Origin: Nocardiopsis listeri NBRC 13360
Lineage (GTDB): Bacteria; Actinomycetota; Actinomycetes; Streptosporangiales; Streptosporangiaceae
Direction: 5' to 3'
Assembly (NCBI RefSeq): GCF_001570765.1
Contig: NZ_BCSH01000020.1
Location: forward strand, 58,347-122,346
DNA: 64,000 nt
How positions within the stretch are numbered: the first letter of the stretch is position 1; the number at the start of each line of letters is the position of its first letter. Under the pieces are notes generated by a model, which made no database searches, was not told the origin of the DNA, and saw only the letters and a list, made by a program, of their open reading frames with translations. This document shows, piece after piece, positions 1 through 64,000 of this stretch. The position numbers were made by a program, and so were the translations under genes.

Positions 1-1496
1 TGGCCACCGGTGTGGCCGTGGGCAACGTGTTCTCCTCCCCGTCGGCGGAGCAGATCACCGCCGCCACACGCGCGAGCCATGGTGGGGCCGGGGTGCTGTA
101 CCTGTACGGCAACTACGGTGGGGACGTCTACAACTTCGACCTGGCCGGGGACGTCGTCGCGGCGGAGGGCGTGGCGACGGCGACCGTCCTTGGCACCGAC
201 GACGTGCTATCGGCGCCCCGCGGCAAGGAGGCGACCCGGCGCGGGGTGGCGGGTCTGTTCTTCGCCTACAAGACGGCGGGCGCCTCCGCCGAACGCGGTG
301 ACGACCTGGAGAAGGTGCGGTCGGTGGCCCAACGCACCGTGGACGCCACGCGCACGATGGGAGTGGGCCTGTCGCCCACCATCCTGCCCGCCGCCGGGGA
401 GCCCACCTTCACCCTCGACGAGGGGGAGATGGAGGTCGGGATCGGCATCCACGGCGAACCCGGGAGCCACCGGGGCCCGTTGGAGACCGCCGACCAGATC
501 ACCGACCGCTTCCTCACCGAGATCCTCGGCGAACTGGAACCCGAGGCGGGGGACCGGGTCGCGGTCCTGGTCAACGGACTGGGCTCCACTCCGCTGGAGG
601 AGCTCTACCTGATCTACCGTCGGGTCCACCAGGTCCTGGGGGAGCGTGGCGTGCTCATCCACCGGCGCTACATCGGCGAGTTCGCCACGAGTCTGGAGAT
701 GGCGGGGGCCTCGGTCTCCGTGCTGTTGCTCGACGACGAACTGGCCGAGCTGGTCGACGCCCCGGCGGCCTCCCCGTTCTTCGGCCAGGGCGACACTCCC
801 GCGCCGAACGCGCCTACCGAGGAGGCGGGTACGCCGGGTGCGGAGTCCGACGCGGGAGCGGCCCCCGCCGTGCGCCGCACCGGTTCGGTCAGCGCGCTGC
901 GCGCCACCCTGATCACCGTCATGGAGCGCTTGCCCGCCCACGCGGAGGAGCTGCGTCTGCTGGACTCGCGGCTCGGCGACGGCGACCTGGGGATCACGGT
1001 CTCCTCGGGCGCGTCGGCCGTTCGTGAGGCGCTGCTGACGTTGCCCGAGGACGCGCACCACGCCGACGTGCTGCGCACCGCGGCGACGGCGTTCGCGGCG
1101 GCCAACCCCTCCACGTTCGCGGCCTTGACCGGCGCGGGTCTGCTCGCCGCGGCGGCCGAGTCCGAGGAGCTTGCCTCCGTATCGGTTCGTGACGCCGCGC
1201 GTCTCACCGCCGCCGTGTCCCGCAGGGTGCGGGAGAGGGGCGGAGCCGAGCCCGGCGACAAGACGTTCGTGGACGGTTTGCTGCTGGTGGAGGAGGCGCT
1301 GGCCGACGCCCGGGACCCGAAGGCGGCCGCCCGGGACGCGGCGTCCGCGGCCGGGCGCGCGGTGGAGGAGACCAGTGGACTGACGTCGGCCAAGGGCCGT
1401 GCGGCCTGGGTGGGTGAACGCGGGGCCGGTGAGCGCGACCCCGGTTCGGTCGCCCTGCTGCGGTTCCTGGAGGAACTGCGCCACGTCCTGTCCTGA
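1..1496 (+). CDS. Fused dihydroxyacetone kinase DhaK-DhaL, 5' end outside window
   Basis: The reading frame is open to the window edge, so the start lies upstream; the visible part is 498 codons. The first 245 residues match the C-terminal part of a DhaK (DAK1) domain, with VGNVFSSPSAEQ and YGNYGGDVYNFDLA as in the substrate-binding fold. An Ala/Pro-rich linker follows, then a DhaL (DAK2) domain whose LDSRLGDGDLG supplies the Asp residues that hold Mg-ATP in the family. A single-chain, ATP-dependent DhaKL fusion phosphorylates dihydroxyacetone or a related keto-sugar such as erythrulose; the substrate cannot be read from sequence. It converges on the alcohol dehydrogenase across two strong hairpins. 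Confidence 0.85.
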   Translation, partial: ATGVAVGNVFSSPSAEQITAATRASHGGAGVLYLYGNYGGDVYNFDLAGDVVAAEGVATATVLGTDDVLSAPRGKEATRRGVAGLFFAYKTAGASAERGDDLEKVRSVAQRTVDATRTMGVGLSPTILPAAGEPTFTLDEGEMEVGIGIHGEPGSHRGPLETADQITDRFLTEILGELEPEAGDRVAVLVNGLGSTPLEELYLIYRRVHQVLGERGVLIHRRYIGEFATSLEMAGASVSVLLLDDELAELVDAPAASPFFGQGDTPAPNAPTEEAGTPGAESDAGAAPAVRRTGSVSALRATLITVMERLPAHAEELRLLDSRLGDGDLGITVSSGASAVREALLTLPEDAHHADVLRTAATAFAAANPSTFAALTGAGLLAAAAESEELASVSVRDAARLTAAVSRRVRERGGAEPGDKTFVDGLLLVEEALADARDPKAAARDAASAAGRAVEETSGLTSAKGRAAWVGERGAGERDPGSVALLRFLEELRHVLS

Positions 1497-1501
1497 GACG
1501 G

Positions 1502-1539
1502 GTCCTCGTGGTGTGCCGTGAGGGGAACACCACGAGGAC
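1502..1539. terminator. Hairpin terminator after DhaKL
   Basis: A perfect 13-bp stem (GTCCTCGTGGTGT and its complement) with a 12-nt loop begins 6 nt after the DhaKL stop. There is no U-tract, as is common in actinomycetes. Confidence 0.7.
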
Positions 1540-1548
1540 GTCCCCGTT

Positions 1549-1587
1549 CGGGAGTCCGTGGCGTCCATCCGACACCACGGACTCCCG
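1549..1587. terminator. Second hairpin, convergent side
   Basis: A perfect 13-bp stem (CGGGAGTCCGTGG and its complement) with a 13-nt loop lies 13 nt beyond the stop of the minus-strand alcohol dehydrogenase. With the preceding hairpin it forms a tandem convergent terminator pair. Confidence 0.65.
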
Positions 1588-1600
1588 GACCCTCTGCGAG

Positions 1601-2695
1601 CTAAGCCCCGAAACGCACCAGTGACCGTCCGCCCTTGCCCTGACGCATGCGTTCGAAGGCCCCGGGGACACCGTCAAGGGAGATCTCGTCGGTGACCATC
1701 GCCGACAGACGCAGCTCGCCGGAGCGCACCGACTCGGCCAACAGTGGGACGTCGCGGTCGGGATCGCTGGAGCCGTACACGCACCCCTGCACGGTACGGC
1801 CCTGGTGGAACAGTTCCAGGGCGTTGAAGGAAACCTCGTCCTTGACCGACCCGAGGCCCACCACGGTCACGGTCCCGCCCCTGCGCACACTGTTCCAGGC
1901 CGCGCGCACCACCTGGGCCTTGCCCACCACCTCGAAGGCGTGGTCGGCCCCGCGCCCGCCGGTCAGCCCCCGCACGGCCTTGTGGGTGCTTCCGTCGGCG
2001 ACCAGGAAGTCGGTGGCGCCCAGAGAACGGGCCAAATCCTCCTTGTCGGGGGAGACGTCCACCGCGATGAGCGGGCCGGCCCCGGCCATCCGTGCGGCCT
2101 GGAGCACGGACAGACCGACCCCGCCCAACCCCAGGACCACCGCGGACTGTCCCTCGCGCAGGCGCGCGGCGTTGTTGACGGCGCCCCATCCGGTGACCAC
2201 CGCGCATCCCAGCATGGCCCCGACGGACGGGTCGATTCCCTCGGGAAGTGGGATCACGGCCTTGGCCGAGACGACGGTGGCCTCGGCGAAGGCGCCCGTG
2301 CTCAAGCCGGCGTAGACGGGGGTGCCGTCGGTCAGCTCGGCGTAGGGGACCAGGGTGCCGTCCAAGGCGTGTTCGCACAGGTAGGGCTCCCCCTGGCGGC
2401 AGAACCAGCATTCCCGGCAGGCGGGCGCCCAGTTCAGGACGACCTGTTGGCCGGGCGTCAGGTGCTCGACCCCGGGGCCGACCTCTTCGACGGTGCCGGC
2501 GCCCTCGTGACCCAGGACGGCGGGCCAGGACTGGGCCAGGGTGCCGTTGGACAGCGACAGGTCGGAGTGGCACACGCCCGCCGCGGCCAGACGTACCCGT
2601 ACCTGTCCGGGGCCGGGGTCGGGAAGGACCAGGGAACGGATCCGGGGGAGTGCGTCGGTCTCGTGGAAGACGGCGGCCTTGACGGTCGTGCTCAT
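1601..2695 (-). CDS. Zinc-dependent alcohol dehydrogenase (MDR superfamily)
   Basis: This is a 364-residue medium-chain dehydrogenase. GVCHSDL carries the catalytic-zinc Cys, GHEGAGTVEEVG the conserved His-Glu, and the lobe CRECWFCRQGEPYLC the four structural-zinc cysteines. GLGGVGLSVLQAARMAG is the NAD(P)-binding fold, and the Asp in IAVDVSPDK favours NAD(H). The start is set by ATG 2695 with GGAGT about 9 nt upstream; the frame stays open further upstream but has no support there. It belongs to the class III / AdhE1-like group, which oxidises primary alcohols or thiol adducts. The substrate is unknown. The upstream region is shared with the divergent amidinohydrolase gene. Confidence 0.85.
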   Translation of the reverse strand: MSTTVKAAVFHETDALPRIRSLVLPDPGPGQVRVRLAAAGVCHSDLSLSNGTLAQSWPAVLGHEGAGTVEEVGPGVEHLTPGQQVVLNWAPACRECWFCRQGEPYLCEHALDGTLVPYAELTDGTPVYAGLSTGAFAEATVVSAKAVIPLPEGIDPSVGAMLGCAVVTGWGAVNNAARLREGQSAVVLGLGGVGLSVLQAARMAGAGPLIAVDVSPDKEDLARSLGATDFLVADGSTHKAVRGLTGGRGADHAFEVVGKAQVVRAAWNSVRRGGTVTVVGLGSVKDEVSFNALELFHQGRTVQGCVYGSSDPDRDVPLLAESVRSGELRLSAMVTDEISLDGVPGAFERMRQGKGGRSLVRFGA

Positions 2696-2944
2696 GATGG
2701 GGGTACTCCAATCGGGGAACTGGCGCGACCCTAACAATACCGGCCGGTCGGTCTGTTGGTCGGGGGTGTCCTCGAACAAGGACGGGAGGTGGGGACGCGC
2801 ATGCCCCGACCCCCGTCTCCGATCCGTTCGCGGAAATGTCGATATTGGCGCATGCCCGATTCGGGTATCCAACGAATGTCCGCCCGGAAACACGCGGTGG
2901 TAAAGGCCTGAACCACCGTGAGGGCACCTGGATGGGGAGGTTCC

Positions 2945-3781
2945 ATGGCTCGACCCGCGGTCTCGGCGCCGGTGGCGAAACCCCGGCACTATCTGATGTG
3001 CCGTCCCACCTACTTCGCGGTGGAATACGCGATCAACCCCTGGATGAACCCCGCCTTGAGCGTGGACCGTGACCGCGCCGTTCGGCAGTGGGAGGGGCTC
3101 CGCGACCTCTACCTGTCCCTGGGGCACCGCGTGAGCGAGATAGCCCCCATCGAAGGCCTGCCCGACATGGTCTTCGCCGCCAACGGTGGCCTGGTCGTGG
3201 ACGGTCGGGTCTACGGGGCCCGGTTCGCCGGCGCCGAACGCACCCCCGAAGGTCCCGCCTACCTCGATTGGTTCCGCAAGGCCGGCTTCGTCGAGACCAA
3301 GGAACCCAAACACGTCAACGAGGGTGAGGGCGATTTCATCACCCTGGACGACGTCATCCTGGCGGCCACGGGCTTTCGCACCGAGGCCGCCGCCCACCAG
3401 GAGGCCGAGCGACTCCTGGACCGGCCGGTCGTCACCCTGCAACTGGTCGACCCTCGCTTCTACCACCTGGACACCGCGCTGTTCGCCCTGTCGGGGCGGC
3501 GGATCGCCTACTACCCGGGCGCGTTCTCCGAGGGCAGTCGTCGGGTGCTTCGAGCCCTGTACCCCGACGCTCTCCTGGCCACCGAGGAGGACGCCGCCGT
3601 CCTGGGACTGAACGCCGTCGGGGACGGCCGCAACGTGGTCATCGCCGCCGAGGCCACCGCACTCGCCGACCGGCTACGCGCCCAGGGATACACGGTCCAT
3701 CCGATCGAACTCGACGAACTCCGCAAGGCCGGGGGTGGAGCCAAGTGCTGCACCCTGGTACTGCGAGATCCCCCTTCCTGA
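2945..3781 (+). CDS. Dimethylargininase-type amidinohydrolase (DDAH family)
   Basis: This 278-residue protein belongs to the guanidine-modifying pentein superfamily. Seen motifs are DMVFAANGG near residue 75, EGEGDF (acidic guanidine contact), FYHLDTAL (catalytic His) and the C-terminal GGGAKCCTL with the nucleophilic Cys. The size fits N-omega,N-omega-dimethylarginine hydrolase, which yields citrulline plus dimethylamine; a related arginine-derivative hydrolase is possible. ATG 2945 is chosen because GGGGAGG sits 6 nt upstream; GTG 2918 is the weaker alternative. Its guanidino chemistry matches the ureohydrolase locus a few kb downstream, with only the TetR gene and ALDH between, but shared regulation is not shown. 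Confidence 0.8.
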   Translation: MARPAVSAPVAKPRHYLMCRPTYFAVEYAINPWMNPALSVDRDRAVRQWEGLRDLYLSLGHRVSEIAPIEGLPDMVFAANGGLVVDGRVYGARFAGAERTPEGPAYLDWFRKAGFVETKEPKHVNEGEGDFITLDDVILAATGFRTEAAAHQEAERLLDRPVVTLQLVDPRFYHLDTALFALSGRRIAYYPGAFSEGSRRVLRALYPDALLATEEDAAVLGLNAVGDGRNVVIAAEATALADRLRAQGYTVHPIELDELRKAGGGAKCCTLVLRDPPS

Positions 3782-3978
3782 CGGTCGAACGAAAGCGGCG
3801 GATTCCGCGCACGGTCGTGCGGAATCCGCCCGTTCAAACCTCTCGGAATGTGGGATGTGCCACCCGGCGAAACCATTGCGGGCACGGGCGCACAGGTCAC
3901 ACGCGCGACGCCGGTCGGCCCCCAGGCGCGCGGCCCCACTCGGCTCCGGCGTCCCCGCGCCACTTCCACCGATCCCAT

Positions 3979-3984
3979 TAGGGT
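3979..3984 (+). promoter_or_regulatory. -10 box TAGGGT of leaderless tetR
   Basis: TAGGGT ends 8 nt before GTG 3993, and no ribosome-binding site is present. The spacing implies transcription starting at or next to the start codon. Confidence 0.6.
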
Positions 3985-3992
3985 CGGTTCCC

Positions 3993-4613
3993 GTGACGAC
4001 CAAACAACGCAGACTCCCGCGCCAGGTCAGGGAACAACAACTGATCGACGCCGCCGTCTCCGCGTTCTCCCGGGGCGACTACCACACCGTCAGCGTGGAG
4101 GAGATCGCGGCGGCCGCCGGGACCTCCAAACCCACCGCGTACCACTACCTGGGCTCCAAGGAGGGCATCTTCACCGCCTGTGTGCGCAGGGAGATGGGAC
4201 GACTCATCGAGGCCATCCGCGACGCCGTGCACGCACCCCACCCCGTCGACGACGACCCGCTGCGCCGAGGAATGCGCGCCTTCTTCGCTTTCGTGGTCGA
4301 CAACCGCGAGAGCTGGACCGTGCTCTACCGGCGCGCCGCCGCCCAGGGGCAGCCCTTCGAGTCCGAGACCGCCCGTATGCGCGACCGTGTCACCGAGGAG
4401 ATGGCCGACCTCATCACCGCCTGCACCCGCGAGGACTACGGCGACATGGACGCGCGAGACGCCCAACTACTGGCCCGGGTGGCGGTGAGCACCGCCGACG
4501 CCTTCGCCGACTGGCTCCTGGATCATCCGGACGAGACCCCCGACACCATGGCCGGACACGTCGCCGAACTCACCTGGTCCCACCTGCGCACGCGCGGACC
4601 CGCCCAGGTCTAG
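3993..4613 (+). CDS. TetR/AcrR family regulator
   Basis: This 206-residue protein begins with a typical TetR helix-turn-helix: EQQLIDAAVSAF, then VSVEEIAAAAGTSKPTAYHYL and GSKEGIF. The rest is the helical ligand-binding core with a TetR_C-type segment (FVVDNRESWTVLYRRAA) seen in regulators of lipid or efflux genes. GTG 3993 is chosen because the only promoter-like element sits 8 nt upstream; the longer upstream frame has no support. Its target is probably a neighbour, either the DDAH gene before it or the convergent aldehyde dehydrogenase after it, but no operator is visible. Confidence 0.85.
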   Translation: MTTKQRRLPRQVREQQLIDAAVSAFSRGDYHTVSVEEIAAAAGTSKPTAYHYLGSKEGIFTACVRREMGRLIEAIRDAVHAPHPVDDDPLRRGMRAFFAFVVDNRESWTVLYRRAAAQGQPFESETARMRDRVTEEMADLITACTREDYGDMDARDAQLLARVAVSTADAFADWLLDHPDETPDTMAGHVAELTWSHLRTRGPAQV

Positions 4614-4659
4614 GGGGAGGCCCCGGGGCGGGTCCGCGTACTCCGCTCCGTGAACGGCG

Positions 4660-6093
4660 TCAGCCCAGGGCGCTCATCACGTGCTTGACACGGGTGTAGT
4701 CCTCCAGGCTGTACGCCGACAGGTCCTTGCCGTACCCGGACCGCTTGAAGCCGCCGTGCGGCATCTCCGAGAGCAGGTCGCCGTGCGTGTTGAGCCACAC
4801 CGCGCCGAAGTCCAGCTCGGCACAGACCCGCAGGGCCCGCGCGTGGTCACGGGTCCACACCGACGAGGCGAGTCCCTGCTCGACCCCGTTGGCCAGTTCG
4901 ATCGCCTCGCTCTCGTCCGCGAAGCGCTGCACCGTCACGACCGGGCCGAAGACCTCCTCCAACACGATCTCGTCGTCGGCGCGCAGCCCGGACACGACCG
5001 TGGGCGCCAGGAAGAACCCGGCCTCGCCCACGCGGTGGCCGCCCGTCTCCACCCGCGCGTGGGCGGGCAGGCGCTCCAGCAGTCCGGTGACCCGGGCGAA
5101 CTGGTCGGCGTTGTTGAGCGGCCCGAAGTCGCTCTCCTGGTCAGAGGGCAGGCCGGTGACCTGAGCCGATGCCAGGCGGGACAATTCGGCGACGAACTCC
5201 TCGTGCGCCCCCTCCTGGACGATGACGCGGGTGGCGGCGGTGCAGTCCTGTCCGGCGTTGAGGAAACCGCCCGCGATCACACCGGCGGCGGCGCCGGCCA
5301 CGTCGGCGTCGTCGAAGACCACGGCCGGGGCGTTGCCGCCGAGTTCCAGGTGGACCCGCTTGATGTCGTCGGCGGCGGCCTTGGCCACCTGTGCCCCCGC
5401 CCGGGTCGAACCGGTGACCGATACCAGGCGCGTGGCCGGGTGCTCCACCAACAGGCGGCCGGTGTCGCGGTCGCCCACCACCGTGTTGACCACACCGGCG
5501 GGCAGTGCCCGCGCGGCGATCCCGGCGAGCAGAACGGTGGTGGTGGGCGTGCTCTCCGCCGGCTTGAGCACCACCGTGTTGCCCGCGGCCAGCGCCGGAC
5601 CGATCTTCCACACCGCCATCATCAACGGGTAGTTCCACGGGGTGATGCCCACGCACACGCCCACCGGTTCGCGGCGGATCCAGGAGGTGCGGTCGGTGGC
5701 GTACTCGGCCGCGGCCTTGCCCTCCAGGTGTCGGGCGGACCCGGCGAAGAATCGCAGGGTGTCCACGCAGAAGGGGATCTCTTCGTTGAGGAACGAGGCG
5801 CGCGGCTTGCCGGTCTCGCGGCACTCGGCGTCGGCGAACTCCTCGGCGCGTGCGGCCAGGCCGTCGGCGATCGCCAACAGGGCGTCCTGGCGTTGTGCCG
5901 GTGTGGCCCGGCGCCAGGTCCGGAAGGCGCGTGCGGCGGAGTCCATGGCGAACTCCACCTCGGCGGGCCCGCAGACCCCGGCCCGACCGGCCACCTGTCC
6001 GGTGACGGGGTCGACCAGGTCCAGGGTCGTCCCGCCCGTGGGGTGCAGGGGCCGACCGTCTACCAGGCTGTACAGGGGAGCGTTACTGCTCAT
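4660..6093 (-). CDS. Aldehyde dehydrogenase, aminobutyraldehyde/guanidinobutyraldehyde type
   Basis: This is a full-length 477-residue NAD(P)-dependent aldehyde dehydrogenase with Asn154 in TPWNYP, Glu250 in LELGGNAP and catalytic Cys284 in NAGQDC. It most resembles the gamma-aminobutyraldehyde/betaine-aldehyde group. As last gene of the minus-strand run it would oxidise the aldehyde made by the ThDP enzyme (4-guanidinobutanal) or 4-aminobutanal. ATG 6093 has AAAGGA 6 nt upstream. The NCS1 permease stop is 31 nt before it, so co-transcription is likely. Substrate is inferred from neighbours only. Confidence 0.85.
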   Translation of the reverse strand: MSSNAPLYSLVDGRPLHPTGGTTLDLVDPVTGQVAGRAGVCGPAEVEFAMDSAARAFRTWRRATPAQRQDALLAIADGLAARAEEFADAECRETGKPRASFLNEEIPFCVDTLRFFAGSARHLEGKAAAEYATDRTSWIRREPVGVCVGITPWNYPLMMAVWKIGPALAAGNTVVLKPAESTPTTTVLLAGIAARALPAGVVNTVVGDRDTGRLLVEHPATRLVSVTGSTRAGAQVAKAAADDIKRVHLELGGNAPAVVFDDADVAGAAAGVIAGGFLNAGQDCTAATRVIVQEGAHEEFVAELSRLASAQVTGLPSDQESDFGPLNNADQFARVTGLLERLPAHARVETGGHRVGEAGFFLAPTVVSGLRADDEIVLEEVFGPVVTVQRFADESEAIELANGVEQGLASSVWTRDHARALRVCAELDFGAVWLNTHGDLLSEMPHGGFKRSGYGKDLSAYSLEDYTRVKHVMSALG

Positions 6094-6124
6094 CGTGGTC
6101 CTTTGCTCGAAGTCGTGGGTGGTC

Positions 6125-7606
6125 TCAGTGGGCCGCGGTGGTCGGCGCGTCCTCGGTGGTGGGCACGGGGACCGATTCGGTCTCCTCTCGTGCCGGCACC
6201 AGGCGCGGGCCCTGGGGGCCGAACACCGAGCGCGGCTCGGGAAAGAGGAACAGCGCCGCCGGGTAGGCGATCGCGGCGGTCAGCAGCGCCACCGGGAGGC
6301 TGATGTCGATGCCCGCGGCCAGGTCCCCCAGGGGGCCGACCAGCAGTGGGGTGTTGGCGAACAGCAGGGCGGCCAGGGCGGACAGCAACCAGGCGGTCAT
6401 CGCACGCCAGTTGATCCCCGAGCGGAACCAGTACGCGCCGCCTCGGCGTCCCTCGTTGAACACCTGCAGGTCCTCGACCAGATAGTGGCCGCGCCGGAAC
6501 ACGTAGCCGGCCATCATGATCACCATCCATGGGGAGGTGAGCAGGACGATGAGGATCGCGAACGCGTTGATCGTTTCGACGAAGTCGAACAGGAACGTGC
6601 CCACGAACACCAGCGTCAGGGCCAGGAAACCCACCACGACGGTGCCCTGCACCCGGTTCAGACGCGGCACCAGAGAGGAGAAGTCCAGCCCGGTGCCGTA
6701 CAGCGCCGTCGTTCCGGTGGACAGCCCGCCCACCAGCGCCACCAGCAGCAACGGGAGCGCGTACCAGAAGGGGGAGACCGCGGCGAGCCCGGATACGTAG
6801 CGGTTGGGGTCGGCGACCAGGGTGGCGGTGAACAGACCGAACCCGAACGGCAGCAGGGTGCACAACTGGGCCAGGAACGGGGCCGCCAACTGTCTGCGGG
6901 TGGAGGTGGTGGCCGGGATGTAACGCGACCAGTCGCCCAGGAACCCGCCGAAGGAGACCGGGTTGGCCATCACCGTCAGCACGGCCAGTACCCAGGTGGG
7001 CCAGAACCCGCCCAGGATGTGGTCGCCGCTGCCGGCGAAGGAGGGGTCGAAGGCACCCCCGTAGGCCACGAAGCCCAGCAACATCAGGGCACTGCCGGCG
7101 ACCACGGCGATCTTGTTGATCAAAAGCATGAACTGGTAGCCGTACACGCACACCACGAACACCGCCACGGCGATCACACCGTAGGAGACGGCGCGCAGCG
7201 AGTCGCCGCCGGGCAGCCCCAGCCGATGCGCGGCGCCGACGATGGCGTCACCGCTCACCCACACCGAGATCGAGAAGAACGTGACGGCGGTGAGCAACGA
7301 CAGTAGGGAGCCCAGTGCACGCCCCACCACACCGAAGTGAGCCCCGGAGGAGACGGCGTTGTTGGTGCGTGTGCGGGGGCCGAACAGCGCCATGGGGGAG
7401 AGGATGAGCGCACCGAGCACCACACCGATCACCGTGGCGGCGGCCGCCGCGGCGAACCCCAACCCGTAGGCGATGGGCAGGGTGCCCAGGATGATCGTGG
7501 CGAAGGTGTTGGCGCCGCCGAAGGCGAGACGGAACAGGTCGAAGGGGCGTGAGGACTGGTCGGAGACCGGGATCGGGGCGACCCCGTGGGTCTCCACCAC
7601 CGTCAC
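6125..7606 (-). CDS. NCS1-family purine/cytosine-type permease
   Basis: This 493-residue protein has about 12 hydrophobic segments and the NCS1 layout: RLAFGGANTFATIILGTLP in helix 1, NPVSFGGFLGDWSRYIP in the middle and a hydrophilic C-tail. NCS1 proteins import nucleobases, hydantoins, allantoin or related cations with H+ or Na+. Here the substrate is probably the compound degraded by the flanking enzymes. The annotated GTG 7606 directly follows an in-frame TGA and has no ribosome-binding site of its own; the good Shine-Dalgarno belongs to GTG 7630, seven codons upstream (see leader entry). Expression therefore needs reinitiation, or the gene carries a nonsense change near its original start. 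Confidence 0.8.
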   Translation of the reverse strand: MTVVETHGVAPIPVSDQSSRPFDLFRLAFGGANTFATIILGTLPIAYGLGFAAAAAATVIGVVLGALILSPMALFGPRTRTNNAVSSGAHFGVVGRALGSLLSLLTAVTFFSISVWVSGDAIVGAAHRLGLPGGDSLRAVSYGVIAVAVFVVCVYGYQFMLLINKIAVVAGSALMLLGFVAYGGAFDPSFAGSGDHILGGFWPTWVLAVLTVMANPVSFGGFLGDWSRYIPATTSTRRQLAAPFLAQLCTLLPFGFGLFTATLVADPNRYVSGLAAVSPFWYALPLLLVALVGGLSTGTTALYGTGLDFSSLVPRLNRVQGTVVVGFLALTLVFVGTFLFDFVETINAFAILIVLLTSPWMVIMMAGYVFRRGHYLVEDLQVFNEGRRGGAYWFRSGINWRAMTAWLLSALAALLFANTPLLVGPLGDLAAGIDISLPVALLTAAIAYPAALFLFPEPRSVFGPQGPRLVPAREETESVPVPTTEDAPTTAAH

Positions 7607-7630
7607 TCAGGCGGGTAGGGACTGGGACAC
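7607..7630 (-). other. Seven-codon leader ORF abutting the NCS1 start
   Basis: GTG 7630 has AGGAG 7 nt upstream (7638-7642) and encodes V-S-Q-S-L-P-A followed by TGA at 7607-7609, directly followed by GTG 7606 of the permease in the same frame. Either this is a stop-start leader peptide, or it is the true N-terminus interrupted by a single nonsense codon. Confidence 0.5.
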
Positions 7631-7645
7631 GGCTGTACTCCTGAG

Positions 7646-7963
7646 GGCTGTACCACTGAGGGATGGGAGGAGCGGGGATTCAACGGGAAAGGGTCGGCAC
7701 ACGGCGTCGTCGACGCGTGCCGCCTTCGGAACGGAACGTCGATGCTCCGCCGGGGGCCTCGGTTCTCGTTCGGGGGAGAACTCGGATGTTGGGCTGCCCC
7801 GGGGCGCGCGGCGCCGTTGACGCGTGCCCCGAGGCCGGGGTCGACCGTCCGGTGCGGACGGCGGTGTCCCGGGACGGGGCCGGGAACCTGGTCAGGACAC
7901 GGCACCGTCCAGATGAGTGGGGGCGAAGCCCACCCGTCGCCCACCACCACCCTCAACGGACGC
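7646..7963. other. Intergenic region between ThDP enzyme and NCS1 genes
   Basis: No convincing gene is seen. An imperfect hairpin lies at about 7800-7831 (CGGGGC pairing with GCCCCG, with a bulged inner stem), possibly ending part of the upstream transcript. The region is long enough to hold a second promoter for NCS1-ALDH. Confidence 0.4.
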
Positions 7964-9580
7964 CTACGGCGCGAATATCTTTACGTGCATGGGCAGCACC
8001 ACCACGCTCGGGCCCGGGGCGGCCAGCGCGGCGGCCAGGTCGGCCCCCACCCGTTCCGGTGAGCTCGACGTGGCCGGGACCCCGAACGAGGCGGCCAAGG
8101 CCACGAAGTCGGGTCGGGCCAGCTCCGTGTGGGTGGCCTCCCCGAAGGCGCCCTCCATGTACTCGCGCAGGATCCCGTAGCCGCCGTCGTCGACGATCAG
8201 CCAGGTCACGTCCAGGTCGTGCTGGCGGGCGGTGGCCAGTTCCGCGATCGAGTACATGGCGCCACCGTCACCGGAGACCGCCAGCACCGGACCCCTACCG
8301 GTCGCGGCGGCGCCCAGCGCCGCCGGGAACCCGTAGCCGAGTCCGCCGGAGCCCTGCGCCGAGTGCATCGTGCCCTCACGCGGGTCCCAGCCCGACCACG
8401 CCCAGTACGCCAGCACGGTCATGTCCCAAAAGCTCGCAGCGTCATCGGGGAGCGCTTCGCGTACCGCGGCCAGAACGGACTGTTCGGCGGCCAGGTCCTG
8501 CCCGGCCAGCCGTTCGGCCACTCGGGACAGAACCCGGGCGACCTCGGCCTCGATCGCGGGGTCCTTCGCGCGGGGTCGCACCTTCGCGGCCAGCGCCTCC
8601 AGGATCAGGGCTGCGTCGCCGTGGATCCCCAGAGCCGGGACGTTGGACTCCAGCTTGCCGAGGTCGGCCTCCACCTGCACCACACGCCCCCGGGGCGCCA
8701 TGGTGTGGTAGTTGCTCGACAACTCGCCCAGACCCGAACCCACCACCAGGAGCACGTCGGCGTCCTCCAGGTACTCGGTGGTGTACCGGTCCTCGATCCA
8801 CGAGCGCAACGAGAGCGGGTGTTCCCACGGGAAGGCGTCCTTGCCGCCGAAGGTGGTGGCCACCGGAGCACGAAGGGCCTCGGCCAGCTCCAGCAGCGCC
8901 TTCCGTCCGCCCGAGCGGCTCACCCCGCCACCGGCCAGCACCACCGGACGTCGCGCCCCGTCCAGCCACCGAGCCGCCTCGTCCACCACCTCCGCGCGTG
9001 CAACGAGCGGGGCCGGCGCCGCGGACACGTCCGTCACCGGCGGCACCACGATCGGCTCCAACAGCACGTCCTGCGGGATCTCCACCAGTACCGGGCCCGC
9101 GGGCGCGCGGGCGGCGGTCCGCCAGGCCTCGGCCAGCGCCGAGGGGATCTGGGAGGCGTGCCGGACAGTGAACGTCGACTTGGTGACGTCGCCGAAGGAG
9201 GCCGCCTGTTCGGGCAGCTCGTGCAGGTAGCCGTGGCGGCCACCGCCCAGCCCCGCCCGCGGCACCTGGCTGCTGATCACCAGTACCGGAGCCGAGGCCG
9301 CCCGGGACTCCTGCAACGAGGCCAGGGTGAGCAGCGCGCCGGGCCCGGTGGAGACCAACAACGGGGTGACCTCACCGGTGACCCGGGCGTGCCCGTCCGC
9401 GGCGAAGGCCGCGTTGTTCTCCACCCTGGCCGACACGAACCGCAGCCCGGGCGCTCGACGCAGCGCGTCGAACAGTCCCAACGCGTGCTGACCGGGGATG
9501 CCGAAGCACACCCGGGACCCCAACGCGGTCAGGGTCTCGGTGACCAGGTCGCCACCGTTGCGCGGCGCGCTCTCGCCCAT
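7964..9580 (-). CDS. ThDP-dependent decarboxylase, acetolactate-synthase fold (AruI-like)
   Basis: This 538-residue protein has the three-domain ThDP decarboxylase layout. The cofactor Glu54 is in SARVENNAAF, a central nucleotide-like domain contains VVLAGGGVSRSGG, and the C-terminal SGDGGAMYSIAEL...DDGGYG is the ThDP/Mg motif. It lacks features of a committed branched-chain acetolactate synthase operon. Next to a ureohydrolase and an aldehyde dehydrogenase, the best fit is 2-ketoarginine decarboxylase (AruI of the Pseudomonas arginine transaminase route), giving 4-guanidinobutanal. ATG 9580 follows GGAGGG inside the ureohydrolase tail, with 5 nt between the genes. Confidence 0.75.
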   Translation of the reverse strand: MGESAPRNGGDLVTETLTALGSRVCFGIPGQHALGLFDALRRAPGLRFVSARVENNAAFAADGHARVTGEVTPLLVSTGPGALLTLASLQESRAASAPVLVISSQVPRAGLGGGRHGYLHELPEQAASFGDVTKSTFTVRHASQIPSALAEAWRTAARAPAGPVLVEIPQDVLLEPIVVPPVTDVSAAPAPLVARAEVVDEAARWLDGARRPVVLAGGGVSRSGGRKALLELAEALRAPVATTFGGKDAFPWEHPLSLRSWIEDRYTTEYLEDADVLLVVGSGLGELSSNYHTMAPRGRVVQVEADLGKLESNVPALGIHGDAALILEALAAKVRPRAKDPAIEAEVARVLSRVAERLAGQDLAAEQSVLAAVREALPDDAASFWDMTVLAYWAWSGWDPREGTMHSAQGSGGLGYGFPAALGAAATGRGPVLAVSGDGGAMYSIAELATARQHDLDVTWLIVDDGGYGILREYMEGAFGEATHTELARPDFVALAASFGVPATSSSPERVGADLAAALAAPGPSVVVLPMHVKIFAP

Positions 9581-9585
9581 GTCGA

Positions 9586-10545
9586 TCAGCCCTCCGTCTT
9601 GCGCTGGTGGTTCAGGGCCAGCAGGCTCACCAGGTCGTAGGCCACGTGCGAGGCCGCGGTGGAGGTGATCTGGGCGTGGTCGTAGGCCGGGGCGACTTCC
9701 ACCACGTCGGCGCCCACCAGGTTCAGGTCGGCCAGCCCGCGCAGGATCTCCAGCAGCTCTCGGCTCGTGATCCCGCCGGCCTCGGGGGTACCGGTGCCCG
9801 GGGCGTGCGCCGGGTCCAGGACGTCGATGTCCACCGACACGTACAGTGGCCGGTTCCCGATGCGCTGACGCAGCGCGTCGGCGATCTCGTCCACGCCCTT
9901 GCGCAGCACGTCGGCGGCGGTGACGATGCCGAACCCGAAGCGGCGATCGTCCTCCAGGTCCCGCTTGCCGTACAGGGGGCCGCGGGTACCCACGTGGGCG
10001 ATCGCCTCGGTGTCGAGGATGCCCTCCTCCACCGCGCGTCGGAACGGGGTGCCGTGCGTGTAGGGCTCACCGAAGTAGGTGTCCCAGGTGTCCAGGTGGG
10101 CGTCGAAGTGCAGCATGGCGATCGGGCCGTGCACGCGGTACAGGGACCTGAGCAGGGGCAGTGCGATCGTGTGGTCGCCGCCCAGGGTCACCAGGCGGGT
10201 CCCGGCGCGCACGAACTCCGAGGCGCCCTGGTCCAGGGTCTCCACGGCGTCCCCGACCGAGTACGGGTTCACCGCGATGTCGCCGCCGTCCACCACCTGG
10301 AGGCGCTCGAACGGGGACACGTCCAGGCCGGGGTTGTAGGGGCGCAGCAGTCGGCTGGCCTCACGGATCGCCGAGGGGCCGAAACGGGCGCCGGGACGGT
10401 AGGAGACACCGGTGTCGAAGGGCACCCCGACCACGGCGATGTCGGCTCGTTCCACCTGGTCGAGGCGGGGCAGGCGGGCGAAGGTCGCCGGGCCCGCGAA
10501 GCGCGGTACGAGGCTGGAGTCGGTGGGTCCGATCGGTGCGTTCAT
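9586..10545 (-). CDS. Ureohydrolase, agmatinase/guanidinobutyrase family
   Basis: This 319-residue protein shows all Mn-binding signatures: [14 protein letters not shown] with [10 protein letters not shown], and [19 protein letters not shown]. The family removes urea from guanidino substrates. Agmatinase, guanidinobutyrase and guanidinopropionase cannot be separated by these motifs. Paired with the ThDP enzyme and ALDH, 4-guanidinobutyrate to GABA plus urea is favoured. ATG 10545 (AGGA 9 nt upstream) is preferred over ATG 10554, whose only Shine-Dalgarno-like bases touch the codon. It is tightly linked to the downstream ThDP gene and lies 37 nt after the symporter stop. Confidence 0.85.
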
Positions 10546-10582
10546 GTGATCCATTCCTGTGTCGTCGGTTCCGCGATGGGTG

Positions 10583-12097
10583 TCAGCGGTCCCGGGTCGG
10601 GTCGGTGGACGCGACGCTCGTGGCGTCCTCGTCGGTTCCCGTCGCGGTCTCGTCGCCGGTGTCCTGGCCGCGCAGGCGGCGCTGCCACAGCTCCAGTACC
10701 GCGGGGTCGGTGGGCGGGGTGAGCAGACTGACGGCCACGTAGACCACCAGTGCGGTGCCCAACCCCACGTAGATGGGTTCGTTGGCGAGCAGGCCGGTGA
10801 TCGCCATGGTCACGATGACGGCCAGGGAACCGGCCGACATCGAGGCCAGGGCGCCCGCGCGCGTTCCGCGACGCCACACCAGGCCACCGAGGATCGCGAC
10901 GAGCAGGCCGCCGACCAGGATGTTGTAGGCCAGGGTGAGCGCGGCGACCACGTCGTCCACGGCCAGCGCCACACAGATGCTCGCCACACCCAGGACCAGC
11001 GTGAACACCCGGTTGGCGGCCACCTCGTCCTCCTTGTGGTCGTCCTCGGCGGACCTCTTCGCGCCGAACAGGGCGCGCACACGCGGCCACAGGTCGGTGG
11101 AGGTCACCGTGGAGCAGGCGATGAGGGCGCCGCTGGCGGTGGACATCACCGCGGACAGGGCGGCGGCCAGGACCAGACCGGCCACGCCCACCGGCAGGGT
11201 CGCCTCCACCATGAGGGTGAAGGCGTCGTCGGGGTTGGCCAGGTTCGGGAACATCACCGCGCCGGCGGTGCCGATGATCGCGCCGCACACGCCGTAGATC
11301 AGGCAGTACACGCCCGCGCCGATGCCGCCCACCTTGGCCACCTTGTCGTTGCGGCCGGTGAAGACGCGCTGCCAGATGTCCTGGCCGATGAGCAGCCCCA
11401 ACGAGTAGATGACGAAGTAGGTGAGGATGGTCTGCCCGCCGATGGCGGTGGGGTCGAAGTAGGAGGGATCCAACGACTCGCGCATCCCGGAGAAACCGCC
11501 GGCCGACCACACCGCCACCGGGGTCAGGATGAGCAGGAGCCCGATCGTCTTGATCGCGAACTGGGCCATGTCGGTCATCGTCACCGACCACATGCCGCCC
11601 ATCGTGGAGTACAGCACCACGATGGAACCGCCCAGGATGATCGCGACCACGCGCGGCAGTTCGAACAGACCGCTGAAGATGGTGGAGAAGGCCAAGGTCG
11701 AGGGCACCGTCAGAACGAAGGTGTAACCCCACATGACCAGGGCCGACACGATTCGGGAGTCACCGCCGTAGCGCAGGTCCAACATCTGGGAGACGGTGAA
11801 GACCCTCAGCCGCGAGATGCGCTCGGCGAAGAACAGGTGCAGGGCCAGGATGCCCACGCCGATGGCCACGACCAGCCAGGCGCCGGAGATCCCGTAGGTG
11901 TAGCCCAGGCCGATCCCGCCGACGGTGGAGGCGCCGCCCAGGACCACGGCGGCCATGGTGCCCGCGTACATCAGCGGGCCCAGACGGCGGCCGGCGACCA
12001 GGTAGTCGGACTTGCTCCTGGCACGGCGCATGCCCCACCAGCCCAGGCCGATCATGCCCAGGAGGTAGGCGGCGATCACCGCGGTGTCGATGAGCAT
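10583..12097 (-). CDS. Sodium:solute symporter (SSS family)
   Basis: This 504-residue protein has 12-13 hydrophobic segments. The SSS signature region runs through [20 protein letters not shown] and [20 protein letters not shown], and a charged cytoplasmic tail follows residue 455. SSS carriers import organic solutes with Na+. As first gene of the run it likely brings in the guanidino or amine substrate. ATG 12097 has AAAGGAG 6 nt upstream. Divergent PucR is 257 nt away and presumably controls it. Confidence 0.88.
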
Positions 12098-12283
12098 GAA
12101 GCTCCTTTGCGGGGAGTGGTTCGGGGGCAGGCGGGGGCGTCGTACAGGGGTCGGGCCATGGAGATGTTGACGCAGGTCACATCGCTTCGGTCAGCGTAGA
12201 TAGTCGGTAGGCTCCACTCCAGTGGCCGAATCGCACCACTTCCCGGTGGACTTTGGATGAATCGTCCAGTCGTCGCGGAAGGC

Positions 12284-12317
12284 GTCCTCGTGTACGTCAT
12301 GTCCAGGACACGAGGAC
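12284..12317. promoter_or_regulatory. Inverted repeats between SSS gene and pucR-like gene
   Basis: GTCCTCGTGT at 12284-12293 is mirrored by ACACGAGGAC at 12308-12317. Inside lies the perfect 11-bp palindrome TGTCCAGGACA (12300-12310). Placed 38 nt before the regulator start in a divergent promoter region, this is a good candidate operator for autoregulation. Confidence 0.5.
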
Positions 12318-12354
12318 CGGCTCGGACGGGTCGGCGGGACGAGGGGACCAGGAC

Positions 12355-13908
12355 ATGGCGAAGAGCAGGGGCGACACCCACCACGTGCCGTTGAGCGTGG
12401 TGGTGGCTCGCCGCGACCTGGCCCTGACCACGGTGGTCGAGGCCGGTGACCCACCGATCACCTGGGCGGTGGCGAGCGAACTCGTCGTGGCCGCCGACTA
12501 CCTGCGCGGTGGAGAACTCCTCCTCACCTCCGGGGCCAACCTGCCCACCGACGCCCAGGAGATACGCACCTACGTGGCCTCACTGGTGCGAGCGGGGGTG
12601 GGGGCACTCGGCTTCGGGGTGGCGCCCGTCCACCGGACCGTCCCCGCCGGCCTCGTCGAACAGTGCCGGTCGCAGGGCCTGCCGCTGCTGGAGGTGCCAC
12701 GGAACTCGCCCTTCGCCGCGGTCAGTCGCGCCGTGGGCGAGGAACTGGAAGAGCGCCACCTGCGCGACCTGCGTCGTCTGGGCGAGTCCCACCAGGCCTT
12801 GGCCCGCGCGGTCACCGCACCCATCCCCGCCGAACGGTTGCCCGCGGTGTTGGCCGACGCTCTCGGAGCCTGGGTCGCCCTCGTCCCCGCCGATCCCGAC
12901 GCGCCCGTGCGCCGCACCGAGGGGGCCCCGGCCGACCTGGACCCCGAACTGCGCACCCTGCTCACCAAACTCACCACCCCCCTGGGTCCGCGCAGTGCCA
13001 AGGCCGAAAGCGGCCCGGACGAGGTCTTCCTGCACACCGTGGGCACTCCGCCCGAACACCAGGGCGTGGTGCTGGTGGGGCGCCCCGAACCCCTGAGCAT
13101 CACCGACCGGGAGGTGCTGCGCACCGCCACCGCCCTGCTCGACCTGCTGCTGCGCGCAGAGGGTGAGGAACCGCCCGCACCCGGCCTGCCGCTCACCGCG
13201 CTGCTGTTGGACGGCGAACTGAACCCCCGCGCCATCGCGGCACTGACCGAGCTCACCGATACCCGCATCCCTGATCCCCACGCCACCGGCTCGGGTGAGG
13301 TCCCCCGGGGCGGCTACCGGGTCCTGCGGGCGGCACCCGCCTCCCGAGGGCACCGCATCGCAGCCGCGGCCCTGCCTTTGGGCACCCACCTGAGCGACCT
13401 GGTCTTCGGCGCCGATGAGGGCGGCGGTGTCGTGCGCGCCGTCCTCGCCGACCGGGGCGAGCGTGCCCACCACGACCATCTCGAACTCCTGCGTTCCCAC
13501 GGGTGGATAGGTGCCCTGAGCGCGGCCGTCGCCCCCGAGGACCTGTCGGGCGCCGACCGTCGGGCCGCGGCGCTGCTGGTGCGCGCCCGCGCCGTGGACG
13601 AACCACGGCTGTGGTCGGCCACCACCGACCCCTTCGACACGCTCATCGACCCCGAGGGCGCGGGTCGAAGCGCTCGGCAGATCCTCGGCCCGCTCGATGA
13701 GGACACCCCGGCCGCGCACACCCTTCGCCTGACCCTGCACACCTGGCTGGCCAGGCACGGCAACTGGGATCGGGCCGCCACCGACCTGGGCGTGCACCGC
13801 AACAGCGTCCGCTACCGGATCGGGCGGATCGAACGGGACCTGGGCGTAGACCTGGCCGATCCCGAACAGCGCATGCGCCTGTGGTTCGCCCTCACCCGGC
13901 GCCCTTGA
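12355..13908 (+). CDS. PucR-family transcriptional regulator
   Basis: This 517-residue protein has the PucR N-terminal domain (YLRGGELLLTSGANLP and LPLLEVPRNSPFAAVSRAV), a poorly conserved centre, and a C-terminal HTH_30: LHTWLARHGNWDRAATDLGVHRNSVRYRIGRIE. PucR proteins sense metabolites and often activate catabolic operons. Divergent transcription from the SSS-ureohydrolase run makes that run its likely target. ATG 12355 is the first reasonable start (GAGGGGA about 10 nt upstream); the earlier in-frame start at 12253 would overlap the promoter region. A second PucR at 31.8 kb serves the purine locus. Confidence 0.88.
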   Translation: MAKSRGDTHHVPLSVVVARRDLALTTVVEAGDPPITWAVASELVVAADYLRGGELLLTSGANLPTDAQEIRTYVASLVRAGVGALGFGVAPVHRTVPAGLVEQCRSQGLPLLEVPRNSPFAAVSRAVGEELEERHLRDLRRLGESHQALARAVTAPIPAERLPAVLADALGAWVALVPADPDAPVRRTEGAPADLDPELRTLLTKLTTPLGPRSAKAESGPDEVFLHTVGTPPEHQGVVLVGRPEPLSITDREVLRTATALLDLLLRAEGEEPPAPGLPLTALLLDGELNPRAIAALTELTDTRIPDPHATGSGEVPRGGYRVLRAAPASRGHRIAAAALPLGTHLSDLVFGADEGGGVVRAVLADRGERAHHDHLELLRSHGWIGALSAAVAPEDLSGADRRAAALLVRARAVDEPRLWSATTDPFDTLIDPEGAGRSARQILGPLDEDTPAAHTLRLTLHTWLARHGNWDRAATDLGVHRNSVRYRIGRIERDLGVDLADPEQRMRLWFALTRRP

Positions 13909-13932
13909 GGGGCACGGGAACTTTCACGAGAT

Positions 13933-13958
13933 CCCGCACGGGCCGATGCACGTGCGGG
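13933..13958. terminator. Hairpin after pucR-like gene
   Basis: CCCGCACG (13933-13940) pairs with CGTGCGGG (13951-13958) around a 10-nt loop, 24 nt past the stop. Confidence 0.5.
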
Positions 13959-14408
13959 CAGTCGACCGAAAACCCGTGAAAAAGCGGTTCACCTGCGCGA
14001 ACGCGCGAATGGCGGAGTGTATTAGGGTCTCGCCGTTTGGCCGCATCCGGCCATTTTCGTCGACGTTTCGTGAGCCGCTTCGATTCTGGGGATGCTACCC
14101 ATCTCGAACCCCACCCGTATGACCTGCGCACCCCCGTGTCGAAACCCCCAACGGTGGCACGGAACAGAGCGTATTGCCGGAAAGACCGGACGAGTGCGTT
14201 CGGTTCGACCCAAGGATAATTCGAGCAGGAAACGGAAGGATCGAGCCGGAACGACTTCCGAAACAAGGGCCTGTCCCGGTTCCCTCGGTCCCGCCGTAGC
14301 CGAACCAGGAAACTGGCGCCTAACGGGAACCCCGGTCCTTCGGGGTCTGGCCACGTAGAAGGAGGAAGGGGCGAGCCCTCCCGTCCCCGGGCGGGGGCAC
14401 ATGCCCCG
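13959..14408. other. 450-nt non-coding stretch before GAF regulator
   Basis: No gene is supported on either strand. A TAGGGT hexamer at 14023-14028 could be a -10 box giving a leader of about 380 nt. AAGGAGGAA near 14356 is too far from ATG 14409 to serve it. Confidence 0.35.
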
Positions 14409-15725
14409 ATGACCCACATGACGTTTTCTTCGCTGGACACGGCGCTGCCCTCCGGGGCGGACGCGCGCGAGCACGCCGACCTGCTCCGCCGATCCCACGA
14501 CGCGCTGCTCGCGGGGCGGCCCACGCCCACGCCGCTGCGTCCGGTGATCGAGGACTCCTGGGAACGTATGCGCGGATTCGGCATCGATCCCGACTGTGGG
14601 CCCCCGCCACGGATGGCCCGACTGGACGAACTCCAACGTCAACGCGACGCCTCACCCATCGCCGAGGTGTTGCCGCTGATCCGTCGTTCCCTGGTCTCGG
14701 TCGCCGACCAGGCCGACCACATCATGCTGGTCACCGACGCCTCGGGGCAGGTGCTCTGGCGTGAAGGATCCCACCGGATGCGATCGGTCGGCGACCGGGT
14801 CGGGTTGGTGGAGGGCTCCTTCTGGAACGAGGGCAGCATCGGCACCAACGCCATCGGCACCGCGCTGGTGGTCGGTCGCCCCGTGCAGGTCTACTCCGCC
14901 GAACACTTCGTGCGCAACCTGCACGCCCTCACCTGCGCATGCGCCCCCGTGCACGACCCCCGGGACGGGCGACTCCTGGGCGCCATCGACGTCACCGGCC
15001 CGGTCTCCACCATCCACCCCTCCACCCTGGCACTGGTCAACGCGGTCGCCCAACTCGCCCAGGCACACCTGCAAGGGCTGCACCACACCCACCTGGAAAG
15101 GTTGCGCTCGGTGGCCGCGCCCCTGTTGGCCGGACTGACCAGGCCCGCCCTGGTCGTGGACGACAGCGGCTGGACCGCCGCGGCGGTGCACATGGAACCG
15201 GTCAGGCGGGTGCTGTTGCCCAAACACTGCGAGAGCGGAACGGCCTGGATCCCCGCCTTGGGGGAGTGCGGTCTGGAACCCCTGCCGGGCGGTTGGCTCA
15301 TCCGCCCGCGCCCCGGGGAGCGGGCCGGTTCCACCTCGGTCACCCTGGACCTGCGCAAACCCGGTGCGTCCACGGTGACGGTGGCCGGCCCGAGCGGCGA
15401 GTGGGTGCACAACCTGACCCCGCGCCACACCGAACTCCTCCTCCGGTTGGCGGTGCACCGGGCGGGACGTTCGGGCGCCGAGTTGTCCAAGGACGTGTTC
15501 GGCGCCGACGCCCACGTGGTCACCGTGCGCGCGGAGCTGTCCCGGATCCGGCGCAACCTGGGTGGTGTGATCGAGAGCCGCCCCTACCGTTTCGCCGACG
15601 AGGTCACGGTTCGGGTGATCGGTTCGCAGACGTCGGTGAACCTGCTCCCCGCTTCGTTGGCGCCGGGGGTGCGGGCCCTGCTGGACCGGGATGGGGGCAC
15701 TCCCCTGTTCGACCACCCCGGCTGA
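14409..15725 (+). CDS. GAF-domain transcriptional regulator (AcoR-like sensor, no AAA+ domain)
   Basis: This 438-residue protein has an N-terminal helical segment, a GAF domain around residues 70-225 (IMLVTDASGQVLWREG, EGSFWNEGSIGTNAIGTALV, ACAPVHDPRDGRLLGAIDVTGP) and a C-terminal winged-helix-like region from about 330 (LTPRHTELLLRLA, VRAELSRIRRNLGG). This matches actinobacterial regulators with an AcoR/DhaR-type sensor half but without the sigma54 ATPase. ATG 14409 and ATG 14418 are both possible and neither has a clear ribosome-binding site. The target is unknown; such genes often adjoin aldehyde or alcohol dehydrogenase genes, but none is immediately adjacent here. Confidence 0.75.
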   Translation: MTHMTFSSLDTALPSGADAREHADLLRRSHDALLAGRPTPTPLRPVIEDSWERMRGFGIDPDCGPPPRMARLDELQRQRDASPIAEVLPLIRRSLVSVADQADHIMLVTDASGQVLWREGSHRMRSVGDRVGLVEGSFWNEGSIGTNAIGTALVVGRPVQVYSAEHFVRNLHALTCACAPVHDPRDGRLLGAIDVTGPVSTIHPSTLALVNAVAQLAQAHLQGLHHTHLERLRSVAAPLLAGLTRPALVVDDSGWTAAAVHMEPVRRVLLPKHCESGTAWIPALGECGLEPLPGGWLIRPRPGERAGSTSVTLDLRKPGASTVTVAGPSGEWVHNLTPRHTELLLRLAVHRAGRSGAELSKDVFGADAHVVTVRAELSRIRRNLGGVIESRPYRFADEVTVRVIGSQTSVNLLPASLAPGVRALLDRDGGTPLFDHPG

Positions 15726-16068
15726 ACCGCCCCGATCGCCCGACACGTCGCCATATCGTCACCCTGGGTGGGAAAGTCGCAACCTGTTGCAACCGTTGCC
15801 GAGTGCGAGCCGATGGGATCAACTTGGGGATGCGCGGCCCGCCCACCGGTGGGGGCCTCCGGGCAAGAGAGGGCACGGAGGAGTTCACCGGTGCGGGGCG
15901 CGTCCGTGTCCTGCGGGCCTTGAGGGGGGTTACGGGGGTAAGGACGGACGCGTTTTTGGGGAGTGCTCCACGGGAGGTTCGGGGGGAATCCTCCGGGAGC
16001 GTACGCGTACGATGCGGTGCGGCCCGGACCGTCGTGTGAGTTATCGGGCCGCACCGCCATCGATGACT
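15726..16068. other. Convergent intergenic region
   Basis: This 343-nt gap holds one terminator-like hairpin (separate entry) and no supported gene. Confidence 0.4.
15899..15957 (+). terminator. Hairpin with T-run
   Basis: CGCGTCCGT (15899-15907) pairs with ACGGACGCG (15944-15952), followed directly by TTTTT. The 36-nt loop is long, but the position between convergent genes and the T-run support termination of the GAF regulator transcript. Confidence 0.5.
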
Positions 16069-16710
16069 TCAGCCGGCTTCGGGTGCGGCGGATGCTTCTT
16101 CGTCCGCGAGCTCGTCCGGCTCTTCCGCCTCTCCGGACTCCGGTTCCCGCGGCGCGCACTGGAAACAGTCCATGCTGAAGACCTCCTCGCCGTCGACGGC
16201 CCCGGTGAAGACACCGGACAGGCTGTCGTCGCCCGCGGCGCGTTCGGCCAGGGCCTCGGAGGAGAGCCGGCCCTCGAAGCGCAACTCGGCGCCGTCGCGG
16301 TCCAGTCCCTCGCAGACCACCTCCAGGCCGCCGCTGACGTGCCCCGCGTCTTCCTCGTCCTCTTCGACGGTCCCGCTCCGGGCGCGGCCGGCGGTGACCG
16401 TGTCCTCCTCGTCGTCCCGTGTCGGCTCGGCCGATGGGGACGGTGAGGGGGATCCGGAGGCATCGGGTTCTCCGGTGGCAGCGGGAGAGACACAGGTGAG
16501 CGTGCCGTCGACGGGGTGACCCTTGCGCGCGAAGGCGCGTTCGACGCCCGGTCGTAGCACCGAAGCGGACAGGGCGTCGGCGGCCCGTGCCAGTTCCAGC
16601 CGTTCGGCGTCGATCTCCTGTTCCGTGGGTGCCGGGTCGGTGCACGAGGTCAGCGCGCCGCACAGCAGCAGCGTCGCGGAGATGCTGAGGGTGGTCGAGC
16701 GGACGCCCAT
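16069..16710 (-). CDS. Secreted lipoprotein of unknown function
   Basis: This 213-residue protein has a lipoprotein signal: SISATLLLCGALTSC, lipobox LTSC, lipidated Cys near residue 23. The mature part begins with a helical segment, then a Ser/Pro/Glu/Asp-rich stretch (PSPSPSAEPTRDDEEDT) that looks disordered, then a short domain (LEVVCEGLDRDGAELRFEGRLSS) and an acidic tail. Five mature cysteines, one in the segment DCFQCAP, hint at disulfides. ATG 16710 is chosen for the GGAGGA Shine-Dalgarno 5 nt upstream. No family was recognised. It is anchored to the outer face of the membrane. Confidence 0.7.
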   Translation of the reverse strand: MGVRSTTLSISATLLLCGALTSCTDPAPTEQEIDAERLELARAADALSASVLRPGVERAFARKGHPVDGTLTCVSPAATGEPDASGSPSPSPSAEPTRDDEEDTVTAGRARSGTVEEDEEDAGHVSGGLEVVCEGLDRDGAELRFEGRLSSEALAERAAGDDSLSGVFTGAVDGEEVFSMDCFQCAPREPESGEAEEPDELADEEASAAPEAG

Positions 16711-17167
16711 GGTCTCCTCCGGTTCTCGGGTGGCGCACCCGTCACCGGGAGCGATGGTCCACCGCACCAATGTCCTCGAAAACCCAGAAAGCACCCATGT
16801 CCGACTCGGGTGGTAGGGGTGAAAAGTGCGTCATGTTCTGGTCATTCCTGTGTGAGTCGGGTCGCGCACCCGGGTACCGTCACCGACGCGGCGCTCGAAC
16901 GCCTGCGACGATGTGCGTCAGAGCACAGGAACGCCCTGATGGGGGGTGCCCACACGACCACTGGGCTAGACTCCGGATATTTCCCGAACCGTGTTCCACG
17001 GTTCAACACGACCCGACCGACTCACCGAAAGCCGCACACGGCCCGGCCGTCACGGTGGCCTCGCGTGAACCAAGGGGACCCGATCGGCGTCGAACCAGGA
17101 ATCAACGAAGATCTCCCGGGACGACCCGGCAGACCCCACAAGATCGTCCTTCCTTCGGAGGTGGACC
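16711..17167. promoter_or_regulatory. Divergent intergenic region with candidate operator
   Basis: In this 457-nt region TAGACT (16967-16972) is a possible -10 box for the aminotransferase gene. About 15 nt downstream is the palindrome AACCGTG-TTC-CACGGTT (16987-17003). No gene is supported here. Confidence 0.4.
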
Positions 17168-18490
17168 GTGTCCGCTGACCACCGAGAGCAGCAGCCCGGC
17201 CAACAGGGCTCGCGTATCGACCCGCACGTCGGCCGCTACGCACATCGAGCACAGGGCATGGTCGCATCGGAGGTCAGGGCACTCTTCGCGGTCGCCTCCC
17301 GCCCCGAGATCGTCTCCCTGGCGGGCGGCATGCCCAACGTCGCCGCCCTTCCACTCGACCAGATCGGTGACCTGGTCAAGGACGTGGTCTCCGAGGAGGG
17401 CGCCGCCGCCCTGCAGTACGGCTCCGCTCAGGGCGACCCCGTCCTGCGCGAGCAGATCTGCGACTACATGACCCTCGAGGGCGTCCAGTCCGTCCCCGAC
17501 GACGTCATCGTCACCGTCGGATCCCAGCAGGCCCTGGACCTGATCACCCGCGTCTTCGTCGACCCCGGCGACATCGTGCTGACCGAGGCGCCCACCTACG
17601 TCACCGCGATCAACACCTTCGCCGCGTTCCAGGCCGACATCCGCCACGTGAGCATGGACGACGAGGGCGTGGACGCCGACGAACTCGACCGCGCCCTCAC
17701 CGCGGCGGCCAAGGCCGGGCGCACCGTCAAGTTCTTCTACACGATCCCCAACTTCCAGAACCCCGGCGGCATCACCATGTCCGCCGAGCGTCGGGTGCGG
17801 GTGATGGAGGTCTGCCGACGCCACGACGTCCTGATCGTCGAGGACAACCCCTACGGTCTGCTTCGCTACGACGGCGAACCCCAGCCCACCCTGTACTCGC
17901 AGGGCGACGGCAACGTCATCTACCTGGGATCGCTGTCCAAGACGCTCTCACCGGGACTGCGCATCGGCTGGGCGCTGGCGCCCTCGGCGGTGCGCGCCAA
18001 ACTCGTGCTGGCCGCGGAGTCGGCGATGCTCAGCCACTCCACGTTCAACCAGCTCGTGGTGCGCCGCTACCTCAAAACCTTCCCCTGGCGCGAGCAGATC
18101 AAGACGTTCAACAGCATGTACGGCGAGCGGCGCGACGCCCTGCTCGGCGCGCTCAACACGATGATGCCGGACGGCTGTACCTGGACCCGGCCCGAGGGCG
18201 GGTTCTTCGTCTGGGCGACCCTTCCCGAGGGCATCGACGCCAAGGCGATGCTGCCGCGCGCGGTCAACCACCGTGTCGCCTACGTGCCCGGCACCGGCTT
18301 CTTCGCCGACGGTCGTGGCCGTGACAGCATGCGATTGAGTTTTTGCTACCCCACACCCGAACAGATCCGGGAGGGCGTGCGCAGACTCGTCGGAGCCATC
18401 GAGGGCGAGATGGACCTGCGCGACACGTTCGGTCCCGCCATGGCCGTGCCCACCGAGGGCAGCCAGGCCCCCAGCCCCGACCTTCCCTGA
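17168..18490 (+). CDS. PLP-dependent aminotransferase, class I/II (2-aminoadipate/aromatic type)
   Basis: This 440-residue fold-type I aminotransferase has PNFQNPGG (Asn contact), VEDNPYGLLRY (Asp to pyridine N), SLSKTLSPGLRIGW with Schiff-base Lys258, and RLSFCYP near the C-terminus (substrate-carboxylate Arg). It is like the aminotransferase half of MocR proteins or LysN-type enzymes but lacks a DNA-binding domain. GTG 17168 follows GGAGGT closely. The ATP-grasp ligase gene begins 56 nt downstream, so the two may be co-transcribed, perhaps linking amino-acid supply to a peptide-bond ligase. Substrate is not readable from sequence. Confidence 0.85.
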   Translation: MSADHREQQPGQQGSRIDPHVGRYAHRAQGMVASEVRALFAVASRPEIVSLAGGMPNVAALPLDQIGDLVKDVVSEEGAAALQYGSAQGDPVLREQICDYMTLEGVQSVPDDVIVTVGSQQALDLITRVFVDPGDIVLTEAPTYVTAINTFAAFQADIRHVSMDDEGVDADELDRALTAAAKAGRTVKFFYTIPNFQNPGGITMSAERRVRVMEVCRRHDVLIVEDNPYGLLRYDGEPQPTLYSQGDGNVIYLGSLSKTLSPGLRIGWALAPSAVRAKLVLAAESAMLSHSTFNQLVVRRYLKTFPWREQIKTFNSMYGERRDALLGALNTMMPDGCTWTRPEGGFFVWATLPEGIDAKAMLPRAVNHRVAYVPGTGFFADGRGRDSMRLSFCYPTPEQIREGVRRLVGAIEGEMDLRDTFGPAMAVPTEGSQAPSPDLP

Positions 18491-18546
18491 CACCCCCGTT
18501 AGGGGCACCAGCCACCATGACAGCAGCACAGAAGGAGGTCCGCGCC

Positions 18547-19497
18547 GTGGCCGACCTTGACCGGGTCCTCGTTCTCGCCGGGGGACTGTCCCCCGAACAC
18601 GAGGTGAGCGTCCAATCCGGCCGCAGCGTGGCCGAGGCCCTGCGCCGACTCGACGTCGAAGTACAGGTCGCCGACGTCGACTCCGGGCTTCTCCAGCGCT
18701 TGGCCGACGATCCGCCTCAGGTGGTCTTCCCCGTCCTGCACGGCTCCGCCGGTGAGGACGGCGCGATCCGCGAGGTCCTGGAACTGGCCGGGGTGTCCTA
18801 CGTGGGCGCCCGTCCCCAGTCCTGTCGGCTCGCCTACGCCAAGCCCGCCGCCAAGGCCCTGCTGGCCGAGCAGGGCGTTCGGGTGCCGCGTGGCGCCACC
18901 CTGCCCAAGTCCGCCTTCCATGACCTGGGCGCGCCCGCGCTCCTGGACAAGCTCATCGAACGGCTCGGGTTGCCACTGTTCGTCAAGCCCGACCGTGGCG
19001 GTTCGGCGTTCGGCGCCACCCCCGTGACCTCGGCCAAGGACCTGTCCACCGCCCTGATGTCCTGCTTTGCCTACAGCGACTCCGCGCTGGTCGAGGAGTT
19101 GGTCCAGGGCACCGAACTGGCCGTGGGCGTCCTGGACACCGGTTCGGGGCCCGTGGCGCTGCCCCCGGTGGAGATCGTTCCCGACGGCGGGGTCTACGAC
19201 TACGCGGCCCGCTACACCGCCGGCCGCACCGAGTTCTTCTGCCCGGCACGTCTGGAGGAGTCGGTACTGGCCGCCGCCACCGAGGTGGCGCTGACCGCGC
19301 ACCGCACCCTGGGCCTGCGCGACCTGTCACGCACCGATCTCATGGTCGCCCCGGACGGCGAGGTCGTCTTCTTGGAGACCAACGTCGCCCCGGGTCTGAC
19401 CGAGACGTCCACCTTCCCGATGGCGGCCGCGGCACAAGGGCTGGACTTCGCGCTGCTGTGCCGCGAACTCGCCCACCAGGCGCACCTGCGCGGCTGA
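18547..19497 (+). CDS. D-alanine-D-alanine ligase-like ATP-grasp enzyme
   Basis: This 316-residue protein has the Ddl N-terminal motif VLVLAGGLSPEHEVSVQSGRSV, the P-loop-like HGSAGEDGAIREVLELAGVSYVGA, LFVKPDRGGSAFG and VFLETNVAPGLTETSTFP (Mg and substrate residues). It is shorter than housekeeping Ddl (350-370), so it may be a secondary ligase. GTG 18547 is chosen because AGGAGG lies about 8 nt upstream; ATG 18517 would put that Shine-Dalgarno inside the gene. It acts in the cytoplasm on D-Ala or another amino-acid pair. Confidence 0.8.
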   Translation: MADLDRVLVLAGGLSPEHEVSVQSGRSVAEALRRLDVEVQVADVDSGLLQRLADDPPQVVFPVLHGSAGEDGAIREVLELAGVSYVGARPQSCRLAYAKPAAKALLAEQGVRVPRGATLPKSAFHDLGAPALLDKLIERLGLPLFVKPDRGGSAFGATPVTSAKDLSTALMSCFAYSDSALVEELVQGTELAVGVLDTGSGPVALPPVEIVPDGGVYDYAARYTAGRTEFFCPARLEESVLAAATEVALTAHRTLGLRDLSRTDLMVAPDGEVVFLETNVAPGLTETSTFPMAAAAQGLDFALLCRELAHQAHLRG

Positions 19498-19533
19498 ACC
19501 GACACCGGTCGACGGGACACTGACCGACGGAAC

Positions 19534-19566
19534 CGGGTGGGCCGCCACGCCACGGCGGCCCACCCG
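19534..19566. terminator. Bidirectional terminator
   Basis: A perfect 13-bp GC stem (19534-19546 with 19554-19566) and a 7-nt loop lie between the convergent ligase and molybdenum-enzyme genes. Confidence 0.75.
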
Positions 19567-19597
19567 AACGCGGCCCCGGAAGGGACCCGAGCCCGTG

Positions 19598-20584
19598 TCA
19601 CCGGCTCGGAACCTCCAGGGCCCTCTCGATCGCATCACGGACCGTGCCCTGGAGCAAGGGGACCTTGTACCCGGTGGCGGGCAGGGGAGAGCACCGATCG
19701 GCCAGGGCGGTCAACGCCTCCTCCACCCGATCGGGCAGGTTCCCGCCGGGTGCCACGTCCACCAGGGCGCTTTCCACCTCGGGTAGCCGCAAGGGGGTGC
19801 GCGCCACCGCGCCCACCGCCACCGCCGCCCGCTCCACGGGTCCGCGGCCCCGGTCGGCGCACTCCAGCCGAACGACCACCTCCACCAACGGCCACTCCGC
19901 CCGGGAACGTCCGGCCGCCCTTCGATGGGCGAAGCGCTCGCCCGGGTACGGAACCGGCAGTGACACGGCCGTCAACAACGTGCCCGGACCCAGCGTGTGC
20001 TCACGTGTGGGGTCGGTGCCCTCGTACAGGTCGACGATCGCCCTTTCGGGGACCGGGCCGCCCTCCAAGCGCACGCTCGCCTCATAGGCCAGCAGCGCCA
20101 CCGCCAACGTCGACGGATGCGGGGCCACGCACGGTCCCTGGTCCACCACCACGCCGCGCAGGTGGTCGCCCTCCCGAGCCGGACAGGAGTCCCCGCCGGT
20201 CTGGAAGCAGTCGAAGGCCGGGTTGCGCAGGTAGGCGCAACGATTGCGCTGGAGCAGGTTGCCGCCGAGGGTGGCCGTGCCCCGGATCTGGGGGGTGGCA
20301 AGGGCCCGGGCGGTGGCCGCCAACGCCGGATAGGCCGTGACCAGAGTTGGGTCGGCTCCCAACGTGGCGACGGTGGTCATCGCCCCCACACGGGCCGAAC
20401 CGTCGGCCTCCCAGACCACCTCGTCCAGGCCGGGCACCCCCAGCAGGTCCACCAGGGGACCGGGGGTGAGCACTCCGGTCTCCAGGCATGCCATCAGGTC
20501 GGTGCCCCCGGCGCGCGGGCGCACCCCCGGCCGTGCCAGGTCGGCCGACACCTCGGCCACGCTCGTGGGTCGGGTCACGGTCAT
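19598..20584 (-). CDS. FAD subunit of PaoABC-type aldehyde oxidoreductase, with [4Fe-4S] loop
   Basis: This 328-residue FAD-binding protein of the CO-dehydrogenase/xanthine-oxidase family has AGGTDLMACLETGV and ATLGGNLLQRNRC. Unlike ordinary XdhB it carries Cys116, Cys126, Cys134 and Cys152 in an inserted loop (RNRCAYLRNPAFDCF, GDSC, QGPC). The same arrangement in E. coli PaoB/YagS and 4-hydroxybenzoyl-CoA reductase holds an extra [4Fe-4S] cluster. ATG 20584 overlaps the upstream stop as ATGA, so translation is coupled to the fused Fe-S/Moco gene. It passes electrons from the 2Fe-2S clusters to FAD and an external acceptor. Confidence 0.82.
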   Translation of the reverse strand: MTVTRPTSVAEVSADLARPGVRPRAGGTDLMACLETGVLTPGPLVDLLGVPGLDEVVWEADGSARVGAMTTVATLGADPTLVTAYPALAATARALATPQIRGTATLGGNLLQRNRCAYLRNPAFDCFQTGGDSCPAREGDHLRGVVVDQGPCVAPHPSTLAVALLAYEASVRLEGGPVPERAIVDLYEGTDPTREHTLGPGTLLTAVSLPVPYPGERFAHRRAAGRSRAEWPLVEVVVRLECADRGRGPVERAAVAVGAVARTPLRLPEVESALVDVAPGGNLPDRVEEALTALADRCSPLPATGYKVPLLQGTVRDAIERALEVPSR

Positions 20585-23193
20585 CGCGTCGCTCCGATCA
20601 GTCGGTCCGGGCGCAGGGGCAGGTCGCGGTGGCGGACGCCGGTGGCGTCGAAGACGGCGTTGCCCAGCGCGGCCGCCACCCCCACCACAGACACCTCGCC
20701 GAGCCCGATCCCACCGCCGGGCACGTGCTCGAAACCCTCCTGATGGAAGTACACCTCGGTCTCGGGAACGTCGCCCATGCCGGGTATCCGGTACTCCTCC
20801 AGGTCGTTGGAGAGCACGACGCCGGTGCTCGGGTCGTCGCGTCGCTCCTCGAACAACGCGTAGCCCACCCCCTGGACGACGGCGCCTTCGCACTGGTTGC
20901 GGGCCATGCGTTCGTTGTAGAGGCGCCCGGCCGCGATCCCGGCCCAGCAGCGGGTGGGGCGGACCCGGCCCAGCAGAGTGTCCACCTCCACCTCCATCAC
21001 GTGTACCGCCCCGCTCATCCCGCGCCCCACCGCCAGGTCGCCGGCCATGTTCGGGGTGAGCCGTCCCCAACGGTCCAGACCGCGCTCGCCCACCACCGAC
21101 AACCCCTCGACCCGGGACAAGGCCTCCTTGAAGGTGTGCTCGGGGATGGGTCCCGACGCCGGCACGTCGGGGGAGTGCTCACGCAGGGCGTCGCGCAACC
21201 GGTCGGCGGCGTCGGCCGCGGCCGGTCCCATCGAGGTGGTGGTGCGGCTGCCGAAGGACCCGGTGCCGTGCACCGAGGAGCCGTGCCCGATCTCCACGGT
21301 CAGGCCGTCGGCGCCGATGCCCAGCCGCTCGGCGACCACGTCGCCCAGCACCGTCCGGATGCCCGTGCCGATGTCCTGGGTGCTCGAACGCACCACCAGC
21401 TCACCGCCGCGCACGGTCAGTTCCACCCGGGCCTGAGGCCCCAGCAGGTAGGGCCAGCCCGCGGCGGCCAATCCGACCCCGCGCCGGAACCGGCCGGTGC
21501 GCTCCCCACGAGGACGATCCCGCCACAGTGGCAGCTGCGCCACCCGTTCGTACAGTGCCCGACGCTTGGGGTTGCCGTCCCACCGTCGCCGTAGCGACAA
21601 TGGGTCCTCGCCCAGCCGTAGCGCCATGGTGTCCACGGCCTGCTCCAGCGCCCACGCCATCGGTGGCCCGCCGGGTCCGCGCATGGGTTCGCCCGGAGGC
21701 CGGTTGGTGACCACGTCGAAGTCGCGCACCCGTCGAGGCGAACGTCCGTACATCAGCGCGGCCAGGGTGGCGACGTTGGAACCGACCGACACCCCGCCGT
21801 CGCCCACCGAGTCCACGGCCAGCGCACGCAGGTCGCCCTCGGAGCCGGCCAGCAGAGCCACGCGGGTGCGGTTGCCGGGCCGGTGGCCGGCGTCGACGAG
21901 TTCCTCGGAGCGTTCCAACGACACCCGCACCGGTGCGTCCACCAGCCGGGACAGTTCCACCGCGGCCACCGTGTCCGGGGACAGGGCACCCTTGGCGCCG
22001 AACCCCCCGCCCACGTACTCGGTCACCACGTGCACCCGCTCCCGCGGCAGGTCCCAACGCTCGGTGACCTTGTCGACCATCTTGCTCAGCGCCTGGGTGG
22101 ACACGTGCAGGTGCAGGTGTCCCCCCTCCCAGGAGGCCACGCTCACGTGCGGTTCCAAGGGGGTGTGCACCTGGGTGGCGGTGGTGTACTCCTCGGCCAC
22201 CAGCAGGGGGTCCTCGCGCAGCCGGGCGGCGCGCAGACGGGAGACGGCCGTGGGGCCACGCCAACTCACCACTCCGGGCCCGCGCACGTTGTCCTTCCAC
22301 GGAGCCCTGGGGCCGGGCGCCTCACCGTAGCCGAGGGCGGCGGCGCGTTCGGCCTTGGTCGGGTACACCAGTGGTGCCCCGGGCTCCCGGGCGGCGTCGA
22401 CGGTGGTCACCGAGGGCAACGGTTCCAGTTCCACTCGTACGGCCGCGGCCAGCCGACGGGCCTCGGCGCGGGTGGGCGCGGCCACGGCGGCGATCGCCCG
22501 CCCCACGTGGCGTACGGTGCGGTCCTCGCCCAGCAGGTCCACCAGGGGCGCCCGACCGCCGCCGTCATCGGGCGCGGGGTGCACTTTCAGGACCCGGGCG
22601 TGCGGCACGGTGGAGCGCACGATCACTCCGGTCCAGGTGCCCGGCGGGGCGTGGTCACCGGTGAAGCGGGCGCGTCCGGTCACCTTGGCCGGGGCGTCCG
22701 CGCGCGGTGGCGCCTCGACGGGGTCGGTGTCGAACTCACCGGCGCAGGCGGCGGCCACGGCCGAGAAGATCCCCTCGTAGGCCCCGCATCGGCACAGGTG
22801 TCCGGCCAGGGCGTCGGCGATCGTGTCGCGGTCCGGCGCGGTGTCACCGTGCTCGGTCCGCCAGGCGTCCACGAACACGGAGGCCTCCACCACGAAGCCG
22901 GGGGTGCAGTAGCCGCACTGGAGGCCGTCGTGCGCGGCGAAGGCGCGCTGGACGGGGTGGTCACCGCCCAGTCCTTCCACGGTGGTGACCGAACGTCCGG
23001 CCAGGTGGGCGGAGGGAAGCAGGCAGGAGGCGGTGGGGGAGCCGTCGACCAGGATGGTGCAAGCGCCGCACACCCCGCTTCCGCAGGCGATCTTGGTACC
23101 GGTCAGGCCGAGCGTGCCGCGCAGGTGCTCGGCGGCGTTGACCTCGGGTTCGTCGGGGGTGGGCGTGGGGGCGCCGTTGACGGTGGTGTCCAT
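20581..23193 (-). CDS. Fused 2Fe-2S plus molybdopterin subunit of aldehyde oxidoreductase (PaoA-PaoC fusion)
   Basis: This single 870-residue chain joins two subunits that are normally separate. Residues 1-160 hold a plant-type 2Fe-2S site (Cys37, 42, 45, 57) and the helical 2Fe-2S site (Cys93, 96, 134, 136). From about 175 on is the molybdopterin part, with TPLEPH, YVGGGFGAKG, GEPMRGPGG, SSTQDIGTGIRTVLGD and the catalytic GIGLGE Glu near the C-terminus. The TQDIGTG form resembles YagR/PaoC rather than XdhA. ATG 23193 has GGGAAG upstream and fits the normal N-terminus; GTG 23226 is the alternative. It likely oxidises an aldehyde or N-heterocycle in the cytoplasm. Confidence 0.85.
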   Translation of the reverse strand: MDTTVNGAPTPTPDEPEVNAAEHLRGTLGLTGTKIACGSGVCGACTILVDGSPTASCLLPSAHLAGRSVTTVEGLGGDHPVQRAFAAHDGLQCGYCTPGFVVEASVFVDAWRTEHGDTAPDRDTIADALAGHLCRCGAYEGIFSAVAAACAGEFDTDPVEAPPRADAPAKVTGRARFTGDHAPPGTWTGVIVRSTVPHARVLKVHPAPDDGGGRAPLVDLLGEDRTVRHVGRAIAAVAAPTRAEARRLAAAVRVELEPLPSVTTVDAAREPGAPLVYPTKAERAAALGYGEAPGPRAPWKDNVRGPGVVSWRGPTAVSRLRAARLREDPLLVAEEYTTATQVHTPLEPHVSVASWEGGHLHLHVSTQALSKMVDKVTERWDLPRERVHVVTEYVGGGFGAKGALSPDTVAAVELSRLVDAPVRVSLERSEELVDAGHRPGNRTRVALLAGSEGDLRALAVDSVGDGGVSVGSNVATLAALMYGRSPRRVRDFDVVTNRPPGEPMRGPGGPPMAWALEQAVDTMALRLGEDPLSLRRRWDGNPKRRALYERVAQLPLWRDRPRGERTGRFRRGVGLAAAGWPYLLGPQARVELTVRGGELVVRSSTQDIGTGIRTVLGDVVAERLGIGADGLTVEIGHGSSVHGTGSFGSRTTTSMGPAAADAADRLRDALREHSPDVPASGPIPEHTFKEALSRVEGLSVVGERGLDRWGRLTPNMAGDLAVGRGMSGAVHVMEVEVDTLLGRVRPTRCWAGIAAGRLYNERMARNQCEGAVVQGVGYALFEERRDDPSTGVVLSNDLEEYRIPGMGDVPETEVYFHQEGFEHVPGGGIGLGEVSVVGVAAALGNAVFDATGVRHRDLPLRPDRLIGATR

Positions 23194-23390
23194 GGGGCGA
23201 CTTCCCGGGCAGACGAAAGTTGTCACTGTCTACTTAAGCGGCGGTTTCCTCCGTTGTCAAAGGCTTTTCCGCCGGAAACGCCGGTCCGGGCCCCCGCCGG
23301 AGCCCGGTTCGACCGCGTGGCCTCGTCGGGCTTCGCATACTGTGGCGGGCGACGAAAGTACACGTCATCCCCCTCCCGAGGATTCCCTTC

Positions 23391-24596
23391 ATGTACCTCA
23401 CCGCGCCCCCTCGCATCCATGGCTGGGTCGAGTCCGGCTTCGAACCGGTCCGCGAGGCCTTTCAGAACAACTTCGCCGAACACGGGGAGACCGGCGCCGC
23501 CGTGGCCGTCCACCACGCCGGCCGCCCGGTGGTCGACCTGTGGGCGGGAACACGCGACCCCCAGACCGGGGCGCTCTGGGAGTCCGACACCCTCGCCCTG
23601 GTCTTCTCCGCCACCAAGGGCGTGACCGCGCTGGTCCTGGCACACGCCCATTCCCGGGGGCTGTTCGAGTACGACCGGCCACTGGCCCGTTACTGGCCCG
23701 AGTTCGCTCGTCACGGCAAGGAACACGTCACCGTCCGCGAGCTGCTCTCCCACCGGGCCGGTCTGCCCTACCTGGACACCGAACTCACCCCCGCGTTGTT
23801 GGCCGACCACGACCGGCTCGCCGATGTCCTGGCCGACCAGAGGCCCGCATGGAAACCTGGTACGCGGCACGGCTACCACAGCGTCACCATCGGCCTCTAC
23901 GTCAACGAGCTGCTACGCCGGGTGGACGGGCGCACCGTCGGCTCGTACCTGTCGGAGGAACTCGCGGAACCCCTGGGCCTGGATCTGTACGTGGGACTTC
24001 CCGCGCGGATCGGCGAGGAACGCCTCGCCCACCTGACCGGAGGGTCCTGGCGCGACCTGGCCGCCGACCCCACCGCCGTCCCCCTCGGCCACGTACTCGC
24101 GCGCTGCCTGCCCTGGAGCATCGCCGCGCGCACCTTCGCCAACCCACCGCTGCGCACCGCCGACGAACTCGCCGGCCCCACCTACCGATCGGTGGAGCTG
24201 CCGCACGGCAACGGCTTCGCGACCGCCCGCTCGCTGGCCGCGCTCTACGGCGAGTTCGCGCAAGGCGCGCCGATACTGGGTGTACGCGACGAAAGCCTGC
24301 TGGGCTTGGAGGAACAGCCCGCGCCGCCCTCCGAGGGGGAACGAGACGTCAACCTCAAGGTCCGCACCCGCTACTCGTCAGGGCTGTGGAAACCCTTCCC
24401 CGAATGGCGCTTCGGTACCGACGACCGCGCCTACGGCAGCCCGGGAGCCGGTGGCTCCTTCGGCTTCGCCGACCCGGCCACCGGCACCGGCTACGGCTAC
24501 GTACCCAACCGGATGGGTCTGCGGATCTGGAACGATCCGCGCGACGTGGCCCTGCGCGGCGCCCTGGACCGCTGCCTGGCCACGGTCCTGCCCTGA
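23391..24596 (+). CDS. Serine hydrolase of the class C beta-lactamase / esterase family
   Basis: This 401-residue protein has the SxxK motif in FSATKGVTALVLAHA (nucleophile Ser and general-base Lys near residue 80), HRAGLPYLD, a Tyr-centred second motif in GTRHGYHSVTIGLYVNELL and SPGAGGSFGFADPATGTGYGYVPNRMG near the end. These are features of the EstB/LACTB-like esterases rather than of true lactamases. There is no signal peptide, so it is probably cytoplasmic. ATG 23391 has GAGGA 9 nt upstream. The natural substrate is unknown. It is divergent from the molybdenum enzyme. Confidence 0.85.
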   Translation: MYLTAPPRIHGWVESGFEPVREAFQNNFAEHGETGAAVAVHHAGRPVVDLWAGTRDPQTGALWESDTLALVFSATKGVTALVLAHAHSRGLFEYDRPLARYWPEFARHGKEHVTVRELLSHRAGLPYLDTELTPALLADHDRLADVLADQRPAWKPGTRHGYHSVTIGLYVNELLRRVDGRTVGSYLSEELAEPLGLDLYVGLPARIGEERLAHLTGGSWRDLAADPTAVPLGHVLARCLPWSIAARTFANPPLRTADELAGPTYRSVELPHGNGFATARSLAALYGEFAQGAPILGVRDESLLGLEEQPAPPSEGERDVNLKVRTRYSSGLWKPFPEWRFGTDDRAYGSPGAGGSFGFADPATGTGYGYVPNRMGLRIWNDPRDVALRGALDRCLATVLP

Positions 24597-24620
24597 GCCG
24601 GCGACCTACCCCGAACACAC

Positions 24621-24651
24621 CCGTGGCCGGGGCGCGAAGCCCCGGCCACGG
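24621..24651. terminator. Bidirectional terminator
   Basis: A perfect 13-bp stem CCGTGGCCGGGGC with loop gcgaa sits between the convergent esterase and NCS2 permease genes. Confidence 0.8.
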
Positions 24652-24665
24652 ACGAGCGGGACTCC

Positions 24666-26108
24666 TTACAAGCCCATCGCGTGCATGGCGAAGTGGAAGG
24701 AGAAGACCGCGGTCAGGATCCACATCAGCCAACCGACCTCCCGGAAGCGCCCCTGAGCGGACTGGATCACCGTGTACGCGATGATCCCGATACCGATCCC
24801 GCTGGCGATGTCGTAGGCGAACGGCATCATCACGATCGTGAGGAAGGCGGGGATGGCCACCGAGAAGTCGTTCCAGGCGATCTGCCCCACGTGCATCATC
24901 ATCATGGCGCCCACCAGCACCATCGCCACCGAGGCGGCCTCTGCCGGCACCATGCCGAACACCGGGGCGAAGAAGATCGCGCTGAGGAAGAACAGCCCGG
25001 TGACGACACTGGCCAGACCGGTGCGCGCCCCCTCGCTCACCCCCACGGTGGACTCCACGAACACCAGCGTCGCCGAGGAACTGGTCAGACCCCCGGCCAC
25101 GGCGCCGGCGCCGTCGGTGATGAGGATCTGGTTGACCCGTGGCATCTGCCCGTTCTCGTCGGCGATGTCGGCCTTGGTACCGATGGCCAGGATGGTGCCC
25201 AGGGCGTCGAAGAACCCGGCCAGCACCAGCGTGAACAGGATGACCCCGGCGGTGGTCGGTCCGGCCGTGGTCCAGGCACCGAACAGGTCCACCTGGAACA
25301 GCAACCCGAAGTCGGGCGCGGCGAACGGGCTGCCGGGCAGCTCCGGCACACCGCCGCCCCAGGACTCGGGGTCCAGGCTCAGCGCGTAGTGCAGGACCAC
25401 CGCGAGCACGGTGGCGCCGATGATCCCGTAGAAGATCGCACCGGGAACCCGGCGGGCCAGCAGCACCGAGGCCAGGATCAGCCCGGCCACGAACACCAGG
25501 ATCGGCCACCCGTCCAGGTGTCCACCGCCGCCCGCGGCGCCGATCTGTAGGAGGCTGTCGCCGTCACCGGCGCTGACGAACCCGATGTTGGCCAGGCCGA
25601 TCAGGGACACGAACAGACCGATGCCCACGCCGATGGCGAGTTTGAGGTTGTACGGCAACGCGTTCATCACCGCGGTGCGCACCCCGGTCAGCACCATGAG
25701 GATGATGGCGATGCCCTGCCACACGACCAGACCCATCACCTCCGGCCAGGCCATCACCGGCGCCGCCTGGTAGGCGACCACCGCCATCACACCGAGGGCC
25801 GCCGCGCAGGCGATGGGGGCCCTGCCCACCACACCCATCATGATGGTGACCAGCCCGGCGGCCAGGGCGGTCATGGTGGTCAGCTGGCCGGCCGAGAGTT
25901 GGTCGCCGTTCACGTCGGTGACGCCGCTGAGGATGATCGGGTTCAAGACGATGATGTAGGCCATCGCCATGAACGTCGTCAGCCCTCCGCGGACCTCCTG
26001 ACCGAAGGTCGACCCCCGTTCGCTGACGAGGAAGAAGCGGTCGAGCCAGGATCGATCCGTTGGGGAGCGCTCTGCGGAACGCGCTCCGGAGTCGTCGAGT
26101 CGGGTCAT
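24666..26108 (-). CDS. NCS2-family adenine/guanine/hypoxanthine permease (AzgA-like)
   Basis: This 480-residue membrane protein has the AzgA pattern: EVRGGLTTFMAMAYIIVLNP in helix 1, VGRAPIACAAALGVMAVVAY, FFDALGTILAIGTKADI in the ligand region and SSSATLVFVESTVGVSEGARTGLASVVTG. It imports purine bases with H+. It is last in the purine locus and matches the substrates of the deaminase and xanthine dehydrogenase encoded upstream. ATG 26108 has a strong GGAGG. It is 228 nt from xdhA with two palindromes between, so it may have its own promoter. Confidence 0.88.
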   Translation of the reverse strand: MTRLDDSGARSAERSPTDRSWLDRFFLVSERGSTFGQEVRGGLTTFMAMAYIIVLNPIILSGVTDVNGDQLSAGQLTTMTALAAGLVTIMMGVVGRAPIACAAALGVMAVVAYQAAPVMAWPEVMGLVVWQGIAIILMVLTGVRTAVMNALPYNLKLAIGVGIGLFVSLIGLANIGFVSAGDGDSLLQIGAAGGGGHLDGWPILVFVAGLILASVLLARRVPGAIFYGIIGATVLAVVLHYALSLDPESWGGGVPELPGSPFAAPDFGLLFQVDLFGAWTTAGPTTAGVILFTLVLAGFFDALGTILAIGTKADIADENGQMPRVNQILITDGAGAVAGGLTSSSATLVFVESTVGVSEGARTGLASVVTGLFFLSAIFFAPVFGMVPAEAASVAMVLVGAMMMMHVGQIAWNDFSVAIPAFLTIVMMPFAYDIASGIGIGIIAYTVIQSAQGRFREVGWLMWILTAVFSFHFAMHAMGL

Positions 26109-26160
26109 GTCCCCTCCTGGAGGGATATGAGCACGGCAGGGCCGTGTTTTAAGGGGGGTT

Positions 26161-26212
26161 GACTACTCTGCGTAGTCGGATTCGGGCACGAGGGGACGAC
26201 GTCGTCCCCTCG
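26161..26212. promoter_or_regulatory. Two palindromes upstream of NCS2 permease
   Basis: GACTAC-TCTGC-GTAGTC (26161-26177) and a perfect 24-bp palindrome centred on GACGTC (26189-26212) lie between xdhA and the permease. The second could fold as a 10-bp hairpin ending the xdhA transcript; the first looks like an operator. A smaller repeat, CACGGC-AGG-GCCGTG, is at 26132-26146. Confidence 0.45.
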
Positions 26213-26336
26213 GCCGCCCACCCCGGGGCCGAGGGCGTCGGCAGGATCCGGGGCGGGCGGGTCTTGGCGGGAAGGGACGACGGGCGCTTGCCGCCCCTCC
26301 CCGGTTCGATGGACGCCTCAAGACACGCCGGGCGAC

Positions 26337-28769
26337 CTACAGGTCGATGCCGACGATGTCCTCCGGACGCACCGGCGCGTGCGTGAGCGGGCGCCTGGTC
26401 GCGTCGCGCACCGCGGCCACGATCGCCGGGGTCGACGACAGCGTCGGCGGCTCGCCCGCGCCGCGCAGACCGTACGGAGCGTGCGGGTCGGGACGCTCCA
26501 ACACGTCGATGCGCATCGGCGGGGTGTCGAGGATGGTCGGGATGAGGTAGTCGGTGAAGGACGGGTTGCGGATCTCGCTGTCCTTGACCTGGATCTCCTC
26601 CATCAGCGCCAACCCCAGGCCCTGGGCTGAACCACCCTGGATCTGCCCGGCCAGCTGCTGCGGGTGCAGGATCTTGCCCACGTCCTGGACGGCGTCCAGG
26701 GCCACGACCTTCACCAGGCCCAGCTCCACGTCCACGTCCACCACGGCACGGTGCACGCACATGCCGAACTGGTTGTGCGAGTCTCCCTGCCCCAGGTCCG
26801 GGTCGATCATCTCGGTGGGTCGGTGGTGGTACTCACGGGTGTGCTCCACCACCTCGCCGCCCTGGGCGGACTCGCCCAGGAGGTCGGCCAGGGACACCAG
26901 CACACCGTCGGTGGCGGAGACGAGCTTGCCGCCGTCCAACGCCAACCCGGTGTCCTCGACCCCGGCCGGCACCAGGCCCTTGCGCCGGGCCAGCTCGAAC
27001 ACCTCGGCGCGCACCGACGCGCACGCCGTGCGCACCGCGCCACCGGTCATGTACGACTGGCGCGAGGCCGACGAGGAACCGGCCGAACCCACCTGGGTGT
27101 CGGAGGGCGCGATGACGACCTTCTCCACGCCCAGTTCGGTGCGGGCGATCTGGCCCTTGACGGTCACCAGCCCCTGGCCGACCTCCGCGGCCGCGGTGTG
27201 CACCAGCACCACCGGTTCGCCGTTGACGACCTCCAAACGGACACGGGCGGTGGAGTAGTCGTCGAACCCCTCGGAGAAGCACAGGTTCTTGAGGCCCACG
27301 CCGTACCCCACGCCGCGCACCACGCCCTCACCGCGAGTGGTTCCCGCCACGCCGCCGGGCAGGGTGCGCTGGTCGGTGGGATCCTCCAGCTCGGTGCGCT
27401 CCACCGGCATCGGCAGGTCACGGCATCGCTCCAACATCTCCGCCATGGGCAGCGGCATGTCGATCTCCTGGCCGGTGATGATCCGGGAGCCCTGCGCCAT
27501 GGCGTTCTTGACCCGAAGGTCCACCGGGTGCATGCCCAGCTTCTCCGCGAGCTTGTCCATCTGCGACTCATAACCGAAGCAGGCCTGCACCGCGCCGAAA
27601 CCGCGCATCGCCCCGCACGGCGGGTTGGTGGTGTACACCCCGTAGGCGTCCACCAGCACGTTCGGCACCTCATAGGGGCCGATGCCCAGGGAGGAGGCCA
27701 CGCCCACCACCGCGGGGGTGGCCGACGCGTACGCGCCGCCGTCCACGATGATCTCCAGGGTGGCGTACAGCAGGGTGCCGTCCGCCTTGGCGCCGTGCTC
27801 GTAGCGCATCTTGGCCGGGTGGCGGTGCACGTGCCCGTAGAAGGACTCCTCCCGGTTGTAGACGAACTTGACCGGCTTGCCGGTGTGCAGCGCCAGCATG
27901 CACGCGTGGATCTGCATGGACAGGTCCTCGCGGGCACCGAACGCGCCGCCCACGCCCGCCAGGGTCAGCCGCACCTTGTCCTGGGGCAACCCCAGGGCCG
28001 GCGCGATCTGCTTCTGGTCCACGTGCAGCCACTGGGTGGCCACGTACAGGTCCACCCCACCGTCCTCGGCCGGGACCGCCATACCCGACTCCGGGCCCAG
28101 GAACGCCTGGTCCTGCATGCCCACCTCGTACTCGGTGGCCACCACGGCGTCGGCCTCGGCGCGCAGTCGCTCCAGGGTCTTTTCCTGACCCTCCTTGGAA
28201 CCGGCCACGTCCACGAACGAGCCGGTACGGATGGGCTGGTAGCGCAGCCGGTTGCCGCTCTGGTTGAACTCGGGGTGCTCGGGCAACTCGCCCTTGTCGT
28301 GCACCAGTGGGTAGTCGGGGTCCAGGGCCGCGCGCCGGGAGTCGCTCACCGGGGCCAGCACCTCGTAGTCGACCTTGATGCGCTCCATCGCCCGCCGGGC
28401 GGTCTCGGGGTGGTCGGCGGCCACGATCGCCACCGACTCGCCCTTGTAGCGCACCTTGTCGAAGGCCAGCACCGGCTGGTCCTGGTGTTCCAGGCCGTAG
28501 CGCTTGGTGCCGGGGACGTCCTCATGGGTCAGCACCGCCTGCACACCGGGCACCTTGAGCGCCTCGGTGATGTCGATGCCGAGGATCCTGGCGTGCGGGT
28601 GGGGACTGCGCAGGGTGGCGCCCCACAGCATGTCCTCCATCCACATGTCCGACGAATAGGCGAATTCGCCGGTCACCTTCAGCGTGCCGTCCGGTCGGCG
28701 CGGGCTGGCGCCCACGCCGTCCTTGGTCGTGCTGGAAAGGTCCGTGACGGTACGGGTCGTCGCCGCCAT
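26337..28769 (-). CDS. xdhA: Xanthine dehydrogenase, molybdopterin subunit
   Basis: This 810-residue Moco-binding subunit has an N-terminal aldehyde-oxidase hammerhead domain (GTLKVTGEFAYSSDMW, GTKRYGLEHQDQPVLAFDKVRY as separate conserved stretches), then GVGGAFGARED, AMRGFGAVQACFGYESQMD, AAAEVGQGLVTV and the catalytic Glu in LRGAGEPPTLSS. It hydroxylates purines such as hypoxanthine and xanthine with the FAD and Fe-S subunits encoded upstream. ATG 28769 shares a base with the upstream stop (TGATG) and has GGAGGTGA before it, so translation is coupled. All key regions are intact. Confidence 0.88.
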   Translation of the reverse strand: MAATTRTVTDLSSTTKDGVGASPRRPDGTLKVTGEFAYSSDMWMEDMLWGATLRSPHPHARILGIDITEALKVPGVQAVLTHEDVPGTKRYGLEHQDQPVLAFDKVRYKGESVAIVAADHPETARRAMERIKVDYEVLAPVSDSRRAALDPDYPLVHDKGELPEHPEFNQSGNRLRYQPIRTGSFVDVAGSKEGQEKTLERLRAEADAVVATEYEVGMQDQAFLGPESGMAVPAEDGGVDLYVATQWLHVDQKQIAPALGLPQDKVRLTLAGVGGAFGAREDLSMQIHACMLALHTGKPVKFVYNREESFYGHVHRHPAKMRYEHGAKADGTLLYATLEIIVDGGAYASATPAVVGVASSLGIGPYEVPNVLVDAYGVYTTNPPCGAMRGFGAVQACFGYESQMDKLAEKLGMHPVDLRVKNAMAQGSRIITGQEIDMPLPMAEMLERCRDLPMPVERTELEDPTDQRTLPGGVAGTTRGEGVVRGVGYGVGLKNLCFSEGFDDYSTARVRLEVVNGEPVVLVHTAAAEVGQGLVTVKGQIARTELGVEKVVIAPSDTQVGSAGSSSASRQSYMTGGAVRTACASVRAEVFELARRKGLVPAGVEDTGLALDGGKLVSATDGVLVSLADLLGESAQGGEVVEHTREYHHRPTEMIDPDLGQGDSHNQFGMCVHRAVVDVDVELGLVKVVALDAVQDVGKILHPQQLAGQIQGGSAQGLGLALMEEIQVKDSEIRNPSFTDYLIPTILDTPPMRIDVLERPDPHAPYGLRGAGEPPTLSSTPAIVAAVRDATRRPLTHAPVRPEDIVGIDL

Positions 28770-30127
28770 CAGCGGCTCACCTCCTGGGTCAGACTCCGGT
28801 GTGCGGCGCGGCCGCGCGCGGCGGCGCTCTGGGCCGACAAAGTGCGCATTTCGCCGTGGTCGACGACGGTGTTCCCGCCGACGAGCAGGCGCTCCAGGGG
28901 CGGCGTGGGACCGAACACCATCGCCACCACCGGGTCGTCGATGACGTCGTGGCCGAACCCGTCCACCCGCCACAGGGCCAGGTCGGCGAGCTTGCCCACC
29001 GACAACGACCCCAGTTCGCGGTCGCGGCCCAGCACCCGGGCGCCACCCAGCGTGGCCATCTCCAGGGACTGTCGAGCGGTGAGGGCCTGGGGCCCCTTGC
29101 GGGCCCGGGCCATCAGCAGGGCCTGATGCATCTCGCCGGCCATCGAGGTCAGCTCGCTGGATGCGGGGCCGTCCACACCCAGACCGACCTTGGCGCCGGC
29201 CTCCAACAGTTCGGTCACCCGGCAGATACCCGCGCCAAGGCGGGCGTTGGAGGTGGGGCAGTGCGCCACACCGGTGCCGGTGGCCGCGATCCGACCGATC
29301 GCGGCGTCCGACAGGTGCACCGCGTGCGCGAACCACACGTCATCGCCCAGCCAGCCCAGCTTCTCGGCGTACTCCACGGGGGTGCACCCGAACTCGGCCA
29401 GGCACTTCTCCTCCTCGTCGAGGGTCTCGGCCAGGTGGGTGTGCAGCCGCACACCCTTGTCGCGGGCCAACGTCGCGGCGTCGACCATCAACTCCCGGGA
29501 GACCGAGAACGGTGAGCAGGGGGCCACCGCGATCCGGGTCATGGAGTCGAAGGAGGTGTCGTGGTAGGTGTCGATCGCCTCGGCGGTACCCGACAGGGCA
29601 CCCGCCAAGGACTCCACGACACTGTCCGGGGGAAGGCCGCCCTGGCTGTGGCCGCGGTCCATCGAACCGCGCGCCAGGTCCAGACGAATACCCACCTCGC
29701 GGGCGGCCTCGACCTCGGCCGCCACGATGTCGCCGCGCCCCGCCGGGTAGATGTAGTGGTGGTCCGAGGCGGTCGTGCAGCCCGACAGCGCCAGGTGGGC
29801 CAGCCCGGCCGAGGTCGTCCCGGACACCACCTCGGCGTCCAGACGGTGCCAGATCTCGTAGGAACCCACCAACCACTCGAAGAGGGTGCCGTCGGCGAAC
29901 AGGCCCTGGGTCGCCCACTGGTAGAGGTGGTTGTGCGTGTTGACCAGACCGGGGGTGACCACGCACCCGCGACCGTCGATCCGCTCGAAGTCTCCCTCCA
30001 CGACGGGGGCGGGGCCGGTGCCCACCGCGGCGATGCGTCCGTCGCGCACCACGACGTGACCGTCGGCGTACTCGGGGCCGTCCACCGTCACCACGTGGGC
30101 GCCCTCGATCACGATGACCCTGCTCAT
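28769..30127 (-). CDS. Amidohydrolase: 8-oxoguanine deaminase / guanine-type deaminase
   Basis: This 452-residue TIM-barrel metal hydrolase shows all metal residues: HxH in GLVNTHNHLYQWATQG, RLHTHLAE, FAHAVHL and GVDGPASSE. The N- and C-terminal strands form the usual composite beta-sandwich. It belongs to the subgroup with 8-oxoguanine deaminase and hydroxy-triazine hydrolases. Sitting between xdhC and xdhA, it probably deaminates guanine or 8-oxoguanine to feed xanthine or urate into the pathway. ATG 30127 overlaps the previous stop as ATGA. Confidence 0.83.
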   Translation of the reverse strand: MSRVIVIEGAHVVTVDGPEYADGHVVVRDGRIAAVGTGPAPVVEGDFERIDGRGCVVTPGLVNTHNHLYQWATQGLFADGTLFEWLVGSYEIWHRLDAEVVSGTTSAGLAHLALSGCTTASDHHYIYPAGRGDIVAAEVEAAREVGIRLDLARGSMDRGHSQGGLPPDSVVESLAGALSGTAEAIDTYHDTSFDSMTRIAVAPCSPFSVSRELMVDAATLARDKGVRLHTHLAETLDEEEKCLAEFGCTPVEYAEKLGWLGDDVWFAHAVHLSDAAIGRIAATGTGVAHCPTSNARLGAGICRVTELLEAGAKVGLGVDGPASSELTSMAGEMHQALLMARARKGPQALTARQSLEMATLGGARVLGRDRELGSLSVGKLADLALWRVDGFGHDVIDDPVVAMVFGPTPPLERLLVGGNTVVDHGEMRTLSAQSAAARGRAAHRSLTQEVSR

Positions 30128-30639
30128 GAGGCGCTCCCGGCCTCGGCACGGCGCTCGGCGGCGAGGTGCACCGCGTCGATGATCTTCTCGTACCCGGTGC
30201 AACGGCACAGGTTGCCGGCCAGGGCCTCACGGATCTCGGCGTCGGCCGGGGCGTCCTTGCCGGCGCCCACGGTGCGCTCCAGCAGGTCGTCGGTCTGCAC
30301 CAACAGGCCGGGGGTGCAAAAGCCGCACTGCACGGCGCCCGCCGCCACGAACGCCTCCTGAACGTCGCCCAGGGTACGGTCACCGCCCTTGCCCGGCTCC
30401 TTGGCCAGCCCCTCCACGGTGCCGACCTCGCGGCCCTCGGCCTGCCCGGCGGCGATCATGCACGAACACGCGGTCACACCGTCGAAGTAGACCGTGCACG
30501 ACCCGCATTCGCCCTGTTCGCAGGCGTTCTTGCTGCCCGGGAGCCCCAAGCGCTCCCGCAGCACGTACAACAGGCTCTCGCCCGGCCAGACGTTGTCGGC
30601 GGTGACGTCCTCACCGTTGACCTTGAAATTCACGCGCAT
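30124..30639 (-). CDS. xdhC: Xanthine dehydrogenase, 2Fe-2S subunit
   Basis: This 171-residue protein has both 2Fe-2S sites: NACEQGECGSCTVYFDG with the next Cys in TACSC, and QCGFCTPG with NLCRCTGYEKI. Length and layout match stand-alone XdhC/CoxS subunits, in contrast to the fused version at 20.6-23.2 kb. ATG 30639 lies inside the end of xdhB (10-nt overlap) with AAGGAG about 8-9 nt upstream. It shuttles electrons from Moco to FAD. Confidence 0.9.
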   Translation of the reverse strand: MRVNFKVNGEDVTADNVWPGESLLYVLRERLGLPGSKNACEQGECGSCTVYFDGVTACSCMIAAGQAEGREVGTVEGLAKEPGKGGDRTLGDVQEAFVAAGAVQCGFCTPGLLVQTDDLLERTVGAGKDAPADAEIREALAGNLCRCTGYEKIIDAVHLAAERRAEAGSAS

Positions 30640-31499
30640 CGTGAGGACTCCTTCCGGTAGTCGGTGACGGACCAGCTCAGGGCACGGCGGGCCATGACCG
30701 ACAGGGCGTGCTTGCGGTAGTCGGCGCTGCCGCGCTGGTCGTCGATGGGACGGGCGGCCGCGGCCACCAGATCACCGAAACGGCGCACCACGGACTCGGC
30801 CAGGGGACGACCGTCCTCCCAGTCGAACTCGGCCTCCAAGAACTCCTCGGCGGTCTCGGCGCGCAGCGGGGTCGGCCCGGCCGAGCCCACCCCGGTGCCC
30901 ACCTTCCGGTTGTCGGTGTCCAACGCCAGCGAGAAGGAGGTCACGGCGATGACCATGGCGTTGCGGGTTCCGATCTTGGCGAACTGTTGCGGCCCGGTGG
31001 CGCGCGGAAGCAGGATCGCGGTGATCAGCTCGTCCTCGGCCAGGGCCGTCTTGCGCAACGACAGGTAGAAGTCGCGCGCCTTGACCCTGCGGGTGCCGCG
31101 CACCGACGCCACCTCGATCTCGGCGTCCGTGGCCAGCAGCGGCGGATGCGACTCCCCGGCGGGGGAGGCCCCGCCCAGGTTGCCGCCCACGGTGCCTCGG
31201 TTGCGGATCTGTGGGGAGGCCACCGAACGGGAGGCCTTGGCCAACGCCGGCGCGGCACCGCTCAGGTGCTCGATGACCTTGGTGTAGGGGACCCCGGCGC
31301 CCAACCGGGTGTGGTCACTGTCGGTGCCCCACTCGGTCAGCTCCGGGACCCGGGTCAGGTCGATCAGGGCCGGAGGTCGGCTCTTGTCGAAGTTCAAGGC
31401 CACCATCACGTCGGTGCCGCCCATGATGGGCACACCGTCGGGGTGGGCGCTCCTGGCCTCTAGGGCCTCCACCAACGTGGAGGGCCTCAGGAATTCCAT
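30630..31499 (-). CDS. xdhB: Xanthine dehydrogenase, FAD subunit
   Basis: This 289-residue FAD-binding subunit has PIMGGTDVMVALN near residue 25 and RNRGTVGGNLGGASPAGESHPPLL near 98. It lacks the four-cysteine loop of the FAD subunit at 19.6 kb, so no extra Fe-S cluster is expected. It is the first gene of the purine operon, and ATG 31499 faces the pucR promoter region. It reoxidises the enzyme with NAD+ or another acceptor. Confidence 0.87.
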   Translation of the reverse strand: MEFLRPSTLVEALEARSAHPDGVPIMGGTDVMVALNFDKSRPPALIDLTRVPELTEWGTDSDHTRLGAGVPYTKVIEHLSGAAPALAKASRSVASPQIRNRGTVGGNLGGASPAGESHPPLLATDAEIEVASVRGTRRVKARDFYLSLRKTALAEDELITAILLPRATGPQQFAKIGTRNAMVIAVTSFSLALDTDNRKVGTGVGSAGPTPLRAETAEEFLEAEFDWEDGRPLAESVVRRFGDLVAAAARPIDDQRGSADYRKHALSVMARRALSWSVTDYRKESSRCA

Positions 31500-31811
31500 G
31501 CTCGTCCTCGTCCTGCGCTGTGGTCCGGCCGCGTCCTGGTCGACGCGGACCTTCGATGGAACCGGCGATCTCGGTTACTAGGGGGCGATCCTGTGAAGTA
31601 CACCACTCGAAATCCAGACCAGACCAGGCGTCGATGACATGAAGTGACCTGGGAACGAACAGCGTTCGTTGGTCGTTTCCTCCAAATGACATCGGTGAGA
31701 ACATCGAGGGACCCGGCTCCAGTGCCCGACACGCTCATCGTGGGACACACTGTGTCCTGAGCCGGAGCCATCCCCGGTGGAGACACGCCCACACGAACAC
31801 GAAGGAAGTCC
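31500..31811. promoter_or_regulatory. Divergent xdhB/pucR regulatory region
   Basis: This 312-nt region with no gene carries two perfect palindromes: AACGAAC-AGC-GTTCGTT (31654-31670) and GGACACA-C-TGTGTCC (31743-31757). Both are plausible PucR sites. The second shares the TGTCC/GGACA half-site seen upstream of the other PucR gene at 12.3 kb. Confidence 0.55.
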
Positions 31812-33392
31812 ATGCAGATCAGTGACCTGATCGCCGTCAAGAGACTGCACCTGCGGTTCCTGGCGGGGGCGGAGCACGCCCACCGCGACATCCGGTGGGC
31901 CTACACCACTGACCTGCTCGAACCCGCGCGCTACCTGCGCGGCGGCGAATTCGTACTCACGGGCATGATGTGGCGTACCAGGCCCGAGGACTCCGAGACC
32001 TTCGTGGCCTCGATCCTGAGCGCGGGCGCCGTGGCCGTGGGCGCCGGAACCGCCCTGGGCGAGATCCCCGACGACCTCATCACCGCCTGTCGCGCCCACG
32101 ACGTGCCCCTCGTGGAGATCCCCGCGGAGACCTCCTTCGGAGCGGTCACCGAAGAGGTCCTGCGTTCACTTACCCAACGCCGCTTCACCACCATCGCCGA
32201 GACCCGCGACCGGCACCGTCGCCTCATGGCCGACGTCGCCTCCGGAGCAGACTTCCCCGGGGCGTTCGCCGCGGCCGCGACCCAGGCCGGACTCCGCGCC
32301 TGGGTGCTCTCCTCCACCGGCCGCACCATCGCCTCCGTCGAGGACCCGCTCACGGCCGGGGAACGTGAACACCTCGCCGCCAAAGCCCTCACCTGGTCCT
32401 CCTTTCCCCACGGCACCCGGCTTCCAGGAGAGAACAACGGCGGCCGCGCCGTCACCGTCCTTCCCGTGCGGGCCAAGGAGTCCCACCCGCTCTCCGGTTG
32501 GCTGCTGGTGGTCACCGGCGACCACACCGACTGGAGCGAGGAGGTGCACGAGACCGTCGCCGAACTCGTCTCCATCGGCGTCCTGGCCCGCAGCCGCGAG
32601 GAGGAACGCGCCCTGACCACGGCCCGGCACCTGGAGGGCCTGCCGCGCCTGCTCGCCGCCCAGCGCTTCGACGAGGTCACCGCGCTGCTGAGCGGCACCG
32701 GCGACAGACCCGCACCCGAGGACCGCTCCCACGTGGTGGTCAGCGCCATGATGCTGCCCGAACCCCGGGTGCCCGACCTGGCCCGCCGTGTGGTCGCCGA
32801 ACTGGTCACCGACCACCCCGGCGCCGTCGTCACCGGCGACAACGACGCCCTGGCGGTCATCCCGGTGGGTGGCACCGACGAACAGGCCCGAGCCCGGGGC
32901 GAGGCCCTGCGCACCGAGCTCGTCCACCGCGCCCGGGTCCTGGAACCCGGCCTGCTCGACTACCGGTTGGCCATCGGCCTGAGCTCCGCCGCCCGCGGTA
33001 TCGGCGAACTGCGCGGCGCCGCCGTGGAGGCCCGCCACGCCCGTCGCCTGGCCGAACTACGCGGCGGACGCTCCCGCGTCATCGCCGGAGCCGAGATCGA
33101 CTCCCACGAACTGTTGCTGGCCTCGGTCCCCGAGGAGGTACAGACCTCCTACCGCGAACGCCTCCTGGGCCCGCTCATCGTCTACGATCGCGACCACCGC
33201 TCCGAGCTGGTGGAGACCCTGGAACGGTTCCTGGACCACTCCGGTTCCTGGCAGCGCTGCGCCGCCGCCATGCACGTCCACGTCAACACCCTGCGCTACC
33301 GCATCGGCCGGGTAGAGGAGCTGACCGGGCGCGACCTGAGCAACCTCGAACATCGCGTCGACCTGTTCCTGGCGCTCAAACTGCGCGACTGA
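31812..33392 (+). CDS. pucR: PucR-family regulator of the purine locus
   Basis: This 526-residue protein has the PucR domain at the N-terminus (YLRGGEFVLTGMMWR, VPLVEIPAETSFGAVTEEV), a middle GGDEF-like CdaR region (LLDYRLAIGLSSAARGIGELRGAAVEARHA as its core) and a C-terminal HTH_30 (FLDHSGSWQRCAAAMHVHVNTLRYRIGRVEE). It has AAGGAAG before ATG 31812. In Bacillus PucR controls purine breakdown, and the divergent xdhB-xdhC-deaminase-xdhA genes are the expected target here. Confidence 0.9.
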   Translation: MQISDLIAVKRLHLRFLAGAEHAHRDIRWAYTTDLLEPARYLRGGEFVLTGMMWRTRPEDSETFVASILSAGAVAVGAGTALGEIPDDLITACRAHDVPLVEIPAETSFGAVTEEVLRSLTQRRFTTIAETRDRHRRLMADVASGADFPGAFAAAATQAGLRAWVLSSTGRTIASVEDPLTAGEREHLAAKALTWSSFPHGTRLPGENNGGRAVTVLPVRAKESHPLSGWLLVVTGDHTDWSEEVHETVAELVSIGVLARSREEERALTTARHLEGLPRLLAAQRFDEVTALLSGTGDRPAPEDRSHVVVSAMMLPEPRVPDLARRVVAELVTDHPGAVVTGDNDALAVIPVGGTDEQARARGEALRTELVHRARVLEPGLLDYRLAIGLSSAARGIGELRGAAVEARHARRLAELRGGRSRVIAGAEIDSHELLLASVPEEVQTSYRERLLGPLIVYDRDHRSELVETLERFLDHSGSWQRCAAAMHVHVNTLRYRIGRVEELTGRDLSNLEHRVDLFLALKLRD

Positions 33393-33416
33393 ACGCGTTC
33401 TGTCACCGGCCGGGTC

Positions 33417-33422
33417 TAGGGT
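33417..33422 (+). promoter_or_regulatory. -10 box TAGGGT, leaderless pentapeptide gene
   Basis: TAGGGT is followed by 7 nt and GTG 33430 with no Shine-Dalgarno. Confidence 0.6.
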
Positions 33423-33429
33423 TCGGTGC

Positions 33430-34134
33430 GTGAGCACCGACCTTCTCGCCGAGACCGAGATCACCGACGCCGACCTGTCCGAACTCGACCTGCGTGACGC
33501 CCTGGCCGAGGACCCGGGCACCCCTCGGATCCTGACCCGCTGCGACCTGAGCGGGGCCGACCTGCGCGACGCCCACCTGGTGGACGCCCGCCTGGTCGAC
33601 TGCAGGTTGGACGGCGCCCGCCTGGAACATGCGGTGTTGGAGGGAGCGGTGGTGACCGGTGGCGGTGCCTCGGGTGCTTTCCTGAACCACTCCGACTGCA
33701 CCGACGCCCGCTTCGAGCGTGTGGACCTGGCCAACACCCGTTGGCAGGGCGCCCTGCTCACCGACACCGCCTTCCACGGCTGCCGGATGACCGGCGCGGG
33801 CCTGAACTCGCTGCGCGGCATCGGCTACACCTTCGCCCAGTGCAACCTCATGCTGGCCCGCTGCAAGGGGATCGTCCTGCGCGGACAGACCCTGGAGGGT
33901 CTGCGCATGGACGAGGCCGACCTGGCGGCGGCCGACCTGCGCGAGACGGTGTGGGTGGAGTCGCGCCTGCGCGGCGCGCACCTGGTGGGCGCGAAGTTCG
34001 CCGGGGCCGACCTGCGCGGCGCGGACCTGGGGGAGGTGTCCCTGGAACAGGCCGGTTACCTCAGGGGAGCGACGATCGGCCCGGTCCAGGCCGGGCTGAT
34101 CCTGGCCTCCTTGGGCATCACCGTCGCCGAGTAG
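33430..34134 (+). CDS. Pentapeptide-repeat protein
   Basis: This 234-residue protein is built from A(D/N)LXX repeats, e.g. LSGADLRDAHLVDARLVDC near residue 40 and FAGADLRGADLGEVSLEQA near 195, with less regular turns in between. Such proteins fold as a right-handed square beta-helix. Some mimic DNA and protect gyrase, as MfpA and Qnr do, but many have unknown roles and nothing here identifies a target. Its start is set by a leaderless -10 box. The 3' end overlaps the convergent NmrA-type gene by 17 nt. Confidence 0.85.
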   Translation: MSTDLLAETEITDADLSELDLRDALAEDPGTPRILTRCDLSGADLRDAHLVDARLVDCRLDGARLEHAVLEGAVVTGGGASGAFLNHSDCTDARFERVDLANTRWQGALLTDTAFHGCRMTGAGLNSLRGIGYTFAQCNLMLARCKGIVLRGQTLEGLRMDEADLAAADLRETVWVESRLRGAHLVGAKFAGADLRGADLGEVSLEQAGYLRGATIGPVQAGLILASLGITVAE

Positions 34135-35038
34135 ACGGCCACGGGGGCGGGGCGCACGAGGCCTCGCCCCCGTGAGGAATCGACCCCTTCCAGGTCCCGG
34201 TGGTGAAGGCGTCCACGACGTGGTCGGCGAAGTAGTCGCGGGGCTCGCGTCCCAACGCCTCCAGGACCCCGGGGGAAGGACTCTCCTCCCGACCGTTGGC
34301 GATGGCCGAGAGCGAGGAGACCATCAGGAGCGCGTCCTGGCGCGACCAACCGGCCGCCATCCGTTCGTCGACGTAGTCCCGCGCCGACACCGCCTCATAG
34401 CGCACCGGGCGCCCCAGTGCGGCGGAGATCTCGGTGGCCGCCTCGTCCAGGGTCAGGGCGCGCGGGCCGCTGAGCTCGTAGACGCGTCCGTGGTGGCCGT
34501 CCTCGGTGAGCGCGGCCACCGCGACGGCGGCGATGTCCTCGGCGTCGATCCAGGCCGCGGCCCCCTCCCCGGCGGGCAGCCGCAGCACCCCCTCACGCAA
34601 TCCGTCGGCCAGCAGCCCCTCGTCGAAGTTCTGCGCGAACCACCCCGGGCGCAGGATCGTCCACTCCAGACCGCTCGCGCGCACGGCCTCCTCGCTCAAC
34701 AGGTGCGTGACGGGTTCGTCCACACCCTCGAAGTAACCGGGGCGATCCGCCCCGCGCGCGGACAACAACACGATCCGCTCCACCCCGTGCGCCACCGCCC
34801 GCTCAATGAACGCCTCGGTCAGCGGCTCGGGGTCGTACTGCACCAGGTACACCGACGCCGCTCCGTCCAGGACCCGATCCCAGGTGCTCCGGTCCTGCCA
34901 GTCCAAGCGCCACTCCGAGGAGCGCGAGGCCGCCCGTGTGGGCACCCCCAGATCCCGCAGCCCCGCCAGGACCCGTCGTCCGGTCATTCCGCTCGCGCCG
35001 GTCACCAGGACCGGTCGCCGTGTCGTGTTCTCGGCCAT
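34118..35038 (-). CDS. NmrA-like NAD(P)-binding reductase
   Basis: This 306-residue atypical SDR has a Rossmann motif VLVTGASGMTGRRVLAGL at the N-terminus, IVLLSARGAD, and the NmrA-type YVDERMAAGWSRQDA segment. It resembles quinone or azo-dye reductases and NmrA redox sensors. ATG 35038 follows a long open frame, but only this start gives the normal Rossmann N-terminus. The last 20 or so codons run into the neighbour's terminator and are unlike the family, so the original stop may have been lost. It is divergent from an AraC regulator 81 nt away. Confidence 0.8.
   Translation of the reverse strand: MAENTTRRPVLVTGASGMTGRRVLAGLRDLGVPTRAASRSSEWRLDWQDRSTWDRVLDGAASVYLVQYDPEPLTEAFIERAVAHGVERIVLLSARGADRPGYFEGVDEPVTHLLSEEAVRASGLEWTILRPGWFAQNFDEGLLADGLREGVLRLPAGEGAAAWIDAEDIAAVAVAALTEDGHHGRVYELSGPRALTLDEAATEISAALGRPVRYEAVSARDYVDERMAAGWSRQDALLMVSSLSAIANGREESPSPGVLEALGREPRDYFADHVVDAFTTGTWKGSIPHGGEASCAPPPWPSTRRR
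34140..34174. terminator. Hairpin after pentapeptide gene
   Basis: A 14-bp stem with one G-U pair (34140-34153 with 34161-34174) and a 7-nt loop lies 6 nt past the pentapeptide stop, within the tail of the convergent NmrA-type ORF. Confidence 0.7.
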
Positions 35039-35083
35039 GCCTCGAGTCAACACCGCATCGGTGAGACCTTCCATGGCCGAAAA

Positions 35084-35112
35084 GCTCGAATCGATATCCG
35101 AGCGTCTACGAT
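35084..35112 (+). promoter_or_regulatory. Near-palindrome and -10 box of araC-type gene
   Basis: GCTCGAAT...ATCCGAGC (35084-35103) is a nearly symmetric 20-mer centred on ATCGAT. TACGAT at 35107-35112 is a -10 box 7 nt before ATG 35120, implying a leaderless mRNA under local control. Confidence 0.5.
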
Positions 35113-35119
35113 GCGGGGC

Positions 35120-36085
35120 ATGGACGCACTCGCCGATCTCCTCTCGGGTGTCCGGGCCCGCGGAGCCCTCTTCAGCCGGTCCGTCATGACACCGCCCTGG
35201 GGCCTGCGCTTCGACCACACCTCGCCCCTGACCCTGGTCACCATGGTGCGCGGTCACGCCTGGATCGCCCCCACCGACGCCGAACCCCTCGCCCTGGGCC
35301 CGGGAGACACCGCCCTGCTGCGCGCGCCCGGGCCCCACACCATCGCCCACCCCGTCGACGCCCCCGTCAGTTGCACCGTGGTGGACGCGGACCTGTGCCT
35401 GGGCCCGGACGGCACACCCTTGACCGAGGAGGCCGCCCTGGGGGCGCGCACCTACGGTGACTCCTTGGAGGCGCCCGACCTGCTGCTGAGCGGTTCCTAC
35501 GAGGTCGGCGACGACCTCGGCCCCTACCTGTTCTCCGCCCTGCCACCGGTCCTGGTCGTGCCCGCCGACGAGTGCTACGACCCACTCGACGCGATGATCG
35601 CCGCCGAGGTCGCCTGCCCCGCCCCCGGCCAACAACTGGTCCTGGACCGACTGCTGGACCTGGCCCTGATCACCAAACTGCGCGCCTGGTTCTCCCTGCC
35701 CGGGGTGGAACCGCCCGCCTGGTACACCGCCATGGGCGACCCGGTGGTCGGTCGCGCCCTGCGCCTGATGCACAACCGGCCGGCCCACCCCTGGACCGTG
35801 GCCGAACTGGCCGAACGGTGCGGGATCTCCCGGGCGGCCCTGGCCCGTGCCTTCACGGCCCTGGTCGGTACCCCGCCCATGACCTACCTGGCGCAGTGGC
35901 GGGTGTGCATGGCCGCCGAGCGGTTGCGCACCACCGACGAGACCGTGGACACCATCGCCCGCCGGGTCGGCTACTCGACCGCCTTCGCGCTCAGCGCCGC
36001 CTTCAAACGCGTTCGGGGCACCACCCCCACCGCCCACCGGCGCGGAGATCCGGTGACCTCTCCCGCATCGACCGCCCTACCCTGA
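35120..36085 (+). CDS. AraC-family transcriptional regulator
   Basis: This 321-residue protein has an N-terminal cupin sensor (residues 1-185; ALGPGDTALLRAPGPHTIAHP) followed by two C-terminal HTH motifs: WTVAELAERCGISRAALARAF and VDTIARRVGYSTAFALSAAFKRVRGTTPTAHR. This is the AraC_binding_2/cupin_6 type that often controls a divergent oxidoreductase, here the NmrA-type gene. ATG 35120 fits the leaderless promoter. It ends 16 nt from the convergent esterase. Confidence 0.88.
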   Translation: MDALADLLSGVRARGALFSRSVMTPPWGLRFDHTSPLTLVTMVRGHAWIAPTDAEPLALGPGDTALLRAPGPHTIAHPVDAPVSCTVVDADLCLGPDGTPLTEEAALGARTYGDSLEAPDLLLSGSYEVGDDLGPYLFSALPPVLVVPADECYDPLDAMIAAEVACPAPGQQLVLDRLLDLALITKLRAWFSLPGVEPPAWYTAMGDPVVGRALRLMHNRPAHPWTVAELAERCGISRAALARAFTALVGTPPMTYLAQWRVCMAAERLRTTDETVDTIARRVGYSTAFALSAAFKRVRGTTPTAHRRGDPVTSPASTALP

Positions 36086-36101
36086 AACCGTGGGAACAGG
36101 A

Positions 36102-37073
36102 TCAGTCGGTCAGGACTCGGCGCAGCCACGGTAGCCGCTGCCCCCGCGCGCTCCGGCTCAGGGCCGCGTCGGCGGCGATGGCGTCGAAGGAGTGGTAGCC
36201 GCCCGGCCACACGTGCAGCTCGGCGTGCCCGCCGGCCTTCCAGATCCGGGAGGCGTACTCGACCACCTCGTCGCGGAAGGTCTCGGCCGTCCCCACCTCC
36301 AGGTAGGCCGGAGGCAGGTTCGACACGTCCTTCGCCCGGGCCGGCGCCGCGTAGGGCGAGGTGTCCGGGCCGCCCTGCGTGCCCTGGAGCAGACAACCCC
36401 ACCCGGTGTCGTTGGAGGTGCGATCCCACGTGCCCACGCCCGCCATCTGGTGGGCGGAGACCGAGTCGTTGCGATCGTCCAACATCGGGTAGAGCAGCAA
36501 CTGCGCGCGAACGGCCGGACCACCGCGATCACGGGCGAGCAGGTTGACGGCGGCGGCCAGACCGCCCCCGGCGCTGGCACCGCCCACCACCACGCGTTCG
36601 GGATCCACACCCAGAGCGGCGGCGTTGTCGTGCAACCACACCAACCCCGCGTAGCAGTCCTCCACCGGGGTCGGGTGCGGGTGCTCGGGCGCCAACCGGT
36701 AGCCCACCGACACCAGGACCAGGTCCAACTCGCGTGCGATCCGAAGCAGTTCGGGGATCTCACCGCCGCGATGGGTCCCACCGATCATTCCGCCGCCATG
36801 GATCCAGTACAGCGCCCCGGTGGTCGCGGTGGTCTCCTTCGGCCGCCACACGATCAACGGAACCGGGTGCCCGTCCGGCCCCGGCGCGGTGCGCTGGGAC
36901 TCGACGAACACCCCGCCCAGCGTCATGTCGGTCTCGTCCCCGGGGGCCAGACGAGCGGCGCGGGCGCGCATCGCGCCGATCTGCTCCGGGACGATACCCG
37001 GCGGCATCTCGGCGTTGACCTGGGCCAGGGCGGGCAGCAGTTCGGGGTCGAAGGACGGGCGGGGAGTGGACAT
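36102..37073 (-). CDS. Alpha/beta hydrolase, HSL-family esterase
   Basis: This 323-residue protein has the hormone-sensitive-lipase signatures: oxyanion motif YWIHGGGMIGG, YRLAPEHPHPTPVEDCYAGL, nucleophile Ser in VVGGASAGGGLAAA, acid in VGTAETFRDE and His in PGGYHSFD. It hydrolyses short acyl esters in the cytoplasm. Start ATG 37073 gives the normal N-terminal cap helices. No operon partner is evident. Confidence 0.88.
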   Translation of the reverse strand: MSTPRPSFDPELLPALAQVNAEMPPGIVPEQIGAMRARAARLAPGDETDMTLGGVFVESQRTAPGPDGHPVPLIVWRPKETTATTGALYWIHGGGMIGGTHRGGEIPELLRIARELDLVLVSVGYRLAPEHPHPTPVEDCYAGLVWLHDNAAALGVDPERVVVGGASAGGGLAAAVNLLARDRGGPAVRAQLLLYPMLDDRNDSVSAHQMAGVGTWDRTSNDTGWGCLLQGTQGGPDTSPYAAPARAKDVSNLPPAYLEVGTAETFRDEVVEYASRIWKAGGHAELHVWPGGYHSFDAIAADAALSRSARGQRLPWLRRVLTD

Positions 37074-37191
37074 CGAGGCCTTCCACGAAGGAGTGACTGA
37101 GGTGGCGGAACCCTACCGAAAGCGACATCGGGGCCCGGCCGGTACCCCGCCCCTGGGCGTCGAAGTCCCCGGCGCCCCCGGCCCCGGCCCC

Positions 37192-38112
37192 TCAATCGTC
37201 CAACGCCCGATCGATGAGCGCGTGCGCGCGCGGCACACGGTGGCGCGCGTCGTTCATCCACAGGCAGTCCTGGAGCAGCCGCACCCGTGTCCAGGCCCGC
37301 GCGCGGTCCCGATCCAGCCCGGCCACCTCGGTGAGCAGGTCGAACCTGCGCCTGGTGGCCCGCACCGGGGCGCCGGTCTCCTCCGCCTCGGCCCATCGGT
37401 TGCGCAAGGCCGGCAGCAACTCGAAACCGGGATCGCCCACCAGTGGCTTGGGGTCGATCGCCAGCCAGTCGCCCCGGTCGGCGCCTTCCAGTGGTGCGAG
37501 CACGTTCTCGTAGTGCAGGTCCCAGTGCAGCAGCCGGTCGCCCGGATCTACGGCCAGCTCGTCGGCGATGGCCGCCCAGCGTTCCAGCACCGGTCGCCAG
37601 GGCTCCTCCAGATGGGTGGCCCTGGCCCGTCCACGATCGGCGATGTCACGGGTGATGGGTCCGAGCCCGCGCATGTCCTCCGGTCCCGGATGTGCGGTCA
37701 GCCGAGCCAACAGGGAACCGATGACCTCCAGGGCCGGCTCCAAGGGTTCCTCGTCCAGACGTCGACTCGGATCGAGGGCCTCCAACAGCATCGCCCCGGT
37801 CCGAGGGCTGTGGTCGAGCAGCCGAACCGCGCCCTCGCCGTCCCAGACGCGCAGGGCCAGGGGTTCACCCTCGGTCTCGGGGTCCTGGGGCTGGATCTTG
37901 AGCACCGCCGAAGCGCCATCGGCGCGACGTACGGGCACCACCAGGGCCACCGCCCCGTGCATGCTCTCGCCGGCCACGGTCAGCCCCCACTCGTCGAGGT
38001 GGCGCACCGTCAGCCCGGGAAGCCGACGCGCCCACTCCGGGCCGAAGAAGGAGGTGACGGACTCGACCAGGGCATCCGGCACGGTGACGGGGTGGACGGA
38101 GGCGTTGTCCAT
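37192..38112 (-). CDS. Aminoglycoside phosphotransferase-like kinase, APH(6)/hydroxyurea-resistance family
   Basis: This 306-residue protein has the APH catalytic loop LLHWDLHYENVLAP (Asp and Asn) and metal Asp in AIDPKPLVGDPGFELLPALRN, which are hallmarks of streptomycin 6-kinase relatives. The N-lobe has AVLKIQPQDPETEGEPLALRVW with the ATP-binding Lys. It phosphorylates a small hydroxylated molecule. Resistance to streptomycin-like compounds is possible but unproven, since many actinomycete members have no known drug. ATG 38112 has GAGGAG about 7 nt upstream. Confidence 0.82.
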   Translation of the reverse strand: MDNASVHPVTVPDALVESVTSFFGPEWARRLPGLTVRHLDEWGLTVAGESMHGAVALVVPVRRADGASAVLKIQPQDPETEGEPLALRVWDGEGAVRLLDHSPRTGAMLLEALDPSRRLDEEPLEPALEVIGSLLARLTAHPGPEDMRGLGPITRDIADRGRARATHLEEPWRPVLERWAAIADELAVDPGDRLLHWDLHYENVLAPLEGADRGDWLAIDPKPLVGDPGFELLPALRNRWAEAEETGAPVRATRRRFDLLTEVAGLDRDRARAWTRVRLLQDCLWMNDARHRVPRAHALIDRALDD

Positions 38113-38181
38113 GGAAGGTCTCCTCGGGTCGGGTCCGCTCCACGATGACGGGCGCGGGCCGGTGCGCGCACTCGCTTTTCG

Positions 38182-38879
38182 TCATCGGTTCCGCACCCTG
38201 CGACGCACTGGTCGCTCCCGTGCTCGTCGTCCCCTGCTCAGCGTATCGATCATCCCGCCCAGCGCCGGTTTGCCCTGATAGTCCTCGTCGAAGGGCAGCG
38301 CGGAATCGTAACCGGGGAACCACTCGGGGATCCACGAACGGGCGTCGGTCGCTCCTCACACGTCCACTCCCACACAACGCGACACCTCAGGCACGCCTGC
38401 ACGGCCCGCCGGTACTCCTCGGCCTGGTCCGAGATCGCCTCGTCGGTGACCGGTTCGGTGATGCGCACGTCCAGTTCGCTGGTCACGTCCCAGGAGTCGC
38501 CCCGACCCTGTTAGTGGCCCAGCACGGTGTCGGAACCGCTCCAGTCGAACTCATGACGCTCGGGCTGGACGTGCACCCACTTCAGCGTGTTCTCCGCGGT
38601 CACCGACGTGTGGTGGTCGGTGACGACGTCCCGGTAGTCCGAATCGTCCCGCAACGGGTCGACCGCCACGGCCACACCCGACTCGATGCCGTGCGAGGAG
38701 GCCGACCCGGGCAGGTCGCTCCCCGATTCCTCCGCCGGTCCGGGCAGGACCAGCACCGCCACCGCCGCCACCACGAAGACCACCACGCACACCGCCCCCA
38801 CCGCGAGCAGCGACCCTCGCCCGCGTGTGGTCGTGCGCCGGAGCCCCTCGGCCATCTTTCGCACCCTGTGGTCCCCCAC
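38182..38879 (-). pseudogene. GH10 endo-xylanase pseudogene with internal deletion
   Basis: The N-terminal piece (38511-38879) has a membrane-anchor or signal segment and the GH10 entry motif TSVTAENTLKWVHVQPERHEFDW, but stops at an in-frame TAA after VLGH. Only some ten codons later the same frame resumes with VTSELDVRI, the GH10 nucleophile Glu strand, then YRRAVQACL. The roughly 150 residues between, including the acid/base Asn-Glu, are missing. A further shift separates VVWEWT from the C-terminal SWIPEWFPGYDSALPFDEDY, which reads in another frame to about 38182. The gene cannot make an active enzyme. It lies 3 nt downstream of the P450 stop. Confidence 0.85.
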
Positions 38880-38882
38880 CCT

Positions 38883-40133
38883 CTAGCGACCGACGGTGAC
38901 CGGGAACGTGGCCAGACCACGGACGGTCAACGTGTCGCGCCGGGTGGGCATCGCCGTGGGCCGCAACCCCGGGACCCTGCGACTCAGCGTCCGCAGGGCG
39001 ATCTGCCCCTCCAACCGGGCCAACGGGGCGCCCAGGCAGTAGTGCGTTCCACCGGAGAAGGCCAGATGCTCCGCGGCTTCGGGCCGGGTGATGTCGAAAC
39101 GGTCGGGGTCGTCGAAGTGCTCGGGATCGCGGTTGGCGGACCCGAGCAGGCAGATGACCTGCTGACCGGCGCCGATGGGAACCCCTTCGACCTCGGTGTC
39201 CGCACGGGCCCAGCGCCCGGTGAGCTGGACCGGCGAGTCGTAGCGCAGGATCTCCTCCACCGCCCCGGCCGCCATCTCCGGGTCATCGACCAGGCGTTCC
39301 CACTCCTGACGGTGGCGAAGCAGCGCCATCGTCCCGTTCCCGATCAGGTTCACCGTGGTCTCGAACCCGGCCACCAACAACAGCCGGAACATCGACCCCA
39401 GTTCGGCCGCGGTCAACGCGCCCTCATCGAAGTGGGCGACCAGATCGGAGACCACGTCCTCCCGTGGGTCCGACCGCCGCTGGACCATCAAGCGTTCGAG
39501 CAACGCGTCCAAATCCGCCGTCGCCCGTCGGATCCGGCCGAGCTGGCGCGCCGAACGGGCCCCGTCCAGGGCGGCGCCGATGACGTTCCCGATGCGGTCG
39601 AAGTCGGCCCGGTCCTCCTCCGGCACCCCCAACAGGTGACTGATCACCATGATGGGCAGGGGCTGGGCGAAATCGCGCATCAGGTCGAACCCACCCCGCC
39701 GCACGGCGCCGTCGATCAGATCGTCGGCGATCTTTTGGATCACCAACCGGTAGTCCTCCATCCGGCGAGGGGAGAAGGCAGGTTTGGCCAGCTTGCGCAA
39801 CCGGGTGTGGTCGGGCGGGTCGCGCTGTAGGAACGACAGGTCCATCACGTCGAACTGATCGGGGACCGCCATTTCCGAGGGCGGCGCGACCCCGAAGGCA
39901 CGGTCCCGCAGGACCCGGTGGACGGCCGCGTGCGTGGTGGCGGCGTGGAAGGGCAACCTGCTGGAGACCACCGGACCCCGCTCGCGTAGCCGCCGATAGG
40001 TCGGAAAGGGGTTCTCCCGCCAAGGCCGATGCAGGAGGCGGCTGGGGTGGTCCCCGCTCTGGGCGGCCAACCACGACACGCCGTTGGCGGTGCGCAGTCG
40101 CGCGTCGATACGAAGGGTCTCGAGGGTCTTCAC
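38883..40133 (-). CDS. Cytochrome P450 (bacterial class I type)
   Basis: This 416-residue P450 has the haem-ligand motif FSGGTHYCLGAPLARLE with Cys366, ExxR in EEILRYDSP, and an I-helix LLVAGFETTVNLI in which Glu replaces the more common Asp/Glu-Thr context, as in many CYP107-like enzymes. LQRDPPDHTRLRKLAKPAFSP is also typical. It needs a ferredoxin and reductase, and none is encoded nearby. GTG 40133 is the start, with a possible -10 TAGGGT at 40167-40172. Substrate unknown; no biosynthetic partner is adjacent. Confidence 0.88.
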   Translation of the reverse strand: MKTLETLRIDARLRTANGVSWLAAQSGDHPSRLLHRPWRENPFPTYRRLRERGPVVSSRLPFHAATTHAAVHRVLRDRAFGVAPPSEMAVPDQFDVMDLSFLQRDPPDHTRLRKLAKPAFSPRRMEDYRLVIQKIADDLIDGAVRRGGFDLMRDFAQPLPIMVISHLLGVPEEDRADFDRIGNVIGAALDGARSARQLGRIRRATADLDALLERLMVQRRSDPREDVVSDLVAHFDEGALTAAELGSMFRLLLVAGFETTVNLIGNGTMALLRHRQEWERLVDDPEMAAGAVEEILRYDSPVQLTGRWARADTEVEGVPIGAGQQVICLLGSANRDPEHFDDPDRFDITRPEAAEHLAFSGGTHYCLGAPLARLEGQIALRTLSRRVPGLRPTAMPTRRDTLTVRGLATFPVTVGR

Positions 40134-40166
40134 GGGCGCGCCTCATCCTGTCGGTGGTGTGTTCCG

Positions 40167-40172
40167 ACCCTA
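40167..40172 (-). promoter_or_regulatory. -10 box TAGGGT of P450 gene
   Basis: On the minus strand TAGGGT lies 33 nt before GTG 40133, giving a short leader. Confidence 0.4.
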
Positions 40173-40357
40173 GATCGGCCTTCCCCCGTGCGCCGGTCCG
40201 CCCGCCCGGTTGGCCGTGTGTGGCCAGGTGGGAACCATCGGTCCCGGTCCACTCGTTCCCCGAGCCCTTTCGCACCTGTTCGGTGGACGCGACGAACTCC
40301 ACGAACCGGCACGGGATCACACACGTCGACGGTGGTCTCGGTGGGGGCGCCACGCCC

Positions 40358-40363
40358 TAGACT
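40358..40363 (+). promoter_or_regulatory. Possible -10 box of kinase gene
   Basis: TAGACT is 51 nt before TTG 40415. GGAGGT precedes the start at a spacing of 8 nt. Confidence 0.35.
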
Positions 40364-40414
40364 GGGGCCTCGTTCCACTAAAGACAACGCCGTACAGGCC
40401 GGAGGTAGAGGACG

Positions 40415-42223
40415 TTGGGGCCGCTAGAGAGCACTGATCCGGAGCGGATCGGCCGGTACCGGCTGATCGGGCGCTTGGGCGCCGGTGGTATGGGTCAGGT
40501 GTTCTTCGGACGCTCGGCCGGCGGCCGCGCCGTCGCGATCAAGCGCATCCATCCGCACATGGCGGCGGACACCTCCTTCCGGGAGCGGTTCGCCCGCGAG
40601 GTGAACGCGGCCCGTCAGGTCAGTGGTGCGTTCACCGCACCGGTGATCGACGCCGGGCCCGACGACGAGGTGCCCTGGCTGGTGACCTCCTACGTGCCCT
40701 CGCTGCCCCTGGACGAGGCGGTACAGGCGCATGGTCCGCTGCCGGAGCCGTCGGTGCGGGTGCTGGCCGCCGGCCTGGCCGAGGCACTGGCCGAGATCCA
40801 CCGGGTGGGACTGATCCACCGCGACCTCAAGCCCGGCAACGTACTGCTGTCCGAGGACGGCCCGCGAGTGATCGACTTCGGGATCGCGCGGGCCACCGAC
40901 GGCACCGCCGCCACCCAGTCGGTGATCGGAACCCCGGGCTTCATGAGCCCCGAACAGGTCCAGGGTGAGGCGCTCACCCCCGCCAGCGACCTGTTCGCCT
41001 ACGGAGCGGTGCTGGCCCACGCGGCCTCGGGCGGCGGGCCCTTCGGCGAGGGCAACATGCCCACCATGGTCATGCGCATCATCAGCAAGGAACCCGACCT
41101 GTCGGGTGTGCCCGAGTCGCTGCGGCACCTGGTGGCGGCCTGTTTGTCCAAGGACGTCGAGGGCCGCCCCGGCCCCGGCGAGATCCTGGACTACCTGGGC
41201 GACGTGCACGCCGGTTCGTCCTGGCTGCCGCCCGCGGTGATGATGGGCGTGCAGGAACAGGTGGCCAAGGTCAACAAGGCCCTGGCGACCTCGGCGGCCG
41301 ACCCCGGCGCCACCGGCGGTCACCAGCGCACCGAGGTGCTGGGAGCGGGCGGCGCCGCGGCCCTGGGCGGGGCGGCCGGAGCGGCCGCAGGAGCCGCCGC
41401 CGCGGGTGCGATGGGCGATGACCAGGCCACCCGGGTGGCGGGCCATGGGCAGGACCCCTCGGCGGGGGAGACCTCGGTCCTGGGCGGTCAGGGGCAGCAG
41501 ACCGGGCAGGGATATCAGCCCACCCAGCAGTATCAACAGGGCTACCAGCCCACGCAGCGGTTCCCGGACGCCCGGCAGCAGGCGGCCCCGCCCGCCACCG
41601 CGGGTTATGACGCCACCCGACAGCAGCGGCCCGGGGGCGATGACCCCTACGCCGACCTGTACGGGGAGCGTCGCGGTACGACCGACCCGCGCCAGGACCA
41701 GTACCGCCAGGCCGAGGAACAGCGTCGCCGGCAGATGGAGCAGCAGCGCCGTCAGGCCGAGGAACAGCGCCGTAGGCAGGAACAGCAGGACGAACAGCGC
41801 CGTCGACAAGAGGCCGAGCGTGCCCACCGTGACCGGCTGCGCGCCGAGCAGGACGCGGCCCGTCGGGCGCAGTCGGAGGCCCGCCGTGCCGACCAACCCG
41901 GCCTGTGGGGCTTCGTCAAGCTGCTGCCGTTGCTGATCATCCCGCTGATCCAGATCCCGCTGGGTTATGGCGCGGCGCTGGCCTGGACGTGGTTCACGAC
42001 CGAGACCGACGTGTGGACGGGTGTTCCGTACTACTTCGAGCCTTGGAGCATGGACTCGTTCTGGCACGCGACCATGCTGGGCTACTTCATCCTCAACAAC
42101 CTGGTGGCGTTGGAGTTCCTGGTGCGGTCGTTGCGAACCTCGTTCGTGACCGGCGCGGTGCTGGCGCTGGGCGTGATCGCCGCGACCAACGGGTTGCTGT
42201 ACAGCTTCGGTTTCTGGGCCTGA
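40415..42223 (+). CDS. Membrane-tethered Ser/Thr protein kinase with Q/R-rich linker and polytopic C-terminus
   Basis: This 602-residue protein has a Hanks-type kinase domain (about 14-270): LGAGGMGQVF, Lys43 in VAIKRI, IHRDLKPGNVLL with Asp137, DFGIA with Asp154 and GTPGFMSPEQ. An Ala/Gly-rich segment (GGAAGAAAGAAAAGAMG) and a linker with tandem YQPTQ repeats follow, then a highly charged Gln/Arg/Glu coiled-coil-like stretch (about 430-490). It ends in three hydrophobic segments instead of the usual single helix plus PASTA repeats. TTG 40415 is the only start that keeps the N-lobe and has GGAGGT 8 nt upstream. Confidence 0.85.
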   Translation: MGPLESTDPERIGRYRLIGRLGAGGMGQVFFGRSAGGRAVAIKRIHPHMAADTSFRERFAREVNAARQVSGAFTAPVIDAGPDDEVPWLVTSYVPSLPLDEAVQAHGPLPEPSVRVLAAGLAEALAEIHRVGLIHRDLKPGNVLLSEDGPRVIDFGIARATDGTAATQSVIGTPGFMSPEQVQGEALTPASDLFAYGAVLAHAASGGGPFGEGNMPTMVMRIISKEPDLSGVPESLRHLVAACLSKDVEGRPGPGEILDYLGDVHAGSSWLPPAVMMGVQEQVAKVNKALATSAADPGATGGHQRTEVLGAGGAAALGGAAGAAAGAAAAGAMGDDQATRVAGHGQDPSAGETSVLGGQGQQTGQGYQPTQQYQQGYQPTQRFPDARQQAAPPATAGYDATRQQRPGGDDPYADLYGERRGTTDPRQDQYRQAEEQRRRQMEQQRRQAEEQRRRQEQQDEQRRRQEAERAHRDRLRAEQDAARRAQSEARRADQPGLWGFVKLLPLLIIPLIQIPLGYGAALAWTWFTTETDVWTGVPYYFEPWSMDSFWHATMLGYFILNNLVALEFLVRSLRTSFVTGAVLALGVIAATNGLLYSFGFWA

Positions 42224-42250
42224 GGCTCCGAAGGCACACCGAACCGACTC

Positions 42251-42291
42251 GAGGCGGGGCGGGGGACCGACAAGGTTCCCCGCCCCGCCTC
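42251..42291. terminator. Terminator after kinase gene
   Basis: A perfect 14-bp GC stem (42251-42264 with 42278-42291) lies 27 nt past the kinase stop. Confidence 0.75.
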
Positions 42292-42395
42292 ATTGGTGTG
42301 ATCAGTCGGCGTCGACGCAGCTCGTCACGGCTTCGACCCCGGAATCCGGGGTCACTTAACGTGTGCTCAGTTGATCTGTGCGTGAAAAATCAGCC

Positions 42396-42421
42396 CGAAA
42401 CCCTATTGTGGCGGGGTTTCG
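42396..42421. promoter_or_regulatory. Inverted repeat in GH5 promoter region
   Basis: CGAAACCC (42396-42403) and GGGTTTCG (42414-42421) are 10 nt apart, 92 nt before the GH5 start. It may be an additional regulator site or a small hairpin. Confidence 0.35.
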
Positions 42422-42449
42422 CTCTTGTTAAGTTGCACCACAAGCTTCA

Positions 42450-42463
42450 TGGGAACGCTCCCA
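42450..42463. promoter_or_regulatory. CelR/CebR-type operator
   Basis: TGGGAACGCTCCCA differs at one base from the 14-bp site TGGGAGCGCTCCCA bound by the LacI-family cellulase repressors CelR (Thermobifida) and CebR (Streptomyces). It is 49 nt before the GH5 start, a repressing position. It suggests cello-oligosaccharide induction of the secreted enzymes. Confidence 0.75.
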
Positions 42464-42512
42464 AATTCAGGTTCCCGTGAATGGTAGTCACAAAGACCGA
42501 CGGAGAAGCACC

Positions 42513-43490
42513 GTGCACCGACCCCGCTCCCTGGTGTCCCTGGCGGCTCTCGCCCTCGCCATCCCCCTCCTGGCCCACGCCGCGCCCGCGTCGGCAGAGA
42601 CCGGACTGCGCGTCGACGACCAGGGTCGCCTGGTCCACGCCGACGGCACCGACCTGGTCATGCGCGGCGTCAGCCACCCCCACGCCTGGTTCGCCGACCG
42701 CACCCCCACCGCCCTCGCCGACATCGCCGACCTGGGCGCCAACACCGTGCGCGTCGTCCTCAGCAGCGGCGACCGCTGGGAGCGCACCGACGAAGACCGA
42801 CTCCGGGACATCGTCGCCCAGTGCGCCGACCTGGGACTGGTGTGCGTGTTGGAGGTCCACGACACCACCGGCTACGGCGAGGACGCCGAGGCGGCCACCC
42901 TGGACCAGGCCGTCGACTACTGGATCGAGGTCCAAAGCGTCCTCCAGGGCGCCGAAGACCACATCATCGTCAACATCGGTAACGAGCCCTACGGCAACGA
43001 CGAGACCACCAACCAGGGCTGGGCACCCGAGACCTCCGACGCGATCGTGCGCCTACGCGCGGCCGGTTTCGACCACATGCTGGTCGTGGACGCCCCCAAC
43101 TGGGGCCAGGACTGGCAGGGCACCATGCGCGAGGCCGCCCCCGAGGTCGCCGACGCGGACCCCCACGACAACACCGTCTTCTCCATCCACATGTACGGCG
43201 TCTACGAACAGGAGTCGACCGTCGTCGACTACCTGGAGCACTTCACCGACGCCGGAGTGCCCCTGATCATCGGCGAGTTCGGCCACGACCACAGCGACGG
43301 CGACCCCGACGAGGACGCCATCATGGCCCACGCCGACCGCCTGGGACTGGGCTACATCGGCTGGTCCTGGAGCGGCAACAGCGGTGGCGTGGAGTACCTC
43401 GACATGGTCGAGGACTTCGACGCCGACCGGATCACCGCTTGGGGAGAGCGCATCTTCCACGGCCCCAACGGCATCGCCACCGGTGGCTGA
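42513..43490 (+). CDS. Secreted GH5 glycoside hydrolase, beta-mannanase type (GH5_8-like)
   Basis: This 325-residue protein has a Sec signal peptide (LAALALAIPLLAHAAPASA, cleavage about residue 28). The catalytic domain has MRGVSHPHAW, the acid/base Glu158 in IVNIGNEPYGN and the nucleophile Glu255 in LIIGEFGHDH. These contexts match bacterial endo-1,4-beta-mannanases of subfamily 8. No carbohydrate-binding module follows, so it is a single-domain enzyme. GTG 42513 (GGAGAAG 5 nt upstream) gives a normal signal peptide; GTG 42477 would add a charged extension. The CelR-like box upstream and the LPMO gene 57 nt downstream suggest a plant-cell-wall operon. Confidence 0.85.
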   Translation: MHRPRSLVSLAALALAIPLLAHAAPASAETGLRVDDQGRLVHADGTDLVMRGVSHPHAWFADRTPTALADIADLGANTVRVVLSSGDRWERTDEDRLRDIVAQCADLGLVCVLEVHDTTGYGEDAEAATLDQAVDYWIEVQSVLQGAEDHIIVNIGNEPYGNDETTNQGWAPETSDAIVRLRAAGFDHMLVVDAPNWGQDWQGTMREAAPEVADADPHDNTVFSIHMYGVYEQESTVVDYLEHFTDAGVPLIIGEFGHDHSDGDPDEDAIMAHADRLGLGYIGWSWSGNSGGVEYLDMVEDFDADRITAWGERIFHGPNGIATGG

Positions 43491-43547
43491 GTAACGCGCT
43501 CCGTTCACCACCGAACCCCGCGAACCCCCTCGAAAGGACACCCCCCC

Positions 43548-44213
43548 ATGAGAACGCTCGCCAGGACCGGAGCCCTCACCGCCTCGGCAGCCCTGGTCGG
43601 CGGCCTGGCCCTGACCTTGAGCGCGGAGTCGGCCGAGGCGCACGGCGCCTTCACCTACCCGGCCAGCCGCACCTACGCCTGCTACGCCGACGGAATCGAG
43701 GGTGGACAGGGCGGCAACGTCGAGCCCACCAACCCCGCCTGTGTCGACGCCCTGGAGGAGGGCGGCAGCTACCCGTTCTGGAACTGGTTCGGCAACCTGA
43801 TCAGCGACGCCGACGGCCGCCACCAGGAGGTCGTGGCCGACGGCGAACTGTGCGGTCCCACCGCCGACTTCGCCGCCTTCAACGCGGTGCGCTCGGACTG
43901 GCCCACCACGTCGCTGCCCTCGGGACAGACGGTCGAGTTCCACCACAACGCCTGGGCCCACCACCCCGGCACCTTCTACACCTACGTCACGAGCACCGGT
44001 TGGTCGCCCGACTCCCCGCTGAACTGGTCCGACCTGGAGCTGATCAGCGAGGTCACCGACCCGCCGCTGAGCGAGGGCGGAGTCGAGGGCGCCGAGTACC
44101 GCTGGGACGTCGACCTGCCCGAACGTTCGGGTCAGCACGTCATCTACGTGGTCTGGGAACGCTCCGACAGCCCCGAGGCCTTCTACAACTGCTCCGACGT
44201 CGTCTTCCAATAG
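43548..44213 (+). CDS. Secreted AA10 lytic polysaccharide monooxygenase
   Basis: This 221-residue protein has a signal peptide cut at SAEA/HGAF, which leaves His32 as the N-terminal copper-brace residue. The second copper His is in FHHNAWAHHPGTFYTYV (His138/139), and the axial Phe lies in EAFYNCSDVVF. No carbohydrate-binding module is attached. AA10 enzymes oxidatively cleave cellulose or chitin; sitting next to the GH5 gene under a CelR-like box favours plant polysaccharide. GAAAGGA precedes ATG 43548. Confidence 0.9.
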   Translation: MRTLARTGALTASAALVGGLALTLSAESAEAHGAFTYPASRTYACYADGIEGGQGGNVEPTNPACVDALEEGGSYPFWNWFGNLISDADGRHQEVVADGELCGPTADFAAFNAVRSDWPTTSLPSGQTVEFHHNAWAHHPGTFYTYVTSTGWSPDSPLNWSDLELISEVTDPPLSEGGVEGAEYRWDVDLPERSGQHVIYVVWERSDSPEAFYNCSDVVFQ

Positions 44214-44241
44214 ACCCCGTCGGCACGAGAACCTCTCCGGA

Positions 44242-44284
44242 GGGTCGGGGCCCGGTCTCGCAGGAGGAGACCGGGCCCCGACCC
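44242..44284. terminator. Strong bidirectional terminator
   Basis: A perfect 18-bp stem (44242-44259 with 44267-44284) with a 7-nt loop lies between the LPMO and GntR genes, both of which end here. It is the longest perfect hairpin noticed in the window. Confidence 0.85.
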
Positions 44285-44302
44285 ATGCCGGGTGCGGGCG
44301 CC

Positions 44303-45007
44303 TCAGCGTCCCCGGGGGCCTTGGCCGAGCAGGTGGATCAGGGCTCGGCGGGCCGAGTCCACGTGCTCCTCGGCGGCTCGGGCCAGTTCCTCGCTGGGCC
44401 CGCGACTCATCAGGCGCACCAGTTCATGGTGTTCGCCGACCAGCAGGTCGCGGTAGTGGGCCTGGTCGTATTCGATGCGGGTGAGCTGGATCAGGCGCAC
44501 CTGGGAGCGCACGCCGTGCCAGGCCTCGGTGAGACGGCTGTTGTCGGCGATGGCGTAGACACGGTCGTGGAAGGCCAGGTCCAGGGCGATCAGGGTCAGT
44601 CCGTCGACGTCGCCCTCCAAGGCCCGTCCCATGGCCTGGACCAGTGATTCGAGTTCGGCCAGGTGGGCGGGGGTCATGTGGGAGGCGGCGGTGAGGGTGG
44701 CCAACCGGTCCAGGGCGGCCCGCACGGTGTAGACCTCGTCGACGTCCTCCGGGCCCAGATCGATCACGCGGGCGCCGCGGTGCCACTCGCTGCGCACGAG
44801 CCCCTCGCGTTCGAGCATGGCCAGTCCCTCGCGCACCGACCCGCGGCTCACGTCCAGGGAGGCGGCCAGTTCGACCTCGCGTAGGGGAGAACCGGGGGAG
44901 ACCCGCCCGTCCAGGATGGACTCTCGGACGCGGTCGGCCGCTTCGTGGGCCAGGCCCCGCCTGCGGGCTCGTCGCATTCCGCCGTTATCGCCGTCGTCTC
45001 GTGCCAC
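44303..45007 (-). CDS. GntR-family regulator, FadR subfamily
   Basis: This 234-residue protein has an N-terminal winged HTH (RVRESILDGRVSPGSPLREVELAASLDVSRGSVREGLAMLEREGLV) read in segments, and a helical FCD sensor domain with the metal/ligand residues of the DxxxH...H...H type (DLAFHDRVY, GEHHELV, AAEEHVDSAR). GTG 45007 is preferred because a -10 TACACT lies 8 nt upstream; ATG 44977 is the alternative. The palindrome overlapping that -10 box suggests autorepression. The target is unknown; it may once have controlled the adjacent aldehyde dehydrogenase, now a pseudogene. Confidence 0.85.
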   Translation of the reverse strand: MARDDGDNGGMRRARRRGLAHEAADRVRESILDGRVSPGSPLREVELAASLDVSRGSVREGLAMLEREGLVRSEWHRGARVIDLGPEDVDEVYTVRAALDRLATLTAASHMTPAHLAELESLVQAMGRALEGDVDGLTLIALDLAFHDRVYAIADNSRLTEAWHGVRSQVRLIQLTRIEYDQAHYRDLLVGEHHELVRLMSRGPSEELARAAEEHVDSARRALIHLLGQGPRGR

Positions 45008-45016
45008 GTCGCAAAA

Positions 45017-45031
45017 GTGTACGGCGTACAC
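45017..45031. promoter_or_regulatory. Palindromic operator over -10 of gntR-type gene
   Basis: GTGTAC-GGC-GTACAC is a perfect 15-bp palindrome that includes the minus-strand -10 box TACACT (45016-45021). This is typical of a self-repressing GntR protein. Confidence 0.65.
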
Positions 45032-45136
45032 CGGCGCGGACAAGAATCCTTCGGGTCTCGGTACCGCTTCGATGTACAAATGTTGACATTGTGACAACAC
45101 AGGGTCGAATATGGGGCCCCGTACGGGGTTTCGACT

Positions 45137-45171
45137 CCGTGGTCCGGGTCCCGTCCTGACCCGGACCACGG
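45137..45171. terminator. Orphan terminator hairpin
   Basis: A perfect 14-bp stem (45137-45150 with 45158-45171) with a 7-nt loop. No intact gene ends next to it on either strand, so it may remain from a gene deleted between here and the ALDH pseudogene. Confidence 0.65.
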
Positions 45172-45420
45172 GCTCTCCGATTCTCTCAGGGTGCCCGGCC
45201 CTTCTTTACGCCCGTGCTCGTTCGCGGTGCCCTTTCCTCTCTCGCGTGGCCCTCGAAGGCGCTGCCCAGGCTCGGTCATCCGACCTTTTCGCTGTTCACG
45301 TATCTGAAATGTGCCTCGCGCACGCCTTGGCCCGGTGATCGGGATCACTTGCGTTCATCCTGAGAACATATGTTCGCAAAGCGCGCATCCGTGTGTCTCG
45401 TGCCCAGTGGGAGATCCCAT

Positions 45421-45909
45421 GCGCCCATCCCCGGCACTCGCGGTCGCCATCAGCGCGGGAGAACAGGGCGCCGACTTCGGTGGCGTGTTCGTCCTCGACG
45501 CCGGTGACGTCACCGGTGCCTCCTACCTCGAAGGCCCGACCGTGGTCGCCGACGGCGGCGACCCCGCCGAGGTCGACTTCGTCGAACCGCCCGCCGAACG
45601 CGCCGCCATCCTGCGCCGGGCCGGAGGCGTCCTCAACGCCAACGCCGAGGAGAACTCGTACTGGCAGAGCCACGAGGGCGGCGCCGCCCTGGCCTCCAGC
45701 CGCACGGCGAGATCCTGCGAGCCGCCAAACCGCGCCTGAGCTTCTCCCGACAGGTGCCCGTGGGCGTGGTCGGGGTCATCGCGCCCTTCGACGGGGTGGA
45801 CGACTCGGGTACGGGCTCGCGCTTCGGCGGCACCCGCGCCAACCTGGAGGCCTTCACCGAGACCCGGTGGGTGACCATGCAGACCGACCCCGCCCGCCAC
45901 CCCTTCTAG
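45421..45909 (+). pseudogene. Aldehyde dehydrogenase pseudogene (benzaldehyde/vanillin type)
   Basis: Three pieces of an ALDH are joined. ERAAILRRAGGVLNANAEE resembles the N-terminal helix. After a frameshift near 45690, GEILRAAKPRLSFSRQVPVGVVGVIAPF reads in another frame and then jumps directly to DDSGTGSRFGGTRANLEAFTETRW, the normal C-terminus of vanillin/benzaldehyde dehydrogenases. About 300 central residues, including the catalytic Glu and Cys, are gone. The far 5' part is hard to recognise, so the start is approximate. Confidence 0.8.
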
Positions 45910-45912
45910 GCG

Positions 45913-45956
45913 AGTGGGTCGTTTCCGCGCCCGTCCGGGAACGGAAACGACCCACT
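45913..45956. terminator. Bidirectional terminator
   Basis: A perfect 15-bp stem (45913-45927 with 45942-45956) starts 4 nt past the pseudogene stop and touches the stop of the convergent tetR gene. Confidence 0.75.
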
Positions 45957-46533
45957 ACCCGCGGATCCCGTCGAGGAGGAGGCCGGTGCGGCGGTCGTAC
46001 GCGTCCCGGGACGGGCGGACGCCGTGCTTGAGAGCGAGCGCGTTGTCGACGATGAGCGCGTGGAGATCATCCGTGGTGAACCCGGGCCGCAGGGTTCCAC
46101 AGGCGTGACCGGCCGCGACGAGTTCGTCGTTGATCTCTCCCGCTGCCCGACAAATGTCCATGAGCTGCTGTGAGTGGGGGTACTCCTGCAACAGGACGTC
46201 GTTGGCGGTGGGTTGGCGGTACTGGAGGTCGCGGATCGCGGTGAGGTAGTACGCGACCCGTTCTCCAGCTCCTTCCAGGGAGCGCGCGTGGTCGATGACG
46301 GCGTGGAGCTCGTTCGCGACGACCTCTTCGATGACGGCTTCGATGAGTCCGACCCGGCCACCGAACCGATTGAAGATCGTGGCCTTGCTCACCCCCGCCG
46401 CCCTGGCCACCTCTTCCAATGGCACGGTCAGCCCTTGCCCCTGGAAGGCGTCGATCGCGGCACGGCGGATCTGCTCCGCGTTGCGCCGGGCGTCGGCGCG
46501 CAGCCGAGGCTTGGGGGGTGTCCCACCCGTCAT
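45955..46533 (-). CDS. TetR family regulator of the adjacent NmrA-type gene
   Basis: This 192-residue protein has the HTH IRRAAIDAFQGQGLTVPLEEVARAAGVSKATIFNRFGGRVGLIEAV and a C-terminal helical domain typical of the TetR group controlling SDR or efflux genes. ATG 46533 is preferred over GTG 46542, though spacing from AGGAG is tight for either. It diverges from the reductase, with two matching operators in the 160-nt gap and its own possible -10 TATGGT (46561-46566) beside the first operator. Confidence 0.85.
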   Translation of the reverse strand: MTGGTPPKPRLRADARRNAEQIRRAAIDAFQGQGLTVPLEEVARAAGVSKATIFNRFGGRVGLIEAVIEEVVANELHAVIDHARSLEGAGERVAYYLTAIRDLQYRQPTANDVLLQEYPHSQQLMDICRAAGEINDELVAAGHACGTLRPGFTTDDLHALIVDNALALKHGVRPSRDAYDRRTGLLLDGIRG

Positions 46534-46567
46534 GCTCCTCACCGTCCCTCGCTACCGCCACCATAAC

Positions 46568-46630
46568 TTGACTCGTGGGGTCAGGTTATCTACCGTCGAC
46601 GACGGAAGCGAAATTGACCCCACTGGTCAA
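46568..46630. promoter_or_regulatory. Promoter with twin TetR operators
   Basis: The motif TTGAC-N7-GTCAR occurs twice: 46568-46584 and 46614-46630 (TTGACCCCACTGGTCAA). The first overlaps -35 TTGACT (46568-46573), which is exactly 17 nt from -10 TACCGT (46591-46596) reading toward the reductase. The arrangement allows repression of both divergent genes. Confidence 0.65.
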
Positions 46631-46693
46631 CTTGTGCGACGGCGTGCCGCAGGGACGCCCACCAGTGCGGGCACGCAGGGAAGGTCCGCGAAC

Positions 46694-47551
46694 ATGATCG
46701 TCGTCACCGGTGCCACCGGCTCCCTCAACGGGGCCACCGTCGAGCACCTCCTCAAGCGCCTGCCGGCCGATCGGATCGGCGTCAGCGTGCGCGACGTCGC
46801 CAGGGCGCGGCACTTCGCGGACCGCGGCGTGCGCGTACGACAGGCCGCTTACGATGACCCGGCCGCACTGCGCCACTCCTTCGCCGGCGCCGACCAGGTG
46901 CTCCTGGTCTCCGGCAACGACCCGACGGCCGACATGGTGGGCCTGCACCGCAACGCGATCGAGGCGGCGGTCGCGGCCGGCGCCCACAGGATCCTGTACA
47001 CGAGCCAACAGGGCGCCGCGACCGAGGGCCCCTACCCCCCGGCGGCCGTCCACGCCGCCACCGAGGAGATCCTCGCCGATTCGGGGGTCGCATGGACCTC
47101 CTTGCGCTACGGCTTCTTCGCGCACGACTTCGAACCCATGCTCGGACCCTGGCGACGCACCGGGACGATCGCCGCCCCGGCCGACGGGCCCGTCCCATGG
47201 ACCGCCCCCGCCGACCTGTCCGAGGCTGCGGCGGTCGTTCTCTCCGGTGACCGCTCCTTCGACGGAGCCATCACCCTGATCTCCGGTGAGGCCGTCACCC
47301 TCGACGACTTCGCCGCTCACGTCTCCCGGCTCAGTGGCCGCACCATCGAACGCGTCGTCGTGGACGACGAACAGTGGGTCGCCGGTCAGGTAGCGAAAGG
47401 TGTTCCGGAGCAGGCGGCCCGCTTCACGCTCACCATGTTCCGCGCGACCCGCGAGGGTTACTTCGCCGAACAGGATCCCCTGTTGGCCGAACTCCTCGGT
47501 CGTGAACCCCGAGGCGTCGCCGGCCGACTCGCCGAGCACATCGCCCTCTGA
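46694..47551 (+). CDS. NmrA-type NAD(P)H quinone/azo oxidoreductase
   Basis: This 285-residue atypical SDR has MIVVTGATGSLNGATVEHLL as dinucleotide fold, the strand QVLLVSGND, ILYTSQQGA and LRYGFFAHDFEPML in the active-site region. It resembles QorB-like NADPH:quinone oxidoreductases. ATG 46694 has GGGAAGG upstream. Control by the divergent TetR through the twin operators is likely, as in stress-inducible quinone reductases. Confidence 0.82.
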   Translation: MIVVTGATGSLNGATVEHLLKRLPADRIGVSVRDVARARHFADRGVRVRQAAYDDPAALRHSFAGADQVLLVSGNDPTADMVGLHRNAIEAAVAAGAHRILYTSQQGAATEGPYPPAAVHAATEEILADSGVAWTSLRYGFFAHDFEPMLGPWRRTGTIAAPADGPVPWTAPADLSEAAAVVLSGDRSFDGAITLISGEAVTLDDFAAHVSRLSGRTIERVVVDDEQWVAGQVAKGVPEQAARFTLTMFRATREGYFAEQDPLLAELLGREPRGVAGRLAEHIAL

Positions 47552-47590
47552 AGGGCTCGGGCGACCGATCGAGGGCGAGTGCCACGGGAT

Positions 47591-48073
47591 TCATCGCCGC
47601 GAAGACTCCTCCCGAGGAGACCATTGCGGCCGATGGTCGGGGTGGTCGGAGAACGGAAGGGCGAGCAGGGGAAGAACGACTTCCTCGTACTCGCGGAGCA
47701 GAGCCTCCCCTTCCGGATGCTCGACCAGGTCGGCGTGGAGCAGTTCGTACCGTTCGATGAGGCGCCTGGTGGACTCCAACCTCCTCAGGGCATGCGCGGG
47801 GTCGTTCCGGACGATGTGCTCCGAGCGCGCTCGCTCTCCTGGCCCGCCTTCGCCGGAGGTCGGCGCCACGGTCTCGCCGTCGGCGGACTCCACACGGCCC
47901 GACCGGGCCGACCACGTCCGCGCGGCGGAGGAGGCTCCGGCGGCGAGCGCGCCCCGCCAGTGTTCGTCCATCCGCGCCCGTAGGAACGAGACCAAAGCGT
48001 CCAACGAATCCCCTTGCTCGTCTCGGTGTTCCCCGACGTTTCCGACCGTCGAGGGGACACCGGCCCGGACCAT
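47591..48073 (-). CDS. DUF6221-family protein
   Basis: This 160-residue protein matches the actinobacterial DUF6221 pattern: LVSFLRARMDEHW near the N-terminus, HIVRNDPAHALRRLESTRRLIERY in the middle and LLALPFSDHPDHRPQWSP at the end. Function is unknown. ATG 48073 is supported by a TAGGGT -10 box 9 nt upstream (48083-48088), inside the last codons of the upstream gene; the usual family start would be near 48004. It is probably cytoplasmic. Confidence 0.7.
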   Translation of the reverse strand: MVRAGVPSTVGNVGEHRDEQGDSLDALVSFLRARMDEHWRGALAAGASSAARTWSARSGRVESADGETVAPTSGEGGPGERARSEHIVRNDPAHALRRLESTRRLIERYELLHADLVEHPEGEALLREYEEVVLPLLALPFSDHPDHRPQWSPREESSRR

Positions 48074-48085
48074 CCCTGGAAAACC

Positions 48086-49192
48086 CTACAGCGGGTTTTC
48101 GGAGTCACTTCGATCGGATGTGGGGTCGAGGGTTGGTTCCGTCGCCCCGGGCTCGGGTCCGGGGCGAGCGGTTCGCCCAACACGCTCCCCGCTCGACCTC
48201 ACGGCCAGGGCCACCGCGCCCATCACCGTCAGCACGACCACGAGCCCGCCCCAGACCATGGGCTGGGTGATGAGCATGTCGCCGGACTCCTGCCCTGGCG
48301 TCCTTCCACCGTCCCGGCCGGTGACCGTGACCAACAGGACGATGACCACACCGGCCGCCGCCAGCAGCCGACCGCCCAGCCGCAGCAGGGGACCGGCGCC
48401 ACCGCCGAGTTCGGCGCGGGTGAGTCTCTCCTCGTGTCGTAGCGGTGTCAGCAGCCGTGCCAGGAACAGCAGGGCCACCGGGAGCTGCAACCCCCACACG
48501 ATGGTGCGGAACCAGCCGTCGAACCACACGTTGGTGCCGTACAACAGGGTGTGCCACGCGCTCAGGACGTAGACCAGGATGACGAACCGGTGCAGTACCC
48601 GCCACAGGCGCGAACCCGTCCACGCCCGAACGTAGAACGACAGCCCCAAGGGAATCGCCAGGTAGAGGGCGATCAGGCCGAGGAGGATGGCGACCTGGCC
48701 GGTGCCGGTGGCGTATCCGCCGGGGACGAAGACGTCGACGAAGGCCGACCACACCAGCCGTGCCGGTGACAGTCCGTCCTCGTTCTGGCGGAGCAGCTCC
48801 AGGAAGAACGCCAGGGCGTGGGCGAACATCAGCCCGATGGTGGTGATGCTGGTGACCCGGTGCCAGTGCTCCAGACGGGCGTGGGAGACCGGCGACCAGG
48901 ACACCGGTCGGGTCGAGCGCAGCAGTCCGAGCATGACGGTGATCCACGCCCACAGCATCGCCGACCAGCCGAAGGCCTGGCACGCCCAGTACAGCCAGTA
49001 CATCCGAGCGTCGGCCAGGTGCGGCATGACCTCCAGGGTCGCCGAGGTGCCGTCGTCGATGCGCTGATACAGGACCACGAAGATCACCGCGGTCACCACC
49101 AGGGCGGCGGTGGAGTCGAAGAGCAGGTTGCGCAGGTCTGCGCGCAGTGTTCGGCGGTCGAGCCGGGGCCGGGGTCTGGCGGGGGAGGACAT
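48086..49192 (-). CDS. Ferric-reductase-like haem membrane protein
   Basis: This 368-residue protein has about 8 hydrophobic segments. Helices carrying ARLEHWHRVTSITTIGLMFAHALAFF and RVLHRFVILVYVLSAWHTLLYG (each read in parts) show the paired histidines, about 13 residues apart, that bind haem in the ferric-reductase/YedZ transmembrane domain. There is no FAD/NAD module; the C-terminus is two further helices and a hydrophilic tail. It likely moves electrons across the membrane together with another protein. ATG 49192 has GGAG 7 nt upstream. Confidence 0.78.
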   Translation of the reverse strand: MSSPARPRPRLDRRTLRADLRNLLFDSTAALVVTAVIFVVLYQRIDDGTSATLEVMPHLADARMYWLYWACQAFGWSAMLWAWITVMLGLLRSTRPVSWSPVSHARLEHWHRVTSITTIGLMFAHALAFFLELLRQNEDGLSPARLVWSAFVDVFVPGGYATGTGQVAILLGLIALYLAIPLGLSFYVRAWTGSRLWRVLHRFVILVYVLSAWHTLLYGTNVWFDGWFRTIVWGLQLPVALLFLARLLTPLRHEERLTRAELGGGAGPLLRLGGRLLAAAGVVIVLLVTVTGRDGGRTPGQESGDMLITQPMVWGGLVVVLTVMGAVALAVRSSGERVGRTARPGPEPGATEPTLDPTSDRSDSENPL

Positions 49193-49364
49193 GGTGGCTC
49201 CAGGTGAGGGGTGGGCGACCGGTTCCGAGGCCGAGGGGAGGCCGGGGAGGGAACACGGACCGAAATGGCACGCTAGCGGAAAGTCGGCGCCGGGCCCAGG
49301 CCTGTTGAACGCTCAATCATTATTGGGAGGGCGGGATGGCCTCTGTGAACTGGGAAAATTCCAT

Positions 49365-49394
49365 GCAAGCGCTTACCGCAAAGAAAGCGCTTGC
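49365..49394. repeat. Double palindrome: cre-like sites or terminator
   Basis: GCAAGCGCTT (49365-49374) and AAGCGCTTGC (49385-49394) form a 10-bp inverted repeat with 10-nt spacer, and each arm contains the palindrome AAGCGCTT. It follows the FG-GAP gene stop by 20 nt and precedes the membrane-protein gene by 170 nt. It can be read as a terminator or as paired LacI-family operators. Confidence 0.5.
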
Positions 49395-49414
49395 CAGGCC
49401 TTGGCGTGTGTCCA

Positions 49415-50200
49415 CTACTCGTCGGAGCAGACCTCGAAGTCGCCCCATCCCCGCTCGGTGCCCTGCCAACTCGAACGGTCGTGGGAATCGACGGACTCCC
49501 CGTCCACGGTGACACCGTCATCCCGGTAGTGACCGACATGATGGTCGACCGCGCCGTCGCCCTCGGTCTGGAACACCTGCAACTCGGCTCTGCCATCACC
49601 ATCCGGGTCAGCGGCCCGTACCCCGTACACGAACCCCTTGAAATCGATGCGAAGGGGGCCGACCCTCTCACTGGTCAGATCCTGGGCCAGCGGCCCGAAA
49701 TGCACTTCGTGCACCGGCATGTCCTCCACCGGGTCGTCGCCCAGGTGCGGCGCCGCGAAGAACAACGCCAGGTCCACGTAGCCGTCACCATCGAAGTCCC
49801 CGAGGGTGCCCCGCGCCTCCCGCTCCGGATCCTCCGAACCCGCGTAACCCAGCCTGGCCAAGGCGTCGTCGAGATCGGCCTCCCACGAGTCCCCGCCGCC
49901 CTCGACGGTGATCACGCCCTCCCGATCCGGGTCGCGCACCTCGTCCAGGTGCCCGTCGCCGTTCACGTCGGCGTGCAGCACCGTGCCCTCGGAGTTGGCG
50001 CACACCGGCAGCGGGCCGTGGTCACCGGGTCCCGGCGCGGCGGGGCCGGGTTCGATTCGCTCCGACGAAGACGTGAGCCAGGTGAACCCGGCGATGATGA
50101 GCAACCCGAACCCGGCCACGGCGGCGATGCCGAGGAAAAGTGGGCGTCTTTGCGGTGGCGGAGGGAGTGCGCCGGTTCCGGGTGGAAGAGGACTCGACAT
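49415..50200 (-). CDS. Membrane-anchored FG-GAP/VCBS-repeat protein
   Basis: This 261-residue protein has a Pro-rich N-tail and one transmembrane helix (PLFLGIAAVAGFGLLIIAGF, about residues 20-40). The outer part has three calcium-binding-like D-x-D/N-G-D-G loops: ADVNGDGHLDEVRD, GDFDGDGYVDLALF and ADPDGDGRAELQVF, as in integrin-like FG-GAP folds. Function unknown. ATG 50200 is set by TACGGT 6 nt upstream and a TTGAGT -35 at 18-nt spacing; a longer open frame upstream is unsupported. Confidence 0.75.
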   Translation of the reverse strand: MSSPLPPGTGALPPPPQRRPLFLGIAAVAGFGLLIIAGFTWLTSSSERIEPGPAAPGPGDHGPLPVCANSEGTVLHADVNGDGHLDEVRDPDREGVITVEGGGDSWEADLDDALARLGYAGSEDPEREARGTLGDFDGDGYVDLALFFAAPHLGDDPVEDMPVHEVHFGPLAQDLTSERVGPLRIDFKGFVYGVRAADPDGDGRAELQVFQTEGDGAVDHHVGHYRDDGVTVDGESVDSHDRSSWQGTERGWGDFEVCSDE

Positions 50201-50206
50201 TTCGAC

Positions 50207-50212
50207 ACCGTA
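50207..50212 (-). promoter_or_regulatory. -10 box TACGGT, leaderless FG-GAP gene
   Basis: Minus-strand TACGGT is 6 nt before ATG 50200, with TTGAGT 18 nt farther upstream. Confidence 0.5.
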
Positions 50213-50310
50213 GACGGGCGTGAGGACTCGACTCAACCCATGGCACCCCCGGTGGGCGCCCGACGTCCGAAAGCGCTCCTCCCGGCACTCCGACACCACA
50301 CGGCCGACCG

Positions 50311-50316
50311 TACGAT
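50311..50316 (+). promoter_or_regulatory. -10 box TACGAT, leaderless DUF817 gene
   Basis: TACGAT is 7 nt before ATG 50324 and no Shine-Dalgarno is present. Confidence 0.55.
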
Positions 50317-50323
50317 CGAGCGC

Positions 50324-51220
50324 ATGGCCAACGAACACCACCACTCCTTCACCTCCCTCGAACGGCGCCTGGACACCTGGGCGAACGGGCGTTTGGAAGC
50401 CCTCCAAGGGCGCGTGGGCGGGGGAGCGCTGGAGTTCGTCGTCTTCACCGTCAAACAGGCCTGGGCGTGCGTCTTCGGCGCCGCCATGCTCGCCCTGCTG
50501 GTCGCCACCCACCTGTGGTATCCCGAAGGCGTCGCGCTCTCGCGCAGCGATGCCCTGGTCATCGGAGCGGTCGCCATCCAGGCGCTCATGCTGCTCCTGC
50601 GCCTGGAGAGCGGACGAGAACTCTGGGTGATCGTGCTGTTCCATCTGGTCGGCACGGTCATGGAGATCTTCAAGACGTCCGTGGGCTCCTGGGAGTACGG
50701 CGGCGACGGGCTGCTGTGGATCGGCGGGGTACCGTTGTACACCGGGTTCATGTACGCCGCCGTGGGCTCGTACATGGTGCGCGTGTTCCGCCTGTTCGAC
50801 CTGCGCTTCGACCACTACCCGCCACGTTGGGCCACCGCCCTTCTCGGCCTGGCGATCTACCTCAACTTCTTCGGCCACCACTACCTGTTCGACGCCCGCT
50901 GGGTACTGCTGGTCCTCATCGTACTCCTGTACGCCCGCTGTACCATGCACTTTCGCAATCACCGATCCCGACCCTGGCGTCGCATGCCCATCCTGGCCGC
51001 GTTCGGCGGCGTGGCCTTCTTCATTTGGGTCGCCGAGAACATCGCCACCGCCGCCGGATCCTGGATCTACCCCCACCAGGCCGACGGCTGGCAGATGGTC
51101 TCCCCTGCCAAACTGGTCGCCTGGCTGCTGCTGATGATCATCTCCGTGGTGCTGGTGAGCTTCGTCTACCGCCCCCGCCCCCTGCACACCCCACCGCAGG
51201 ACCACGAACTCACCCGGTGA
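50324..51220 (+). CDS. DUF817 integral membrane protein
   Basis: This 298-residue protein has 7-8 transmembrane helices. The conserved features of DUF817 are present: FVVFTVKQAWACVFGAAML, LFHLVGTVMEIFKTSVGSWEY, GGVPLYTGFMYAAVGSYM and FFIWVAENIATAAGSWIYPHQ. The carotenoid-like or lipid-related role sometimes suggested is unproven, so the function is unknown. The start is leaderless. It is divergent from the FG-GAP gene by 123 nt. Confidence 0.83.
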   Translation: MANEHHHSFTSLERRLDTWANGRLEALQGRVGGGALEFVVFTVKQAWACVFGAAMLALLVATHLWYPEGVALSRSDALVIGAVAIQALMLLLRLESGRELWVIVLFHLVGTVMEIFKTSVGSWEYGGDGLLWIGGVPLYTGFMYAAVGSYMVRVFRLFDLRFDHYPPRWATALLGLAIYLNFFGHHYLFDARWVLLVLIVLLYARCTMHFRNHRSRPWRRMPILAAFGGVAFFIWVAENIATAAGSWIYPHQADGWQMVSPAKLVAWLLLMIISVVLVSFVYRPRPLHTPPQDHELTR

Positions 51221-51240
51221 GGCCCGGAAGGACCTCAGGC

Positions 51241-51341
51241 CCCACCCGGCACACGTACTCGCGGAACAACGCCACCGCGGGGGCTCGTAACCACCGCCCG
51301 AACCCGCACGCGGCCACACGATGTCCACCGGATGCTCCGGC
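51241..51341 (-). pseudogene. 3' fragment of a LysR gene, copy of 54506-54607
   Basis: About 100 nt are nearly identical, in the same orientation, to the C-terminal coding end of the intact LysR gene at 54475-55407. Both copies encode IVWPR.GSGGGYEPP. The fragment has one G fewer in the G-run near 51281, shifting its frame, and no upstream LysR sequence. It is a relic of a second LysR gene or a partial duplication. Confidence 0.8.
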
Positions 51342-51459
51342 TCGCCGTCACTTCCAGGAAGCCGCCGCCACACCCGCGTTGGCGGTCCGGTGAACCCGGC
51401 GCCCACGATCCGTCTGGGCGGATGGTCACGACTGGCCCCGGCCTCCTTCGATCACCGCC

Positions 51460-52254
51460 TCATGCGGAGATACCGCCGTCGCTGTTGAGGAGTTGGCCGT
51501 TGATCCAGCCGCCCTCGGCGGAACAGAGGAAGTCCACCAAGTGCGCGGTGTCGCGCGGGGTGCCCAGGCGCCCCAGGGGTGTGTGCTCGGTGCAGTGCGC
51601 ACGCACCTGATCCGGCATCCACCCGGTGTCCACCGGGCCCGGGTTGATGACGTTGGCGGTCACCCCCAGATGGGACAGTTCGCGCGCGGCGGCCAGCACG
51701 ATGCGGTCCATTGCCCCCTTCCCGGCACCATAGGGCAGGTTGTGCACCACGTGGTCACTGGTCAGAGCGATGATGCGCCCGCTGCCGTACTCCGCGCCAA
51801 AACGCAGGGCGAACTCGCGCACCAACAGCCACGTGGCGCGCACGTTCACCGCGAAGTGTCGATTGAAGCTGTCCACGGTGGTGTCGAGCAGTCCGGAGTC
51901 CACCGACTCGCAGTGGCTCAGCACCAGTGCCTGGACGGCTCCCAATCGCCGCTCGACCTCGTCGAAGACCCTGGCCGGGGCGTCGGTGTCGGTCAGATCG
52001 GCCTCCACCGCCACGGTGTCGGCGCCGCGCGCGGCCAGGTCGGCTTCGATGGTCTCCTGGGCCCCGGCCTCCACGCCCCAGCTCATGCGCCGGTCGTAGG
52101 GCGTCCACTGGGTGCGGGCCACGTCCCACCCGGACTCGGCCAACCGGCGGGCGATCGCGGCCCCGATTCCGACACTGCGGCCGACCCCGGTGACCAACGC
52201 GACGGGGCGTGTTCGGGAGGTGGGCGGGCGGAAGGGGTTCTGTTCGTGGTCCAT
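51460..52254 (-). CDS. Short-chain dehydrogenase/reductase (FabG-like)
   Basis: This 264-residue classical SDR has VALVTGVGRSVGIGAAIARRLAE as cofactor motif, HFAVNVRATWLL, active-site Tyr and Lys in LPYGAGKGAMDRIV, and VINPGPVDTGWM. In the catalytic Ser strand IIALTSDHVVHN the Ser is kept. It uses NAD(P)H to reduce a keto group; substrate unknown. The long insertion after strand 2 (TQWTPYDRRMSWGVEAGAQ) is typical of a subgroup annotated as 3-oxoacyl-ACP reductase. It lies 69 nt downstream of the SulP gene stop's far end on the opposite reading direction of flow, so not clearly in one operon. Confidence 0.83.
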   Translation of the reverse strand: MDHEQNPFRPPTSRTRPVALVTGVGRSVGIGAAIARRLAESGWDVARTQWTPYDRRMSWGVEAGAQETIEADLAARGADTVAVEADLTDTDAPARVFDEVERRLGAVQALVLSHCESVDSGLLDTTVDSFNRHFAVNVRATWLLVREFALRFGAEYGSGRIIALTSDHVVHNLPYGAGKGAMDRIVLAAARELSHLGVTANVINPGPVDTGWMPDQVRAHCTEHTPLGRLGTPRDTAHLVDFLCSAEGGWINGQLLNSDGGISA

Positions 52255-52323
52255 GGCGCCCCATACTCGCCACCGAACACACCCCGCACAACGGGTTTTC
52301 CCGTCCGCCCGGAGCGTAGGGGG

Positions 52324-54048
52324 TCAGAGCGGAGCCGCCCGGTCGGCCGTCTCCGAGGCCTCGCGTTCGCGCAGCAGGGCGTGGGCATGGTCGATCGCCT
52401 CGGGGGTGCTGTCGAATACCGAGCCTCGCTCGAACAACCGGGCGCCCGCGCCCAGTGCGGTCAACGCCCGCGTGTGGTCGGGCCGCACCCCCGACAACAA
52501 CACGGTGATGCCGCGCCGCTCCAGATGCTCGATCGCGTCGCCCAGCACCAAGGCCCCGGTGGCGTCCACCGTGCTGACCCGCGACATCCGCAGGATCACC
52601 ACGGACACGTCGGCCACCTCGGTCAATTCCAACAGGAATCGGTGCGCGGCGGCGAAGAACAAGGGCCCGTCCAGCCGGTAGGCGATGATGTGCTCGTCCA
52701 ACAGGGCACGTTCCCGCGCACCGTGGTCACCGGGCGGCCCCTGGGACAACTCCACCCGGTTCAGTCGGGCATCGCGCGACACCGCGCGCAGGGCCAGGAA
52801 CGCGGTGACCGCCATCCCCAACAGCACCGCCGTGACCAGGTCCAGGGCCAGGGTGGCCACCGCGGTCAGCACCAACACCACGGCGTCGCCCCGAGTGGAA
52901 CGCATCATCGCGCGCACCGACCCCACCTCGACCATCCGCACGGCAGTCGCCAACAGGACACCGCCCAGCGCCGCCAACGGCACCAACCCCACCAGCGGGG
53001 CGGCGAGCAACACCACCACGGCCAACACCAGGGCGTGCGAGGCCGCGGCCAGACGACTGTTGGCACCCGCACGCACGTTCACGGCCGTTCGCGCGATCGC
53101 GGCGGTGGCCGGCACACCACCGAAGATCGGCGCGACCAGGTTGGCCACGCCCTGCCCGAAGAGTTCACGGTCGGGGTCGTGCCGTTCGTCGACGCGCATC
53201 CCGTCGGCCACCGTGGCCGACAGCAACGACTCCAGGGCCGCCAGCGCCGCCACCGCCAGGGCCGCGCTCATCAACGGGCCCACGGCGGAGGGATCCATAA
53301 ACGACAGGGAGGGCGAGGGAAGGCCGGCGGGCAGGATACCGATCGTGGGCGTGGACAACGGGGTCAGGTACACCAGCAGGGTCGCGGCGGCCACCGCAAG
53401 CAGGGAGAACGGCCATGTGGGGCGCCACCTGGCCCCCAACAGCATCACCGCGGCCACGCCCAGGGCGATGAGCAGGGGAGTCCAGTCCGGGTCGGCGCTG
53501 AAGTCCTTGACCAGGGAGAACGCGCCGGCCAATACGTTGTGTCCCTCCGGTTGGGGCAGACCCAGCACGAACGGTGCCTGCTGGAGGGCGATGACGACGG
53601 CGATGCCCAGCGTGAACCCCTCGATCACCGGGGCGGGGACGTAGCGCATGTACCGCCCACCCCGCGCCCAGGCCAGGACCAAAAGGATCAGCCCCGCCAT
53701 CATTCCGACCATGAGCACGCCCGTGGGCCCGTGCACTGCCACGATGGGCACCAGCACCACGGTCATCGCCCCGGTGGGCCCCGAGACCTGGAGGTTGGAG
53801 CCGCCGAAGACCGCGGCCAGGAACCCGGCCACGATCGCGGTCACCAGCCCGGCCTGAGCGCCGAGCCCGGAGGAGATACCGAAGCCCAGGGCCAGGGGTA
53901 GCGCGATGATCGCGACCGTCACCCCGGCGAGCAGGTCCCGACCGGGGGAGCGACGCATGATGGTGAAGTCGGAGCGCCGAGGCAACAGTGCGCGCGTGTT
54001 GGTCCACAACCTTCGCCCGATGCCCGGGGAGGGAGCCGCCTGTGTCAT
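52324..54048 (-). CDS. SulP-family anion transporter with STAS domain
   Basis: This 574-residue protein has 10-12 transmembrane segments (DLLAGVTVAIIALPLALGFGI, NLQVSGPTGAMTVVLVPIV, FGGVPATAAIARTAVNVRAGA) and a C-terminal STAS domain from about residue 470 (YRLDGPLFFAAAHRF, ILRMSRVSTVDATGALVLGDAIEHLERRG). SulP proteins carry sulfate, bicarbonate or other anions. ATG 54048 follows the ArsR stop by 1 nt, so the pair is translationally coupled. ArsR control of a SulP carrier is a recurrent actinobacterial pairing. Confidence 0.88.
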   Translation of the reverse strand: MTQAAPSPGIGRRLWTNTRALLPRRSDFTIMRRSPGRDLLAGVTVAIIALPLALGFGISSGLGAQAGLVTAIVAGFLAAVFGGSNLQVSGPTGAMTVVLVPIVAVHGPTGVLMVGMMAGLILLVLAWARGGRYMRYVPAPVIEGFTLGIAVVIALQQAPFVLGLPQPEGHNVLAGAFSLVKDFSADPDWTPLLIALGVAAVMLLGARWRPTWPFSLLAVAAATLLVYLTPLSTPTIGILPAGLPSPSLSFMDPSAVGPLMSAALAVAALAALESLLSATVADGMRVDERHDPDRELFGQGVANLVAPIFGGVPATAAIARTAVNVRAGANSRLAAASHALVLAVVVLLAAPLVGLVPLAALGGVLLATAVRMVEVGSVRAMMRSTRGDAVVLVLTAVATLALDLVTAVLLGMAVTAFLALRAVSRDARLNRVELSQGPPGDHGARERALLDEHIIAYRLDGPLFFAAAHRFLLELTEVADVSVVILRMSRVSTVDATGALVLGDAIEHLERRGITVLLSGVRPDHTRALTALGAGARLFERGSVFDSTPEAIDHAHALLREREASETADRAAPL

Positions 54049-54049
54049 G

Positions 54050-54418
54050 TCAGCCCTCACGCAGCTCTGCCAACAATTCCTCACGGCCGGTGCTGAGTTC
54101 GGTGAGGATACGGCGGGCGGCGCCCAGGAGGTCGGCGACGTCGGCGCCGGCCAGTTCGTAGACCACCGTGGAGCCCTCGCGGCTGGAGGTGACGATGCCC
54201 GAACGGCGCAGGACCGAGAGCTGTTGGGAGAGGTTGGAGGGTTCCACGTCCACGTCGGCCAACAGGTCGCGGACGGCCTTGGGCCCGTCCTGGAGCAACT
54301 CCAGGACACGGATGCGGACGGGGTGGCCGAGCATGCGGAAGAACTCGGCCTTGGCCTGGTAAAGGGGACGGTGCACGGTGGGCCTCGGGTTCGGGGACGT
54401 GATGATCACGTCCACCAT
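54050..54418 (-). CDS. ArsR-family repressor coupled to SulP transporter
   Basis: This 122-residue winged HTH protein has FRMLGHPVRIRVLELLQDGPKAV then VEPSNLSQQLSVLRRSGIVTSSREGSTVVYEL. It lacks the Cys residues of metal sensors such as ArsR or CadC, so a different signal is likely. ATG 54418 gives 14 extra residues over GTG 54376 (VHRPLYQAKAEF), which is the usual family N-terminus; both are possible. It probably autoregulates the two-gene operon. Confidence 0.83.
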   Translation of the reverse strand: MVDVIITSPNPRPTVHRPLYQAKAEFFRMLGHPVRIRVLELLQDGPKAVRDLLADVDVEPSNLSQQLSVLRRSGIVTSSREGSTVVYELAGADVADLLGAARRILTELSTGREELLAELREG

Positions 54419-54420
54419 AT

Positions 54421-54445
54421 GATGAATTGAAGAAATCTTCACATC
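54421..54445. promoter_or_regulatory. ArsR operator candidate
   Basis: An unusually AT-rich palindrome, GAAGA-AA-TCTTC (54429-54440) flanked by GATG and CATC, lies just upstream of the arsR start. This is the expected place and composition for an ArsR site. Confidence 0.55.
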
Positions 54446-54474
54446 GTCAGGGTGTGAACTCGATGACCGGACGA

Positions 54475-55407
54475 TCACCCGGTCAGGTCGGGGATGAGCT
54501 CCGGACCCACCCGGCACACGTACTCGCGGAACAACGCCACCGCGGGGGGCTCGTAACCACCGCCCGAACCCTCACGAGGCCACACGATGCCCACCGGCCG
54601 CTCGGCCTCGCCATCGATGATGACCAGCTCCACCGTGCCGCCCAGCGGACCCCCGGGACGGGCCGGCAGCACCGACACCCCCAGCCCCGCCGCGACCAAA
54701 CCCCGGGCCGTACTGATGTCGTCGGCCTCGAACGCCACCGTGGGCGTGAACCCGGCCCGATCACTGAGCCGATCGGTCAGATGCCGCACCCCCCGACCCG
54801 ACTTGAGCAGGATGAAGTCATCGCGCGCCGCCGCCAACGACACCTCGTTCCGCCCCGCGAGCGGGTGTCCCTCGGGCACCACCAAACGCAGGTACTGGGT
54901 CTGCAACACCTGGGAGACCAACCCCTGTCCCGAGGGAAGGGGAGAGGTCAACGCCAAGTCCGCGCCGCCCGACGACAACCGCCGCAGCGACTGCGCCCAC
55001 GGTTCCTGGGTCAGGGTGAAACGCACCCCCGGGTGCTCGGCGCGAAAGCCACGCAACAGCACCGGCACCACCTCCACGCCCAGAGTGGGCAGGAACGTCA
55101 ACGCCACCCGGCCCTCCTCGGCGCCGGTGAGCTCGGCCACACCCTGGCGCAGATCCTCCAGCGACCGCTCCACGTGCGGGAGCAGCGTCCGCCCCGCCCG
55201 GGTCAGTCGGATCCCCCGCCCGGTGCGTTCGATCAACGCGATGCCCAATTCCTCCTGAAGCCGGGCCAAAGCCCTGCTCAGCGTGGGTTGTGGCATGTTC
55301 AGGGCCGCGGCCGCGTGGGTGATGTGCTCGGTCCTGGCGATGGCCGACAACATTCGCAATCGGGGCGCCAACACCTGGGTCAGGTCGTCCACCTCAACGC
55401 TATCCAT
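54475..55407 (-). CDS. LysR-family regulator of the adjacent MFS gene
   Basis: This 310-residue protein has an N-terminal HTH (MLSAIARTEHITHAAAALNMPQPTLSRALARLQEELG in segments) and a two-lobed effector domain (VRFTLTQEPWAQSL, GLGVSVLPARPGG). ATG 55407 is 69 nt from the divergent MFS gene, the classic LysR layout. The last 35 codons are duplicated as a decayed fragment at 51.2 kb. It likely activates the exporter in response to its substrate. Confidence 0.88.
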   Translation of the reverse strand: MDSVEVDDLTQVLAPRLRMLSAIARTEHITHAAAALNMPQPTLSRALARLQEELGIALIERTGRGIRLTRAGRTLLPHVERSLEDLRQGVAELTGAEEGRVALTFLPTLGVEVVPVLLRGFRAEHPGVRFTLTQEPWAQSLRRLSSGGADLALTSPLPSGQGLVSQVLQTQYLRLVVPEGHPLAGRNEVSLAAARDDFILLKSGRGVRHLTDRLSDRAGFTPTVAFEADDISTARGLVAAGLGVSVLPARPGGPLGGTVELVIIDGEAERPVGIVWPREGSGGGYEPPAVALFREYVCRVGPELIPDLTG

Positions 55408-55476
55408 GCAGATCAGTATGCATGAACGTGAAATCATGTATTGGACGTATGAAAGCGGGCTTCCTAGCGTTGAACC
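55408..55476. promoter_or_regulatory. LysR/MFS divergent promoter
   Basis: A 69-nt AT-richer gap contains TATGCAT and, 12 nt later, ATGTATT, an imperfect dyad consistent with a LysR activation site. Confidence 0.4.
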
Positions 55477-56706
55477 ATGACCGTGACCAGCGCACCGCCT
55501 TCGACCGACCCCAGACCCAGGGCCGGTACCCCGGCCTACCGGCGCACGGTCATCGCCCTGATCGCCGCAGCCGTCGCCACCTTCGCCCAACTGTGGTCGG
55601 TCCAACCGATCCTGCCCGCCATCGCCTCGGGGTTCGGCACCTCCGCGGGACAAGCCGCGCTCACCGTCTCCCTGGCCACCGGCGGCCTCGCCGGCTTCAC
55701 CCTCGTCTGGAGCGGTGTCGCCGACCGCCTCGGCCGCGCGCGCGTCATCGGTCTCTCCCTCCTGCTGGCCATCGTGCTGGGCACCGCCGCGCCCTTGGCC
55801 ACCGAACTCTGGACACTGCTGCTCCTGCGCACCCTCCAGGGCGCCGCCCTGGGCGGGGTGTCGGCAGCCGCCGTGGCCTACCTCGCCGAGGAGATCCACC
55901 CCCGCGACGCACCCAAGGCCACCGGCCTGTACATCGCCGGCAACCCCCTCGGCGGCATGGGCGGACGTCTCCTGGCGGGTTTTGCCGCCGAACACGGCGG
56001 CTGGCAGTGGGGGATCGCCGCCAACACCATCCTGGGGCTGGTCGCCCTGGTGGTGTTCGTCCTCGTCCTGCCTCGACAGACCAAGGGCGCGCCCACCACA
56101 CGCCCCGCCTCGACCGACGACACCCTCGGAATGGGCAGTCGACTCAAGGCCGCCATGACCACCCCCGGCCTGGTGCCCATGTACGCCCAGGCACTCCTGC
56201 TGATGGGCGCGTTCATGGCCGTGTACAACGTCCTGGGGTTCCGCCTCACCGACGAACCCTTCGGGCTCTCCCAGGCCGTGGCGTCACTACTGTTCCTGTC
56301 CTACACCGCAGGCATGCTCGGCTCGGGACTGGCCGGATCGGCCACCCTGCGTTGGGGGCGCTACGGGGTACTCACCACCGCCACCATCCTGCTCCTGGTC
56401 GGACTCGGCGGGCTGTTCACCACCTCGGTGATCCTCCTGCTGGCCACCCTTTTGCTGCTCACCTTCGCGTTCTTCTGCGCCCACGCCACCGCCTCGGCCT
56501 GGGTGGGCTCCCACGCCACCACGGGTCGGGCGCAGGCCACAGCCGTCTACACGCTCGCCTACTACCTGGGCGCGAGCCTGTTCGGGTGGTTGGGAGGCGT
56601 GGTCTACGACGCCGTGGGCTGGAGCGGGACCGTGGCCTTGGCCATGACCCTCACCGTGCTCGCGGGCCTGTGCGCCCTGCGCCTGCGCCGACTGCCGGCC
56701 CCCTGA
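55477..56706 (+). CDS. MFS transporter (YnfM/arabinose-efflux type)
   Basis: This 409-residue protein has 12 predicted helices. The motif between helices 2 and 3, WSGVADRLGRARVIGLS, is the MFS A-motif; IAGNPLGGMGGRLLAG is the motif C-like region. Such carriers export small molecules with H+ antiport. It ends 3 nt from the convergent thioesterase. It may serve export for the neighbouring diketopiperazine locus, but its LysR partner suggests an independent unit. Confidence 0.87.
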   Translation: MTVTSAPPSTDPRPRAGTPAYRRTVIALIAAAVATFAQLWSVQPILPAIASGFGTSAGQAALTVSLATGGLAGFTLVWSGVADRLGRARVIGLSLLLAIVLGTAAPLATELWTLLLLRTLQGAALGGVSAAAVAYLAEEIHPRDAPKATGLYIAGNPLGGMGGRLLAGFAAEHGGWQWGIAANTILGLVALVVFVLVLPRQTKGAPTTRPASTDDTLGMGSRLKAAMTTPGLVPMYAQALLLMGAFMAVYNVLGFRLTDEPFGLSQAVASLLFLSYTAGMLGSGLAGSATLRWGRYGVLTTATILLLVGLGGLFTTSVILLLATLLLLTFAFFCAHATASAWVGSHATTGRAQATAVYTLAYYLGASLFGWLGGVVYDAVGWSGTVALAMTLTVLAGLCALRLRRLPAP

Positions 56707-56709
56707 CCG

Positions 56710-57489
56710 CTACATCGGACGCACCGTGAGGCTCTGCTCGGCCCGGCCGACCTGCCCCCGCCGATCGTGCAAGACCGAACTGGTCAGCCCCAACCCCGTG
56801 GGGCCGAAGGCCACCGTGGTGTCCAGCCCGACCCAGTGCCCCTCGGGCTGTCGGAACAGGTGCACGGTGAGGTCGACGTTGGGGAACATCCACTCCAGGG
56901 GCGACTCGCGCACCGCGACACCGTTGGCGGTGTCGAGCAGCTTGACGAAGGAGGCCACCGGCCCGGCCTTCTCGCCCGCCACCAGCTCCACGTCGGTGGA
57001 GAGCCACGCCGCGCCACGTCCGGGCACGGCGGGAGCGATCGGCCGCGCGTCCAGCGAGGCGATGTACCCGCCGGGCCAGATCTCGCTGAGCGGCTTCTTC
57101 TCCAGGCCCTCCGGATCGGGCAGGGGTTCGGCCGCGCCGCCCTCGACCGCGCCGGTCTCGCCCGCCACGAGCGACCACGCCCGCGCCCGCACGGCGGTGC
57201 GGTCCCCGATCTGGACCACCGCCTCGACCAGCTCGATGGTGCGCCCGGGGCGGATGGTGTTCACCTCGACGCGGCACTCGTCCATCGCCAGCGTGCCCAG
57301 GATGTCGAAGCCGATCCGGGAGAGTTGAAGCCCCCGCTCGGCGGTGTGGGTCTCGATGGCGTGGGTGATGAGGCCGCCCAGTGGGCTGAAGTGCTGCTCG
57401 GCGGTGTTCCAAGCGCCGCTGACGTGCTCGGTGGGAACGAAACGGTCGTCGCCCACTCGGACGAAGTAGGCGTTCTGGGACTGGGACAA
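56710..57489 (-). CDS. Thioesterase-family (double hotdog) protein
   Basis: This 259-residue protein resembles actinobacterial TesB-like acyl-CoA thioesterases of the double-hotdog type: SPLGGLITHAIE near residue 37, LSRIGFDILGTLAMDECRVEV and VNTIRPGRTIELVEA, then the second half with WMFPNVDLTVHLFRQPEGHWVGLDTTVAFGPTGLGLTSSVLHD (in pieces), where the conserved Asp/Thr/Gln-type residues lie. TTG 57489 has AGGAG 7 nt upstream. Possible substrate is an acyl-CoA. It lies downstream of the methyltransferase gene on the same strand (132-nt gap), but a role in that pathway is not implied by chemistry. Confidence 0.75.
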   Translation of the reverse strand: MSQSQNAYFVRVGDDRFVPTEHVSGAWNTAEQHFSPLGGLITHAIETHTAERGLQLSRIGFDILGTLAMDECRVEVNTIRPGRTIELVEAVVQIGDRTAVRARAWSLVAGETGAVEGGAAEPLPDPEGLEKKPLSEIWPGGYIASLDARPIAPAVPGRGAAWLSTDVELVAGEKAGPVASFVKLLDTANGVAVRESPLEWMFPNVDLTVHLFRQPEGHWVGLDTTVAFGPTGLGLTSSVLHDRRGQVGRAEQSLTVRPM

Positions 57490-57621
57490 GGAGTTCTCCT
57501 GCGCAACGGGGCCATACCGAGTGCATCATCTCCGATGCTCACCCGGCCGGGACCCGCCACCCCCCCCACGAGCCGCAGAAGTTCCACCGAGTCCCCGCCC
57601 CATCGGTTCCGGCCGTGGTGT

Positions 57622-58653
57622 TCAGGCGAGCACCCCTTCGACCACGCTCACCCCGCGTCCCGGCACGATGCGGTTCAGACGGAGCCCGGCACGCTCGAAC
57701 AGTTCCGCGGACCGGCTCGGGGTCCGCTGCTCCCCACCACAGTGCACGAGCATGCTCAGGTCCATGAACCTGGCCGTCCGCGCCGGCTCGGTGCCCTGGG
57801 GCATCACCACCTCGGCGAGCAGGATCCGCCCGTGGGGGAGCATCGCCCGGCGGCAGTGCGTGAGGATCTTGGCGGCGTCGGCGTCGTTCCAGTTGTGGAT
57901 GACGCTGGCGAGCAGGTAGGTGTCACCACCGGCCGGCACCGCGTCCAGGAAGTCGCCGCCCTCGACACGGCAGCGCTCGGAGAGTTCCCCTTGACAGAGC
58001 GCGGGTTCGGCCCCCGCGATGACCTCGGGCCGGTCGTAGAGCACGCCCCGCAGGTGCGGGTTGGCCGACAACACCAAGGACAGCAGGCGTCCGCGCCCGC
58101 CCCCGACGTCCACCAACAGCCCGCTGGAACCGAAGTCGTAGTCCTCGGTCAGGGATCGGGTGAGCTGCGCGGAGATGTCGCTCATGCCCTGGTCGAAGAG
58201 CGCGGCGACCTCGGGGTGACGACGCATGTACTCCCAGACGAGAACACCGTGGACGGACTCGAACACCGGACCTCCCACACGCACGGCGTCGGCCAGGTGG
58301 GCCATGGTGGACCGCTCTGTCGGGCTCCCCAACCAACGGGCGTACCCGCGCATGGACGCGGCGGAGTCCTCCCGTAGCGCCTCGCCCAGGTCGGTGAGGG
58401 CGAAACACCGCTCCGGGGACTCCCGGACCAGATCCAGATCGGCGCAGGCGCGCAGCAGCCGGTGAAGGGCCTGGGCGTCGGCGCCGACCCGAGAAGCGAT
58501 CTCTGCCAGGGGCGAGGGTTCCCTGGACATGGCATCGGCGACGCCGAGCTCGGCCGCGGCACCGACGGCCGCCGCGACCCAGCTGGAGGTGATCAGCTCG
58601 AACAGCCGGACGGCGGAGACGTCGAGCGGAGCGGAAGCGGTGGGGAGCGTCAC
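57622..58653 (-). CDS. SAM methyltransferase of the diketopiperazine locus, probably O-methyltransferase
   Basis: This 343-residue protein has the dimerisation/winged domain and a C-terminal Methyltransf_2 domain. LLVDVGGGRGRLLSLVLSANP is the SAM-binding loop and VIHNWNDADA carries His253, the general-base position in COMT-type O-methyltransferases. It diverges from the oxidase genes by 94 nt. The intact His suggests methylation of a phenol such as the Tyr side chain of the cyclic dipeptide. GTG 58653 gives the normal N-terminus; the open frame upstream is discarded. Confidence 0.83.
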   Translation of the reverse strand: MTLPTASAPLDVSAVRLFELITSSWVAAAVGAAAELGVADAMSREPSPLAEIASRVGADAQALHRLLRACADLDLVRESPERCFALTDLGEALREDSAASMRGYARWLGSPTERSTMAHLADAVRVGGPVFESVHGVLVWEYMRRHPEVAALFDQGMSDISAQLTRSLTEDYDFGSSGLLVDVGGGRGRLLSLVLSANPHLRGVLYDRPEVIAGAEPALCQGELSERCRVEGGDFLDAVPAGGDTYLLASVIHNWNDADAAKILTHCRRAMLPHGRILLAEVVMPQGTEPARTARFMDLSMLVHCGGEQRTPSRSAELFERAGLRLNRIVPGRGVSVVEGVLA

Positions 58654-58734
58654 GGGGGTGGATACCTTTCGCTGATTTCCTCGAACGGAGGTGTTTCTGA
58701 GGGCGGAAGGGCCCCGGGAAACCGAGCGACACGT

Positions 58735-58740
58735 TACATT
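58735..58740 (+). promoter_or_regulatory. -10 box TACATT of the alb-type operon
   Basis: TACATT ends 7 nt before GTG 58748, so the cyclodipeptide operon appears to start with a leaderless gene. Confidence 0.55.
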
Positions 58741-58747
58741 ACTCCAG

Positions 58748-59326
58748 GTGGTTGACCCAATACAGAACGTGGAGATCCCTGTGGAGGTCCCTGAACCCGA
58801 ACCCCAGGACCAGGTTCGGCGGACACTGCGTGTACTGAACACACGACGGGCCGTTCGCTCCTTCAACGACGAATCCGTGCGGGACGACCTCCTGGATCCC
58901 CTGCTGGACAGCATGCTCGCCGCACCCTCCGCCTCCAACAAACAGGCCTGGGCCTTCGTCGTCGTACGACGACCGCGAACCCTGCGCCTGATCCACGCCT
59001 TCGCCCCGGGCATCATCGAACGCCCGCCGCTGATCGTGGTGGCCTGCTTCGACCACGGGCGGTCCGTGGGAGGAGGCGCCTGGGACGAGGGCATGCTCTG
59101 CGTGGCGATGGCCGTGCAGAACCTCCTGCTGGCGGCACACGCCCTCGAACTGGGAGGGTGCCCCACCGCCAGCTTCCGCAAGAGCCCGGTGCGCAGGTTC
59201 CTGAGACTCCCCCAACACCTGGAGCCACTACTCCTGGTGTCGATCGGACACCCGGCCCCGAACCCGCGCACCACCGCACCCCGACGCGACCGGAACGAGG
59301 TGATCAGTCATGAACACTGGGGCTGA
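58748..59326 (+). CDS. albA: Cyclodipeptide oxidase subunit A (AlbA-like, nitroreductase fold)
   Basis: This 192-residue flavoprotein of the nitroreductase family has LNTRRAVRSFNDESV near residue 35, APSASNKQAWAFVVVRRP for FMN contacts and AMAVQNLLLAAHALELGGCPTASF. With subunit B it forms the filamentous cyclodipeptide oxidase that introduces alpha,beta double bonds into diketopiperazines, as in albonoursin synthesis. GTG 58748 is fixed by the leaderless -10 box. The 3' end overlaps the next gene by 17 nt. Confidence 0.88.
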   Translation: MVDPIQNVEIPVEVPEPEPQDQVRRTLRVLNTRRAVRSFNDESVRDDLLDPLLDSMLAAPSASNKQAWAFVVVRRPRTLRLIHAFAPGIIERPPLIVVACFDHGRSVGGGAWDEGMLCVAMAVQNLLLAAHALELGGCPTASFRKSPVRRFLRLPQHLEPLLLVSIGHPAPNPRTTAPRRDRNEVISHEHWG

Positions 59327-59627
59327 CCAGTGCCGAATCGACGAGGAACTGTTGTTGCTCGCGGCCTACCTGATCAGCAGCGGCCGAGGCCTGCTGGAGG
59401 AACCCCGTGACTACGGGCCACTGCGTTGCCTGGACGCCGCCCGCCGCGTCCTGCGCCTGCGGGCCAGGGCCGGTGGAGCCCAGAGCCCGGAACTGACCTC
59501 CCTGAAGGAGCGCATGGACGAGGTCATGTGCGGTGCGATGGTCGATCGGGACCTGGCCGCCCTGCTCGACGAACTGTGTGATCGACTCGCCGCCGTCGTG
59601 GAGGAACCCGGTGCCGTCACCGCCTGA
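59310..59627 (+). CDS. albB: Cyclodipeptide oxidase subunit B (AlbB-like)
   Basis: This 105-residue helical protein sits between the A subunit and the synthase, exactly where AlbB lies in albonoursin-type clusters. It overlaps both neighbours by 17 nt, and ATG 59310 has GAGGTGA upstream. Motifs include ELLLLAAYLISSGRGLLEEP, YGPLRCLDAARRVLRL and MCGAMVDRDLAALLDELCDRL. AlbB-like subunits have no catalytic signature but are required for oxidase assembly and activity. Confidence 0.88.
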   Translation: MNTGADQCRIDEELLLLAAYLISSGRGLLEEPRDYGPLRCLDAARRVLRLRARAGGAQSPELTSLKERMDEVMCGAMVDRDLAALLDELCDRLAAVVEEPGAVTA

Positions 59628-60318
59628 GATCCCACGCCTGAACGACACCGAGGAGGTCTTTCAGGCCCGGCCCTTCACCCCCGGATGTGGACGACTCGTC
59701 GAACGCGGCGAGCACGCGCTCATCGGGATCAGCGCCGGCAACGGTTACTTCAGCCAACACAGGATCGCCCAACTCCTGGAATGGACGGGCCGGCGCTTCG
59801 GCGCGGTCGACCTGCTCTACGCGGACCTGCACATCGACACCATGCACCGGGCGGCCGGCGCCGAACAGGCACAGGCCTCCAGGCGGGCCTGTCGGTCGCT
59901 CAGGGACGTGCGCCGACGGATTCGACGCGCGATGGAGGCGGTGCGGGTACCCGCACGGGTTCGGTGCCTGGCGTTGTCGGAGACCGTGGACACCCCCGGC
60001 TACCGATCGGCCGACGAACGCGTCGAACGGGCCATGAGGGAGCACCCGGCCGTGGAACGCGCCTGTGAGGACCACGTCCGGCGGATCATCGCCCCCGAAC
60101 CGGACCCGGACGGGGCCCGGTTCCGAGCCGGTCTGTCCTACCTGCGCGCGGAACTGCCCTTCCTGCTCAACACCCCGGAGGTCCTGTCCGTGGACACCTC
60201 GGTGTGCTGCTACCACGATCTCCTCCCGGTCCTGGTGGGGCTGCGAAGGGAGACCTCCTGCCTACATCCCGGGCAGGGACACCTCGTGCTCAAGCCCCTC
60301 ACCGCACCGTCCAACTGA
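59611..60318 (+). CDS. albC: Cyclodipeptide synthase (AlbC-like, NYH subfamily)
   Basis: This 235-residue enzyme uses two aminoacyl-tRNAs to make a cyclic dipeptide. The catalytic Ser41 is in IGISAGNGYFS, with Asn44 three residues on; Tyr177 and Glu181 are in SYLRAELPFLL, and Tyr201-His202 in CCYHDLL. Asn44, Tyr201 and His202 assign it to the NYH subfamily. GTG 59611 has GGAGGAA 5-6 nt upstream and overlaps albB. The pocket residues suggest, but do not prove, aromatic substrates such as Phe and Tyr, as in the related Nocardiopsis enzyme. A strong hairpin follows directly. Confidence 0.92.
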   Translation: MPSPPEIPRLNDTEEVFQARPFTPGCGRLVERGEHALIGISAGNGYFSQHRIAQLLEWTGRRFGAVDLLYADLHIDTMHRAAGAEQAQASRRACRSLRDVRRRIRRAMEAVRVPARVRCLALSETVDTPGYRSADERVERAMREHPAVERACEDHVRRIIAPEPDPDGARFRAGLSYLRAELPFLLNTPEVLSVDTSVCCYHDLLPVLVGLRRETSCLHPGQGHLVLKPLTAPSN

Positions 60319-60346
60319 GCGGGCCCCGACACCTGTCGGGGCCCGC
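60319..60346. terminator. Terminator closing the alb-type operon
   Basis: A perfect 13-bp stem (60319-60331 with 60334-60346) directly after the synthase stop is shared with the convergent methyltransferase, which ends 6 nt beyond. Confidence 0.8.
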
Positions 60347-60351
60347 TTCCA

Positions 60352-61377
60352 TCACGGCATCGGACGCACGTCCATGATCGACTCACCGTCCGGAACCCGA
60401 CGCACCTCGTGCAGGGACAAGCCCACCGAGGCGAGGAGCGCCTCGTACTGCTCACGGGTGCGCAATGGAGCCCCATAGAGCACGAACATGCTCAGACTCA
60501 TGGCCTCCAGGAACTCGCTCGGTCGATCCTGCTCTGGGAGGTGACCCACGATCAACAAGCGCGAGGTCGCCCCCATCGCCTCGCGAACGTTACGCAGGAT
60601 CAGTGCCGCGTCGGGATCGGCCCAGTTCTGCATCACCCGAGCCGCGAGGTAGACGTCCGCGCCCCTGGGTACACCCTCGAAGAAGTCGCCACCCACGATT
60701 GAGCACCGATCCTCGACCCCCGCCTCACGTAGAAGTGGAGGAGCACCCTCCACCACGTGCGGAAGGTCGAAGAGGATCCCCCGCGTCGACGGGCACGCGC
60801 GCAGCACGGCCGCGATCGTGGCGCCCTCACCACCACCCAGATCCACCATCGTCCCGGTTTCCGCCGGATCGATCTCGCGCAGCAACGGCGCGGCCAGGGT
60901 GGAGGAGTTCATGGCCCGGTTGAACACGGCGGCGGCCGCTTCCCGCTCACTCAGGTAGGCGAACAGCTCCTGACCGGTGTGGATCGCGAAGGCCGAGCGG
61001 TCCGAAGTCACCGAGTGGCCCAAACGAGTCCAGGCCTGGAAGAAGTCGCCGTGCGTGCACATACGGAACAGGTCCCGCAGCCCTTGGGGATCGTCGATAC
61101 GCAGGTGGTCGCCTGCCGAGCTCAAGGAGAAGAGACCGGGAGAAGGCTCCTCGACCAGCCCGGTCGCGACCGCCGCACGCACGAGGACCAGCAGGCGTTC
61201 CTCGGGCACGGTGAGTGCCCGGGCCACGTCGTCGAGGGGGCGTGGGGGACCGGCCAGCTCTTCGACGACACCGAGCTCGATCAGTGCCGCCACGGCGTGC
61301 AGCAACATCGCGGAGGAGACGATCCTGGCCAGTGGCCGGTCGGTTCGTTCGGGCGGGATGGTGTCCGGTCGCTCCAC
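60352..61377 (-). CDS. SAM methyltransferase of the diketopiperazine locus, possible N-methyltransferase
   Basis: This 341-residue Methyltransf_2 protein has an N-terminal dimerisation/winged helix and SAM loop TMVDLGGGEGATIAAVLRACP. The general-base His of O-methyltransferases is replaced: VMQNWADPDA has Gln250 where the other enzyme has His253. Loss of that base fits methylation of a ring amide nitrogen, for which other family members also dispense with it. GTG 61377 has AAGGGAA about 7 nt upstream. It converges on the synthase. The pair of differing methyltransferases points to both O- and N-methyl product. Confidence 0.82.
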   Translation of the reverse strand: MERPDTIPPERTDRPLARIVSSAMLLHAVAALIELGVVEELAGPPRPLDDVARALTVPEERLLVLVRAAVATGLVEEPSPGLFSLSSAGDHLRIDDPQGLRDLFRMCTHGDFFQAWTRLGHSVTSDRSAFAIHTGQELFAYLSEREAAAAVFNRAMNSSTLAAPLLREIDPAETGTMVDLGGGEGATIAAVLRACPSTRGILFDLPHVVEGAPPLLREAGVEDRCSIVGGDFFEGVPRGADVYLAARVMQNWADPDAALILRNVREAMGATSRLLIVGHLPEQDRPSEFLEAMSLSMFVLYGAPLRTREQYEALLASVGLSLHEVRRVPDGESIMDVRPMP

Positions 61378-61578
61378 GTGATTCCCTTCGGTGGTTCTGC
61401 TGTCACGGAAGGTGACGATGCCAGGTCGAAGGGTGTGGCGTGAGGTCTTTCGTGAGAGAGGGGCCCGGCCCCGCACCTGGTTTCGGGGGCGGCCGAAGGG
61501 ATCGTGAGCAGGTTCTTCTTCTGTACCCGAACACGGGTTCGCTCAGGCTAGGCTGACCTCCACAACTCGAAAAAAAGC
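61378..61578. other. Intergenic region between methyltransferase and leader RNA
   Basis: This 200-nt stretch has no supported gene and an AT-richer tail with a seven-A run (61570-61576). Confidence 0.35.
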
Positions 61579-61665
61579 GAGCCCGCCCGGTGCTACCAAC
61601 ACCGAACGGGCTCTGACCACCAACCTGAAACCACCAGGAAGGCGGCTAGGAGTGCATCCTAAGCC
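61579..61665 (+). ncRNA. Structured 5' leader upstream of HTH gene
   Basis: Hairpin 1 has outer stem GAGCCCG (61579-61585) with CGGGCTC (61607-61613) and inner stem CGGTG (61588-61592) with CACCG (61600-61604). A single-stranded A/C-rich stretch follows, then hairpin 2, GGC-TAGGA-GTGCA-TCCTA-A-GCC (61644-61665). A seven-A run precedes hairpin 1, so on the opposite strand the same element reads as a hairpin plus T-run terminator. The layered stems before a coupled small ORF suggest an attenuator or cis-acting RNA. The family is unidentified. Confidence 0.5.
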
Positions 61666-61747
61666 TACAGCGTCCCGCGCCCGAAGCAGGGGGGTCGCTT
61701 CGCGCGTCCCCCTCACGTTCCACCTTTCCCCGGAGGTGACGCCGTGA
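61652..61747 (+). CDS. Possible 31-codon leader ORF coupled to HTH gene
   Basis: GTG 61652 lies in the loop of hairpin 2, with AGGAAGG 9-10 nt upstream. The frame stays open to TGA 61745-61747, which overlaps the HTH start as GTGA. The predicted peptide is basic, begins MHPKPTASRARSRG and has no known domain. Overlap and position suggest translational coupling. Confidence 0.4.
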   Translation: MHPKPTASRARSRGVASRVPLTFHLSPEVTP

Positions 61748-63024
61748 GCTACGCGACCATCGTCCGAGGCCGCTTCGGTGGCGATCGATTCACCAGGGTG
61801 CTCAACGCCGCGGTCCGTGACAAACGCCTGTCCTACAAGGCCCGTGGTCTCCTCATCTTCATCGCTTCGCACCGTGAAGGGTGGGGCATCGGCATCGAAC
61901 AGCTCATCGCCAACTCACCTGGTGGTGCGGGCGCGATCCGCTCCGGACTCAAGGAACTCGAAGCCGTCGGCTACCTGCGCCGTTACCGGGTCCGCGACGA
62001 ATTGGGGTGCCTCGGTGGTGCCTACTGGGTGGTCACCGACGACCCCGAGTCCCTGCCGGAACGAGTCGCCGAGCTCGCCCGCTCCCTGGAGGGAAAGGAC
62101 CTCGTCCGCCTGCAAAGCAGCAGTTCAGAGCCTAAGTGCGATTTTCCAGGGTTGGATAACCTACCGGAGGAAAATCGAACCCCTAAGAAGACCAACCACA
62201 AGAAGACCAATACACAAGAACAAGGGGAGGAGGAGGGCGCGCGGGCGCGCGCGAGCGAGCTCCCCGCCACCGATGCCGACGGCGACCAGTGGGGCGTCCC
62301 CGAAGCCGAACGGCCCGCCCCCGACCGGGGCGGTCTACTGGAACGCACCGTCATCCCCCAGATCGCCGAGGAGACCGGCCTGGGACTCGAACCCTGGCAG
62401 CATCGCCGCCTGGTCCTGGAGCATCTGCCCGCCGCGTTCCGGGCCGTCAAGGAGCTGGCCGACGACCGGGTGGGCCCCACCGAACTCCTGGAGTGGCTGC
62501 GGTCAGACCACGACACCACGATGTCGCTGTACGCGGTCCTGTCCACCCGTTGCCGACCCGGTCATCTCGGTGAGGCACTGCCGGTCTGGGTCGCCCGCAA
62601 CCGCACTCCTGGCGGCCTGCCCGGTCCTTCCGTGCCCAAGGTCCCTCGCCCGCGCCGAGAACCGGCCCCGATGGCCGACGGAGATCCCTTCACCCGGGCC
62701 GGTGCACCGCCCACGTGCACGGTTCACCTCGGTATCACCCTGACCGCCGACGCCACCGGCCTGCGCACCCGATGCCACAGGTGCGAGGACCTTCCCGGCC
62801 CCGAACCCTTCGCCACTTTGGACGAACCGGCCGGCGCCCTGATGGGTGTGCTCGACGAGGGCCTACCGGATACCGCACCAGCACCGCCCGAACATTGTGG
62901 GGACCGTTCCTGTCACGAACAGCGCCGACACGTCATTCGCTTCAACCCACAGACCGAGGTTCACGAGGACCTCGGCCCCTGCCCGCGCTGCCACCCCGAT
63001 CGGGTTCGAGAAGGCGTTCGATGA
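61744..63024 (+). CDS. Helix-turn-helix protein of accessory-element type
   Basis: This 426-residue protein has an N-terminal winged HTH (about residues 5-105): DKRLSYKARGLLIFIASH then IRSGLKELEAVGYLRRYRVRD. A charged, low-complexity linker follows (TPKKTNHKKTNTQEQGEEEG) with lower G+C than its surroundings. The C-terminal half has scattered Cys/His pairs (CTVHLG, CHRCED, CGDRSCHEQ, CPRCHPD) that could hold zinc. This layout is common in replication-initiator-like or plasmid/ICE HTH proteins in Streptomyces and Nocardiopsis. GTG 61744 has GGAGGTGA just upstream. Its target is unknown. Confidence 0.72.
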   Translation: MSYATIVRGRFGGDRFTRVLNAAVRDKRLSYKARGLLIFIASHREGWGIGIEQLIANSPGGAGAIRSGLKELEAVGYLRRYRVRDELGCLGGAYWVVTDDPESLPERVAELARSLEGKDLVRLQSSSSEPKCDFPGLDNLPEENRTPKKTNHKKTNTQEQGEEEGARARASELPATDADGDQWGVPEAERPAPDRGGLLERTVIPQIAEETGLGLEPWQHRRLVLEHLPAAFRAVKELADDRVGPTELLEWLRSDHDTTMSLYAVLSTRCRPGHLGEALPVWVARNRTPGGLPGPSVPKVPRPRREPAPMADGDPFTRAGAPPTCTVHLGITLTADATGLRTRCHRCEDLPGPEPFATLDEPAGALMGVLDEGLPDTAPAPPEHCGDRSCHEQRRHVIRFNPQTEVHEDLGPCPRCHPDRVREGVR

Positions 63025-63245
63025 AAACGGGCGCGCCCAGGACACATGAACTCCCGGAACGAACGGTGGACGTGGGCGACGTTTCGGCAAGAGCGCAGGT
63101 GACCTTTGTGGCCGAATGGGCCCACCATCGCGGCTCGAACAAGCATGATGGAGCTCTCGGCCCGGCCTTCAGGAGCAGAACACGCCATGGGGGTGAGCCT
63201 GTGGCCGGGGCCCGTATCGAGAGGAAGCAGGGTCATGCCCAGTAA
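63021..63245 (+). CDS. Small protein coupled to HTH gene
   Basis: ATG 63021 overlaps the HTH stop as ATGA, and TAA 63243-63245 lies past the start of the next gene. The 74-residue product is basic and His-rich in its centre (EWAHHRGSNKHDGAL), with no recognised domain. The chained overlaps are the main support that it is expressed. Confidence 0.45.
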   Translation: MKTGAPRTHELPERTVDVGDVSARAQVTFVAEWAHHRGSNKHDGALGPAFRSRTRHGGEPVAGARIERKQGHAQ

Positions 63246-63924
63246 CCACATGGTCGACCTGCGAACCGAATCAGGCATGCGTCTGGACGATGTCTGTTTC
63301 TCCTTCGGAGTCACTTACGCCAGCGCACGAAAACGCGGCTTCCGGGAAGGCTACGGGTTCAGTATCGAACTGCCCGCGGTACTCGACCTTCTCGACGCAG
63401 TGGCCAAGGGGGACCTGAAGGCCTCGTCAGCGCGCGAGGAGCTGCTGGAGGTGCTCCACGTGCTCTACGACGAGGCCGAATGCCACGACTTCGAAAGCCC
63501 CGAGGACAAGTTTTCCTGGTGTGTGCGCGACGGTGGCTGCTCGACCTGTGCAGCACGTCGGGAGGAGTTCACCCATCACCTGGCGACGATGTCCGAACGT
63601 TGGCGTCGGTGGACGCTGCCCGAACACTTTCCCTTCGCTGTGGGTAACTCCAATGGTCTCCATACGGTCGGTTGTGGCGTCGTCCGTCGTGACATGCCGG
63701 TCGAATTTCCAGACCACAATCCCAATGATGCTGAAGTACTACGCGCCTTCGCGCACCCTGGAGACCTCTACGCCCCTCGATCCCGAGGCATGGAACGGTT
63801 TCTCGGCAACGTTCCCTTCCAATTCATGTCAGCGGAGGAAACCCGAGCATGGATGGCTGAGAATACGGGTCCCAAAGGTGGTCGGTACTACAAGCGCTGC
63901 CGAAGCTGCGCCCCGGCTCCGTGA
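63235..63924 (+). CDS. Conserved protein of unknown function with C-terminal Cys pair
   Basis: This 229-residue protein starts at ATG 63235, overlapping the preceding small ORF by 11 nt, with GAGGAAG upstream. The N-terminus (GMRLDDVCFSFGVTYASARKRGF) resembles a short HTH-like segment. The middle has WCVRDGGCSTCAARREEF, and the end GPKGGRYYKRCRSCAPAP, so two CxxC motifs could bind zinc. No family was recognised. Context suggests an accessory module with the HTH protein. Confidence 0.65.
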   Translation: MPSNHMVDLRTESGMRLDDVCFSFGVTYASARKRGFREGYGFSIELPAVLDLLDAVAKGDLKASSAREELLEVLHVLYDEAECHDFESPEDKFSWCVRDGGCSTCAARREEFTHHLATMSERWRRWTLPEHFPFAVGNSNGLHTVGCGVVRRDMPVEFPDHNPNDAEVLRAFAHPGDLYAPRSRGMERFLGNVPFQFMSAEETRAWMAENTGPKGGRYYKRCRSCAPAP

Positions 63925-64000
63925 ACCGGTTCCTGATTCAGGCCACCAGAATGCGCCGGCCCGTGCCAGAGGAATCCCGGCTCTGAAGAATCTCGTCGAG
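63925..64000. other. Window end, no feature seen
   Basis: The last 76 nt hold no gene or clear signal; a following gene may begin beyond the window. Confidence 0.3.

Follow-up and report, generated by a model that had tools for sequence, protein, structure and literature searches.

The nocazine cluster of Nocardiopsis dassonvillei DSM 43111 (Ndas_1145-1149) is the best-described relative of the locus reported here. Ndas_1145 is a ring O/N-methyltransferase and Ndas_1149 a tyrosine O-methyltransferase; the activities of the oxidase Ndas_1146/7 and the synthase Ndas_1148 are also published, and nocazines are defined as having two aromatic residues, at least one dehydro residue, and at least one O- or N-methyl (PMC4159871). 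The oxidase, NdasCDO, forms a filament with bound FMN (PMC11760959). Ndas_1148 is promiscuous, giving cFY, cFF, and at least five other products. In the CDPS-Np/CDO-Np locus of Nocardiopsis prasina, 87% of the CDPS-Np product is cyclo(Phe-Tyr), which CDO-Np tetradehydrogenates; as to the methyltransferases of this locus, the term methyltransferase is absent from both PMC7044140 and PMC7487605. The albonoursin genes albA-albB-albC of Streptomyces noursei code for oxidase subunits and an NYH synthase of the same families as those described below. We know of no comparable methyltransferase pair in the albonoursin cluster.

A related locus is present in Nocardiopsis listeri NBRC 13360, within a window of 64,000 nt (NZ_BCSH01000020.1, positions 58,347-122,346, forward strand) whose own numbering is used throughout. 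Five genes occupy 57622-61377: a leftward-transcribed methyltransferase gene (MT1), three rightward genes for the two oxidase subunits and the synthase (CDOA, CDOB, and CDPS), and a second leftward methyltransferase gene (MT2). MT1 (57622..58653, minus strand, GTG start) codes for a 343-aa SAM-dependent methyltransferase (PF00891, E 7.8e-46), CDOA (58748..59326, plus strand) for the oxidase flavin subunit (nitroreductase family, E 2.2e-22), and CDOB (59310..59627, plus strand) for its small subunit (DUF6092, E 6.8e-30); CDOA likely starts with GTG, and its open frame extends upstream to 58691. CDPS (59611..60318, plus strand, GTG start) codes for an NYH-type cyclodipeptide synthase (PF16715, E 1.6e-69), and MT2 (60352..61377, minus strand, GTG start) for a 341-aa methyltransferase (Methyltransf_2 PF00891, E 2.2e-36). 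All five frames are intact, and CDOA/CDOB and CDOB/CDPS each overlap by 17 bases. A preliminary description had called this a complete cyclodipeptide locus, which is borne out by the presence of all five genes with family matches far beyond chance; that both methyltransferase genes lie on the minus strand is an addition to it.

The 94-base region between the divergent MT1 and CDOA genes (58654..58747) likely carries the promoters of both; a scan for one promoter type, sigma-70, found no match, so this is a role that we infer. A perfect 12-bp GC inverted repeat with a 4-base loop (60319..60346, RNA fold -29.8 kcal/mol) sits inside the 33-base gap separating the convergent CDPS and MT2 stops and is likely a shared transcription terminator; a terminator scan requiring a T-run did not list it.

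The gene order and directions are those of Ndas_1145-1149, and all five genes have one-to-one counterparts there at 55 to 68% protein identity. The two methyltransferases are readily told apart, as MT1 is 68% identical to Ndas_1145 and MT2 61% identical to Ndas_1149, with crosswise values of 33 to 35% and ∼33% between MT1 and MT2. The CDOB/CDPS overlap is 17 bases in both species, whereas that of CDOA/CDOB is 20 bases in N. dassonvillei; the oxidase genes of the latter contain exact copies of the sequence stretches printed for the solved Ndas_1146/1147 chains. The N. prasina locus has the same five-gene block and is closer (68 to 73% identity) than that of N. dassonvillei. The block is present in 10 of the 40 genus genomes searched, including the N. 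listeri genome itself, and MT1 is present in nine. Together, the shared order and directions, one-to-one orthology, and spread across these genomes indicate that, by sequence, the locus is a further member of the published, genus-wide nocazine cluster. It extends a known pathway to a further species, the cluster type being already published and carried by one in four of the genus genomes searched. Given the gene-by-gene, collinear match to the nocazine genes, the five genes likely make a comparable small cyclic compound, and the locus is very probably the nocazine orthologue, predicted to yield cyclodipeptides that are built from two aromatic amino acids, dehydrogenated, and methylated. The match to the nocazine locus in the preliminary description thus stands, and the comparison it proposed returned all five Ndas counterparts together with matches to AlbA, AlbB, and AlbC.

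CDPS matches the NCBIfam model tRNA_cyclodipep (E 5.2e-73) and AlbC (3OQV; E 2.1e-47), and retains equivalents of all seven AlbC positions checked (S37, N40, Y128, Y178, E182, Y202, and H203), with Ser41 as the catalytic serine, in agreement with the earlier assignment of a catalytically complete NYH-type synthase. Rules for the P1 and P2 pockets, including an Asn at P1 position 8 of cYY synthases, have been described, with those for P2, the pocket for the second amino acid, being unsettled (PMC5816076). The P1 pocket of CDPS (LGLALFLC) is one residue of eight apart from that of Ndas_1148 (LGLALLLC) and is also distinct from that of the N. prasina enzyme (LGLTLYLC), whereas P2 (HRIPDLP) differs from that of Ndas_1148 at five of seven positions and from that of AlbC (MAVNITP). 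P1 positions 3 and 4 of CDPS are LA, one step from the Trp-linked VA/IA pair, and Ndas_1148 also has LA. With CDPS, the set of synthases whose pocket can be read grows by one.

In an unrooted tree of 24 synthases, with a partial match in one genome (G001) left aside, CDPS groups with the N. prasina enzyme (11 rows, support 99/99), and an 18-row group (100/98) holds both CDPS and Ndas_1148, with AlbC and two Trp-like synthases (G029 and G018) outside; the intermediate 16-row fork where Ndas_1148 falls closest has weak support (85/90) and is drawn open. CDPS therefore does not fall away from the Phe/Tyr clade, the placement that the preliminary description had named as contrary to its reading. 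Its position is with the cFX group, with characterized Phe/Tyr synthases alongside and Cys rather than the Tyr-selecting Asn at P1 position 8. Three relatives (P0024, P0027, and P0028) have cyclo(Tyr-Tyr) synthase as their source label.

CDOA and CDOB have the features of AlbA/AlbB-type oxidases, including overlapping subunit genes, an FMN-linking Cys, and conserved Ser and Tyr. By phmmer, CDOA matches 9EXV chain A (E 1.8e-74) and AlbA (8UC3; E 8.3e-49), and CDOB matches 9EXV chain C (E 3.8e-34) and AlbB (8UC3; E 1.7e-24). Among residues mapped from PMC11760959, nine of nine are identical in CDOA (including Cys118, Ser63, Glu114, and Arg33/34/37) and five of six in CDOB, in which Tyr35 and Met77 are present and Phe39 of N. 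dassonvillei is replaced by Leu38.

MT1 and MT2 fall into separate families, and distinct activities have been published for the N. dassonvillei representative of each (PMC4159871), consistent with the earlier proposal of two functionally distinct methyltransferases. At the positions of COMT His269, Glu297, and Glu329, MT1 has His253, Glu281, and Gln309, and the His and Glu are kept, with Gln at the second Glu position, in eight of eight MT1 rows, a count that leaves out a Nocardiopsis eucommiae-like row (L021) whose gene is split over two frames. The His is also present in 27 of 28 near-group MT1 homologues (set by rank: P0149-P0174, P0177, and P0217) and in 89 of the 92 others among the best 120 of 1039, from 7998 candidates scored. 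MT2 has Gln250, Gly278, and Leu305 at the same positions and so lacks the His and supporting Glu residues of COMT-type catalysis. The Gln in place of the catalytic His and the Gly in place of Glu297 are found in all 33 rows of the MT2 family, Ndas_1149 included (23 protein matches and 10 locus copies, 30 of them distinct, from 7995 candidates scored), whereas 85 of 92 more distant rows retain His. As read from the sequence, this absence of the canonical catalytic residues is the unexpected point of the locus. The Q, N, and G of the family do not vary across the 33 rows, and the predicted MT2 structure is well ordered (pLDDT 92.7; nearest solved folds DtpM, LaPhzM, and MmcR), so MT2 is probably under selection. 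A literature search on a His-to-Gln change in such methyltransferases returned no match, and the catalytic residues of Ndas_1149 are not discussed in the available portions of PMC4159871 or PMC5767969.

In the proposed pathway, with its step order taken from N. dassonvillei, CDPS would take Phe and Tyr from the charged tRNAs and, through an acyl-enzyme intermediate at Ser41, form mainly cyclo(Phe-Tyr), and a filament of CDOA and CDOB, carrying FMN covalently bound to Cys118, would remove two or four hydrogens from the alpha-beta bonds. MT2 would place a methyl on the tyrosine phenol, and MT1, acting after MT2, would methylate a ring amide on O or N; the product in the strain itself is a predicted one. 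The carminomycin 4-O-methyltransferase DnrK shares the MT2 fold (TM 0.79 to 0.83, 29 to 31% identity in the structural match), although its substrate is an anthracycline, unlike that expected for MT2, and proximity and desolvation have been proposed to account for its phenol O-methylation (PMC9539859). Phenol methylation by the MT2 family is predicted to need no base or to use one at a different position. For MT2, transfer of the methyl group through proximity and desolvation, the proposal made for DnrK, is the most likely mechanism, which may be aided by a phenol made more acidic through dehydrogenation. Tentatively, and with a little under even confidence, we propose that the Ndas_1149 family as a whole dispenses with the His-Glu pair and has a Gln-Asn-Trp plus Gly-His signature instead, with either prior tyrosine dehydrogenation acidifying the phenol or a relocated base (His279 or His27), while MT1, acting on the ring amide, kept its His. 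If MT2 does rely on prior dehydrogenation or a relocated base, the loss of the catalyst would itself encode the order of the pathway.

Loss of the three COMT residues could instead reflect a shift of MT2 to C- or N-methylation, or degeneration, and SibL, a C-methyltransferase of similar fold, is also without the His (PMC4426599). This is very improbable, as Ndas_1149, with the same catalytic-column signature, reportedly O-methylates tyrosine, DnrK sets a precedent for base-free methylation of a phenol, and the invariant residues and ordered model speak for selection. The same enzymes could also yield another main product, such as a Phe-Leu, Phe-Met, Tyr-Tyr, or Trp-containing cyclodipeptide. 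Points for this are the divergent P2 and the Ala at P1 position 4, shared with many Trp-binding synthases; the N. potens enzyme gives mainly cFM and cFF (PMC5816076), and cyclo(dehydro-Phe-Leu) is also obtained from N. dassonvillei (PMC6780544). We regard this as unlikely, because in the tree CDPS clusters with the enzymes of N. prasina and N. dassonvillei, away from the Trp-like synthases, the cYY-type Asn is missing from P1, and a product without Tyr would offer no phenol to a methyltransferase of the tyrosine O-methyltransferase type.

It is similarly unlikely that the cluster is silent or nonfunctional in this strain. The synthase of Nocardiopsis xinjiangensis (CDPS 65) had no activity in Escherichia coli, possibly from a wrong start codon (PMC5816076), and the copy assigned to that species is 56% identical to CDPS; the missing sigma-70-type match would also fit a silent cluster, but the scan covered a single promoter type, and the intact frames and conserved synthase and oxidase active sites argue for function. 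Under the preferred reading of an orthologous nocazine pathway, MT1 and MT2 are paired paralogues for one small scaffold, with the amide ring as the expected target of the His-bearing enzyme and the phenol as that of the His-less one, and this contrast makes O- versus N-selectivity and the need for a base directly testable in one pathway.

On the MT1 side of the locus are genes for a thioesterase (56710-57489), an MFS transporter (55477-56706), and a LysR protein (54475-55410), which were considered and rejected as cluster members on the basis of the stretches from other genomes, spanning some kilobases either side of the related loci, where they are without matches, the sole exception being the end of the MFS gene, which is matched in N. 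alkaliphila.

The locus at 57622-61377 is organized as five intact genes, a methyltransferase (MT1, reverse strand), two cyclodipeptide oxidase subunits and a cyclodipeptide synthase (CDOA, CDOB and CDPS, all forward), and a second methyltransferase (MT2, reverse), in the gene order observed in the preliminary description. Pfam and NCBIfam place all five in the expected families: MT1 and MT2 are O-methyltransferase-type proteins, CDOA is nitroreductase-type, CDOB is a DUF6092 protein, and CDPS is a tRNA-dependent cyclodipeptide synthase and the single such match in the N. listeri genome. The nocazine-type interpretation also holds, as gene order, directions and one-to-one counterparts are those of the Nocardiopsis dassonvillei locus, with an MT1-type gene (-), CDOA, CDOB and CDPS (+), and an MT2-type gene (-). 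The N. dassonvillei CDOA and CDOB contain the printed stretches of 9EXV, the Ndas1146/Ndas1147 oxidase (PMC11760959), letter for letter, and the left and right genes are taken as Ndas_1145 and Ndas_1149 because Ndas_1146-1148 run that way. Identities to N. dassonvillei are 68% (MT1), 68% (CDOA), 55% (CDOB), 60% (CDPS) and 61% (MT2), with 68-73% to the N. prasina copies and 76-85% to those of N. alkaliphila; MT1 and MT2 each match their own counterpart far better than crosswise (only 33-35% identity).

The two methyltransferases differ at their catalytic centers. In COMT the base is His269, backed by Glu329, with Asp270 and Glu297 alongside (PMC12013660). At these columns (269, 270, 297 and 329) MT1 has His253, Asn254, Glu281 and Gln309, whereas MT2 has Gln250, Asn251, Gly278 and Leu305. 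In a comparison set of 115 homologues and 10 locus copies, the MT2 family (33 rows, 30 distinct, at least 54% identical to the window MT2) has Gln, Asn and Gly at columns 269, 270 and 297 in every row, whereas among the more distant rows His is found in 85/92 and the Glu297 position is acidic (Glu or Asp) in 92/92. Among the matches listed for MT1, His is kept in 27 of 28 MT1-type rows and 89 of 92 other relatives. Ndas_1149 carries the same change as MT2 and is reported to O-methylate the tyrosine side chain, with ring methylation, at either O or N, ascribed to Ndas_1145 (PMC4159871); the usual catalyst is thus missing from the phenol methyltransferase and present in the ring methyltransferase. 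His alone is not diagnostic of an O-methyltransferase, as plant anthranilate N-methyltransferases carry it too (PMC12013660). These missing residues are the single feature that might surprise a specialist, and a literature search that covered result listings and passages from a minority of the papers, the primary nocazine paper not among them, found no mention of them for the Ndas_1149 family.

Base-capable residues kept in the MT2 family but rare in its relatives include His27 and His279 (32/33 each). The predicted MT2 model is confident (pLDDT 92.7, pTM 0.87) and has DtpM, LaPhzM and MmcR as its nearest solved folds; DnrK, lower in the ranking, provides the literature precedent for a phenol being O-methylated through proximity and desolvation (PMC9539859, PMC4426599). 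By analogy, MT2 is inferred to work like DnrK, by proximity and desolvation. Dehydrogenation before the MT2 step would conjugate the phenol with the ring and, on general chemical grounds, would be expected to aid MT2 by lowering the phenol pKa.

The best solved relative of CDPS is AlbC, and at the AlbC-numbered positions of pockets P1 (33-35-65-67-119-185-186-200) and P2 (152-155-156-159-204-206-207) (PMC5816076) CDPS reads LGLALFLC and HRIPDLP. It differs from Ndas_1148 (LGLALLLC/HHVAAMP) at one of eight P1 and five of seven P2 positions; the N. prasina synthase has LGLTLYLC/HQIGELP. The eighth P1 position is Cys rather than the Tyr-selecting Asn. A 24-row unrooted tree groups CDPS with the N. 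prasina enzyme in a starred set of 11 rows, and with Ndas_1148 in a starred set of 18 rows that leaves AlbC and the Trp-like enzymes outside; the 16-row fork holding Ndas_1148 has support of 85/90 and is drawn open. The main products are cFY and cFF for Ndas_1148 (PMC4159871) and cFY for CDPS-Np (PMC7044140, PMC5816076), and pockets, tree placement and these products together make Phe-Tyr the likely main product here. Two points count the other way: the database source of three relatives names them cyclo(Tyr-Tyr) synthase, and a synthase from N. xinjiangensis showed no activity when expressed in E. coli (PMC5816076, Table 1). For the oxidase, 9EXV and 8UC3, both cyclodipeptide oxidases, are the best two solved relatives of CDOA and the sole two of CDOB. 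Of the NdasCDO residues mapped from PMC11760959, CDOA retains 9/9 (Arg28/29/32, Ser58, Asn59, Glu117, Cys121, Ser145 and Arg181; NdasCDO numbering) and CDOB 5/6 (Phe39 is Leu), and the pair is expected to be an active FMN-linked oxidase.

The cluster is already known and spread through the genus, and this locus is a further member of a published kind; Ndas1145 and Ndas1149 are reported in 15 clusters each, with Ndas1149-type genes reported in Nocardiopsis only (PMC5767969). CDPS matches are present in 13 of 40 genus genomes searched, including N. listeri (one of the 13 matches is partial), and 10 of the 13 have an identically arranged CDOA-CDOB-CDPS-MT2 block, nine with MT1. The tenth (taken as Nocardiopsis sp. 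HNM0947) lacks MT1 within a fetched stretch of 15 kb and is predicted to be a natural variant without ring methylation. In an N. eucommiae-like genome (L021, 5983-9756), the CDOA and MT1 genes are both broken across two reading frames, possibly from sequencing error because the assembly is rated 84% complete. Two genomes (L019, L020) have a different synthase (43-44% identity) whose pocket, LGVALFFS, is Trp-like; the remaining four nocazine genes had no match in the fetched stretches, one of which lies near a contig end, L020 ending ∼1 kb past the synthase.

Overlaps of 17 bases join CDOA/CDOB and CDOB/CDPS in the window; the latter is 17 bases in 9/9 loci compared, and the former is 20 bases in 7/9 and 17 here and in N. 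alkaliphila, a pattern suggestive of coupled translation. The 94-base MT1-CDOA gap likely contains divergent promoters; a sigma-70-type scan gave no match in it. A GC hairpin with a perfect 12-bp stem fills most of the CDPS-MT2 gap (33 bases) and is the probable terminator of both transcripts; a T-run is absent, and the hairpin is not among the calls of a terminator scan. Upstream of the cluster are divergent LysR-type regulator and MFS transporter genes (54475-56706), of which only an MFS gene end, in N. alkaliphila, was found beside other copies in the fetched stretches. A gene for a 426-aa protein (61744-63024, forward) adjoins the cluster in the window, whose end is also the end of the contig, and in N. 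alkaliphila; the protein has zero Pfam or NCBIfam matches and, judged by eye, is helix-turn-helix-like in appearance.
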